Shown here: piece after piece, positions 1 through 39,249 of the stretch
How the letters are laid out: each line of letters opens with the position of its first letter
Numbering within the stretch: position 1 is the stretch's first letter
Source of the DNA: a virus
DNA: 39,249 nt
Reading direction: 5' to 3' (one strand)
Virus record (IMG/VR): IMGVR_UViG_3300049825_000266
Span: 1-39,249 of that record
The notes under the pieces: model-generated
Databases searched by the model: none
Told to the model about the DNA's origin: nothing
Seen by the model: only the letters and a program-made list of their open reading frames with translations
Program-made: the position numbers and the translations under genes

Positions 1-173
1 GCCTCTACCTCAGCCACCATCTGCTGTTCCGTCGCCGGTGCCAGCAGCCACACAATCCCCCCTATCACCACCAGACACACACCAAGGGGCAGTAGGGGAG
101 TGAAGCACCCACCCACACCAACCCAGAACATCAGCCCCGCCACGCCCCGTACATTCGTCGTTGCATCTTCCAT
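1..173 (-). CDS. Small membrane protein, 3' end cut by window edge
   Basis: Starts at ATG 173 behind a textbook ribosome site (GGAGGT, then seven T). The 57 visible codons begin MEDATTNVRG and hold two hydrophobic stretches (around GLMFWVGVGG and PLGVCLVVIGGIVWLLAP), so it is probably an inner-membrane protein with two short spans or a hairpin. No family recognised; the size and position at the end of a run of tiny early genes would suit a host-modifying or lysis-associated peptide. If the genome is circular, the frame continues from base 39249 for 15 codons to a TAA. The start and membrane character are seen in the sequence; any function is unknown. Confidence 0.6.
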   Translation of the reverse strand, partial: MEDATTNVRGVAGLMFWVGVGGCFTPLLPLGVCLVVIGGIVWLLAPATEQQMVAEVE

Positions 174-187
174 AAAAAAAACCTCCA

Positions 188-403
188 TTACCCGCAAGCT
201 TTGCGCCGCGGATTGACAAAGGAGGTTGACGCGCGTATGATATGCACGTCAATGCCTCCAAGAAAAGTGTTGACAACCTCAATCGAGATAGGGGCAGTGC
301 GCCAAACAATTGCCCCTATCTCACCCCGCAAGCGTGTCACCCCCACTGTTGCAATAACCACGTTGTCACCAGCACTGCCGCCACCGACAACAAGCACCGC
401 CAC
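188..403 (-). CDS. Small hypothetical protein, start uncertain
   Basis: An open frame of 71 codons from GTG 403 to TAA at 188, ending 14 bases before the next start. The N-terminus is hydrophobic and glycine-rich (VAVLVVGGG), followed by a more ordinary stretch (GEIGAIVWRTAPISIEVVNTF). An alternative reading fits the overlap habit of this operon better: a 30-codon membrane peptide from GTG 429 to TGA 337 (ending AAVLVTTWLLQQWG), overlapping by GTGA a 50-codon protein starting at GTG 340 and using the same C-terminus. Function unknown; the C-terminal part from 340 down to 188 is the more secure portion. Confidence 0.4.
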   Translation of the reverse strand: MAVLVVGGGSAGDNVVIATVGVTRLRGEIGAIVWRTAPISIEVVNTFLGGIDVHIIRASTSFVNPRRKACG

Positions 404-421
404 AAGCAGCCGTCTACTTCC

Positions 422-697
422 TCATCCACAGAACACCCGCACCTTCTCGCTAACTAACTCCGCCTCACGTGCCAACCGCGTTAGCACCGCCACCTTTGCC
501 CGTTCCTCTGCCAACTGCCGCATCAGTGCATCATTCAGCCGCTTCTCTTGTTCGTAGTCGTAAGCGAACGCAGCAATCACACAATCAGCCTGCCCAAGCT
601 CATGCCGCAGCGCCTTCACCTCTTCATCGTGCATCGACCGACACGCATTCAATTGCAACAGCGCCCCGCACTTCTTTACCCTCGCTAGTTCTCTCAT
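422..697 (-). CDS. Small helical (coiled-coil) protein
   Basis: 91 residues from ATG 697, chosen because this ATG overlaps the stop of the upstream membrane-peptide gene (ATGA) and follows a G-rich ribosome site; a longer reading from 769 would swallow that gene. The middle and C-terminal part is rich in E, K, R, L and A with heptad-like spacing (EKRLNDALMRQLAEERAKVAVL), so it is likely an extended helix or dimeric coiled coil. Four cysteines are scattered without a clear metal motif. No family recognised. Probably an early accessory protein, by position. Confidence 0.6.
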   Translation of the reverse strand: MRELARVKKCGALLQLNACRSMHDEEVKALRHELGQADCVIAAFAYDYEQEKRLNDALMRQLAEERAKVAVLTRLAREAELVSEKVRVFCG

Positions 698-807
698 CGC
701 CCACCCCCCATCAATGCCCACACGAACGGCAACGCAATCACTACCCCAGCCACCAGGCACCAGCCCCACCCACCACTCTGCTTCTCATGCTTCTCGTAGT
801 AGTTCAC
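694..807 (-). CDS. 37-aa single-span membrane peptide
   Basis: Starts at GTG 807, overlapping the TGA of the gene before it (GTGA) and preceded by GGAGGGTGAAGG; ends with TGA overlapping the ATG of the gene after it. The product begins VNYYEKHEKQSGG and then has a transmembrane segment (WCLVAGVVIALPFVWALM), with only GGGR after it. The tight coupling at both ends is good evidence that it is translated. A charged N-terminal head and one span suggest a small inner-membrane protein. Function unknown. Confidence 0.5.
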   Translation of the reverse strand: MNYYEKHEKQSGGWGWCLVAGVVIALPFVWALMGGGR

Positions 808-1025
808 CCTTCACCCTCCCAGTACATCGCAGCTACGCCACCTTCGCACATCGCTTTGCCATCAACCACCCGAAAGAACGCCCGAATCTTCCCCTTCTCT
901 ACCTCACCCTCTGCCCTGTACGAGTCATCAACTTTACTTACCGTCACCTTGTACAGTGGGCTGTAGATTCTGAAGTCAGCCAGCAGCCGCAAGAACCAGT
1001 CTCTTACTATCTTCTCATCGCTCAT
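804..1025 (-). CDS. Small hypothetical protein (73 aa)
   Basis: Starts at ATG 1025 (the GTG at 1028 directly upstream is a possible alternative), overlapping the TGA of the upstream frame as TGATG and behind AAGGTAGGGGGTGGG. The 73-residue product begins MSDEKIVRDWFLRLLADF and continues with alternating charged and beta-type residues (KVTVSKVDDSYRAEGEVEKG). It looks like a small alpha/beta protein. No family recognised. Part of the tightly overlapping early-left operon. Confidence 0.6.
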   Translation of the reverse strand: MSDEKIVRDWFLRLLADFRIYSPLYKVTVSKVDDSYRAEGEVEKGKIRAFFRVVDGKAMCEGGVAAMYWEGEG

Positions 1026-1225
1026 CACCCACCCCCTACCTTTCCATCATTTGGCGTTAACGTGCGTACCTTGGCCAGCGTTTCGTTAGCTTGCTGCAAT
1101 GCCCTGTGCGCTTCTTGAAACCCACGACTCCCCGGCTCGAACCGGAACTGCCCCTACTCCATTGCGTCCCTTAGTTCCCGCAGTACGCGTATCAATTCCG
1201 TCGCCGTTGGATAACCACCGCTCAT
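1025..1225 (-). pseudogene. Small helical ORF interrupted by one in-frame amber codon
   Basis: ATG 1225 follows GGGGG with six-base spacing and opens a frame reading MSGGYPTATELIRVLRELRDAME, then TAG at 1156-1154, then 42 further codons (GQFRFEPGSRGFQEAHRALQ and onward) to TGA 1027-1025, which overlaps the next start. The protein-like, helix-forming character runs on smoothly across the TAG. Options: a recent nonsense mutation, programmed or suppressor readthrough, or simply a 23-aa gene. Genome-wide TAG recoding is not supported, because long genes here are intact and several end in TAG. The frame overlaps the 3' part of the gene at 1086-1403. Confidence 0.4.
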
Positions 1226-1403
1226 ACTGTACCCCCATCTCACAATTACAAGTCACAAGTAAGCCCATGCCCCATTGCACCCGCCGCGCCTCACTCAATG
1301 GAACTTTCGGTGAGGGCAGGGGCGCATCGACTAGCCCATACTTGCACCACTCACACCCATCACCGCGCTGGTGCGCCTCTACTGCTATCACTTCCGCTCT
1401 CAT
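1086..1403 (-). CDS. Small cysteine-motif protein, C-terminus doubtful
   Basis: ATG 1403 overlaps the TGA of the upstream gene (ATGA). The first 60 or so residues look genuine: MRAEVIAVEAH, then C-x2-C (CEWC), and later CNC near residue 55, a plausible zinc-binding knuckle. After about residue 62 the sequence turns into G/R/S/T-rich text and overlaps a well-initiated small ORF (ATG 1225) for about 140 bases, unlike the 1-17 base overlaps elsewhere here. One extra base in the GGGGG run just before 1225 would end this frame at a TGA overlapping that ATG, so a frameshift or assembly error is possible. Confidence 0.5.
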   Translation of the reverse strand: MRAEVIAVEAHQRGDGCEWCKYGLVDAPLPSPKVPLSEARRVQWGMGLLVTCNCEMGVQYERWLSNGDGIDTRTAGTKGRNGVGAVPVRAGESWVSRSAQGIAAS

Positions 1404-1747
1404 GTGCTGCCCTCAATCCGCCTTATCAATGAAATGATAGTGGCATCATGGCTATATACAGTCTTTGACCATTGCCCGTTTTTATTTGCGTATCTGACAT
1501 GAATCTTGGTAGTGGCCCAACCTGTATCGACGCCAAGGATAAGAACTCGTTGCTCCCCATCGGCGAAGGCTACTATGCACGCCCGCGGATGTTCAACCGT
1601 AACCCACGCACCTATAGCATCCTTGATGTCACACTCAATCTTCCACTTAAGAGCAGCATTGTATGCAAAACGTGCTGTCTGCGCAGACCTCTCCGCCGCA
1701 ACCATCGCGCTCCGTAGTTCGTCCAAGTACTTGCCGTCTACATTCAT
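1400..1747 (-). CDS. Hypothetical early protein (115 aa)
   Basis: Starts at ATG 1747, which overlaps the stop of the helicase-loader gene (GTATGA). The longer reading from 1792 would run through the loader C-terminus and is less likely. The N-terminal third is helical (YLDELRSAMVAAERSAQTAR); the remainder is beta-rich (CIVAFADGEQRVLILGVDT). No catalytic motif or family recognised. It is translationally coupled to the replication genes, so a DNA-metabolism accessory role is possible but inferred from position only. Confidence 0.65.
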   Translation of the reverse strand: MNVDGKYLDELRSAMVAAERSAQTARFAYNAALKWKIECDIKDAIGAWVTVEHPRACIVAFADGEQRVLILGVDTGWATTKIHVRYANKNGQWSKTVYSHDATIISLIRRIEGST

Positions 1748-2499
1748 ACCTTCATCCTTAAATTCTGGCCTTCCATCTTCACCCAAGCACACGATTCTAT
1801 GATGCGCTCAACTGTTCTACCACCAAACTGATCGGCTAACTGCTGCCCGTTTAGGTTGGTGGTAATCAACATGGGTAGGTCATGGTTGTGGCGGTAGTTA
1901 ATCAACTGGTAGATGATGCGCCGTCTATCGTCCGTCTCCATCCCGCCCCGACTCGCATCCCCCAGGTCATCGAGCAAGATAATGTCTGCACTCTGCGCCG
2001 CCTCTAACTTAGCGTCACTATTTCCGGTGCTGTAGCCCCCTTGAATCGCATCGATGAAGTCGTACACCTCGCACCACAGTGCGCTTCGTCCACGGTCCAA
2101 CCAGTGGCGCAAGACGGGTGTTAGTAGCCCCGTCTTGCCCATCCCAAATGAACCACTAAGGATGACGCCATTCTTGGAACCCTTGGGGGTGTTGACATAC
2201 CCCGTATCTACCAGTTCCCGCGCCGTCGCAATGGCTGACTGTTTGCCGGGGTCCTTGATGGCCGCTAGCGATTCAATGGTTAGGTCTCGGAAGCGGGGAG
2301 GGATACCCGCTGATTCAAACATGGCCGATAGATGCTTAGCTTGCTTGGCCTTACTGCTATCGTCCCAGTACTGGCGGTTGCGTTGCCCTAACTGACAGGT
2401 ACAGAACTCAACCTCCCCAATGGGGTAGTTGTCCGGCTGCTTCCAAGACAAGTACCCCGTACCCTCGCACTTGTTACACTCACTAACCGAAGCTTGCAT
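1744..2499 (-). CDS. DnaC/IstB-like AAA+ helicase loader
   Basis: Probably loads the host replicative helicase at the phage origin. With the start at ATG 2499 (GGGAGG eight bases upstream) the protein has 251 residues. An N-terminal zinc knuckle (C8-x2-C11 and C33-x-C35) precedes the ATPase: Walker A GSFGMGKT at about 116-123, Walker B IILLDDLGD at about 173-181, a sensor-I-like LITTNL and an arginine-finger region GGRTVERI near the C-terminus. This order and the DDLG Walker B are typical of the DnaC/IstB group. It follows the replication initiator, with the methylase gene lying between them. A DnaA-like initiator ATPase is less likely because no DnaA DNA-binding domain is present. Confidence 0.85.
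   Translation of the reverse strand: MQASVSECNKCEGTGYLSWKQPDNYPIGEVEFCTCQLGQRNRQYWDDSSKAKQAKHLSAMFESAGIPPRFRDLTIESLAAIKDPGKQSAIATARELVDTGYVNTPKGSKNGVILSGSFGMGKTGLLTPVLRHWLDRGRSALWCEVYDFIDAIQGGYSTGNSDAKLEAAQSADIILLDDLGDASRGGMETDDRRRIIYQLINYRHNHDLPMLITTNLNGQQLADQFGGRTVERIIESCAWVKMEGQNLRMKV
2483..2499 (-). repeat. Direct repeat, copy at the methylase 3' end
   Basis: Minus-strand ATGCAAGCTTCGGTTAG carries both the loader start codon and the methylase stop codon. It matches 15 of 17 bases with the copy at 3309-3325. The two copies lie exactly at the two ends of the methylase gene. Confidence 0.8.
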
Positions 2500-3325
2500 C
2501 AAATAACCTCCCTTGCATTGATACACCCTTCATCCATAACACTTCCGTTCTAGCCCTTGCCCCATCAGCGAAGATGTCACGCTCTACCCTATCCCAACCA
2601 ACAAACAACTCATCATCGTATAAGGGGCAGGCATACCCGCTAACGATCACCATCCCCTTTAACCCACGCAGTACGGCCGCCAGCTCCCTGTGCTGGTCGT
2701 CGTCCATCTCATGGCGGTAACAACTGCCGGCATGGCGCGCATTGCGGGTACTGTATGGGTAGGGGGGGTCCACATAGTGAAGTACGTTCTCGCCATCATA
2801 GCGGGTCATTACATTGACGGCCGTATCATGCTCGATGGTAACACCCCGCAACCGTTCAACGATTCCCTCTAATGCTTCCGGCATGTTGGCCCAATCTTGC
2901 GCCGGCGTACTGCCCGACCTGGTAACGCTGCCTCGAAAGCCTGTCTTCCAACCGCTAGTACTTGTCACCCCGCCACCAAAGCCAGCGGCCGCCCGCAATA
3001 CTGTGCGCCTTGCCTGTTCGATGGGGTCAGCGGCCGTGATGTAGCTCTCGTCAAATTCTTCCCGGCTGTACGGGGTGAGCGTAACCAACCGTATCAACTC
3101 CCGCGCCTGCGATGGATTGCGCAACACCCGAAACAGATTGACTATCTCCTCGTCCAGGTCGTTGTATACCTCGGCATAACAGCGTGCCTTGCGAAGCAGC
3201 ACTGATGCAGCTCCCCCGAATGGCTCGACATAAATGCGGTGGATTGGGAAGTGGCTGATAATCCAAGGGGCAAGCTTCCACTTTCCACCGTGATAACGCA
3301 GTAGTGGCCTACCCAAAGCTTGCAT
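2483..3325 (-). CDS. dam: DNA adenine-N6 methyltransferase (Dam/D12 class)
   Basis: Transfers a methyl group from S-adenosylmethionine to adenine in DNA. The 280-residue length is normal for Dam/DpnM enzymes. Visible motifs: N-terminal RYHGGKWKLAPWI, the SAM-binding EPFGGAASV (about 34-42), the YNDLDEEIVNLF segment that follows, and catalytic motif IV DPPY about two-thirds along. No restriction partner lies nearby, so it is an orphan phage methylase, perhaps for protection from host restriction or for origin control. The gene is bounded by 17-bp direct repeats, which suggests it was inserted between the initiator and loader genes. The recognition site cannot be read from the sequence. Confidence 0.9.
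   Translation of the reverse strand: MQALGRPLLRYHGGKWKLAPWIISHFPIHRIYVEPFGGAASVLLRKARCYAEVYNDLDEEIVNLFRVLRNPSQARELIRLVTLTPYSREEFDESYITAADPIEQARRTVLRAAAGFGGGVTSTSGWKTGFRGSVTRSGSTPAQDWANMPEALEGIVERLRGVTIEHDTAVNVMTRYDGENVLHYVDPPYPYSTRNARHAGSCYRHEMDDDQHRELAAVLRGLKGMVIVSGYACPLYDDELFVGWDRVERDIFADGARARTEVLWMKGVSMQGRLFDASFG
3309..3325 (-). repeat. Direct repeat, copy at the methylase 5' end
   Basis: Minus-strand ATGCAAGCTTTGGGTAG contains the methylase start codon and the stop codon of the replication initiator. It is the partner of 2483-2499. Confidence 0.8.
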
Positions 3326-4043
3326 ATGCGCTTGTCTCCTTTGCTATGATGGGGGCCGCGGTGCGTAGCTTGCCTATCTCTGTCCGTAACTGGGTGAGGG
3401 TAGGCATCTGGCCATCCTTCTTGTAACGCCAGTCCTTCATCCACACCTTTTCCAGAAAGCTCTTTGCTTCCTCTAACGTGTAGCCTGCGTTCTTCAATAT
3501 GCCGATGGTCTGCGCGACTTGTGCCTTCTCTTTAGCCCCAAGGGTTTTGTAATCCCAAGCTACGATTGCACAAACCACACCAAACCATTCCTGTTGGTCA
3601 GTTAAAGGGGCAGGCGCAGCCAATACTTTATTTAGATCTTTGTTTATAAGATCTTTCTTTTGTGTGTCTACTTCGTTGACTAGTTTTGGCGACAACTGGT
3701 CTACTTCGTTGACTAGTGCTAGTCTACTTAGTTGACTGGTTGGTTTGTTTGACTGGTCTACTTCGTTGACTACCAGCGAGTAGATAAAAGTTTGGCCCGC
3801 GGGTTTCTTGTTGATAGTTCCGCGCTTAATCCCTGCCTCTACCCCGTTAATCACACCCTGCCTACTGAGTCCAGTTAGTTCCATGAGTTGGGATAGACTC
3901 AACTGATCGGCTGACTTGTGCCAACCAAAAGTTTTCCGTGCAATCGCCAGGGTTATCCGTAGCTCAGCTTCTTTCATGTCTGCCATGTGGTCATCGAGTA
4001 ACACATTGGGGATAGCTGTAAAATTTGGGCCTTCGTAGCTCAT
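3309..4043 (-). CDS. Lambda O-like replication initiator with internal origin
   Basis: 244 residues. The N-terminal 110 residues look like the phage replisome-organiser/O N-terminal winged helix (FTAIPNVLLDDHMADMKEAE, then ARKTFGWHKSADQLSLSQL and TGLSRQGVINGV). A flexible middle holds three VNEVD peptides, encoded by DNA iterons. The C-terminal part (from about 150) is helical and may contact the helicase loader. The start at ATG 4043 overlaps the upstream stop (ATGA). As in lambda O, the origin appears to sit inside the initiator gene. It is followed by the methylase and the helicase loader, the usual partner. The family call rests on visible similarity and gene order. Confidence 0.75.
   Translation of the reverse strand: MSYEGPNFTAIPNVLLDDHMADMKEAELRITLAIARKTFGWHKSADQLSLSQLMELTGLSRQGVINGVEAGIKRGTINKKPAGQTFIYSLVVNEVDQSNKPTSQLSRLALVNEVDQLSPKLVNEVDTQKKDLINKDLNKVLAAPAPLTDQQEWFGVVCAIVAWDYKTLGAKEKAQVAQTIGILKNAGYTLEEAKSFLEKVWMKDWRYKKDGQMPTLTQLRTEIGKLRTAAPIIAKETSAYASFG
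3621..3665. other. AT-rich tract, probable DNA-unwinding element of origin
   Basis: A 45-bp stretch dominated by A and T, with AGATCT at both sides of TTGTTTATA, lying directly next to the iterons on the side toward the 3' end of the initiator gene. This is the same relative order as in the lambda origin (iterons, then AT-rich region). Unwinding activity is inferred. Confidence 0.6.
3666..3772. repeat. Four iterons, probable origin of replication
   Basis: On the plus strand GTCTACTTCGTTGACTA occurs at 3666-3682, 3699-3715 and 3756-3772, and a variant GTCTACTTAGTTGACT at 3722-3737. Start-to-start spacings are 33, 23 and 34 bp, near whole helical turns. Each copy is an imperfect dyad (AGTC-AAC/GTT-GACT style arms). 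They encode the VNEVD repeats of the initiator. Number, placement inside the initiator and the neighbouring AT-rich tract match the lambda ori plan. Confidence 0.75.
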
Positions 4044-4492
4044 AGTAAATCGCTCTCCTTGAAGGGTAACAGGTCGGCGAAGTCGGCAGCTAAGTAATAA
4101 CCGTTGGTGTCTTTGATGTTTAGGTTGCGAATGATTCGCTTCAGCGTTGGTTTACTCTGGCCTGTCATCCGTTGCAGGATAGCCAGCGTTACCCATTTCT
4201 TACTTGGCGGCAGCGATGCGTTGTAGCGAGGAGCAAACCGCACGATGTATTCCACTTCCCAGTAGTCGCGCGCTTCAGTGTCCACTATCTCTACCACTGC
4301 GTGGCCATTAAATACCTTCTCGCCCTGGTTGTAGTGAGTCGCCACACGAAACCCTGTGTCAGCAGATTTACCCACGTAAACAATCTCATCATCTTGCAGA
4401 AGAAAGTAAATCCCTGGGCAACTCTCATACCCGCTGGCAAAAAACACAATCTGTTGTTCACTGAAATTAAGTTTGTCTGTTCGTACTATCAT
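4040..4492 (-). CDS. GIY-YIG nuclease-domain protein
   Basis: 150 residues from ATG 4492. The first half carries a compact GIY-YIG-like core: GIYFLLQDDEIVYVGKSAD (about 28-46), then an arginine (GFRVATHYNQ) and a later E (DYWEVEYIVRFAP) spaced like the catalytic Arg and Glu of this fold. The C-terminal part (TLAILQRMTGQSKPTLKRI) resembles a small HTH or DNA-binding segment. It may be a homing-type or repair-type DNA nuclease; small phage GIY-YIG proteins vary in role. The gene is coupled to the replication initiator by ATGA. Its start is overlapped by the GGCGACAGGA motif, a predicted target of the antisense RNA at 5234-5457. Confidence 0.65.
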   Translation of the reverse strand: MIVRTDKLNFSEQQIVFFASGYESCPGIYFLLQDDEIVYVGKSADTGFRVATHYNQGEKVFNGHAVVEIVDTEARDYWEVEYIVRFAPRYNASLPPSKKWVTLAILQRMTGQSKPTLKRIIRNLNIKDTNGYYLAADFADLLPFKESDLL

Positions 4493-4531
4493 GGTCCTGT
4501 CGCCTTTCACTATAGGTTCACGTTGTCCGCA
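4493..4531 (-). promoter_or_regulatory. Leader with sRNA-target motif at GIY-YIG gene start
   Basis: The minus-strand leader reads GTGTGCGGACAACGTGAACC, six bases, then GAAAGGCGACAGGA, two bases and ATG. GGCGACAGGA (4504-4495) overlaps the ribosome-binding region. Both blocks recur in the leader at 6431-6467. The ten-mer is complementary to the loop of the RNA at 5234-5457. Confidence 0.55.
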
Positions 4532-4540
4532 CACCGCAAC

Positions 4541-4741
4541 CTACCTGTACAACTCTCTTGCCTCTTCCCGTTCTGCTTCCCGCTTGCGGAACCATGCCGC
4601 AAACGCTTCGTCTTGGTCCAGAATACTTTCGATGAAGTCCTCAGCGTTGAGCGCATATCCCGGCACCTTGTCCCACTTCACCCTATCCCCTGGCCCTGAT
4701 GCCTCACTGATAGGGCTGGTCGGTACTGGTCTATAACCCAT
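4541..4741 (-). CDS. Small acidic/helical hypothetical protein
   Basis: 66 residues from ATG 4741, three bases after the upstream stop. The N-terminus is proline/glycine-rich (GYRPVPTSPISEASGPGD); the C-terminal half is a charged helix (EAFAAWFRKREAEREEARE). No family recognised. It lies between another small gene and the GIY-YIG gene in the early-left operon; its ribosome site is weak, so translation probably depends on coupling. Confidence 0.6.
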   Translation of the reverse strand: MGYRPVPTSPISEASGPGDRVKWDKVPGYALNAEDFIESILDQDEAFAAWFRKREAEREEARELYR

Positions 4742-4744
4742 GTC

Positions 4745-4948
4745 TCACCACGCAATTCGATAATCAGGTTTACGGTCTTCCCACTCAGCCGCTAGTCCTT
4801 CGGTAAAAACAAAGGCCAGTGCGTAGGCGGTTGATGTGGAACAGCCGAACAGCAAGCATGTGTCCACCATCCACATCCCTAGTTCATTCAGCGCCTCACC
4901 TCTTTTTGCGGGGTCGGCTAGCTTCTCTTGAATCTTTCGCTTATCCAT
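4745..4948 (-). CDS. Small hypothetical protein (67 aa)
   Basis: The start was placed at ATG 4948 behind GGGTGAGGAT, because the longer reading from 5050 crosses a hairpin and is not protein-like. The product begins MDKRKIQEKLADPAKRGEAL and then has a mildly hydrophobic helix (TCLLFGCSTSTAYALAFVF). It is probably a small helical protein. First gene downstream of the long non-coding gap on the minus strand. Function unknown. Confidence 0.6.
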   Translation of the reverse strand: MDKRKIQEKLADPAKRGEALNELGMWMVDTCLLFGCSTSTAYALAFVFTEGLAAEWEDRKPDYRIAW

Positions 4949-5221
4949 ATCCTCACCCTTCCGGGGAGGGTGGTTGTCCCCTCCCCTTCTACAAAGGAGA
5001 TACAATGTTCTTCCTTCGGGATTCCCCTGGGTTACAGGCCAGGTACACACTTCCCCCGCTTGACGTGGTGGTTCATTCCTACCCGTCTACGTCATCCTCC
5101 TTTTCTCAAGAGGCCCACCACGCAGGAAGACAAAACAATTGCTTACACCCCTGTGCAGGATGTAAGACAATTAACGTAGAATGTAAATGATTCATTCTTT
5201 ACTTGTTGTTAATAATCGTGG
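4949..5221. other. Intergenic region with hairpin and dyad; no convincing gene
   Basis: On the minus strand this is the leader of the gene starting at 4948; on the plus strand it precedes the predicted RNA. It holds a perfect 8-bp stem (GGGGAGGG at 4963-4970 with CCCTCCCC at 4979-4986) and a larger imperfect dyad centred near 5154 (CTTACA at 5142 with TGTAAG at 5161, extended by AATTG/CAATT). CTTAC/GTAAG also forms the arms of the operator at 6013-6033. A plus-strand ORF (5005-5190, 61 codons) has a good ribosome site but an unconvincing protein, so it is not called. Confidence 0.5.
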
Positions 5222-5227
5222 TATATA
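5219..5227 (+). promoter_or_regulatory. Extended -10 promoter for the predicted RNA
   Basis: TGGTATATA is an extended -10 element (TGn plus TATATA). The hexamer 17 bp upstream (TTACTT) is a poor -35, as is often tolerated with an extended -10. Expected transcript start is about 5234. The same GTGGTATA context occurs at the promoter at 10539-10547. Confidence 0.5.
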
Positions 5228-5233
5228 GTGAGG

Positions 5234-5457
5234 ACGCGATGCGCCATCACGTGATGTTAAGGTGCTTCGTGGGTATGCAAAACGAATAGGTTCCTGTCGC
5301 CAACAAGTCACTATTCTTTTGCAGTGTGCGGTAAAGGGCATGATATAACTACCTTATACCGCGCGTCAAGTGCAGTAAGTTTACGGTAAGCATCTTGTAA
5401 GGATTCCGCACCCTTGCAAGAGGGAGAAGCGTCTATCCGAAAGGGTGGGCGCTTTTT
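5234..5457 (+). ncRNA. Predicted structured antisense sRNA
   Basis: A non-coding stretch of about 225 nt between an extended -10 promoter and a strong terminator. Its core is a 13-bp hairpin, TGCAAAA-c-GAATAG (5276-5289) with CTATTCTTTTGCA (5311-5323), presenting a 21-nt loop (5290-5310) that contains TCCTGTCGCC. That decamer is the exact complement of GGCGACAGGA found over the ribosome sites of four genes (4492-, 6473+, 7123+, 21824-). Further stems: GCGCC/GGTGC near 5241-5264 and GTGCGGTA (5326) with TACCGCGC (5356-5364 region). Several stems contain G-T pairs that are valid only in plus-strand RNA, which fixes the orientation. Likely role: repression of translation by loop-to-mRNA pairing. 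The structure is read by eye; the function is inferred. Confidence 0.6.
5428..5457 (+). terminator. Rho-independent terminator of the predicted RNA
   Basis: AGCGTCTATCC (5428-5438) pairs along all 11 positions with GGGTGGGCGCT (5443-5453), using four G-T pairs, around a GAAA tetraloop, and is followed by a run of T (5453-5457). On the minus strand the G-T pairs become A-C mismatches and no T run follows, so it acts on plus-strand transcripts. No protein gene ends here, which supports a separate RNA gene. Confidence 0.8.
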
Positions 5458-5460
5458 CTA

Positions 5461-5709
5461 TTACAGGGTAGCCATGTGTTTATCTAGCCATTGCTGGTGT
5501 TCAGTCCATCCCTCGCCGGTCGGGTCGAGCATTGGGTGATAACTGCCGTACTGGTCAAAGCCCTTGTGTTGTGGATGCGCGTATATGCTTGACTCACTCC
5601 ACCCACAACTAGGGCAACCCCAGGGGCCATATATAATCCCAACGCCCACATCAACCGACTCGCGGTAGCAGTCGTCGCCACACTCTTCGCATTCCATTGC
5701 ATCTTCCAT
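5461..5709 (-). CDS. Small zinc-ribbon-like protein
   Basis: 82 residues from ATG 5709, overlapping the repressor stop (TAATG). It has two Cys pairs, CEECGDDC near the N-terminus and CPSC around residue 32, a typical zinc-ribbon arrangement, then an aromatic and histidine-rich tail (YAHPQHKGFDQYGSYH). It is co-transcribed with the HTH regulator. A role as a small DNA-binding or transcription-modulating factor is possible; no family was recognised. Confidence 0.65.
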   Translation of the reverse strand: MEDAMECEECGDDCYRESVDVGVGIIYGPWGCPSCGWSESSIYAHPQHKGFDQYGSYHPMLDPTGEGWTEHQQWLDKHMATL

Positions 5710-5933
5710 TACTCTACCTCCTGGATAAATTCTGCAATCGTCATCGGCGCAACCTTGGCCGCATCCGCCAACTTCTTGATCGTGCTTGCCCGCGCTGGTT
5801 CCCCATTGAATACACGGAACACCGTGTTTATTCCCAGGCTAGCGCCGGTCGCAATGTCCAAGTTTGTTAGCCAGCCCTTCTTTACTGCCAGCAACTCTTT
5901 TAGATCATCTGGACTTTTTAACTTCATGTACAT
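5709..5933 (-). CDS. Cro/CI-type HTH transcriptional regulator
   Basis: 74 residues from ATG 5933 (GGAG four bases upstream; ATG 5927 is an alternative). It is a compact HTH domain of the lambda-repressor type: WLTNLDIATGASLGINTVFRV forms the helix-turn-helix, and ARASTIKKLADAAKVAPMTIAEFI the following helices. There is no dimerisation or peptidase domain, so it resembles Cro or a short repressor. It is the first gene of the leftward operon and sits beside a perfect operator between two promoters, so it probably represses one or both. No integrase was found, so lysogeny is not established. Confidence 0.75.
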   Translation of the reverse strand: MYMKLKSPDDLKELLAVKKGWLTNLDIATGASLGINTVFRVFNGEPARASTIKKLADAAKVAPMTIAEFIQEVE

Positions 5934-5969
5934 ATCACTCCTCTCCTGTTTGAGTTTAACTTCCACTAC

Positions 5970-5998
5970 AGTCTAGCACATCTCTATTAGTATGTCAA
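5970..5998 (-). promoter_or_regulatory. Leftward early promoter
   Basis: On the minus strand: TTGACA (5998-5993), a 17-bp spacer ending GATGTGC, then TAGACT (5975-5970). TGC before the -10 gives an extended -10. The same -35, spacer length and TAGACTGT occur in the rightward promoter at 6048-6076. It drives the HTH regulator and the early-left operon. Confidence 0.85.
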
Positions 5999-6012
5999 TG
6001 GGGCGCAGGTAA

Positions 6013-6033
6013 TAATCTTACGGTGTAAGATTA
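6013..6033. promoter_or_regulatory. Perfect 21-bp operator
   Basis: TAATCTTAC-GGT-GTAAGATTA has perfect 9-bp inverted arms. It lies between the -35 boxes of the two divergent promoters, so one bound repressor dimer could affect both. The adjacent HTH protein is the obvious ligand (inferred). Confidence 0.8.
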
Positions 6034-6047
6034 ATTATCTAATGGGG

Positions 6048-6076
6048 TTGACAAGGGGTGCAGGATGTGATAGACT
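6048..6076 (+). promoter_or_regulatory. Rightward early promoter
   Basis: TTGACA (6048-6053), a 17-bp spacer, then TAGACT (6071-6076) with TGA just before it, making an extended -10. It is near-identical in plan to the leftward promoter. The transcript would start near 6083 and lead into the gene at 6114. Confidence 0.85.
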
Positions 6077-6113
6077 GTCATCAGGCAACAGTAACAATTC
6101 AAGGAGGTGAGTG

Positions 6114-6425
6114 ATGGATATTCGATGGTGTGTACATTGCGATAAGAAAGATGCCCGCATCGCAGAACTGGAAGCGCAATTGCTCGAGGCTGAACTTACA
6201 ACGGGGGAAGCACTGAACCAACTTGATGACGCTGAAGCTACCGCTGCCCGCATCGCTGAACTAGAGGCGCAGTTCAAGTGGCAGGAAGAGGCCCATCAGC
6301 TTGCCTTACGCAAGGCAGGGGCAGAGATGGAGGCGCTGCAAGAAAAGAACGCTGAACTGGAAGGGCAGTTAGCGCACAAGACAATGATTCTCGACCACTT
6401 GTACGAGGTTGGTGTGATTAAGTAA
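6114..6425 (+). CDS. Coiled-coil protein with N-terminal cysteine pair
   Basis: 103 residues from ATG 6114 with an ideal ribosome site (AAGGAGGTGAGTG). It begins MDIRWCVHCDKKDARIAELE, giving one CxxC, and then is an almost continuous coiled coil with ARIAELEAQ repeated twice (about 14 and 45). The length and heptad pattern point to a dimeric rod. First gene of the early-right operon, so expressed immediately; a role in regulation or takeover is plausible but unproven. No family recognised. Confidence 0.7.
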   Translation: MDIRWCVHCDKKDARIAELEAQLLEAELTTGEALNQLDDAEATAARIAELEAQFKWQEEAHQLALRKAGAEMEALQEKNAELEGQLAHKTMILDHLYEVGVIK

Positions 6426-6426
6426 C

Positions 6427-6467
6427 TTCAGTGTGCGGAACACTGAACAAAAAGAAAGGCGACAGGA
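6427..6467 (+). promoter_or_regulatory. Hairpin leader with sRNA-target motif
   Basis: TTCAGTGT and ACACTGAA form a perfect 8-bp stem around GCGGA (6427-6447), followed by an A-rich linker and GGCGACAGGA (6458-6467), which supplies the AGGA ribosome site for ATG 6473. The blocks GTGTGCGGA, TGAAC and GAAAGGCGACAGGA recur in the same order before the GIY-YIG gene. Confidence 0.6.
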
Positions 6468-6472
6468 TAATT

Positions 6473-6784
6473 ATGTTAGGATTACAACAAGTTCCATCGA
6501 CAGAGGTAGCGCTGTCCAACATCATGGCGACGAAACAATTTAAGCTATTCGTGGCAGTGCCAGATGGGGATATGTGGCGGTGGCGGGTTAGCTGGCCCTA
6601 TCATCCCGGCAAGTGTGGGATGACAAGCAAGGAGTTATTCGCCACACGCCAGGCCGCTGAATGGGCAGCTCATGTTATCAGCGGTTGGGAGCGCCCCAGT
6701 GCGGTGATGGTCGGCGCATTTGAGAGTGTCCCTGCATCAGCAGGCCAGCCCGCCGAGATGCGGGAAGAACATGTGGGTGAGTGA
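6473..6784 (+). CDS. Hypothetical early protein (103 aa)
   Basis: Starts at ATG 6473, six bases after AGGA within the GGCGACAGGA motif; the GTG at 6431 lies inside the leader hairpin and is rejected. The middle part (KQFKLFVAVPDGDMWRWRV, later FATRQAAEWAAHVISGW) has the look of a small beta-beta-alpha protein of the kind that modifies or senses nucleic acids. No family recognised. It ends in TGATG overlap with the next gene. Its translation is predicted to be sensitive to the antisense RNA. Confidence 0.65.
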   Translation: MLGLQQVPSTEVALSNIMATKQFKLFVAVPDGDMWRWRVSWPYHPGKCGMTSKELFATRQAAEWAAHVISGWERPSAVMVGAFESVPASAGQPAEMREEHVGE

Positions 6785-6996
6785 TGGACGTAGGCGCAGA
6801 CCCACAGATTGACATCTACCAGTTTGATTATGGTTTCGATGTGGCTATCTCACGGATGCGCATTCTCCCTGATGGGGAGATAGGGCGGCGAGTGAATCAG
6901 GTTGGCCCTGTCACTCGCTCGACTCTCATTCGTGCCCAACGTATGCAGTTGAAATTGTATGATGCAATGAAAGGACAATCCCCCGATGTCAGTTAG
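6784..6996 (+). CDS. Small hypothetical protein (70 aa)
   Basis: ATG 6784 overlaps the previous TGA by one base behind GTGGGTGAG. The product starts MDVGADPQIDIYQFDYGFD and ends with a basic/polar helix (STLIRAQRMQLKLYDAMKG). No motif or family recognised. It overlaps the following small zinc-protein gene by 11 bases. Probably expressed with the recombination genes. Confidence 0.6.
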   Translation: MDVGADPQIDIYQFDYGFDVAISRMRILPDGEIGRRVNQVGPVTRSTLIRAQRMQLKLYDAMKGQSPDVS

Positions 6997-7108
6997 TTGG
7001 AACAGCAACATCGTTAAGCGTGTGCTCTCGTACCTGGGGTGGACTCGTTGTTCGGATAAGTGCCCAGGGTATGACCCGACATATGGCCCGTGTCCGTATT
7101 GTAATTGA
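6986..7108 (+). CDS. 40-aa zinc-knuckle protein
   Basis: ATG 6986 follows AAGGA at about ten bases and overlaps the previous gene; the stop TGA is at 7106. The product begins [19 protein letters not shown] and contains C-x3-C and C-x2-C (CSDKC, CPYC) separated by a short Gly/Pro/Tyr loop, a classic minimal zinc site. It ends directly before the Bet gene leader. Function unknown; tiny zinc proteins are common in phage early regions. Confidence 0.55.
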
Positions 7109-7113
7109 AAGTA

Positions 7114-7123
7114 GGCGACAGGA
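7114..7123 (+). promoter_or_regulatory. sRNA-target motif at the Bet/RecT start
   Basis: GGCGACAGGA whose last A is the first base of the ATG at 7123; the ribosome site (TAGG) is its first part. Exact complement of the loop at 5292-5301. Confidence 0.55.
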
Positions 7124-8361
7124 TGACAGAAATTATTCGAGTAGACAACAACGCAATCCAAGTGTTTACGGATGAACGCGTTGACCTGATCAAGCGCACG
7201 ATCGCCAAGGGGGCAAGCGACGACGAACTGCAATTGTTCGTGGCACAGTGTGAGCGTACTGGCCTTGACCCATTCAGCCGTCAGATTTACGCCATCAAGC
7301 GTTGGGATAATCGCGAGAAGCGGGAAGTCATGCAGACCCAAGTCAGCATTGACGGGTTCCGTTTGGTGGCAGAGCGTACCGGAAAGTATGCCGGACAACT
7401 TGGGCCCTTATGGTGTGGCCCTGATGGGGCATGGCGGGAAGTGTGGCTAGAGCGCACACCGCCCGCAGCGGCCAAGGTGGGAGTGCTGAAGTCTGATTTC
7501 TCGCAGCCGCTTTGGGGAGTAGCGCGATGGGATAGCTACGTGCAGACCAACAAGGACGGCAAGGTCACTGTCATGTGGGAGAAGATGGGTGACGTGATGC
7601 TAGCCAAGTGCGCCGAGTCTCTGGCCCTACGCAAAGCATTCCCGCAAGACTTGAGCGGCCTATACACCGCCGAGGAAATGGCCCAGGCAACCACGCCCGA
7701 TCCCATTATGGTTGATGTGAGTACGGGCGAAATCCTCATGACGAAACAGAACGGCCTACAACGGGCGCAAAATCAACCGCAATCGAATAGTACCACTACG
7801 CAGCCGCAAGCAGCACAGCGCCCCGCACAGCCAAGCAAGAGTGAGCTAGATAGCATTACTTTGGACAACGTTCTAGAAGTTGATGATAGTTGGGATGGGA
7901 TTGTGGCGGAAGTGGAAGCGAACCGCACGCAGGATCGCAAGGCCAAGGCCAAGGCGCAGCCCTTCGTGTGGCCGGTGAATGATGACGCGCTGGAGATGTG
8001 TTCGTCGTTTATCAACTTACCGGAGCTTACCAAGCAGCAGGAGAAGTTAATCCACGCCATCACCGAAGCCGACAAGGGCAGCAAAGGCCCAATGTCAAAC
8101 GAAGTGAAGGAAGGCAAGAAGTCCAGTCACTATAGTACATTGGTTTGGCAACTCGATGCCCGATACGATAAGGGATCGCATGGTGCCATCCTTAGCGCAC
8201 TGACGCAGCGCAGCATCAATGCTGACAACCTGCCTGGCTATGAGGTGAAGAAGCTGTTGGACTGGTTGTTCAAGCCTGAAGACTTCGCCCCGCAACTTGT
8301 GGTACTCGACGGCCTGGTCGAAGCGCTGAAGCTGGACCTACAGCAACTTGAGGTGGCGTGA
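7123..8361 (+). CDS. bet: Bet/RecT-family single-strand annealing protein
   Basis: Phage recombinase that anneals complementary single strands and promotes recombination or replication-linked repair. With the start at 7123 it has 412 residues. The N-terminal 200 match the Bet/RecT core: [20 protein letters not shown], then [39 protein letters not shown] and [20 protein letters not shown]. The C-terminal half is a Gln/Pro/Ser-rich linker followed by a helical region ([18 protein letters not shown]) not found in minimal Bet proteins (lambda Bet is about 260 residues). No exonuclease partner was recognised. RusA follows immediately. The GGCGACAGGA motif at its start predicts control by the sRNA. 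Confidence 0.88.
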
Positions 8362-8714
8362 TGCTGATTGTTATTCCAGATGAGCGAGGGCCAAGCTGGA
8401 ATGACTTCTATAGTGGCGGGCATTGGTCTAAGCGGAAGGGCGCAAAGGACCGTGCCCGTCAACTGGTGAGGGCATACCTTGACCCCAACGTTACACCCTT
8501 CACTGTCCTGGTGGATGTCTACATTACTGTCTACTTCGCCGCCCGCCCGCAGGACTCCGATAATATTTGCGATAAACTAATCATTGACGGGTTGCGGCCC
8601 TGGGTTATCCCTGATGATGACCGCCGCTATGTTCGTTGGGCTGCTACCCGTAGCGAGATTGACAAGAAGAACCCACGTGTAGAGATAGAAGTGAGGCCAG
8701 TCGATGAAAGTTAA
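8361..8714 (+). CDS. rusA: RusA-like Holliday junction resolvase
   Basis: 117 residues, the usual RusA size. It cuts four-way DNA junctions made by recombination or replication. Seen: a beta-type start (LIVIPDERGPSWNDFYSGG), and the acidic active-site region PQDSDNICDKLIIDGL followed by VIPDDDRRYVR, matching the conserved D..DN..K...D.L and DDD..v of RusA. ATG 8361 overlaps the Bet stop (TGATG) with GAGGTGG as ribosome site. The partnership with Bet is typical of phage recombination modules. Confidence 0.88.
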   Translation: MLIVIPDERGPSWNDFYSGGHWSKRKGAKDRARQLVRAYLDPNVTPFTVLVDVYITVYFAARPQDSDNICDKLIIDGLRPWVIPDDDRRYVRWAATRSEIDKKNPRVEIEVRPVDES

Positions 8715-8880
8715 AGTGACAGTGGAAACATCAGGGTTCTCTGAAAGCTCGACCAAACGGTGGGCTTATGGTGGCGACTACTGGGAGGAGGACATAGAGA
8801 TAGAAGTCCCCGACGATACCAATGTCGATGAACTCAACGATGATGAATTGCTGGAGTTGGCGATTGAGGTGCCGTTATGA
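8704..8880 (+). CDS. 58-aa acidic hypothetical protein
   Basis: ATG 8704 lies inside the end of the RusA gene; the stop at 8878 overlaps the next ATG (ATGA). The product begins MKVKVTVETSGFSESSTKRW and ends in a strongly acidic tail (EVPDDTNVDELNDDELLELA). It reads as a small beta-hairpin protein with an acidic helix. No family recognised. Confidence comes from coupling at both ends and protein-like composition. Confidence 0.6.
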   Translation: MKVKVTVETSGFSESSTKRWAYGGDYWEEDIEIEVPDDTNVDELNDDELLELAIEVPL

Positions 8881-9203
8881 ATGAATTAGCAGCGAAGTGG
8901 TGGGCAGAACGCTTAGAGATAGAGGATAAGCGGGCGGAGTTTGAGCAAGCGCTTATTGCTGTGCTGAATGAGAATCCAGAATGGGATGAATTGTATACGG
9001 ACTATGACCCCGACGACCTGTTACGGGAAGCGCTGCAACGTAGCGCGGTTAACGTTCGTCCTGCTCTCTTCACCGCAGACGACATTTTTCCCTACAAGAC
9101 GGGCATCTTCAAGCGCCAAGGGATATTGTGGGGAAAGGAGGGGTATGGTGCCCTCTGGTACAACATCGCAACGGGTGAGCCAAAGGCGGTAGTCAATGAA
9201 TGA
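8877..9203 (+). CDS. Hypothetical protein (108 aa)
   Basis: ATG 8877 overlaps the previous stop (ATGA). It begins MNELAAKWWAERLEIEDKRA, an amphipathic helix, followed by an acidic region (NPEWDELYTDYDPDDLLRE) and a compact C-terminus (GILWGKEGYGALWYNI). No family recognised. The first nine bases (ATGAATGAA) and the next positions recur at the start of the following gene (9196), so this gene is bounded by short duplicated starts. Confidence 0.65.
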   Translation: MNELAAKWWAERLEIEDKRAEFEQALIAVLNENPEWDELYTDYDPDDLLREALQRSAVNVRPALFTADDIFPYKTGIFKRQGILWGKEGYGALWYNIATGEPKAVVNE

Positions 9204-9783
9204 ACTGATGACGACTGAGCAAGCCCTAGAGCGTGCGCAGAAGCTCAACTGTTTTACGCCTGTTGGCCTAGAGTTGCACAACCACCACACCAGAGAAGAC
9301 TACTACGCCATCGCCATCCAAATAAAAATGCTGGGCGATACGGCCGGATACTGTCGGGCAGACTTAGCCTACCGCATCAAGGTGCTTTACCCGAACGACT
9401 ACAAAGAGCGCTGGGCAGAGTTGGCGAACTTGTTGGGCAAAGTACCACCCACCATTGCTAACGACGCTCTAGTGGGCCAGAAGTACAGCCACGAAGAACG
9501 CCGCTACTGGATGGAAGCGGGAGTAAGTTACTCAGCAATGCGTATCTGTGCGCCGATAGAACCACGTGAGGCGAGAGACATGTACCTTGCTGACTGTGCG
9601 CAGGGGTTGACAGTGGCCGGACTGTGCAAGAAATTGTACGGGGAAACCACCAAGCTACTCCCATCACGTGATGCGCCGCCACTGAGGGAGAGGGTAGGGG
9701 GGTGGCTGGATACCCTGAATGAAAGTGACAGAGGGTATGCAGAGTACTATGTGAAGTTGTTTGTTGACTGGTTGGAGGGATAG
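9196..9783 (+). CDS. Hypothetical DNA-metabolism-region protein (195 aa)
   Basis: Overlaps the previous gene by eight bases; MTTEQ (ATG 9208) is an alternative start. The middle is helical with a region RADLAYRIKVLYPNDYKERWAELANLLG and later MRICAPIEPREARDMYLADC and TVAGLCKKLYG, giving an impression of HTH-like or ParB/Spo0J-core-like helices, but no diagnostic motif is certain. It might bind DNA. It sits between recombination genes and a zinc ribbon protein. Confidence 0.6.
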   Translation: MNELMTTEQALERAQKLNCFTPVGLELHNHHTREDYYAIAIQIKMLGDTAGYCRADLAYRIKVLYPNDYKERWAELANLLGKVPPTIANDALVGQKYSHEERRYWMEAGVSYSAMRICAPIEPREARDMYLADCAQGLTVAGLCKKLYGETTKLLPSRDAPPLRERVGGWLDTLNESDRGYAEYYVKLFVDWLEG

Positions 9784-9966
9784 ATGGTAGAAGTCAAGTG
9801 TTACCACTGCGACAATACAATCACGGTTGATGTAGAGGACGAATACACTGCCCATTGTGAATTGAAGGATGCGGGGTGGATGTGGATGGGGCAGCAAACA
9901 TGGGTTTGCCCCCAATGTAAGACAAGGTATTCCAAGTATTCCAAGGCCGTTACTCGTCGCAGATGA
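9784..9966 (+). CDS. Zinc-ribbon protein (60 aa)
   Basis: ATG 9784 directly follows the TAG of the previous gene, with GGAGGGATAG as ribosome site. Two CxxC knuckles, CYHCDN near residue 6 and CPQCKT near 42, form a classic zinc ribbon, with a basic C-terminus (YSKYSKAVTRRR) suited to nucleic-acid binding. Likely a small accessory DNA/RNA-binding protein. Confidence 0.7.
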   Translation: MVEVKCYHCDNTITVDVEDEYTAHCELKDAGWMWMGQQTWVCPQCKTRYSKYSKAVTRRR

Positions 9967-10163
9967 CATTGCACCCATTAACCCCAAGGGTTATAATGTT
10001 GTACGATTACGATGGACTGTTGCTCATTATCAAACGCATGGTTACGCTGGCCCAGTACGATTACGAGACGGCGCATGGTGAAGATGGCCGCAGCGCTTAT
10101 CTGTTTCTGTACTGGGTGAGGACTTGTCTTGTGCCGTATCTGGAAGATATAGGAGAAAAGTGA
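9963..10163 (+). CDS. Small hypothetical protein
   Basis: ATG 9963 overlaps the preceding TGA (ATGA). ATG 9996, six bases after AAGGG, is an alternative start giving MLYDYDGLLLIIKRM. The product is helical, with aromatic and acidic residues (YDYETAHGEDGRSAYLFLYW). No family recognised. It ends at TGA 10161, one base before the start of the DUF7448-like gene. Confidence 0.55.
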   Translation: MTLHPLTPRVIMLYDYDGLLLIIKRMVTLAQYDYETAHGEDGRSAYLFLYWVRTCLVPYLEDIGEK

Positions 10164-10164
10164 G

Positions 10165-10521
10165 ATGGATGTATCTGCGCTAAAGGGTAAGACGCTGACA
10201 AGAGTTCAGGTCTTGGGGGATGAAGAAATTATTTTCGCCTGTGACGATGATACCGTGTACAAAATGTATCACGACCAAAATTGCTGCGAAAATGTTACCA
10301 TTGAGGATGTCAATGGCGAATGGGAAGATTTATTAAATAAGCCACTGCTGATTGCGGAAGAGGTCAGCAATGAAAACGAAGGACCAAACCCAGACAACGA
10401 CGACTCGTATACGTGGACATTCTACCGATTCGCCACAATCAACGGATGGGTAGTGCTTCGCTGGTATGGTAGTTCTAATGGATACTACTCCGAGAGAGTG
10501 GATTTTACACGAATTGAATAG
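10165..10521 (+). CDS. DUF7448-like protein
   Basis: 118 residues; ATG 10165 follows AGGAGAAAAGTGAG. The pattern GKTLTRVQVLGDEEIIF, DDTVYKMYHDQNCCENVTIEDV and ATINGWVVLRWYGSSNGYYSE is that of the DUF7448 family found in many phages and plasmids, whose role is unknown. The conserved MYH..QDCCE-type core is present. Last gene of the early-right operon before the HNH unit. Family name given from memory of the pattern; a profile search would confirm it. Confidence 0.65.
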   Translation: MDVSALKGKTLTRVQVLGDEEIIFACDDDTVYKMYHDQNCCENVTIEDVNGEWEDLLNKPLLIAEEVSNENEGPNPDNDDSYTWTFYRFATINGWVVLRWYGSSNGYYSERVDFTRIE

Positions 10522-10538
10522 CATACACCTGTAATCTG

Positions 10539-10547
10539 TGGTATAAT
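10539..10547 (+). promoter_or_regulatory. Extended -10 promoter of the HNH unit
   Basis: TGGTATAAT is a perfect extended -10 (TGn-TATAAT). No good -35 is seen at 17 bp. The expected transcript start near 10554 is just before the first stem of the structured leader, so the leader belongs to its own transcript. Confidence 0.7.
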
Positions 10548-10553
10548 GGGACT

Positions 10554-10673
10554 TGCCAAGAACACGTATTGCTGTGATAAACTAGTGTACCTCACCCCAT
10601 CATGGGCGCGTGTTCTTGGCCGATCTACGCAGCTACCATGATGGGGTGTTTTTATTTCAAAGGATCGGCCAAC
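10554..10673 (+). promoter_or_regulatory. Structured leader with competing stems before HNH gene
   Basis: Three perfect pairings: S1 CCAAGAACACG (10556-10566) with CGTGTTCTTGG (10609-10619); S2 CACCCCATCATGG (10593-10605) with CCATGATGGGGTG (10636-10648); S3 TTGGCCGATC (10616-10625) with GATCGGCCAA (10663-10672). S1 and S2 interleave, as in a pseudoknot. S3 shares four bases with S1, so those two compete. The S3 right arm covers the end of the AAAGGA ribosome site and reaches the ATG. This looks like an attenuator plus start-site occlusion. Confidence 0.75.
10593..10657 (+). terminator. Attenuator terminator in HNH leader
   Basis: The 13-bp perfect stem S2 (10593-10605 with 10636-10648) is followed at once by TTTTTATTT (10649-10657), the form of an intrinsic terminator. 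Its left arm sits in the loop of S1, so forming S1 first or binding a factor there could change termination. Confidence 0.7.
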
Positions 10674-11195
10674 ATGAACGAAGTATGGAAAGACGTTGTA
10701 GGGTATGAGGGAAAGTACCAAGCATCTAACTTGGGTCAAGTGCGCAGTGTTGATAGATGGGTGACACATGGGCGATGGGGTGGGGATGCTAAGCGATTCC
10801 TTAAAGGCAACCTGTTAAGCCAGAGCGTTGCAAGTACAGGGTATTATGTGGTTGGCTTCCGTGGTAAAAAGAACACTGACAAGAAGGAAGTACACGCCCT
10901 TGTAGCGCTGACATTCTTGGGGGAACGTCCGGCAAAACACCACACGCACCATATAGACGAGAACAAGCTGAACAACAACATCTCCAATCTGGAATACAAA
11001 AGCAGTAGCAATCATAGCTCCCATCACCACAAGGGGGAAAGCAATTACAACGCCAAGCTTACTGCTGCCAAGGTTCTAAAGATTCGAGAGATGATAAAGC
11101 AGGGGCAAAGACAGGTTGATATTGCCGCCCACTTCGGAGTGAATCAAGTTCAAATCAGTAAAATCAAGTTGGGTAAAACTTGGCAACATGTCTAG
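10674..11195 (+). CDS. HNH homing-type endonuclease with NUMOD4 domain
   Basis: 173 residues from ATG 10674. The N-terminus EVWKDVVGYEGKYQASNLGQ and VRSVDR is a clear NUMOD4 domain. A central HNH nuclease follows: VHALVALTFLG, KHHTHHIDENKLNNNISNLE, with the catalytic His and Asn positions present. The C-terminal helix-turn-helix (KVLKIREMIKQGQRQVDIAA, NQVQISKIKLGKTW) would bind DNA. This is a free-standing mobile endonuclease at the end of the early-right arm with its own promoter and leader. It converges on the minus-strand late genes, the stops overlapping at CTAG with no terminator between. Confidence 0.88.
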   Translation: MNEVWKDVVGYEGKYQASNLGQVRSVDRWVTHGRWGGDAKRFLKGNLLSQSVASTGYYVVGFRGKKNTDKKEVHALVALTFLGERPAKHHTHHIDENKLNNNISNLEYKSSSNHSSHHHKGESNYNAKLTAAKVLKIREMIKQGQRQVDIAAHFGVNQVQISKIKLGKTWQHV

Positions 11196-11749
11196 TTAGG
11201 CAGTTGATAACCTACTAATGCGAGGTTGAATACCGTGTCCCTGTCGGTATAAATTTGGTTTTCCCAGCAGTCCACTACTCCATCTAGTTGGTACTTACCT
11301 ACGTAAGCGCCAACTAGATTTTTTTTGCGTATCTCATCCAGCCCTATTTGCTCCTGCCGGTTATGCCAAAATTTTCCTTGAATTCTCCATGCCCATGTCT
11401 TCCCCGCCTTGACCACGAAGTCGATGACACTGCCCCCGGTGTCACGTCTACCCCCGGCTGCTTCTACCTGAAACTCAAAATCGTAGGCTCTCTCCTTCAA
11501 CCACACATAGGTAATTAACTCTGGTGTAGTGGCGTCCGGTAGCTTCTGCTTGAGGGTGGCGCATTGTCTGGCCATCTTCAAGTCGCGCTCTTTGCCGCCC
11601 ATGACCTGCCAGATTTCAAACACCAACGGGTCTTCTGACTTCTCGCCAATGGGTCCGGCATACAGAGGGATAGCAGGTAGCCGTACATTGCTTGGCCCCA
11701 GTCCCTTTAATCCCTTGCTCTTAGACAATCCCTTAAGTGGACGCAGCAT
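11192..11749 (-). CDS. Possible Vsr/PD-(D/E)XK-fold protein
   Basis: 185 residues; the start at 11749 overlaps the fibre-gene stop by 17 bases. The second half contains GGSVIDFVVKAGKTWAWRI, then QGKFWHNRQEQIGLDEIRKK and NLVGAYVGKYQLDGVVDCWE, a pattern like the D-(x)n-Q/E-x-K cores of small phage nucleases of the Vsr or PD-(D/E)XK type. The N-terminal 70 residues are helical (GGKERDLKMARQCATLKQK). It is the last gene of the late operon, next to the HNH gene, so it may be a nuclease or an uncharacterised virion protein. Confidence 0.5.
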   Translation of the reverse strand: MLRPLKGLSKSKGLKGLGPSNVRLPAIPLYAGPIGEKSEDPLVFEIWQVMGGKERDLKMARQCATLKQKLPDATTPELITYVWLKERAYDFEFQVEAAGGRRDTGGSVIDFVVKAGKTWAWRIQGKFWHNRQEQIGLDEIRKKNLVGAYVGKYQLDGVVDCWENQIYTDRDTVFNLALVGYQLPN

Positions 11750-14021
11750 AAGCCACTTGCTCTACGGTGATGCGATAGACGGCACTGTAGCGCTGGACGT
11801 CGTTGACTGCCTCCATCTTGTCCAGTTGTACCGTGCAGTCTAGCACCTTGCATTCGTACTGCACCCCGTCGATATCTTGGAAGATGACAGGTGGCACTTG
11901 GCGTACTAACGTGTCAAGGTGGGTACGCATCTGCACTGCGGTGTAGGTGGCGAGGGTGGTGTTGGTCATCTGCTCATCGCTGATCTGGATGGGCAGATTC
12001 CAGCGGAAAGTATCGGTAATCATATTATGATACTTCACGCGCACCCCGCGTATAAGGGGAGTTCCTTGATAGTTGACCGTCTCCTTAGCATACAGCCCTA
12101 GCCCAATACAAAGCTGCTTAGAGTTTGGTCGCGTAGCATAATCGCTCCACCGTAACTCTGTACCACTGGCCGTCACTTCCCCCAAGTATTCCCACTCGGT
12201 TGATTGCTCATCCAACCAGTAGACACGCACAGGGTGCAGGCTATCAATGCCGTCACCCATAATCATTACGCTCTCCCAGTCCTTGCGCACATCCCGCAGC
12301 CCACCGTAGATCCAATCCGTCTCGATGGTGCCGTAAGGGGTGGTATAGGCCAGGGTGTCAAGGTCGATGGCGTTGGGGTTATCGGTCGCAACGCACGTAA
12401 AGATAACGCCCTTGTTGGTGCCGAGATAGATCTTCTGGTTGGTCCTGCGGTAGTGAATGCTGGTGAAATACAACTCGTCGTTAGTGGGTGCTTCGGTGAC
12501 ATAGTGCCAACCTTGGCCATTGTAGGCCCACACCGTAGACGCCCCGGCTGTTGCCCGTACCAGGCAGTATAGCCAATTGTTCTGTGTCGCAATGGCCCCG
12601 ATTACCCCACTGCGATTGAGCGGTAAGCCTTCGCCAAGGTCTGGCCCGACAGGTAACATACTCGATGCGTCGTAGCGATAGATACCAGCGTTCAGAGGGA
12701 TGTACAAGGCCCCTTGCCAGTTCAACATACCCTTGCCAAAGTCTTCGCTTGGGTCCAGTTGGCCCCATGGTGTCACAGTAAAGACGCTGTCACCAAAGCC
12801 GATATAGTAAAGCCCATCATCGCATGACACAAACATGTAATCACCTTGGCCGGACAAGCCATTGACAGAGAACCCACTAGCACACACCTCAACCGCTGTG
12901 CTCCACGTCACCCCGTCGCTGGTATAGCTGATCGTGTTGTTGACCGCGCGCCATAGATAGCCATTCCAGCGGGTGAAGATGCGTGCCGGGGTTGCAGCAG
13001 TGGTTAGCGTCTCGGCCCCATTCATCGTCTTGTAGTTGGTGCTGTCACCGATGCCAATGTAGAGAGTGGAGCCGTCCGTGTGTAGGTCGGTGATGTCAGC
13101 CGCAAATGCCGCCGCTACCGTCACCCACTTGCTGGCGTCGTCCTGCTGTTTGTATAGCGTTTCGCCTGCGGCCGCGTACATAAAGCCGCTGGCCGGGAAG
13201 TAAATCAATTTGTTGATTTGTTCGGTGGCCAGTGGCATTCCCATCACCGGCTCAATCAACATCCGCCCGCTTGTGTAGCTGGCCCAAGCCGACCCGTTAT
13301 ACCAGGCCATCCCATCGACGGTAGGGTCTACGCTACTAACGTCAACCGGCAAATTCATAATCTCTAGCGCGGTCGTGGGTTCGACCACAATCCAGTAGAA
13401 CGTGCCATCGCTTAACAGTGCGTCAAACTCAATGTAGTGACAGCTATAGCCCCAGGTGTTGTTGAGATATTCGACATTCGTCACCAGTGACGCGGACGGT
13501 AACGACGCGCTGTCCGTCCACAGGCCAACATTGATCGTGGTGGTAATAGGGGTGGCTGACAAATTATCGTCGTTGGCCAGGTAGAGATGCACGCCAATGA
13601 TACGCGTGCCGTTACCCTCGATGCGCTTGGCCAGTTTGCGCACTGTCTGCGTGCTGCCAATGGCTACGCTACTCTCTGCCTTGAGGATGCCGGGGCAGTA
13701 GCCTGTATTGAGGGGGTAGTTGGTGGTATCGGCTTGGGTAGCAGGCACAAGGGCCATTGGTAGTTGCAACCGATTAGGCCAACGGGTTTCACTGTCAGCA
13801 TAGAGAAAGCCGCCCGCGTCTACGTCTTTCTTGCCTACGCCTGCCTGCCAGTTATCCATGGCGAAGGCCGTCCACGATTGCAGGTCGGAGTAGTCGCCCG
13901 CACCGGTGCCAATCTTGGCGGCCAGTTGGTTGGCATTACTGCGTAGGTACTGGCGGTAGTCGGTCAGCATGTACTCGCGCAAGGTGGCCGCAGTGGTGCC
14001 GAGACGAATATGGCTACTCAT
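11733..14021 (-). CDS. Tail fibre / receptor-binding-type protein (762 aa)
   Basis: Start at ATG 14021, overlapping the upstream stop as TAATG; the longer frame from 14093 runs into the upstream gene. N-terminal 80 residues are a helical attachment-like domain (TLREYMLTDYRQYLRSNANQ). A beta-sandwich-like region follows (VGLWTDSASLPSASLVTNVE), then repeated propeller-like blades (LHTDGSTLYIGIGD, YMFVSCDDGLYYIG, IYLGTNKGVIF) and a C-terminal beta domain. It likely forms part of the tail tip or fibre that contacts the host. Specificity unknown. Exact assignment (fibre versus tail hub) is inferred from its place after the tailspike and collagen-like-repeat fibre. Confidence 0.65.
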   Translation of the reverse strand: MSSHIRLGTTAATLREYMLTDYRQYLRSNANQLAAKIGTGAGDYSDLQSWTAFAMDNWQAGVGKKDVDAGGFLYADSETRWPNRLQLPMALVPATQADTTNYPLNTGYCPGILKAESSVAIGSTQTVRKLAKRIEGNGTRIIGVHLYLANDDNLSATPITTTINVGLWTDSASLPSASLVTNVEYLNNTWGYSCHYIEFDALLSDGTFYWIVVEPTTALEIMNLPVDVSSVDPTVDGMAWYNGSAWASYTSGRMLIEPVMGMPLATEQINKLIYFPASGFMYAAAGETLYKQQDDASKWVTVAAAFAADITDLHTDGSTLYIGIGDSTNYKTMNGAETLTTAATPARIFTRWNGYLWRAVNNTISYTSDGVTWSTAVEVCASGFSVNGLSGQGDYMFVSCDDGLYYIGFGDSVFTVTPWGQLDPSEDFGKGMLNWQGALYIPLNAGIYRYDASSMLPVGPDLGEGLPLNRSGVIGAIATQNNWLYCLVRATAGASTVWAYNGQGWHYVTEAPTNDELYFTSIHYRRTNQKIYLGTNKGVIFTCVATDNPNAIDLDTLAYTTPYGTIETDWIYGGLRDVRKDWESVMIMGDGIDSLHPVRVYWLDEQSTEWEYLGEVTASGTELRWSDYATRPNSKQLCIGLGLYAKETVNYQGTPLIRGVRVKYHNMITDTFRWNLPIQISDEQMTNTTLATYTAVQMRTHLDTLVRQVPPVIFQDIDGVQYECKVLDCTVQLDKMEAVNDVQRYSAVYRITVEQVAYAAST

Positions 14022-15418
14022 TAGAACGCACTCAGTGCGGCGCGCTTCCAAGTATTTGCCGCGGTGCAAACGTAGATAAATCCTGTATCCCAAGCGATCT
14101 GTCCAGCACTGCCAGCCCCCGCCCCTGTTGGTGTCTTGGTTGTCTCAATGCGGAAGGTATCGCCGGTCGTGCCAAGGGCAGATGAGACAATGGTTAATGG
14201 TGCAGCGGTAAGGGTGCTAGGTGCTGTACTGTAGCTGTTGAGATAGTTTACCCCGCTTACATCAAGGTTGACAGTCAGCCGATAGTTACTCGCGCCTTGG
14301 TCTTGAATCTCGAATTGATGGTCGGTCGTCGTCCCACCTACCACCACAGCCCCACCTGTTGGCTGGACAATCACCAGGCTACTGGTCTTGGTCGCGTGCG
14401 CGGTGCCATTAATGACAATATCTTCATTGGCCCCATTGCCGCCGTTCAGCGTTTGCCCCAGGCTGCGCCCAGCCAACAACGCATACTGTGCATGGTCATC
14501 ATCGCTTAGGCCTGTCAGCGCCGCGCCGTGGTCAATCTGCCCCCCACTGGTTGCTCCGGTGTGCGCGTGTTGCGCATTCGTAAAACCAGTGCTGCTAATC
14601 GTTGGCGTGGTCAGCGTTGCGCTGTTAATCGTGGGACTAGTCATGGTCTTGTTGACCAGCGTGTCAGTGGTAGCCCTGCCGACAAGGGTGTCAGTGGACG
14701 TGGGTAAGGTCAGCGTCCCTGTGTTGCTGATGGTGCTAATGATGGGCGCGGTCATGGTCTTGTTGACCAGCGTGTCAGTGGTCGCGCGCCCGACAAGCGT
14801 GTCGGTTGCTGTCGGTAGCGTCAGCGTGCCGGTATTGCTGATGGTGCTGATGATGGGCGCGGTCAGCGTCTTGTTGGTCAGGGTACTGATGCTGCTGATG
14901 GTAGGTACTGCTACGCCGCCCGCCGTAATTACTCCGGTTACGGCTAACCCCGTTATATCGATGGTCGCCAATAGGGTAGTGTTACGGTAAAAGATATGCG
15001 ACATGGTTGCAGTGCCATTCAGCCCATAGTAGATGTCACCAACCTTTGACGAAAAAACAGTATTCGTTGCGTCGTTGCGTATCCATACGCTACCTGCCCC
15101 TACCGTATCATTCGCGCGTAGCTCTAGTGTAGAACCACCTTGTCCCACGATCTTAGTAATCACTGGATCGGTCAGGGTCTTATTGGTGAGCGTCTGCGTC
15201 CCGGTCAGGGTAACAACACTGCTGGCGTACAGGGTAGCATCCAATGCGCCGCTGCCGTTGAGCTTAATCGGCTTGCCCGCGTCACCCGCGCCCGCGCTGG
15301 TCGCGATGAACTCGCTTTCCGCAAAGTAGCGGCTGTCCAGTTGGCCCGCATTCAATTGCGTTTTGCTGTAATAGTTTTGTGATAGGAATCTATCAATCCC
15401 TGTGTTACTTAATGGCAT
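14021..15418 (-). CDS. Repeat-containing tail fibre protein
   Basis: 465 residues. The N-terminal peptide (MPLSNTG and QNYYSKTQLNAG) is probably a virion-anchoring segment. From about 70 to 270 there are TLTNKTLTAP and VGRATTDTLVNKTMT repeats alternating with PIISTISNTGTLTLPT, a well-known phage fibre shaft pattern. A His-rich spot (FTNAQHAHTG, DDDHAQYALLAG) and a C-terminal beta domain follow; the end (GTGFIYVCTAANTWKRA type) resembles a fibre tip. It trimerises in related proteins. It is preceded by a 29-codon duplicate of its own N-terminus. Confidence 0.8.
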   Translation of the reverse strand: MPLSNTGIDRFLSQNYYSKTQLNAGQLDSRYFAESEFIATSAGAGDAGKPIKLNGSGALDATLYASSVVTLTGTQTLTNKTLTDPVITKIVGQGGSTLELRANDTVGAGSVWIRNDATNTVFSSKVGDIYYGLNGTATMSHIFYRNTTLLATIDITGLAVTGVITAGGVAVPTISSISTLTNKTLTAPIISTISNTGTLTLPTATDTLVGRATTDTLVNKTMTAPIISTISNTGTLTLPTSTDTLVGRATTDTLVNKTMTSPTINSATLTTPTISSTGFTNAQHAHTGATSGGQIDHGAALTGLSDDDHAQYALLAGRSLGQTLNGGNGANEDIVINGTAHATKTSSLVIVQPTGGAVVVGGTTTDHQFEIQDQGASNYRLTVNLDVSGVNYLNSYSTAPSTLTAAPLTIVSSALGTTGDTFRIETTKTPTGAGAGSAGQIAWDTGFIYVCTAANTWKRAALSAF

Positions 15419-15463
15419 TACATATCCCCTATTGCCTGTCGCGATAGTCTCATTCGCATCGGC

Positions 15464-15553
15464 CTACTTGGTTTCCAGCCCCGCATTTAGTTGCGTTTTG
15501 CTGTAATAGTTTTGCGCAATATAGCGCGTGAGCCCTGTATCTGCTAGTGGCAT
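15464..15553 (-). CDS. 29-codon duplicate of the tail-fibre N-terminus
   Basis: ATG 15553 overlaps the tailspike stop (TAATG) and opens MPLADTGLTRYIAQ and NYYSKTQLNAGLETK, then TAG. It is closely similar to the first 24 or so residues of the fibre that follows (MPLSNTG... QNYYSKTQLNAG). It is either a translated mini-protein or the remnant of a fibre gene whose shaft was replaced or deleted by recombination. Confidence 0.55.
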   Translation of the reverse strand: MPLADTGLTRYIAQNYYSKTQLNAGLETK

Positions 15554-17013
15554 TATGCCCTCCTGACTTCGCGGGCGAACCCACCGACAACCACGAAATG
15601 CATGGTGTCATTTGATGCAGCCGTCTTGTTTGCACTGCCGTTCATGGCAAAAGGTGTCTCGCTGCCCACTGCGCCATTGTGGACAAAAGTTGTGTTCGAC
15701 GTGCTGTTCGTTACGATGAACTCCTGCCCATCAACGGCCCCATCTACCCCCGTAACAGAAGTCGCCCCGCTGTTATTCGTGCGCCAACGGTCGCCGGTTG
15801 CAATACTGGGAGTCGTGTCGCCGTTGGCCCAAAACTGCCAATCGGATTTGAAGAGACGGCGGAATACCTTTAGATCAGCCCCATAGCGTCCAAAGAAATT
15901 TGTTTCAGATGGGCTAACCTGTACACTGTTCACCACATCATCAATAAAATAGGTGACAGAACGCACAGGACTAGCGTCTGAGTCACAGGAAAAGCCGCTC
16001 CACATGAGGTTGCAGCGCGAGGTAGTAATCTGCACAATGCTGTTTGCTCCGGTACTGGTGCCACTGAGGATAACATTGACATTAAGCAGTGTCACCATTG
16101 ACCCAAGCAGGTTGTCAAGGATGATCGTATTCTGCTGTGTGCCGTCAACCCCTATTTCTGACTTAACATTGCGAATGAGAAAAGAGGAACCATTAATTAG
16201 GCTATTCATGCCCGTTGCTAGTCTGATGAGGGCTAAGCCGTTGCTGTCGCCTGAGATGTTGGCCATCTCAAAACTCTGCCAAATATCAAACGCGCCGCGG
16301 TAAGCATTAATCCCATAGCGCCCATTGCGGAACAAGTGGACGTTGGTAATCATCCCTGGCTGTGTGCCAGCATCAATCGTGATACCATCATCAGCGAAGT
16401 CTTCAAACCAGCACCAATTAAGCTGGAAGTCTTCGCCTAACCGTACCCCTTCTGTATGCAAGCCAGAGCCACTAACATTGCTGTCGTGACCTGTAAAGCG
16501 CATTCCGGTGATGCCGCTCGATTCCTGCCAAGTGCCAACACGCGCAGGGTCTAGCACCACCATGTTATCGTTTGTGTCTTCGGTCTGCTGACACCAAGAA
16601 CCGATTACCTGCGCTGCGGTGCTTCCTACTTTCTTTGTACCCTCGCCCACCAGATACACACCATTTTTGATGACTATCTGGCTAATGCGATAGTGGCCAG
16701 ATGGAACAAGTACCCGGCATTGCCGATAGGTCGCCGCCGCAGTGATAGCCGCTTGAAAAGCCGCCGTATCATCAGTTGTGCCATCACCTAGCGCGCCAAA
16801 CCAACGAACGTTTAACCCCATGCCCGTATCGGCAATTGTCCAGCCGTTCGTCCCCTTCGTCCAGTTGCCGGTTGGCGTAAAATAGATGCTACCAAACGCC
16901 ACGTCTACCCAAGGCGAAGCACTGGCCGTTACTGCCGTGGTGCCGTACCACATGGTAGGCAGTACACCCAAGATGCCATCATGTAGGGTGGTCGGTTGTG
17001 TTGGAATGTTCAC
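15553..17013 (-). CDS. Tailspike with pectate-lyase-type beta-helix
   Basis: 486 residues from GTG 17013, which overlaps the previous stop (GTGA). After an N-terminal attachment region, residues near 75-115 show VRWFGALGDGTTDDTAAFQA and VLVPSGHYRIS, the hallmark of the Pectate_lyase_3 tailspike domain, followed by right-handed beta-helix turns (RNGRYGINAYRG, TIILDNLLGSMVTLLNV). The C-terminus is a small beta domain. It likely binds or depolymerises a surface polysaccharide of the host. The catalytic residues cannot be assigned by eye. Confidence 0.85.
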   Translation of the reverse strand: MNIPTQPTTLHDGILGVLPTMWYGTTAVTASASPWVDVAFGSIYFTPTGNWTKGTNGWTIADTGMGLNVRWFGALGDGTTDDTAAFQAAITAAATYRQCRVLVPSGHYRISQIVIKNGVYLVGEGTKKVGSTAAQVIGSWCQQTEDTNDNMVVLDPARVGTWQESSGITGMRFTGHDSNVSGSGLHTEGVRLGEDFQLNWCWFEDFADDGITIDAGTQPGMITNVHLFRNGRYGINAYRGAFDIWQSFEMANISGDSNGLALIRLATGMNSLINGSSFLIRNVKSEIGVDGTQQNTIILDNLLGSMVTLLNVNVILSGTSTGANSIVQITTSRCNLMWSGFSCDSDASPVRSVTYFIDDVVNSVQVSPSETNFFGRYGADLKVFRRLFKSDWQFWANGDTTPSIATGDRWRTNNSGATSVTGVDGAVDGQEFIVTNSTSNTTFVHNGAVGSETPFAMNGSANKTAASNDTMHFVVVGGFAREVRRA

Positions 17014-17894
17014 ATGTTACCTATTGCCGCTCTTGATAATCGAATCCGCATTGGCCGCGACGATACCCAGCCCCGCCAAAACTTCTCAACGTTATTTTGG
17101 AACAGTACCAATTGTTTCTCATACTGCCCCGTCTCCCGGCTCGATGGATTGCTGAGATACATCTGCATCAGGTACATGCGGGTGTTGTCGTAAAGTAGAT
17201 TGAGTAAGGCCATACTCTCCACCCCTAGCCCCCATATCACGGTAGCCCCAAGGGAATGACTCGCCGCGGTAGAGCCATTCAGTCCCCTCGACAAGTTGGT
17301 TAGTGTGATAGTGCTTGCGCCTTCCGTGTAACCGGAATACTGTAGCCATTCTGTATCTACCTTCACATACCCCACGCGCCCGACACTGGGCTTACTGGCA
17401 ATCGTCAGGCTCGTATCGTCGCTATCAATGCCTGCCGATAGGGTAGGCGTAGCGGTAGGCACTGGCCCAGGTGCGGCCCAATGGATGATGCGCCCTTCAG
17501 TGGTCGCCTGGTCCACTAGTCCACTATGGTGGGAGTAGGCGAGGCGCAGGGTCATCGCGCCGCTACTGCTTGGCTCGATGTCATAGGCTTGGATGTCAGC
17601 CCACGTCTCATCATTCAGGCCTATGTCTGCCCAGTCGTAGAGCGTGCGCCGTTGTTGGGGCTGAATGGTCTTGCTGTCGATGTAGGAGGGGAGGGTATAG
17701 TCATAGGTACCCGCCACCCACCCACCCGTTACCGTGTAAATGTAGGGTGTACGAACCCGTCCCTGCCATGACTGCAAGGCCATGCTCATCGCCGCATAGA
17801 TATTGCTATCCGTCCAGCGGTCCGGCGTTGGCTCCATCAACAATGTGCGGATACTGGTCAACAATTCCGTTTGCGTGTACAGGTAAGGTTGCAT
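17010..17894 (-). CDS. Putative head-tail adaptor protein
   Basis: 294 residues; ATG 17894 overlaps the upstream stop (TAATG). The N-terminus (TQTELLTSIRTLLMEPTPDRW, then DSNIYAAMSMALQSWQGR) and the C-terminus (ESMALLNLLYDNTRMYLMQM, YEKQLVLFQNNVEKFWRGW) are helical. They flank an inserted beta region (TSLTIASKPSVGRVGYVKVD), as in connector proteins that dock under the portal in podoviruses (P22 gp4/T7 gp11-like plan). Its position between small head proteins and the tailspike agrees. Sequence identity to a named family was not established. Confidence 0.55.
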   Translation of the reverse strand: MQPYLYTQTELLTSIRTLLMEPTPDRWTDSNIYAAMSMALQSWQGRVRTPYIYTVTGGWVAGTYDYTLPSYIDSKTIQPQQRRTLYDWADIGLNDETWADIQAYDIEPSSSGAMTLRLAYSHHSGLVDQATTEGRIIHWAAPGPVPTATPTLSAGIDSDDTSLTIASKPSVGRVGYVKVDTEWLQYSGYTEGASTITLTNLSRGLNGSTAASHSLGATVIWGLGVESMALLNLLYDNTRMYLMQMYLSNPSSRETGQYEKQLVLFQNNVEKFWRGWVSSRPMRIRLSRAAIGNM

Positions 17895-18862
17895 TAGCTC
17901 GTTGTCACCGTCGTCCACTTGTTGAATCCAACCACACACCCGTCATTGAGTAGCGCGTGCGCCACCTCTTTTCCTGGGGTGGCAACCGTAACCGGGCAAC
18001 TGGCCGGCGCTTGGAATGTGCCGCTCGGCGCAGCATTTGTGCCGCTGACAATGATCGTGCCTGCCGTTGCCGTGCGCGGGACGATAGCCGCCTGATACAG
18101 CCCCCAGAGGATCGCATTGACTTGCGCTTGCGTTAGCGCGTTGCTCTGCATTTGGAAATTGTTCGTTGTCGTCCAAAGCGCAAAATCGTTGGCTGCAATG
18201 GTGAATGCATAGCCCGCCGGCATCGCGTACAGGAGGAAAGTCGTTGGTCGCCAGGCCGAGACATCCGCTGAATTGAAAGTTCCGGCATAGCCCGCCGGCA
18301 TCGCTTGCAGGTAGAAAGTCGTTGGTCGCCAGGCCGAGACATCCGCTGAATTGAAAGTTCCGGCATAGCCCGCCGGCATCGCGTACAGGGAGAAAGTCGT
18401 TGGTCGCCAGGCCGAGACATCCGCTGAATTGAAAGTTCCGGCATAGCCCGCCGGCATCGAGAACAGGTAGAAAGTCGTTGGTCGCCAGGCCGAGACATCC
18501 GCTGAATTGAAAGTTCCGTCCCTTAATGCCGTGGCGATAAACGTTACGACATTTATCAACGATTTAATGTTGGCACTATTTAGCGTCACCTTGGCATCAC
18601 GAATATCAAACGCTGTGACTGACGCTGGGCTACCAATTGTTACCGTGTACACCCCGATAGCGGCATACACGTGCGTGCGTAGTGCCGTGCCGGTGTAAGT
18701 GTCGGTGCTATCATCGCCCCAATTAATATTCGTTGCTGCGCTCACACCAAATGAATTGATGGTCAGTGTTTGACTTGCGCCGGTGGTGGTGCAAAGGAAC
18801 GTCGCGCCCGTTGCGCCCTGCTGTTGTAGGAACAAAGCGCGCCGACTCGGTACATTGCGCAT
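17894..18862 (-). CDS. PKD-domain protein with four near-identical 26-aa repeats
   Basis: 322 residues. A PKD-like fold is seen near 45-85 (NINWGDDSTDTYTG ... HVYAAIGVYTVTI). Then come four tandem 26-residue units, each GTFNSADVSAWRPTTF plus a short variable piece plus MPAGYA, resembling the BspA/DUF285 class of surface repeats. A C-terminal stretch (ALTQAQVNAILWGLYQAA) resembles the end of that class. Proteins with such repeats are often exposed and ligand-binding, so this may decorate the capsid or bind the host surface. The repeats differ only at a few codons. Confidence 0.65.
   Translation of the reverse strand: MRNVPSRRALFLQQQGATGATFLCTTTGASQTLTINSFGVSAATNINWGDDSTDTYTGTALRTHVYAAIGVYTVTIGSPASVTAFDIRDAKVTLNSANIKSLINVVTFIATALRDGTFNSADVSAWRPTTFYLFSMPAGYAGTFNSADVSAWRPTTFSLYAMPAGYAGTFNSADVSAWRPTTFYLQAMPAGYAGTFNSADVSAWRPTTFLLYAMPAGYAFTIAANDFALWTTTNNFQMQSNALTQAQVNAILWGLYQAAIVPRTATAGTIIVSGTNAAPSGTFQAPASCPVTVATPGKEVAHALLNDGCVVGFNKWTTVTTS
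18209..18520 (-). repeat. Four tandem 78-bp coding repeats
   Basis: Units 18209-18286, 18287-18364, 18365-18442 and 18443-18520. They are identical except at a cluster of bases that change residues 17, 19 and 20 of the unit (YLFS, SLYA, YLQA, LLYA), plus the unit edges. Near-identity with focused replacements suggests recent duplication followed by selection or a copying process. Confidence 0.9.
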
Positions 18863-19185
18863 TAGAGCGTTTCCCCAAAGATAGCCGCACTGACGCCGAT
18901 CACATACTCAATATCACTGTCAGATACAGGATTCTTTTCACTCAAATCCCCGGCGATTTTGGGATTGGCAACCACGAGCCAATGCATGGCCTGTACCATC
19001 GTGTCGATATTGCCTGAGATGAGTACATGCTTCGCCCACTTTAACCGGGCGGCATGATTTGCTGCGCCCACATCTTCCATGAAAATCGCTTGCGCCACAT
19101 ACGCGCAGGCCGCCTTAATCCGCTCTGCGATATCGGTGCCGCCTTGATTAAAACGCGCGTCATAGATTGCTCTGAAATCTGCCAT
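18862..19185 (-). CDS. Putative small virion protein (107 aa)
   Basis: ATG 19185 follows AAGGGGTGCT. A wholly helical-looking protein (AERIKAACAYVAQAIFMEDV, HAARLKWAKHVLISGNIDTM) ending VSAAIFGETL. It sits among head genes and is coupled to the next gene (TAATG). Similar small helical proteins are found next to capsid genes in many phages, but no precise family was recognised. Confidence 0.6.
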   Translation of the reverse strand: MADFRAIYDARFNQGGTDIAERIKAACAYVAQAIFMEDVGAANHAARLKWAKHVLISGNIDTMVQAMHWLVVANPKIAGDLSEKNPVSDSDIEYVIGVSAAIFGETL

Positions 19186-19193
19186 AGCACCCC

Positions 19194-19871
19194 TTAATTT
19201 TGGTCAACAGTAAGCTCCAAGTAGAACACCTGTGCGCTAGCTGGCGTGAAAACGTCCAGCGTTTCGAGCATGGCGATAACATTGCGCGTCGCAGCCGCAC
19301 AGACGAACGGCAGGCGCACGGTATCATTTTGCGTAAAGGCCGCATCGCTGCCGCTGCCCTCCGTTGAGCAAGCGGCAAAGTCAATGTAGCCGATCCGATT
19401 CGCTCGATTTGCCCATAACATTGTGTAGGCCGCATTGTCGTTAATGGCCGTAGGCGCAGTATGAAACAGGTGTAACCGAAAGCGCGCCGTATTTGTACTC
19501 TGGTTGGTCATCAGCCGTGCTTTAACGATATAGCCACTGCCCGCATTAACACGAGCTAGGTCGGTAAAAGTTAGAACGGTCGGCGCGCTGGTCGAATTAC
19601 TAACAGCGTCTTTGGCGGCATAGGCCGTTGTGTCGGCGGGACGGGTGAGGGTGACGCCGACATAGGCCATGCTCCCCCCCACCTGCCCGATCACAATCCC
19701 GGCCCCTGTCCCGGTCCCACTACCCAATAGCAGACGCCCTTTACTGTCCACCGCAACGGCGGCGTAAGTGGCGTCTGCGCTTGTTCGGTCGGTGAGCGCA
19801 TCATTGCGAACGCCCAGCATGGCCAAGCCTGTAGCCTGCCCGGCTGGGGTTCCTTGTCCTTCGCTATGCAT
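19194..19871 (-). CDS. Putative virion beta-sandwich protein (225 aa)
   Basis: Start at ATG 19871 three bases after GGGGGG. The N-terminus is flexible (SEGQGTPAGQATGLAMLGVR); the rest is beta-rich (PTVLTFTDLARVNAGSGYIV, RFRLHLFHTAPTAINDNAAY, IAMLETLDVFTPASAQVFYL), typical of phage head or tail accessory proteins of the type encoded just after capsid genes. Probably a decoration or neck component. Family not established. Confidence 0.6.
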   Translation of the reverse strand: MHSEGQGTPAGQATGLAMLGVRNDALTDRTSADATYAAVAVDSKGRLLLGSGTGTGAGIVIGQVGGSMAYVGVTLTRPADTTAYAAKDAVSNSTSAPTVLTFTDLARVNAGSGYIVKARLMTNQSTNTARFRLHLFHTAPTAINDNAAYTMLWANRANRIGYIDFAACSTEGSGSDAAFTQNDTVRLPFVCAAATRNVIAMLETLDVFTPASAQVFYLELTVDQN

Positions 19872-19879
19872 GTACCCCC

Positions 19880-20098
19880 CTAACTAGTGGTAACTGCTTT
19901 CCAATCCGCATCGGCACTGTTCGCCTCTTTTTTGACATAGAGGTTTACACTCGCTGCGGTAATGCGGGTGTACTCGCTGCCCAGGGGGGCTTGCATCCAC
20001 GGCAAAGCATCCCCATCTGGTGCGACATTGCCGAACCATTTAACAGGACAACGAAAGATGGCTGTTTCAAAAAACTCAGGATGTAGCGGAATATACAT
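19880..20098 (-). CDS. Small virion-region protein (72 aa)
   Basis: ATG 20098 follows GGGGGCAT. It begins MYIPLHPEFFETAIF and has a beta-like end (ITAASVNLYVKKEANSADAD). No motif recognised. Its place between two beta-rich structural genes suggests a minor virion part. Confidence 0.55.
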   Translation of the reverse strand: MYIPLHPEFFETAIFRCPVKWFGNVAPDGDALPWMQAPLGSEYTRITAASVNLYVKKEANSADADWKAVTTS

Positions 20099-20105
20099 AT
20101 GCCCC

Positions 20106-20657
20106 CTATTTGCGTTGGTACTCTACCCATACGGCATAGAGCAACAGTGTGTCTGTTCCATGCGCGGCTGGTGTGATTTCAAAGCTGGCCGTTTGTTTCC
20201 GCACATTGCTCTCTAAATCCGCCGCGGCAACAGTGATCGTGTACACCGCTGCCGTGGTGCCAGTGACCGCGCTGCTAGTATCTACAATCTTCGTATCACC
20301 CACACCGAAGAAGCTGTCCAGGGTCAGGATCGGAATATCCGTCGCCCCCCCCATCGCGGCGATGAGCTTCACATACAGCGGGGCAGAGAAGTCTAGATCA
20401 GGCGGAAGCGGAAGCTGGAACGCAACCGCATCTACGTTCGTCGCAGCCCAACGCAGGCGCAAGGTGCTGTCCGTATCGCCGTTGGTGTACTCAAATATCG
20501 GCGTAGTGTCGCTGGCCATCACACCACCGTTACCGGCAATGTTGGTCATGTTGTTGCTGAACACTTCGCGCAACGTTGTCAGCGGTACCGGAATCCACCC
20601 CGTTCGCGCCAAGGGTCCGTCAACGCTGCGATAAGTATTATCTTGATGGAAAATCAT
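20106..20657 (-). CDS. Putative capsid-associated beta protein (183 aa)
   Basis: ATG 20657 follows AAAGGAG at seven bases. Apart from an N-terminal arm (RTGWIPVPLTTLREVF), the protein is beta-rich (STLRLRWAATNVDAVAFQLP, AVYTITVAAADLESN) and ends in a strand TLLLYAVWVEYQRK. Phages with this kind of capsid often encode such a beta-sandwich after the capsid gene, where it can act as a cement or head-fibre protein. Function inferred from position. Confidence 0.55.
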   Translation of the reverse strand: MIFHQDNTYRSVDGPLARTGWIPVPLTTLREVFSNNMTNIAGNGGVMASDTTPIFEYTNGDTDSTLRLRWAATNVDAVAFQLPLPPDLDFSAPLYVKLIAAMGGATDIPILTLDSFFGVGDTKIVDTSSAVTGTTAAVYTITVAAADLESNVRKQTASFEITPAAHGTDTLLLYAVWVEYQRK

Positions 20658-20669
20658 GGTCGCTCTCCT

Positions 20670-21824
20670 TTACAGCGTCGCGCTGTGGGTGATAATGGCG
20701 TGGGCCTCGTCGTTCTGGACTGCAAACGAGTAGTCACCCTTCACCGACATGATTTGGTAATAGCCTTGTGGCTCGAACTTGCGCGCCGCAAAGGGGTCAA
20801 TCGTCACCCAACCCACCTTCTCGCTGTCCAAGATGTAGGTCTTGGTCGAAGGACAGCGCCAATCGACCATCACTTCGATGTTATCGATAATCGGGGTGCG
20901 CAGTTTGGTAATCACACTGCCGCCACGTTCTTCGCTAATGCTGGTCTGCACCAAGCCCTCGTAGAAGCTGCTAATTTTGGTTGCACCCCACGCACTGGTC
21001 ACAATCAGGTCAGGCTTACCACCTGCCAAAAAGATAGTGCGCAGTTGGGTTTCAATCGTGGGCCGCGACAAAGCGGTTGAAGTGTCGCCGGTCAGGTTAG
21101 TGGTGATGTAGGTGCTGAGTCCACCCGCCATCCCGCGCACGGTTTCACTCGGCTGTTGGCGCTTGCCGTAGTAGGCCATGTCGCACAGAAGCAAGGTTAA
21201 TTGCCCAGCGCGCCCACGGCTACCAATCTCACTACGTCCACCGATGAGCTTAGCCAGGTGATAGGCCATCGTGTCAGAGACGCCGTAGTCGGTGGCCATC
21301 TGCTGGTCATCGTTGACGCGTACACCCTCTTCCATCGTCTGCACGTAGTTGTAGGGCGCGGTCATCGTGGTGGTGTGGCCAATGGTATAGTTTGCGCCGG
21401 TCAACTGGGCAATACCGCGCACAGTTACAACCACGTTGTCGGCGTGTGTCGCCGCCGAAGTGCTAGCTTGGGCGCGCGCAACCGTCAACGTATTGCTGCT
21501 GACCGACTCCACCACAACCCATTCTGATTCAAGTTCCAGGATGTGGCCCATATGGAAATACTGCCCGTTGTCCACAACGATGCTGGTCTGACTGGCATCA
21601 ATCGCGCCATTCAATGCATCGACTGTGGGCGACATGGCATCTTCCAGCCATTCCATTTTCTTCGCGCCACCCGGAGGCCAGTTCACAAACTTTGCTTTAC
21701 TCTCGAAGTTCATTCCCAAGCGTTTAAGCAAGGGTGCTTCGGTCCAATCAATCATGCCGATCATCTCTGAGATGATACGGCGTTGAATGGTACTATCTGT
21801 ATACGGAGTTCTTACCGTAGCCAT
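20670..21824 (-). CDS. Major capsid protein, SU10/DUF5309-like
   Basis: 384 residues, HK97-type capsid subunit by family. Typical SU10-family text: APLLKRLGMNFESKAKFVNW near the N-terminus, KKMEWLEDAMSPTVDALNGA, an inserted beta domain (TSIVVDNGQYFHMGHILELE, VARAQASTSAATHADN), then PYNYVQTMEEGVRVND and the C-terminal core. It lies directly after a scaffold-like gene. Its ribosome site is inside TTGGCGACAGGAG, giving 12 bases of complementarity to the sRNA loop, so capsid synthesis may be held back early in infection. Confidence 0.85.
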   Translation of the reverse strand: MATVRTPYTDSTIQRRIISEMIGMIDWTEAPLLKRLGMNFESKAKFVNWPPGGAKKMEWLEDAMSPTVDALNGAIDASQTSIVVDNGQYFHMGHILELESEWVVVESVSSNTLTVARAQASTSAATHADNVVVTVRGIAQLTGANYTIGHTTTMTAPYNYVQTMEEGVRVNDDQQMATDYGVSDTMAYHLAKLIGGRSEIGSRGRAGQLTLLLCDMAYYGKRQQPSETVRGMAGGLSTYITTNLTGDTSTALSRPTIETQLRTIFLAGGKPDLIVTSAWGATKISSFYEGLVQTSISEERGGSVITKLRTPIIDNIEVMVDWRCPSTKTYILDSEKVGWVTIDPFAARKFEPQGYYQIMSVKGDYSFAVQNDEAHAIITHSATL

Positions 21825-21833
21825 GATCTATAT

Positions 21834-21847
21834 TCTCCTGTCGCCAA
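21834..21847 (-). promoter_or_regulatory. sRNA-target motif at the capsid gene start
   Basis: TTGGCGACAGGA, plus a following G that makes AGGAG, lies ten bases before the capsid ATG. It is the longest match (12 bases) to the complement of the loop at 5290-5310. Confidence 0.55.
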
Positions 21848-21850
21848 ATA

Positions 21851-22504
21851 CTATTCTTGTGGGAACATCAGCTTGGCAAGGTCCTTGGCAGTGCGGGCAT
21901 TCTTAAACTTCATATCCCAATCACTTAGGGCTGTCGCCGGTGCGCCGCTCCCAAGGTCTACACGGTTGTTCGCAATCTTCCCCGCACGTTCCGCAACGCG
22001 TTGGGTTTCCTGCGTCTGCCGTTCCTTCGCCTGCTGTTGCTGTATCTCTCGTTGTTTAATCGCTGCCAAACGCCACGCATCCGCCACGTCTGCGGCCTCT
22101 GCAATCGCCTCAACGGGTACGCCCATCTCCTGGGAGACTTCACGTAGTACCCGCATCTTGGCTTGCTCAACACGCACTTCCTCTAGTTGCTGATAGGCCA
22201 TCTGCTCCCGCTGGCGAGTCTCGTCCAACTCGTACTCCAGGCGTTGATAGTCGTCCATCCCAGCTACTCGGCTATTGCGTAACTCGGCCTCACGCTGCGC
22301 CAACATTGCTTGGTAGCGCCGCTCTGTCTCGCTTAGCTTGCGGTCATACTCCGAACGAAAGCGCCGAAACTCTGGCAGTTCGTCAAGGTTGACACGCGGT
22401 TGGGCTGTCGGCTGGGCAACTGGTTCGGCTGTCGATGGGGCTGTCGATTCCTCAACTCCCGTCTCAACTCCTACACCTTGCTCCTGCAACTCCCGCTCAT
22501 CCAT
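21851..22504 (-). CDS. Scaffold-like protein
   Basis: 217 residues from ATG 22504 (AGGAG nine bases upstream). An acidic, proline-containing N-terminus (GVGVETGVEESTAPSTAEPV) precedes a long charged coiled coil (RSEYDRKLSETERRYQAMLA, QRLEYELDETRQREQMAYQQ) and a C-terminal segment that could bind the capsid subunit (SDWDMKFKNARTAKDLAKLM). Size, composition and position directly before the capsid gene fit a head-assembly scaffold. It is translated from a leader with an intrinsic terminator. Confidence 0.75.
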   Translation of the reverse strand: MDERELQEQGVGVETGVEESTAPSTAEPVAQPTAQPRVNLDELPEFRRFRSEYDRKLSETERRYQAMLAQREAELRNSRVAGMDDYQRLEYELDETRQREQMAYQQLEEVRVEQAKMRVLREVSQEMGVPVEAIAEAADVADAWRLAAIKQREIQQQQAKERQTQETQRVAERAGKIANNRVDLGSGAPATALSDWDMKFKNARTAKDLAKLMFPQE

Positions 22505-22524
22505 CTGGTTTTTCTCCTGAAAAC

Positions 22525-22602
22525 AAAAAGGGCGGGAAAGCCTGCAACATTTAATGCTTCGCAAATATGCTTGCGTGGTGATGTGCAATAGCTTTCCCGC
22601 CC
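22525..22602 (-). terminator. Attenuator hairpin before scaffold/capsid
   Basis: Minus-strand GGGCGGGAAAGC (22602-22591) pairs perfectly over 12 bp with GCTTTCCCGCCC (22541-22530), followed by TTTTTGTTTT. The 49-nt loop has its own small stem (CGCAA/TTGCG). It stands between the promoter and the scaffold ATG, so it would reduce late transcription unless relieved. Confidence 0.75.
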
Positions 22603-22692
22603 AGTGGTGAGACTTATTCGATTGACTAACTGTTAGTATAGGGTGGCTAGCACCTCACCGCACGAGGCGGAATTTCGCCAACAGTTAGTTGT
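22525..22692 (-). ncRNA. Riboswitch-like leader RNA B (scaffold/capsid)
   Basis: From a start near 22692 the leader folds as a closed domain: stem CTAACTGTT/AACAGTTAG (22688-22680 with 22634-22626), an inner GGCG/CGCC hairpin (22679-22666) and a GGTG/CACC hairpin (22654-22642). GGTGAG (22659-22654) can pair with the downstream CTCACC (22611-22606) as a pseudoknot. The terminator hairpin follows. A homologous leader precedes the portal gene. No known riboswitch class was recognised. Confidence 0.6.
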
Positions 22693-22698
22693 GTCTAC

Positions 22699-22726
22699 AA
22701 TTTAACATAACTTACGTTGTTGTCAA
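22699..22726 (-). promoter_or_regulatory. Promoter for scaffold/capsid genes
   Basis: Minus-strand TTGACA (22726-22721), a 16-bp spacer, then TAAATT (22704-22699). It lies just after the stop of the giant gene. The transcript would begin near 22692, at the edge of the folded leader. Confidence 0.6.
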
Positions 22727-22736
22727 TACCTGCTTG

Positions 22737-25700
22737 CTACCAGCTTAACTTCTTCCACGCCTTGATTGCCTCTGGTCCAATGTCAGGAGGGTTAACCCGT
22801 ACCTGATTGGGGGCTTGGTAGACCGACCGCTGCGGGTCCACGTTCAACCACTCGCTCAACCCCTTGGCGTAGACATCTGGTGGGTAGTAGTTGCCCCCAC
22901 CGCCTCCACCACCGCCTCCACCGTAGTAGCGTCTACTGCTGTAGCCTCGTCCGCCCCCACTGCTGTAGCGACGATTATTATAGCCGCGCCGGTTGTAGCT
23001 GTTGCGTCGATAGCCGCCCCCTCCGCTGCTGTCGCCCTTGGCCTCGTTCGCTGCCCGTACCTGCTTCTCAAGCTCACTCATGTACTTGGTCTTCTCGGCC
23101 TCGATGATGGCCGCTGCGGTTTCGGGGTCGCCTGCCAAGTTGGTCATGCCCGCATCAAAGGTTCCCTCTCCGGTTGGCCGCATCGGATAGCCCAAGGCAT
23201 TCTGTAAGTTAAACGTGTCTGCGCTGTTGCTGCGCAGGTAGTCACTGATCGATGTGGGCGCATTCGTCACAGGTAGCCCAGCCAACTGGCGCATAGCCAC
23301 AGGGTCGTTAATCAACTCGGCCACACGGTCCACGATAGCCTTATCATAGGCTGCTTTGTCGGCATCATACTTATCCTTGGCATCAAAGTAAGTGTTGTAC
23401 TGTGCCTTGGTAGCATTGTCGCCGGGATACACAGGGAATACAGGTGCGTCGATTTCTTCCTTGGCCTTGTAGTAGGCCGCGGTGCGCACCTTGATCTGAA
23501 TCTCTTCGGGCGCATAGCCGGGGTAACGTTCACCCCCTGACGGCTCAAAGGTGGTAGCGCTTGGATACTTCTCGTCGAGATACTGGTTGACCGTATCGCC
23601 AAAGTAGTCGCCCTCTACCCCCACTCTATCCGCCATCCACTGGTCCTTGAACTCGTTAATCTGGAAGTTCTTGGGCGTGCCGTTGAACCCGCTGATAAAC
23701 CCATCAGTGGCCGCCATCAGTTCAGCGTTGAGTGCTTCCTTCTCTGCGCTCTTGGCATCGGTCGCCATGCTTACCCCTGGCCGCCCATCCTCTGGTCGCC
23801 ACACGCCCGACTTGCTCCACGATAGGGCCGCATCGGGTTTCTGTGTGTCGGCTGCCGCTTTGCTACCGTAGGGGTTCTGCTCCCCATATTTATAATCACG
23901 ATAGTTCTGTGCCGCCCCGCTCCATTGCCCTTCGGTCGTGTCGTAGGGTCGTACACTCATACCAGTGGCCCAGGATGTTAGCGCTGTGTTCAGGTCCACC
24001 CCTGCGGCCTGTCGCATGGCCCTGTCAAGAATGGCCTCGATTGCCTTGGGGTCGTAGGCCCCCGTCATCTCTTCGGGCAACTCTTCCCCGCCCTGCTTCA
24101 ATTGCCATAAGTAATCGTGCGCCCAGCGTGCTTGCTCTCTGGTAATCTCGCCCTTCACTGCCATGTTGTTGAGCGTGCGCGCTACGCTGTTCTCAAAGTA
24201 GCCAGGGACAACATACTGCGCCGCTTCTGGCCCTAAGTACTTAATCGCCGCTGCTGCGGCAATGCGCCCTTGCGGTAGGTAGTTGGCCCAGTAGATGTCA
24301 TTGTTCCACTTCTCACCCCCGGCCAAGTTCTCTTTTACTTTTAAGGCTGCATCCCACCACGGATAGGGTGACAGGTTAGCTGCCCGCATACTCTCGGCTG
24401 CATACCCTAATGCAGTGTTGGCGCTCTCCGGGTCGGCGTAGTCGTTGGATGTGAAGATACCCGCGGCTGGCCAATACTTGCTTGGCAGTACCCGCAACCA
24501 CTGTTGCACCCCATCGACCGACATAATCGGGAATGCCCCTTCGTAGCGTTGGGGCGCGTCCTGCTGCTCCTGCACGCTTCTAATCTCGCGCTCGGCCTGC
24601 ATCACCCTGCGCCATATCTGCGGCTGGAAGATGGCACGCTCTAAACTATTCTTGGCCGTCCTTGTCATCCAGAACCCGTAAGGCATATACAGCCCCAGGA
24701 TTTCATCAAGCCGTGTCTGGTTGGCAAAGTCCACCATCGTAAACGAACGCATCCGATTACCGTATTCACTGGCCGCATACTTCACATTGTCCCAAGCGGG
24801 GAGAACATTCTTTCTGAATTCCTCCAAGGCCCGTAGATTTTGCCCCTGGCCTATCATCCGCTGCCCTGGCTGGAGAATTTCGTCCATGTTATTCTCCATG
24901 TAGGTTAGGATGTTCTCTAACTGCTGTTTGGCAAAGGCCGCGCCATGGGCCAACTCGCCTGCTGTTGCCCCTCCCGCCTCGGTAGTGCGTCGCAGAATGT
25001 CTGCTTGTTCCTTGGCTACATTTTTCTTGCCCCACCATCCGCCGAAGTTCAACGCCTTGGCTACCTTCTCAGGGTCTAGCGCCGCAACGGTAAAGTCATA
25101 GGTGCGCATCTCTGGCCCAGGTGCTGCTGCGCCCGGCTTAATGGCGCGTAGATCTATGTACTCCTGCACCATGCGATTGATTGACTCATGGTCGGTAAAG
25201 GTGTAGCCCGCCACCTTGCGCCCACTCATTGTATCCAAATCTCTTTTGCTGAGCGCGTTTCGCCCCTTACGTACCTTGTCTGCCATCTCATCTAGTGGGG
25301 GAACACCATCAGTATTTACATAATCTTGCCACGCCTTGCGCACATCCGTCGCGGTATAGCCTGTGCTGCCCTTAGCGATAATAGGCTTAGTTGGCACAAA
25401 AGGCACAGGAGGAACGTCTGCCGCTGGCGTAGGGGCCGCCGCTCGACTTGGGATAGGAATATCTGGCGTTATCTCTGGCGTTGTGCCGCTTGGATACAAG
25501 CCACCATTATCGACAAATGTATAGGTCGCGGCTGCGTCTGGTGCGGGTGTAGGTGCCGCACGTCTGGCCAATGCTTCCATCGCCGCCTGATACTGCTCCG
25601 GCGTCAGGTCTCGCAAGCCACGTAGCTTTAGCCCCAAGTCTTTATTGATGGTGTTGACTAGCCGCCTATCCAGTGGCTTGCCTGCGTCGGTAGCCGTCTG

Positions 25701-28700
25701 AATGCCCGCATCGCGTGCGGCCTGCCGTAGTGCTTTCAGGTCGTTGGCCGGTGCTGCCTTGCGCTGTAGTCGCTGCTGGCCCATGTCGTAATACTGCTGC
25801 AATAGTCGGTCTACATCAGCCTGATTGTCAATACGCTGGCCTGCAATGGTCGTTCCGTACAAATCCTCGAACTTACGTTCTGGCACGCTGACAACGCCAT
25901 TGCGAGTATAGGATTGAATAGCGCGGTCGATGGTGAGATAGCCGCCCTCGCCCTTGGCTACTCTATCCCACTCTGCCCGAATCGTTCCGCGCGTCTCTGC
26001 CCCTCCACTGACTGCTGCTGCTGCCCGTTCTGCGCGTAAGCCCTGCGCCTCATCTAGCGCACGACTGCCAGGGAAGCCCACATCAGCGCTGGCCAAGCGT
26101 TCCACGTTCGCATCAAACACGTCAGCCGTAGCGCCTGCTTCTTCCAGTGCGGCCACTGCTTCGGGCGGATAGGGGTTCTGTGCGGCGTTCTGTGCCAGGT
26201 AATCATCAATGGCCTTGTTCGTGTTCGCTGGCAGTGCTTGGGCTGGCTTCGGCTTGGGTGCGTTGTAGTAGTTGGCCAGGTCGTCGGTAGCCTGTGTTGC
26301 GCCACCAGCAGCAACACTCGTTACACCCTTAGCCTCTAGCTTAATGCCCTCCTCGGTGATGTGGCGCGTGGACTGTTCCCACACTGCGCGCTCGTACTGG
26401 CGTTGTTGGCGGCGTACTTCATTGCGAACCTGAAAGAACTTCTCCCACTCCATATCATTATTGGCTTTTAACGCAACCTGCCGCGCTTTGTCAAGATATA
26501 TGTTTGCGTCTGCGCCTGCCATCTGAATATTGTGTTCAGCCGAAACAATAAAATCCATCGCATCGACATTCAGGAAGCGAATCGCGGCGGCATAGGCGCG
26601 CGCTACCGCGCGGTCGCTGATAGCCCGCCCCGCGTCGATAACCTGTTTTAACCGTGGGTCATAGCGCCCGCTCCCCGGCTCAAGCTTCATCGTCTCCCAT
26701 AGCCGCGCTTCGTTCTGGCTCGCGGTACGCTCCAAGATGTCCCAACGTGGCGCGGTTGCCTGTCCACTACTGATCGCCGCGCTGCCATCTTCCAACAGTT
26801 GATTAACACGCATGTTTCGATCAGTCCACAGCCGATTGTTCGCCGCCCAATGGTCTTGCCATGCTTTGTTTTTCGCTGCCCCCGTTAATCCATTCGCAGC
26901 ATCGGCCATCTCATTCAGTTGGTGACGTACCGCCGCAGTCAGGTCGTTGACTTGGCCCCAAATGTTGTAGAGAAGATAGCGGTTCTTAGGAGCGGCTGAT
27001 TCGGTAACAAGCTGTGTTAGGGTTGCCATCCGCCCCTGCGTCGCGGTCATCTCGTCGGCCAGTTGTTTCGTCGTGGCCTGCGCTACCTCTGCCGGGACAT
27101 CGCCATATTTGGTAGCCATGTTCGCCGCTTGTTTAATCTCGGCGGCATCCTGTAGTACTTCCTGCTTCTGCCAAACGTAGCGGGGCAGGGCGCTTGGGCC
27201 ACTGGCTATCAACTCATCCCAATACTGCGCCGTTTCCTGCCCCCACGCCTGCACTGCCTTCACTGCCTCATCACGTGATGTCGCCGTGCGGATAATGGTA
27301 TTCAATCCCTCTACCATATCGGGCGGAATCGCATCAAGCCAAGTAGGATTGACATCGGATAGGGCCAGTACTTTGGTTTGGCCGTTGAGTAGTTTATTAA
27401 ACTCGCTAGTTAAATCTCCACCCTGTAACCCAGTCTCATAGAGATGGGTGATGATGCGCCGTGCGTCCTTCTCCGCTACACCAGCGGCCTGTAGAATGGG
27501 CGTCAGTGTTTGGGTAAGGGTATTGCGCCCCACATTGCGCAAAGCCTTTGTAGCGGCACTGTAGTAAACCCGCTTGCCAACTTGTTCATCGATCTGGCCA
27601 TAGGCGCGCTTGAGGAACTTGAATGGCCCCTTGCTGCTAATCTGACTAGCACTGCTGGCTGCACTCTCGACACTGGCAAAGCCCCGGCTGGTTGGGTCCA
27701 CGCCAAACTGCTTAGTTATCCAATCATCAATATACTTGCTGCCGCGTAGGCTCACCATGCCGTCGCCTGCTGCGGTAGCCAAGCCGCCTATGATGTTAGT
27801 GGCCCAAGTGCCGGGTGATGAAAGGATGTAGAAGGGGGAAACAATGGCCCGTTGGAATGCGCCGACTTCACCAAGCAAACTTTTCTGTGCTGCAACCCCG
27901 CCCCCTACTTCCTTCTGTAGCTTGCGCGCTTCGGCCATCGTCATCGGTTCAGACTTGCCGATAACCTGCTTGGCTGCGTCTACATATTCCAGGGTGTATT
28001 GACTCGGCTTGCCGGTACTGATGATACGCGCCGTGGTTGCGCCGGTGGGAATGTCTGCCGCTTCATCCGCCACGTTGAAGAACTTGTAGCCCGCTTGATT
28101 CATTTCGTCCATGAAGGTAGTAACAAAGTCTACCTTGTTGAGAATCGGCCCATCCTTCAGCACAGGAGAAGCCAGGATGTTCTGTGCTGCTTGCTGGTAA
28201 ATGCGCAGGGGTTCTTTAATGCGCTGTAGGTTCATGCCCCCAAAGCGCACTAGCCCCTTCTCATCCATGCGCGCGAGGAGGCCAGGGGATTGAAAGCCTG
28301 CCCCCGGCACACCCGTAATTAACTTGCGCGGGTCAGTGGCCAGTTGGGTCAACAGGTAAGCCGCATCTCTTGGCGTCTCCACATCGCCAAGAAGATTTAC
28401 GGTGTAGCGCAGCATGTTGTCGGTTGCCATGTTTGCGCGTGCCGTGCCTATGCTCCGCAGATTCCAAGCTTTGTTGTAGGTGCTGCGTTGTGCTGCTACT
28501 TGGGCGGTGTTCTCGGCTGTCACCACCATGTCATCCAAGGCACGCACAACCCGTTCCGTTGGTGTCGCCACTTCATTCGCTACTCTGGTCAGCCTCCGCG
28601 CTGCCGGGGTCATGCCGGTTAGGGCGAAGACATTACCTAGTAGGTCCGTAACATCGGGCGTCAACACTTCCATGATAAGTTGCGCGACGATGTTGGTGTT

Positions 28701-30383
28701 CTGGTTGACAAGCTCCTGGGGGTGCATGTTCTCTAACTGCCAAGCGTTGCTCCCCGCTTCTGCCGCTTGTCGCCATAGCTCATCACGTGCGGCCTCGCTG
28801 GTAGACTGTGCGCCCTCTTGCCATGCCCGCGCCGCTGTCTGGTTGTACTCGTCAACCATCGTCTGCTGGTTGGTCAGTGCATCATAAGTCTTGGCCACAG
28901 ATTCAGGGTCAGCCCAGTTCAGGAACGAACGTTCCCGGTTCATCGCCCGCGTCTCTGGCCCTTGCTGTAGCCCCTGCTGGAAGGTATCAGGCTGCACGGC
29001 ATCCCGGTACTCTTGGGTGTACTTGTTGAACGACTTCCACCAGTTCATCGCTAAGCGCTGAATCTCCTGCGCTGGTGCGCGCAGTTGCGTGTTCGTCTCG
29101 TTGGGCAGTAACGAAGGAATACTCTTTAGTAGGTCAATACCCGAATAGCGCAAGCTGGCGTTGGCCGGTCCAAGCGGTAGCCCACCAATCCCTGGCACTC
29201 CCTCCGGTACATCAAAGCCAGTCATCAAGTAGTCTTGGGTTAACTGTGCCCCAGCCAGGGTATTCATCGCCCCTTGCTTCAGTCGGCCAGTGTACTGGTT
29301 AAGGTCTAGTAGCTCCCCCATCGGCGCAAAGTAGGGCGCAATGTTCATGTTCTCCAGTGCGCCGCGGCCTACTTCTTCGCCGGTCTTCATCCCTACACTC
29401 ATCTCGGCCAGGCTGCGGCCCATGCCCGCTACATCACCCCAAGCATTAGTAGCAAAATCAACCAGCCCTTGGCCCACGTCGCCCCAATTGCTGCGCTGCT
29501 TGTAGTTCTGGCGATTCTGGTCCACACTCTGGCCAAAGCGTTCATAGGCTGCGCTGTTGCCCACGTCCTCCGCTACCCCTTGCCAACCATTGACCGCCAT
29601 CCGTACCGGTTCCATTGACTGGTCTGCCCAAGTACCGATCTGGTTGGTAAGCTGTTTTCCTACATCGCCCCACCCCTCGGCCACACGCCGCGCAGGGTCA
29701 AGGGCTTGTTCGGTCTGCTGGCCCATGTAGCCCTGATAGCCACCCTTGACGAGTGAAGCAACAGAATCGCGTAGCTCCGGTTGACGCACTGCTGCTGCTG
29801 CCGCTAGCGCCCCTACAGGTTGCGAGAAAGCAAAGTTCTTGGGTAGCCAAGCATTGATACCCGTTGGCTGCTGTCGTGGTCCCTGTGCCGTGTTGGGGTC
29901 GTAGGGTTGCAACGTAGTCGTACGCGTGGGGGATTGCTGTTGCTGTGCCGTGAACTGGCCAGGGCGCGTGTCTACCCTGTCGATACTGTAATCGAATTGC
30001 GGTTGTTTCGTCTCGTACTGGACGGGTTTAGTCGGCGCGTTGTAACTACCCCGTAGTCTGTCACTGGTAGAGATAGCAGGCTCGACAACCTTCGTCTTCC
30101 ACTTGTCCAGCGCTTCGGAGAAGGAGTCCTTCTTCTTCGCCTTGGGCTTCGGTTTGGCCGTTTGAACCGCGGGCGTACTGCTGCCACTACGCAAGCGATC
30201 TGATGTAGACACAGGACGCGGTGCTGGTCCCTGCGTGCGGCCAAGGTCGTTCTCGCGCAGACGGTCACTGGTTGATGTGGTAGTCGTCTTCTTCTTGGTC
30301 GTTGGCTTGGTCGTTACCGCGGGCTTTTTCGTCCACGAACTTAGCGCCTTGTCCCAATCACTGGCGGTTGTTTTCTTTGCCAT
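22737..30383 (-). CDS. Giant internal-virion-type protein (2548 aa)
   Basis: One uninterrupted frame of 7.6 kb. The first 160 residues are basic/polar and hold three STSDRLR motifs. Long helical stretches follow, with a few hydrophobic segments (NPIVSPFYILSSPGTWATNI type, near 870). A 1500-1700 region has Pro/Ala-rich linkers between short repeated domains (VRKAWQDYVNTDG; YTFVDNGG; YTFTDHESI). Near 1890 is a conserved-looking block (LGLYMPYGFWMTRTAKNSLE). The C-terminus has a Gly/Arg/Tyr-rich tail with a run of ten glycines. Size, position next to portal and composition suggest an ejected inner-core or polyvalent protein delivered with the DNA. No enzyme motif was identified with certainty. 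Confidence 0.7.
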   Translation of the reverse strand: MAKKTTASDWDKALSSWTKKPAVTTKPTTKKKTTTTSTSDRLRENDLGRTQGPAPRPVSTSDRLRSGSSTPAVQTAKPKPKAKKKDSFSEALDKWKTKVVEPAISTSDRLRGSYNAPTKPVQYETKQPQFDYSIDRVDTRPGQFTAQQQQSPTRTTTLQPYDPNTAQGPRQQPTGINAWLPKNFAFSQPVGALAAAAAVRQPELRDSVASLVKGGYQGYMGQQTEQALDPARRVAEGWGDVGKQLTNQIGTWADQSMEPVRMAVNGWQGVAEDVGNSAAYERFGQSVDQNRQNYKQRSNWGDVGQGLVDFATNAWGDVAGMGRSLAEMSVGMKTGEEVGRGALENMNIAPYFAPMGELLDLNQYTGRLKQGAMNTLAGAQLTQDYLMTGFDVPEGVPGIGGLPLGPANASLRYSGIDLLKSIPSLLPNETNTQLRAPAQEIQRLAMNWWKSFNKYTQEYRDAVQPDTFQQGLQQGPETRAMNRERSFLNWADPESVAKTYDALTNQQTMVDEYNQTAARAWQEGAQSTSEAARDELWRQAAEAGSNAWQLENMHPQELVNQNTNIVAQLIMEVLTPDVTDLLGNVFALTGMTPAARRLTRVANEVATPTERVVRALDDMVVTAENTAQVAAQRSTYNKAWNLRSIGTARANMATDNMLRYTVNLLGDVETPRDAAYLLTQLATDPRKLITGVPGAGFQSPGLLARMDEKGLVRFGGMNLQRIKEPLRIYQQAAQNILASPVLKDGPILNKVDFVTTFMDEMNQAGYKFFNVADEAADIPTGATTARIISTGKPSQYTLEYVDAAKQVIGKSEPMTMAEARKLQKEVGGGVAAQKSLLGEVGAFQRAIVSPFYILSSPGTWATNIIGGLATAAGDGMVSLRGSKYIDDWITKQFGVDPTSRGFASVESAASSASQISSKGPFKFLKRAYGQIDEQVGKRVYYSAATKALRNVGRNTLTQTLTPILQAAGVAEKDARRIITHLYETGLQGGDLTSEFNKLLNGQTKVLALSDVNPTWLDAIPPDMVEGLNTIIRTATSRDEAVKAVQAWGQETAQYWDELIASGPSALPRYVWQKQEVLQDAAEIKQAANMATKYGDVPAEVAQATTKQLADEMTATQGRMATLTQLVTESAAPKNRYLLYNIWGQVNDLTAAVRHQLNEMADAANGLTGAAKNKAWQDHWAANNRLWTDRNMRVNQLLEDGSAAISSGQATAPRWDILERTASQNEARLWETMKLEPGSGRYDPRLKQVIDAGRAISDRAVARAYAAAIRFLNVDAMDFIVSAEHNIQMAGADANIYLDKARQVALKANNDMEWEKFFQVRNEVRRQQRQYERAVWEQSTRHITEEGIKLEAKGVTSVAAGGATQATDDLANYYNAPKPKPAQALPANTNKAIDDYLAQNAAQNPYPPEAVAALEEAGATADVFDANVERLASADVGFPGSRALDEAQGLRAERAAAAVSGGAETRGTIRAEWDRVAKGEGGYLTIDRAIQSYTRNGVVSVPERKFEDLYGTTIAGQRIDNQADVDRLLQQYYDMGQQRLQRKAAPANDLKALRQAARDAGIQTATDAGKPLDRRLVNTINKDLGLKLRGLRDLTPEQYQAAMEALARRAAPTPAPDAAATYTFVDNGGLYPSGTTPEITPDIPIPSRAAAPTPAADVPPVPFVPTKPIIAKGSTGYTATDVRKAWQDYVNTDGVPPLDEMADKVRKGRNALSKRDLDTMSGRKVAGYTFTDHESINRMVQEYIDLRAIKPGAAAPGPEMRTYDFTVAALDPEKVAKALNFGGWWGKKNVAKEQADILRRTTEAGGATAGELAHGAAFAKQQLENILTYMENNMDEILQPGQRMIGQGQNLRALEEFRKNVLPAWDNVKYAASEYGNRMRSFTMVDFANQTRLDEILGLYMPYGFWMTRTAKNSLERAIFQPQIWRRVMQAEREIRSVQEQQDAPQRYEGAFPIMSVDGVQQWLRVLPSKYWPAAGIFTSNDYADPESANTALGYAAESMRAANLSPYPWWDAALKVKENLAGGEKWNNDIYWANYLPQGRIAAAAAIKYLGPEAAQYVVPGYFENSVARTLNNMAVKGEITREQARWAHDYLWQLKQGGEELPEEMTGAYDPKAIEAILDRAMRQAAGVDLNTALTSWATGMSVRPYDTTEGQWSGAAQNYRDYKYGEQNPYGSKAAADTQKPDAALSWSKSGVWRPEDGRPGVSMATDAKSAEKEALNAELMAATDGFISGFNGTPKNFQINEFKDQWMADRVGVEGDYFGDTVNQYLDEKYPSATTFEPSGGERYPGYAPEEIQIKVRTAAYYKAKEEIDAPVFPVYPGDNATKAQYNTYFDAKDKYDADKAAYDKAIVDRVAELINDPVAMRQLAGLPVTNAPTSISDYLRSNSADTFNLQNALGYPMRPTGEGTFDAGMTNLAGDPETAAAIIEAEKTKYMSELEKQVRAANEAKGDSSGGGGYRRNSYNRRGYNNRRYSSGGGRGYSSRRYYGGGGGGGGGGNYYPPDVYAKGLSEWLNVDPQRSVYQAPNQVRVNPPDIGPEAIKAWKKLSW

Positions 30384-30444
30384 ATCCCTTTTCTCGGGTC
30401 GATGACTTACACGAGTAGGCCGGTAAAAACTATGCTATGCTTGC

Positions 30445-31512
30445 TCAAAATCGGCGTTGCCAGATTGCGGAAGGGCCATTCCCTTGACTACGGCCAGTGG
30501 CTTGCAGCACTGCGTTCTGGCGGTTGGCCGCTAGCTCTGCCTGCTGCATGGCGGTCTGCTGCTGCATCTGTTGCTGCTGCTGCCAACGGGCTAGCTGGTC
30601 CTGCTGTTGACGATAGGCGTTGGTCGATGCGAGTTCTTCCCGATTCCAGCCCATCGTTTCGCCCATCTGCGCATACCGGAAAGCATTTTCTTGTTGCTGC
30701 GTAACTTCACCCAGCATGATCTGGCGCTGCTCGTTGCTTAGTCGTCCCTGGTTATAGGCGTCTTCAATCTGGTTCTGCTGCTGCGCAATGCCTACCTGCT
30801 GCTGTTGGTACCACTGGTCGCCGGTCAACTGCCGGTCGGCTAACCCTTGACTGAACAAATCGTTCTGTTGGGTCCAGCCGAATTGCGCGCCCCATTGATT
30901 CGCCGCTTCTTGCTGTTGCCATTCTGCGGCCTGTTGTTGTCGCCCCGTCAGCCCCATGTTGTACTGGTCCATCTGCTGTTGCCAACCGTTCTGGCTATCC
31001 CAGCGGCGTTGTGCCTCGTTAAAGTCTGCCCCGTACTGGTAGTTGTTCTGCATAAACTGTTGGTAGGGCAACGTGGTTGACATGTAGGCGGTGTTCTGAT
31101 CTCTCAACGCCTGGGTGTTAAAGTTAGCCGGGGTCCATGCCTGCGGTGCGCCCCATGTTTGCGATGTCTGTTGTTGGCCTGGCGTGTTCGTCGGTGCGGT
31201 CGGTGTTGTCGGATTCCACGGTGATAGCTGCGACGGGTTGTATCCCGTCTGTGGGCGTTGCTGCGGGTTAGGATTGTAAGGCCCTGTGCCGCCCGTCCCG
31301 CCCCCGCCTTGCTGCGCAACCCCCCACGGACTGTTATTGCTTTGCCCGTTGGAATTGCCCGTAGGTAGGTTGGTGGTCGTCGCCTGCCAAGAGTTTTGCG
31401 CCTGCGATCCTGCCCCATCCCCAATCGGGAGTTGGCGGGCTGCGGTATTCTGATTGCTTGCGGTTGACTGATAGGGGCGATAAGGCCCGCTGCCGTACTG
31501 TTGAACTGCCAT
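30445..31512 (-). CDS. Gln-rich low-complexity virion-region protein
   Basis: 355 residues; ATG 31512 follows GGAGAATCAACG. The N-terminal 120 residues are Gln/Asn/Gly/Pro/Thr-rich and likely disordered (NTPGQQQTSQTWGAPQAWTP). The rest is a long helical array very rich in Q, W and N (QYNMGLTGRQQQAAEWQQQE; LARWQQQQQMQQQTAMQQAE). It lies between portal and the giant protein and is probably packaged with it. No family recognised. Confidence 0.65.
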   Translation of the reverse strand: MAVQQYGSGPYRPYQSTASNQNTAARQLPIGDGAGSQAQNSWQATTTNLPTGNSNGQSNNSPWGVAQQGGGGTGGTGPYNPNPQQRPQTGYNPSQLSPWNPTTPTAPTNTPGQQQTSQTWGAPQAWTPANFNTQALRDQNTAYMSTTLPYQQFMQNNYQYGADFNEAQRRWDSQNGWQQQMDQYNMGLTGRQQQAAEWQQQEAANQWGAQFGWTQQNDLFSQGLADRQLTGDQWYQQQQVGIAQQQNQIEDAYNQGRLSNEQRQIMLGEVTQQQENAFRYAQMGETMGWNREELASTNAYRQQQDQLARWQQQQQMQQQTAMQQAELAANRQNAVLQATGRSQGNGPSAIWQRRF

Positions 31513-31530
31513 CGTTGATTCTCCGTTTAT

Positions 31531-33462
31531 CTACTGTTGATTCCCCATCATCGCCAATTCTTCGCCCGATCCAATCGGTAGCCCCATAATCTGCGCAAAC
31601 AATGCCGGATCCATGTCAGGCGGCATCCCCATACTTTCGCCTTGCATTTGGCCTTGCATCTCGGCGGGGATTCCCCCACCCATCGGCCCTACCAGTTCAG
31701 CCGGTGGCTGAATAGGCGGCGGCCCAGGCGGCATTGGCGGTCCTTGTGGTGGCATAGGTGGCCCACCCATCGGCGGCATCCCTGGGGGTGGCCCTTGCAT
31801 TTCAGGTGGGGGTGGTGGCATCTCGATAGCTATACCCAACGACTCGGACGCAATACGATAGGCCATCTGTTCGATGGGCGTACCCTTGACAAGCGCTTCC
31901 CACGTCTCTGGGTGCGATTGGATCAGGCGGGTAACGCTAAGCACCTTCTGTATCTCTGGATGGTCAAGAGCCATCTCTGCATAGATGCGGTTTTGCTCGT
32001 CCGTAGGTACAGTAATCTTCAGGTATTTATCACGCATCAACTGCTTGGAGATAATCTTGCTGTCGGTTAGCCGAATGCCAAGGGTCTGTAGCGCAATGTC
32101 ATCTTGCAGCGAGGATACCTTTAGCTCTACAGCGTTCTCGTAGTAGCCATCAATTTGTTTGCGGTAAAGACAAGTACGGTAAAGCTTCTCGTCGCCCTCG
32201 TTGCGCCCCCACAGTTCAACCCCTTCGTCGTCGTCATCAAAGGTGTCCACCAGAGCCAGGGCCAATTCGTTCAACCACATCAACATGCGCTCTAGGCTAT
32301 CCCGTACAGCCTCTACGCGTCCGGTTGCAGCCTGGGACAGGATATTAACCCCGTACCCAGCCTGCATATTACCGGCGTCGCCATATAGCACGCCTGGGAA
32401 AGTTGACTGCTGAATATCGGCGTCAACCTTGGCCAACATTGATTCCAACAGTTGGGCGTTCGCTTGTGGGCGCACTTCCTGAATCTTCGTGCCTTCTACC
32501 GCGTGTTGGGTAGAGCCTGGGCGCACAACAATATCGTTCTGCTCATGCCCCATCGGTGACTCGACAAGGAAAAATGGCCAAGTGTACCATAGAACAGCAG
32601 TTCCAAGGTTTGAGTTAAGGCGGCACTTGTACTGCCAACTGCCATTGATGGGGTGCAGGATGGACAAGCCACGGTAGGCTTTGTCTGCGGTAGGTGCAGA
32701 ATCACCACGTGCTTCAATGATGGGCACGATGGGGTAGTCGGTGCGGCGTGGGGCAAGGGCAAATTCATCGTCGATAATAACCGCATTCCACACGCTGTAA
32801 TCAACGGGGTTGGTGTACCAGAAGTCAATCACGGTAACAAGGTGTGACTCGTTGGTGACAGGGTTCGTCGGCTTTGGGATATCCCATTTTTTCAGGTTGG
32901 GATAACGTTGGCGAATGTCCACCTTCTCCGCCTCGTACTTGTGAAAGGCCCATTCGGTAAATAATGGCCCCTTGCGATAGCCAACTTCAAAAGGATCTAA
33001 GGCCCGAATGAGGATCGGGAAAGCCTTCTTGCGTAGCATGGGTGGCATATCTTCTTTTACCCACTTTGCTTCTACATAGGCTTTCCCTCTGACGGCCAGA
33101 AACCATTTGAGGTCATCAACGAAATTCGTCCCTTGTTGCTTGTTAACGCGCGCATACATCGCGGTTAACCATCGCTCTACTTGCTGGCTGTCCTCGTCCG
33201 CTTGTTCCTCTTCTTTGCGCGGTGGAATGTCAATCTTTGGCTGCGAAGGAATCAGGCGCATCAAGAGATTGACCACGTTGTACGGGTCGCTGGTCGTCAC
33301 CTGTTCGCGGCCATCCTGTAAGACAGTTTCCTCCCAACTCTTCTTAAAGCCCGCGTCCAGCTTCCACATTTTTTCCCATGTGTTGGCCATCTTGCGCCAA
33401 GTAGAGTTCTCGTCTTCGGTTCGTGATACGCGGTCCAGTATGTCGTCAATCTCTAAGCGCAT
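31531..33462 (-). CDS. Portal protein
   Basis: 643 residues; forms the dodecameric ring through which DNA enters and leaves the head. ATG 33462 was chosen because the ORF upstream runs through the leader hairpin. The N-terminus is helical (DILDRVSRTEDENSTWRKMA). The body has the typical portal order (NVVNLLMRLIPSQPKIDIPP, then the wing region and LMWLNELALALVDTF, which fits the stem/clip helices). The last 110 residues are Pro/Met/Gly-rich and probably disordered. It follows terminase in the usual order. Its leader carries an attenuator. Confidence 0.8.
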   Translation of the reverse strand: MRLEIDDILDRVSRTEDENSTWRKMANTWEKMWKLDAGFKKSWEETVLQDGREQVTTSDPYNVVNLLMRLIPSQPKIDIPPRKEEEQADEDSQQVERWLTAMYARVNKQQGTNFVDDLKWFLAVRGKAYVEAKWVKEDMPPMLRKKAFPILIRALDPFEVGYRKGPLFTEWAFHKYEAEKVDIRQRYPNLKKWDIPKPTNPVTNESHLVTVIDFWYTNPVDYSVWNAVIIDDEFALAPRRTDYPIVPIIEARGDSAPTADKAYRGLSILHPINGSWQYKCRLNSNLGTAVLWYTWPFFLVESPMGHEQNDIVVRPGSTQHAVEGTKIQEVRPQANAQLLESMLAKVDADIQQSTFPGVLYGDAGNMQAGYGVNILSQAATGRVEAVRDSLERMLMWLNELALALVDTFDDDDEGVELWGRNEGDEKLYRTCLYRKQIDGYYENAVELKVSSLQDDIALQTLGIRLTDSKIISKQLMRDKYLKITVPTDEQNRIYAEMALDHPEIQKVLSVTRLIQSHPETWEALVKGTPIEQMAYRIASESLGIAIEMPPPPPEMQGPPPGMPPMGGPPMPPQGPPMPPGPPPIQPPAELVGPMGGGIPAEMQGQMQGESMGMPPDMDPALFAQIMGLPIGSGEELAMMGNQQ

Positions 33463-33480
33463 GGTGTGTTCCAGGTAAAC

Positions 33481-33530
33481 AAAAAGCGGGAGAACTTGCC
33501 ACATCACATGATGGACAATAGTTCTCCCGC
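33481..33530 (-). terminator. Attenuator hairpin before portal
   Basis: Minus-strand GCGGGAGAACT (33530-33520) pairs perfectly over 11 bp with AGTTCTCCCGC (33496-33486), with a 23-nt loop, followed by TTTTTGTTT. It stands 18 bases before the portal start codon region, so it would cut off portal expression unless read through. Confidence 0.75.
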
Positions 33531-33651
33531 CGAAAGGTGAGACTTATTTAGTTAGGAGGGCGGGGTGGGAATTGAACCCACCTCCATCTATTCGTTCTCC
33601 GCTAGCCTCACGGATAGCACGAGTAAGACAGAACCCAGATGCCCTTATCGG
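33481..33651 (-). ncRNA. Riboswitch-like leader RNA A (portal)
   Basis: Starts right after the stop of the preceding gene. It contains nested stems CATCT/AGATG and GTTCT/AGAAC closing a domain with GCTA/TAGC, then a perfect GGTGGG/CCCACC hairpin. GTGAG (33611-33607) can pair with CTCAC (33541-33537). It shares with leader B the string GCTAGC-CTCAC-GCACGAG (plus-strand reading), AATAAGTCTCACC, GGCGGGA, CTATTG and CCCGC-TTTTTGTTT. No known RNA family was recognised. Confidence 0.6.
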
Positions 33652-33828
33652 CTACGTTTTGCTAGGGATTTCATTGACAGAGATTCCAACCTTGTCAATA
33701 AACTCATTCTTCTCTGCCGTGATGTCTATCACAATACGATAGGACTCCTTGGGCCATCGAAGGATAGCGAGAACTTCGCGCTCGATTCCCTTAACAATCA
33801 TCGCCTTAACCTTCTCGTCCTCAATCAT
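33652..33828 (-). CDS. Small hypothetical protein (58 aa)
   Basis: ATG 33828 overlaps the preceding stop (ATGA) with GAGGGAACGAGC before it. The product, beginning MIEDEKVKAMIVKGIEREVL, is a small alpha/beta protein with acidic and hydrophobic residues (SYRIVIDITAEKNEFIDKVG). No family recognised. It lies between terminase and the portal leader. Confidence 0.6.
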   Translation of the reverse strand: MIEDEKVKAMIVKGIEREVLAILRWPKESYRIVIDITAEKNEFIDKVGISVNEIPSKT

Positions 33829-34007
33829 GCTCGTTCCCTCTTCGGCTTTACACTGCGTTCGTAGCCCAGGTAGTCCTCGATTGCGCCAAGGGCCATTAGT
33901 AGCGATGCACGGATACCGGCCCACAGCACCTTTTGCTTATCAATAGTAGGTTGCGAGGACTGGCTTGCTTCGCTTTTTACGCTCAACGACTGGCCCGAAT
34001 CTATCAT
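33825..34007 (-). CDS. Small hypothetical protein overlapping terminase end
   Basis: 60 residues from ATG 34007, which lies inside the terminase gene (68-base overlap, different frame). The start is polar (SGQSLSVKSEASQSSQPTID); the C-terminal half is helical (VLWAGIRASLLMALGAIEDY) with a basic end. The coupling to the next gene by ATGA supports expression. Function unknown. Confidence 0.5.
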   Translation of the reverse strand: MIDSGQSLSVKSEASQSSQPTIDKQKVLWAGIRASLLMALGAIEDYLGYERSVKPKRERA

Positions 34008-35286
34008 ATAGCCAATATCCTAGTGCTTTCAACGCATCATTATTCGCATCCACTGGCCGCTGCTTGGTACTGCGCCCTTCGTGCCAGTCTCGCCACTTAT
34101 ATAAACCGAACTCCGCTAATATCCCGTTGGCCTTACCGTCATAGCCCTTGTCGGTGCGCAATCTGTAATCAAAGTGTAACAACTCCTGTTGTAGGCGCAA
34201 CTTAACTGTTGCAATGGACTCTTCGATAAAGATGTAATGGCTCCGTAAGGGGATACCCGTCTCCTCTTTCCAGACTTGCACTTGGCTTTTGTTCGCCGCC
34301 CGCTGCGTACCCGCAATATCAATTACGCCACCCTTGACGTGCTTGAACCAGGGTCGCTCTCGTACCAATGGAATGAGAGACTGGGCGATGATATCGTGTT
34401 CGTAGATCTCGTCGATGATGTAGACCTGTGTATCAGTTCCCACCGTCTCCCATTGTATCGCAAGCACAGCGTAGGTATGTGTAGCGGGGTCAATGGCAAG
34501 TTCAACAGGTAATCCAGGGTTAAAATCTTGGCGTTTAACATGTTTCTCTCTGCTGAACTCCTTGAACACTAGGCCAGATGGCTTGTAGGGTACGGCGCCG
34601 CAACGTTCCATGAACAATTCATGCGGCATTGCAGCCTCTAACGCCTTAATCTTCGGGTCGTCGCGTCCACCGGGGAAGATTGCCAGGTTGCTCCAGCTTG
34701 GAATGCTGAAACTGCGCCCCATTTCGGGGTTTTCCCCTTGCCAACGCTCATAAAAGTCAGCGTACCAACTCAAAGCCCCTTCAAAAGTGCCTGACATAAT
34801 GACTTTGGCGTTATGCTCCAGCGCCCGTTCTAGCACTTTCTGCATTGTCTCATAAGTTTGCTGGCCCGCCTCGACCATCAAGATCACATGTGGGGCAAAA
34901 CTGGCTAAACTGCGGGCATCATCGCTACTTTTAGTCTGTACCCTAGCCCCCCAAGTCGTCTCAAAGCTCCGTCCCCCCCGCTCTGGTGAGCTTGCCTTAG
35001 TGATTAGGCCCAGCTTTTGCAGAACTACGTGCATGTACTCCCATTCTGGCTTACATTGCTCGTAGTCTGGCCCCACAATCCACACTAGCCCATTGTCTAT
35101 CAGCAGGTCGGGTAGTACATCCATTGCGGTAGAGAAGCTTTTCCCCCCACGAATCCCACCAGCAACAAGCTTTAGCCTGCTATCGTCGCCATGTAGGGCG
35201 GCTTGGGTAGCAGATGGCGTGTAGTTCGCCACATGCCAACAGGCTTTACGGAACTTCTCGCGCTGTGTCGGTGTTACTTCAGCCAT
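33940..35286 (-). CDS. terL: Terminase large subunit
   Basis: 448 residues. Motor that packages DNA and cuts it. ATPase: Walker A GGIRGGKS (43-50), Walker B HVILMVEAG, and a coupling SGT (KVIMSGTFEGALSWY). Nuclease: first acidic strand VELAIDPATHTYAVLAI, then KGGVIDIAGTQ, and the last DANNDALKALGYWLYDRF, as expected for the RNase H-like domain. The start overlaps the previous stop by eight bases. No small terminase was recognised; candidates are among the upstream small genes. Confidence 0.9.
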   Translation of the reverse strand: MAEVTPTQREKFRKACWHVANYTPSATQAALHGDDSRLKLVAGGIRGGKSFSTAMDVLPDLLIDNGLVWIVGPDYEQCKPEWEYMHVVLQKLGLITKASSPERGGRSFETTWGARVQTKSSDDARSLASFAPHVILMVEAGQQTYETMQKVLERALEHNAKVIMSGTFEGALSWYADFYERWQGENPEMGRSFSIPSWSNLAIFPGGRDDPKIKALEAAMPHELFMERCGAVPYKPSGLVFKEFSREKHVKRQDFNPGLPVELAIDPATHTYAVLAIQWETVGTDTQVYIIDEIYEHDIIAQSLIPLVRERPWFKHVKGGVIDIAGTQRAANKSQVQVWKEETGIPLRSHYIFIEESIATVKLRLQQELLHFDYRLRTDKGYDGKANGILAEFGLYKWRDWHEGRSTKQRPVDANNDALKALGYWLYDRFGPVVERKKRSKPVLATYY

Positions 35287-35602
35287 CTACTTCAACAAAC
35301 GCTCCATCCAATCCATAGCGACAACCATTAGAAATAAAAGCTTTCCATTTGTCGCGTGGGTCTCGGATTTCTTCTACGATTTGCCACAGAGGAAAACCTT
35401 CGTCAACATCTTCGCGCTGATACCAAACCACCTGGCCCACTACCACATCAGTCGCAATCATAGGGCGTAGCTTTTCGGGCAGTGGGCAATTAACCGCAAG
35501 TTCACGGAATCGCTCAATACACTCCTCGTTTAATCGAATACCGTTTTCAAACACCGCTCGATATTCGACAAATTGCTTTGGTGTGATATGTGGTATCGTC
35601 AT
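35279..35602 (-). CDS. Hypothetical protein upstream of terminase (107 aa)
   Basis: ATG 35602 overlaps the stop of the small membrane gene. The protein is mixed alpha/beta (ITPKQFVEYRAVFENGIRLN; ATDVVVGQVVWYQREDVDEG; WKAFISNGCRYGLDGAFVEV). There is no HTH, so it is not an obvious small terminase, although position would allow it. No family recognised. Confidence 0.6.
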   Translation of the reverse strand: MTIPHITPKQFVEYRAVFENGIRLNEECIERFRELAVNCPLPEKLRPMIATDVVVGQVVWYQREDVDEGFPLWQIVEEIRDPRDKWKAFISNGCRYGLDGAFVEVDG

Positions 35603-35751
35603 CCGCCGCTAAGTAGCTCCACGATATTGATGTCCAGGTATGTCCCTGCTACCAGCAACGCCACAATCAGCAGCACTACGGCAATCGTAGCGGGCAGTCC
35701 CTCTTTGCTGTAAAGCGCTTTCAACCATTCAGGAATCTGAATGTTATTCAT
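35599..35751 (-). CDS. 50-aa membrane protein, holin-like
   Basis: ATG 35751 is followed by MNNIQIPEWLKALYSKEG, then a clear transmembrane helix (TIAVVLLIVALLVAGTYL) and a short tail to TGA 35599, which overlaps the next ATG. It lies directly after the XhlA-like gene, the place where a small holin is expected. One span only, so pinholin or lysis-accessory roles are possible. Function is inferred from topology and neighbours. Confidence 0.6.
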   Translation of the reverse strand: MNNIQIPEWLKALYSKEGLPATIAVVLLIVALLVAGTYLDINIVELLSGG

Positions 35752-35753
35752 CG

Positions 35754-36053
35754 TTACCCCCCAAAGAATAGTTTCCACAGAATCACAGCCAACAGCGCAA
35801 AGAAGACATAGGAAGCTTTCTCCATGTTACCCAGGCGGTACTCCAACAAAGCTATCCGGCTGTTGAACTCTCGAATCAAGCGTGATAGCTCGCTCATACC
35901 CTCATCAAACCCTTCATCGAATGATGCACGCAAGCCATGTGCATCGAAGAGGTTATTGACGATAGTATCGGCGTGCGTGTCATGTTGTTGGTTGTCGCTG
36001 CCGACAATCACGTTACGGTTTCTGTCCCCCACTGTCCCTGCGATGTGTGTCAT
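35754..36053 (-). CDS. XhlA-like coiled-coil membrane protein
   Basis: 99 residues; ATG 36053 overlaps the LuxR-type gene stop (ATGA). A polar N-terminus precedes a coiled coil (MSELSRLIREFNSRIALLEY) and a C-terminal membrane anchor (KASYVFFALLAVILWKLFFG). This order is that of the haemolysin XhlA family, which assists cell lysis in Bacillus phages, though the N-terminal 50 residues are longer than usual. Together with the next gene it forms a likely lysis pair. Confidence 0.6.
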   Translation of the reverse strand: MTHIAGTVGDRNRNVIVGSDNQQHDTHADTIVNNLFDAHGLRASFDEGFDEGMSELSRLIREFNSRIALLEYRLGNMEKASYVFFALLAVILWKLFFGG

Positions 36054-36274
36054 TTCCTATATCGTCTCCGTCGAGCGGGTGGGGGTCCCATCTCGTCCAT
36101 AGCAATCACAGCCTTAAAGCGGTTAGCGGCAGACAGCTTGGCCATTACGTGACTAATGTGGGTCTGCACGGTGCGCACGGAGATAAACAGCGCATCGGCA
36201 ATCTCTCGATTCGTCATGCCTGTACGCACGCACTCCATTACCTCCCACTCACGGACGGTTACTAAGTGATTCAC
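36050..36274 (-). CDS. LuxR/GerE-type HTH protein
   Basis: 74 residues starting at GTG 36274, overlapping the CAP-gene stop (GTGA); GTG 36280 is an alternative. Nearly the whole protein is a LuxR-type DNA-binding domain: LVTVREWEVMECVRTGMTNR, EIADALFISVRTVQTHISHV, MAKLSAANRFKAVIAM. There is no receiver or ligand domain. Within the late/lysis region it may regulate late genes, or serve as DNA-recognition component for packaging. The domain call is firm; the role is not. Confidence 0.8.
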   Translation of the reverse strand: MNHLVTVREWEVMECVRTGMTNREIADALFISVRTVQTHISHVMAKLSAANRFKAVIAMDEMGPPPARRRRYRK

Positions 36275-36798
36275 AGGCACTCACTTATCAACAGAACAAG
36301 ATACCAACCAAACTGCCCGCCTACCGCTACAGCTATTCCGCATTTGTCTTGTCGCTGGAACATCGGTAGCCTACCAAACATGTGGTTAGCGTGCGACTCA
36401 CTGGCGGCCAGGGCATTAAACATCACCGTCATGTTGGGCGAACCGGCTACCAATGACTCTATCTGATTGCCTTTTGTGGCGTAATGGCCCGGTAGATTGC
36501 AACCGGCCATCCTTGCATACTCGTTCGGCGTCACCCCGTCCTTGTCCACGTGCGCCCAGGGGCCACCCAACGCCAACCCCTGCGCTCGTAGCGTGGCGGC
36601 AATGGTAAGCTTAGGGCAGGGCGTTAGGCGTGGCCGTAGCTGCCTGCTATCATTCCACAGCAGATTGAAAAATACCTCTGCATTGTGGATTGCGGGGCGC
36701 TCATTAACGACAAACGGTAGGTAAACAACCCCGCGGCTGTCTACCACATCGGGAGCGTCCGCAATAACTATGGGGTATTCGGTAGACTCGACAACCAT
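36271..36798 (-). CDS. CAP/SCP-domain protein
   Basis: 175 residues from ATG 36798. From about residue 35 it follows the CAP (SCP/PR-1) plan: FFNLLWNDSRQLRPRL, AATLRAQGLALGGPWAHVDK, EYARMAGCNLPGHYATKGNQ, MFNALAASESHANHMFG with the S..H pair, and a final strand GQFGWYLVLLISEC. CAP domains are extracellular in bacteria, with roles from binding to proteolysis. There is no signal peptide, so export would need lysis or virion incorporation. It lies beside lysis-type genes, so a wall or release role is possible. Confidence 0.65.
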   Translation of the reverse strand: MVVESTEYPIVIADAPDVVDSRGVVYLPFVVNERPAIHNAEVFFNLLWNDSRQLRPRLTPCPKLTIAATLRAQGLALGGPWAHVDKDGVTPNEYARMAGCNLPGHYATKGNQIESLVAGSPNMTVMFNALAASESHANHMFGRLPMFQRQDKCGIAVAVGGQFGWYLVLLISECL

Positions 36799-36872
36799 AG
36801 AGCACACACTATCCAGAACACGACAAGCCACAGTACATCACGCCAATCCGTAAACAACGTCCGTCCCCACAT
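36768..36872 (-). CDS. 34-aa membrane peptide overlapping two genes
   Basis: ATG 36872 lies within the end of the upstream gene and the TAG at 36770 within the start of the CAP gene. The peptide MWGRTLFTDWRDV is followed by LWLVVFWIVCALWL, a strong membrane helix. It bridges an otherwise 39-base gap. Ribosome site weak (GAAGAAAAAACG). It may be a small lysis or anti-host peptide, or chance; the hydrophobic helix in an overlapping frame is the main argument. Confidence 0.35.
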   Translation of the reverse strand: MWGRTLFTDWRDVLWLVVFWIVCALWLSSLPNTP

Positions 36873-37023
36873 AGCGTTTTTTCTTCATGCCTTTAAGTGA
36901 CACCTGCGTAATGTGGGCGGCCTTGGTGCTGGCGGCGATCAGTTCTTCTGCCGTCGCTTCTGGCAAGTAGTCATCCAACAGATAAGCTGTCACACCGCGC
37001 ACGTAAATATAATCACTCGTCAT
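36838..37023 (-). CDS. Small hypothetical protein (61 aa)
   Basis: ATG 37023 overlaps the preceding stop (ATGA). The start MTSDYIYVRGVTAYLLDDYL is followed by a helix (ATAEELIAASTKAAHITQVS) and a basic stretch (GMKKKRYVG). Its first 11 bases (ATGACGAGTGA) are the same as those of the preceding gene. No family recognised. Confidence 0.6.
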   Translation of the reverse strand: MTSDYIYVRGVTAYLLDDYLPEATAEELIAASTKAAHITQVSLKGMKKKRYVGTDVVYGLA

Positions 37024-37187
37024 AGTTCCCACTCCCACCCAAAAAATAAACGCAACATCAAACGGTGAAAGCGATTCGGGCGCTTTCTGATTTCCACTTT
37101 TACGCCGGGAGCAATAACTAAATAACCGTCACTCTCTCGCATCGTAAACGTAAGGGGAGTATTGCCAACGACAAAGTCACTCGTCAT
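37020..37187 (-). CDS. Small hypothetical protein (55 aa)
   Basis: Three successive ATG codons (37193, 37190, 37187); the last is six bases after GGAGG and is preferred. The product starts MTSDFVVGNTPLTFTMRESD and has beta strands with a basic, aromatic C-terminus (KRPNRFHRLMLRLFFGWEWE). It is bounded by two copies of ATGACGAGTGA. No family recognised. Confidence 0.55.
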   Translation of the reverse strand: MTSDFVVGNTPLTFTMRESDGYLVIAPGVKVEIRKRPNRFHRLMLRLFFGWEWEL

Positions 37188-37428
37188 CATCATCCTCCAT
37201 CGGGGCAACCTGTACCCCACTACTTGGCCCTTGTACTGGAATGCCACCGTAGATGATGGCCAGGGCAGTGTTGATTTCCACGACTAACGGCACCGTAACC
37301 CGATCAGTCCACACAGCAACGATGTTAAGGTCCACTGCCAACGCATCCCCCGCGGGTATCACAATAGCCGGGATACCCTTCGGATTTAGCTTGGCGAATG
37401 CCTGAATTGCTTCTGCGATTGTTACCAT
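37177..37428 (-). CDS. Small hypothetical protein (83 aa)
   Basis: ATG 37428 overlaps the stop of the low-complexity gene by seven bases. Helix (TIAEAIQAFAKLN), then beta-rich hydrophobic segments (GIPAIVIPAGDALAVDLNIV, VTVPLVVEINTALAIIYGGI) and an acidic end (MEDDDDE). It could be a small virion or assembly protein. No family recognised. Confidence 0.6.
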   Translation of the reverse strand: MVTIAEAIQAFAKLNPKGIPAIVIPAGDALAVDLNIVAVWTDRVTVPLVVEINTALAIIYGGIPVQGPSSGVQVAPMEDDDDE

Positions 37429-38057
37429 CGTCGCCCCCAAGGATTTTGATTGCCCATCGGCGGTTGATACCCCTGCATCACTTGTGCCGGGTTCTGGCTG
37501 TTCATGTATGGGTTGCCCATCGGCTGAATCCCCATTGTCATGGCACTATTCGGTTGGCCAAAGGCGGATGGCCTTTGCTGCATCATGGGTTGCTGCATCA
37601 TGGGTTGCTGCATTTGCGGGGGTGGCCCTTGCATCGGTGCTTGCTGGCCCATGCCGAACTGTCCATTTTGCATCGCTGGCCCTTGCACTGGCCCATACTG
37701 CCCCATCGGGCGGCTCGGCATATTCATTCCATTTTGCGCAAACGTTTGCGCAGGGGGAGTAGGGCTATTGCCATAACTGCCATTGCGCATTACCGGCCCT
37801 TGCACGTTCGCCGGACGACTAACAGGCTGCGTAGTGTTCCCTGCTACCGTGCGCTTCGTTGGGCTGCTGCTACGCTTGCGCGCCACATACTCTTTATTCT
37901 TGGCCATGCGCTTACTGCGATCACCGGAGGCTTTACCCGCAGTCGCCTTGACGCCCTTCTTCTTCAAGTCATCAGCTACTCGCTGATTTTCCAGGTACTT
38001 GGTCTGGCCCCCATCGGGGCTGCTATACTTCACTGGATCTGGTTTACGTGTCGCCAT
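37422..38057 (-). CDS. Basic then Met/Gln/Pro-rich low-complexity protein
   Basis: 211 residues; ATG 38057 follows GGAGGGGGATAG. The first 75 residues are strongly basic (DDLKKKGVKATAGKASGDRS; KNKEYVARKRSSSPTKRT), suited to DNA binding. The rest is Met/Gln/Pro/Gly/Asn-rich with imperfect MQQPMMQQ and QGP repeats and is probably disordered. The composition resembles the portal tail and the Gln-rich protein. Might be packaged with DNA. No family recognised. Confidence 0.65.
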   Translation of the reverse strand: MATRKPDPVKYSSPDGGQTKYLENQRVADDLKKKGVKATAGKASGDRSKRMAKNKEYVARKRSSSPTKRTVAGNTTQPVSRPANVQGPVMRNGSYGNSPTPPAQTFAQNGMNMPSRPMGQYGPVQGPAMQNGQFGMGQQAPMQGPPPQMQQPMMQQPMMQQRPSAFGQPNSAMTMGIQPMGNPYMNSQNPAQVMQGYQPPMGNQNPWGRRW

Positions 38058-38070
38058 CTATCCCCCTCCA

Positions 38071-38086
38071 TGTTTCACGTGAAACA
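38071..38086. promoter_or_regulatory. parS: Canonical parS site (ParB-binding)
   Basis: TGTTTCACGTGAAACA is a perfect 16-bp palindrome identical to the consensus bacterial chromosomal parS. It lies in the 39-bp gap between two late-strand genes, outside any coding frame, just upstream of a ribosome site. No parA or parB gene is visible in the window, so any ParB would come from the host. Confidence 0.85.
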
Positions 38087-38096
38087 TTTCAACTAT

Positions 38097-38225
38097 CTAG
38101 CACTTGCAGGTTCCCTTGCCTACACCCATCGGCTTCTTGCACTTCGGACACATCTTCTCTTTGCCCTTCGCTGCTGGTGCCTTGCCCTTCGCAAAGGGGT
38201 TCACGCCTGGTTTCTTCGCTGCCAT
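38097..38225 (-). CDS. 42-aa basic zinc-knuckle protein
   Basis: ATG 38225 follows AGGAGAAAATCA, a strong ribosome site. Sequence begins MAAKKPGVNPFAKGKAPAAK and has C-x2-C (CPKC) and a final CKC, enough for one zinc knuckle. Ten or more lysines make it very basic. Probably binds nucleic acid. It ends 11 bases from the parS dyad. Confidence 0.6.
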   Translation of the reverse strand: MAAKKPGVNPFAKGKAPAAKGKEKMCPKCKKPMGVGKGTCKC

Positions 38226-38240
38226 TTGATTTTCTCCTGA

Positions 38241-38426
38241 TTATGAAACGCGAATACGAACCTTCTGATATGTCCACCCGTCTGCCTGCACTTCTGGCGG
38301 GGAGAACCAAATCTCAATCTTGTGCTGATGGGGCTTGACATTCTCCATCATCGTTGCCAGGTCCTCGCCTATCTTCTCATATAGCTGGACTGTATCGGCG
38401 TAGCCTATCTCGAATTCCTTCTCCAT
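38241..38426 (-). CDS. Small hypothetical protein (61 aa)
   Basis: ATG 38426, which begins two bases after the preceding TAA. Begins MEKEFEIGYADTVQLYEKIG, helical, then beta strands with histidines (KPHQHKIEIWFSPPEV, WTYQKVRIRVS). No family recognised. Probably translated by coupling. Confidence 0.55.
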   Translation of the reverse strand: MEKEFEIGYADTVQLYEKIGEDLATMMENVKPHQHKIEIWFSPPEVQADGWTYQKVRIRVS

Positions 38427-38427
38427 C

Positions 38428-38934
38428 TTACCGTGCCTCCAATGCGGTAACACGATCCTCTAATAGCTTGACACGTTCTTCAATGCTTAGTGTCGGCGGC
38501 ACAACAACGGGTGGAAGGACTGCGCCTTGGGTGAGGCGAAACGTAACCTTAAATGAATGGTGGCCCCAACTGTTCCAGATCTCCCCACCAGGCCCCAACT
38601 CATCAGGATGCCGCGTATGCATCCCCCATACAATGTCACTGAGACCCCCCACCATCGACACACCGATAGTATCGTTGATATACATCTCAATCATGCCGTG
38701 GCCTAACTCAAGAGGCCCACGCTTGTCTAAAGCCCGATACTCAACAAGCGATGCAGCAGAACGATTAAACCGCACATGCGCCCCCTCTACCCGCTGCCCC
38801 TGCTCGTTGAACGCATCAATGTATACGCCGCTTTTGCCGCGGTTCTCATCCGGCGTCAAGTGCCGCACTTCCGCACGCCACACCAACCCCCCGCTAACCC
38901 GCTCAATCGTTACACCGTAGTACATGTTATTCAC
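38428..38934 (-). CDS. Beta-sandwich protein with C-terminal coiled coil
   Basis: 168 residues from GTG 38934, overlapping the previous stop (GTGA). A beta-rich body (GVTIERVSGGLVWRAEVRHL, SGVYIDAFNEQGQRVEGAHV) with an HxHxD-free binding-like face (GHGMIEMYINDTIGVSM; WNSWGHHSFKVTFRL) is followed by a Pro linker and a trimer-like coiled coil (SIEERVKLLEDRVTALEA). It resembles carbohydrate-binding or lysin C-terminal modules in form. A virion or host-surface binding role is possible; family unknown. Confidence 0.6.
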   Translation of the reverse strand: MNNMYYGVTIERVSGGLVWRAEVRHLTPDENRGKSGVYIDAFNEQGQRVEGAHVRFNRSAASLVEYRALDKRGPLELGHGMIEMYINDTIGVSMVGGLSDIVWGMHTRHPDELGPGGEIWNSWGHHSFKVTFRLTQGAVLPPVVVPPTLSIEERVKLLEDRVTALEAR

Positions 38935-39116
38935 CGATTCATTTCGTCGATGTACTCTTCTATCGTCAGTAACATCTTGCGGGTCAGATCTGCTAACACG
39001 TAATCGCCCATCGACTTTGCCGTGAACTGCACTCGGCGTATATTCGCCCGAAAGTCCTCCGTCTTTTCTAGTAGGCTTAATTCCAGGCTCAGCTTATTAA
39101 TGTCTCTTGATTCCAT
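38931..39116 (-). CDS. Small helical protein (61 aa)
   Basis: ATG 39116 after GGGGGTCAA. Charged helical protein (NKLSLELSLLEKTEDFRANI; LADLTRKMLLTIEEYIDEMN). No family recognised. First gene at the right end of the leftward late operon in this window. Confidence 0.6.
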   Translation of the reverse strand: MESRDINKLSLELSLLEKTEDFRANIRRVQFTAKSMGDYVLADLTRKMLLTIEEYIDEMNR

Positions 39117-39249
39117 TTGACCCCCGATAGTATTTATAAAAAATGTGCAACAGAGGGTTGATGTAGTGTAGTGTGGTGTAGTGTTATGTAGTGCCCTCTG
39201 GTGTTATGTTCTGTCATGTCTTGTCCACCCCACCACCTCACCTTTACCC
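39117..39249. other. Non-coding right end with short TGTAGTG repeats
   Basis: Plus-strand text has several copies of TGTAGTG or close variants between about 39160 and 39200, with an AT-rich tract (TATTTATAAAAAATG) nearer the gene. A minus-strand promoter could lie here but no good -35/-10 pair is seen. If the genome closes on itself, the last 44 bases would finish the gene cut at position 1. Confidence 0.4.

Follow-up and report, generated by a model that had tools for sequence, protein, structure and literature searches.

The locus and its candidate small RNA

The 39,249-nt window (the whole stretch of viral DNA that was analysed) holds at 5234-5457, on the plus strand, a unit that resembles a gene for a small RNA (sRNA): it has no long plus-strand ORF, and the first plus-strand gene after it lies at about 6111. 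On the opposite strand an HTH operon reads leftward, with a promoter-like site at 5998-5970 and a terminator-like site at 5166-5142, both from a consensus scan. The features of the unit and its surroundings are the following.

5142..5166, minus strand: terminator-like site, consensus scan only
5219..5227, plus strand: promoter-like extended -10, TGGTATATA, read from the sequence; weak
5234..5457 (ends approximate), plus strand: candidate small RNA, from the plus-strand fold (z -4.9), the terminator at its end and the lack of a long ORF
5276..5323, plus strand: hairpin of 13 bp with one bulged C, in the minimum free energy and centroid structures
5290..5310, plus strand: 21-nt loop GTTCCTGTCGCCAACAAGTCA in the predicted fold, with the antisense core TCCTGTCGCC at 5292-5301
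5422..5459, plus strand: intrinsic-terminator-like stem (17 bp in the fold) and U-tract

An earlier note, made from the sequence alone, had assigned the RNA to the plus strand, and the plus strand is indeed favoured because the fold of 5228-5461, compared with shuffles, reaches z -4.9 there and z -2.05 on the minus strand. The 13-bp hairpin with a 21-nt loop that the note described was recovered in the fold with one bulged C (arms TGCAAAA-(C)-GAATAG and CTATTC-TTTTGCA, 5276-5289 pairing with 5311-5323). Inside the loop, the predicted fold contains a weak 3-bp inner pairing and leaves CGCCA unpaired, and opening the loop is predicted to cost 2.4 kcal/mol.

Other parts of that description stood in part. 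The terminator at the end of the unit is strong in the fold, as claimed, with its stem and U-tract, but it was missed by the consensus terminator scan. Likewise, the extended -10 is present where it had been placed, but it lacks a good -35 and was not called by the consensus scan; an sRNA promoter at this site is plausible only. The claim that no protein gene is attached holds for long plus-strand ORFs, but a 16-codon ORF (MRHHVMLRCFVGMQNE) starts at 5239-5241, with GAGG 5 nt upstream. A search of the window against Rfam gave no family match, and noise only at a relaxed threshold.

A repeated tag at four start regions

One 10-mer, GGCGACAGGA, occurs in five exact copies in the two strands of the window, which bears out the earlier report of a repeat shared by four start regions and the loop. 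Four copies are in gene sense and overlap start regions; the fifth is at 5292-5301 on the minus strand, where the plus-strand RNA shows the tag complement TCCTGTCGCC inside the 21-nt loop. The four tagged starts are listed below.

4495..4504, minus strand: tag of the GIY-YIG-like gene (4040-4492), exact match, 2 nt before ATG 4492
6458..6467, plus strand: tag of an early ORF of unknown function, exact match, 5 nt before ATG 6473
7114..7123, plus strand: tag of recT, exact match, overlapping the ATG (7123)
21836..21847, minus strand: tag of the major capsid gene, 12-nt match TTGGCGACAGGA, before ATG 21824

The 12 matched bases at the capsid gene, which had been claimed before, include the 10-nt core GGCGACAGGA at 21836-21845(-). 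Two of the gene names given earlier are well founded, namely recT (Pfam RecT, E 4e-29) and the capsid gene (Pfam SU10_MCP, E 1e-33), but the GIY-YIG name for gene 4040-4492 is weak: the Pfam GIY-YIG match (E 0.006) is under the cut-off, and there are distant phage matches, one of them annotated as GIY-YIG.

From the first base of the tag to the ATG, the distances in the window are 9, 12, 15 and 21 nt. Bases resembling a Shine-Dalgarno (SD) sequence overlap the 5′ end of the tag (AAAGG) at the GIY-YIG-like gene and at 6473, and its 3′ end (AGGAG) at the capsid gene. Such variable spacing, together with the different SD registers, suggests an antisense target and not a fixed SD or spacing signal. 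Moreover, recT and the capsid gene have their tags in intercistronic gaps of 14 and 26 nt, respectively, which favours a function at the RNA level over one at the promoter level and disfavours a promoter or DNA operator at these two genes.

A tag that codes for an N-terminal extension was also considered and is excluded for the capsid gene, where an in-frame TAG separates the tag from the ATG. An inverted repeat, TTCAGTGT-GCGGA-ACACTGAA (6427-6447), closely precedes the tagged start at 6473 and is predicted to fold into a hairpin in the mRNA.

Chance expectation and pairing energies

The earlier note had put the expected number of copies of a given 10-mer at about 0.07, and an order-2 Markov model gives 0.068 for GGCGACAGGA, while dinucleotide shuffles have a mean of 0.15 and a maximum of 2. 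In a hand-picked set of 49 start regions, no 10-mer other than those overlapping it recurs as often as GGCGACAGGA, which is shared by 4 starts; unrelated 10-mers reach at most 2. Start regions make up about 2% of positions, and the placement of all four sense copies within them has p about 1e-7; the accidental presence of the tag complement in this particular loop has an expectation of about 1e-5.

As a control for the choice of the loop, every 21-nt stretch on both strands was scored for the number of distant start regions to which it has an exact 10-mer complement. In the whole window, four are reached by the loop at 5290-5310 alone, and the stretches complementing three are all antisense strands of the targets themselves. 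The four tagged starts also form the top four loop duplexes among the 49 starts, a performance equalled by 1 of 300 shuffled loops.

Duplexes between the loop and its targets in the window are calculated at -21 to -24 kcal/mol, and the net pairing after opening costs at -14.7 to -17.2 kcal/mol. In the predicted mRNA folds, the recT and capsid tags are partly paired. Duplex energy by itself is unspecific, as many coding places reach similar values through interrupted pairing.

The tag in related phages, and the likely host

Searches with terminase and portal sequences led to three close relatives, whose terminases share 95% (L040), 89% (L041) and 84% (L042) amino acid identity with that of the window, and whose fragments cover neither the sRNA region nor the four tagged genes. 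L042 has two exact copies of GGCGACAGGA, both at the starts of other genes: one (position 3444) precedes the start, ATG 3459, of a 168-aa gene, and the other (position 1531) precedes ATG 1546, which opens a short frame that resembles a membrane-protein gene interrupted by a homopolymer frameshift. Both extend to TTGGCGACAGGAG, as does the capsid tag, and with the loop of the window they would pair at -29.4 and -29.8 kcal/mol, more strongly than the four targets in the window do. The window has a homologue of the 168-aa gene too (38428-38934, minus strand), which carries no tag; the tag thus moves from one gene to another. When all viral contigs were scanned for TTGGCGACAGGAG-N3-6-ATG, 25 contigs were found, and L042 (=L077) is the only one with two tagged starts.

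Three further observations concern these copies. In L042:1531-1730 the tagged 15-codon frame seems to resume in another frame after eight T, probably through a sequencing or assembly frameshift. The tag at 1531 is also within a short SD-preceded leader ORF. Finally, the six tags (four in the window, two in L042) are, by their first base, 9, 12, 15, 15, 15 and 21 nt upstream of the ATG, all of them multiples of three, which has a chance of about 1 in 243.

Outside these relatives, no near relative of 4400-7200 was found in phage records. The 29 viral loci with RecT relatives have recT without a tag at its start and without the sRNA, and queries with the capsid, RepO and GIY-YIG sequences returned no viral relatives. 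When a 16-mer from the loop was searched, it hit 9 contigs, about the chance number, none of them similar to the sRNA. The viral and cellular sequence collections searched yielded no sRNA homologue, and neither did 400 Chloroflexota genomes, where there were three short weak matches only.

A Chloroflexota host is likely because the cellular homologues of the terminase are solely in Chloroflexota MAGs (14 MAGs, 37-40% identity). No close prophage was found at a cut-off of 1e-110, which also drops the 40% homologues.

Proposed mechanism and alternative explanations

The tag match, its departure from randomness, its placement, the predicted exposure of the loop and the repetition of the tag at L042 starts are all computed, and they support the earlier reading of loop-mRNA pairing that would block ribosomes. 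Specifically, we consider it probable (at roughly 0.72) that the plus-strand unit at 5234-5457 encodes an antisense sRNA of the phage that acts in trans and would keep the 30S subunit off several phage mRNAs. Its hairpin loop would present UUCCUGUCGCCAA, with the unpaired CGCCA as a possible pairing seed, and would pair over 10-13 nt with the recurring tag (TT)GGCGACAGGA(G), which at least four phage mRNAs carry where translation starts (those of the GIY-YIG-like gene, the early ORF, recT and the major capsid gene). Such pairing would cover the Shine-Dalgarno sequence and/or the start codon, with the result that 30S subunits would be excluded and translation of the tagged genes lowered together. 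We infer from the sequence that the sRNA is transcribed, that it pairs in vivo and that the effect is repressive, and the timing is likewise inferred.

A repeated sequence over the start codons of several phage mRNAs is also how an operator of the RegA type would be expected to look (PMC3014915), and the tag might be the site of a translational repressor protein of the phage or the host, comparable to T4 RegA, with an accidental complement in the loop. The tag is kept in L042, where no sRNA is seen and the fragment is outside the sRNA region. We regard such a repressor as unlikely, given the expectation of about 1e-5 for an accidental exact complement, the flanks of the L042 copies that lengthen the complementarity to the loop, and the four window tags that form no conserved structure. 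RegA sites are themselves without clear sequence conservation (PMC3014915), and among the scanned proteins, which are part of those of the window, none was named as RegA-like.

SD-like bases (AAAGG or AGGAG) are within or abut every tag, which would fit an unusual ribosome-recruiting or enhancer element of phage genes, the sRNA being unrelated or otherwise employed. This is quite improbable: the distance from the first base of the tag to the ATG varies from 9 to 21 nt and the SD registers differ, the host-type 16S rRNAs examined end in the ordinary CACCTCCTTTCT tail, and two Chloroflexota 16S genes (L088 and L089) have no complement of the tag, carrying its sense sequence instead. Nor would an enhancer explain the loop match.

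The small ORF with GAGG 5 nt upstream could encode a leader peptide of 16 codons and make the unit a leader or attenuator, and the unit's position opposite the leftward gene cluster could indicate cis-antisense control of that operon only, the tags being unrelated in both cases. We give these two possibilities slightly less weight still than the enhancer, since both would leave the match between loop and tags unexplained, and a leader would have no plus-strand gene after the terminator until about 6111.

Scarcely credible is a loop aimed at host 16S rRNA, for although it complements the helix-41 hairpin (CCTGGCGACAGGAAGC) of two Chloroflexota 16S rRNAs over 12 contiguous and 17/19 bases, E is about 0.04 for the sRNA region alone, other places in the window match equally well, the site is a closed hairpin in the rRNA, and in a search of 400 Chloroflexota genomes at <=3 mismatches/20 nt this site was, among the matches listed, in G001 only; the complementarity is probably chance. 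In the 16S rRNAs of L088 and L089, CCTGGCGACAGGAAGC is a GNRA-type hairpin that holds the tag sequence.

The antisense sRNA itself may be embedded in wider control. A transcript of the leftward HTH operon would span the sRNA in antisense over its whole length and could titrate it, although its role as a sponge is speculative and based on the layout. More broadly, a phage-wide RNA regulon can be envisaged, in which one loop would coordinate recT (early) and the capsid gene (late) through an exchangeable 10-13-nt tag, related phages would tag different genes, and the HTH-operon transcript would act as the antisense sponge; we put forward this combined picture tentatively, at somewhat less than even odds.

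Comparison with known phage regulators

Phage antisense RNAs described to date mostly control one gene each or host mRNAs, and within a phage it is chiefly proteins, e.g. T4 RegA, that are known to control translation at several genes. To our knowledge there is no earlier such case in a Chloroflexota-associated phage, and literature searches found none.

A close parallel is C4 of P1/P7, an antisense phage RNA that has complementary bases in its loops and blocks the ribosome-binding site on a phage mRNA (PMC12197685). The likeness is in loop-borne pairing over a phage ribosome site, which is predicted here; the difference is that C4 acts on the ant mRNA, whereas here one loop fits four mRNAs by means of a repeated tag. 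As regards a relation to C4, there was no Rfam match of any kind and no ant-like gene among the scanned proteins. P22 sar is grouped with C4 as an antisense RNA that blocks ribosome sites, and sar and lambda OOP are both phage antisense RNAs controlling phage genes, with one described target each (PMC12197685), whereas the candidate sRNA would act in trans on several.

VpdS (VP882), PreS (lambda) and 24B_1 (phi24B) are trans-acting phage sRNAs, as the candidate would be; they are described as Hfq-linked and mostly aimed at host mRNAs or one phage gene, VpdS and 24B_1 affecting phage genes, and for none of the three is a repeated exact tag over several of the phage's own starts described (PMC12197685). 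T4 RegA shares with the present case the control of many start regions by one phage regulator, as it occludes those of many phage mRNAs, but RegA is a protein (PMC3014915). The literature examined, PMC12197685 included, describes no RNA that pairs through one loop with an exact tag repeated on several genes of its own phage. If the antisense reading is true, one small RNA switches off several viral proteins together, and one RNA with a portable, repeated tag is a simple means of coordinating several phage genes; the reading also yields specific, testable predictions for compensatory mutations.

Minor features of the window

The second-best pairing of the loop in the window, at -29.3 kcal/mol with G-U pairs included, is with about 32823-32844 on the plus strand, a site antisense to a putative portal gene and not an obvious mRNA target. 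A 12-bp palindrome, CATCACGTGATG, is present in 3 copies (5245-5256, 9662-9673 and 27269-27280), the first of them just within the 5′ end of the candidate sRNA and close to its putative promoter; it could be an operator or due to chance. Tandem repeats of about 78 bp are located at 18209-18513, inside a 322-aa ORF (17894-18862) in the tail-gene region.
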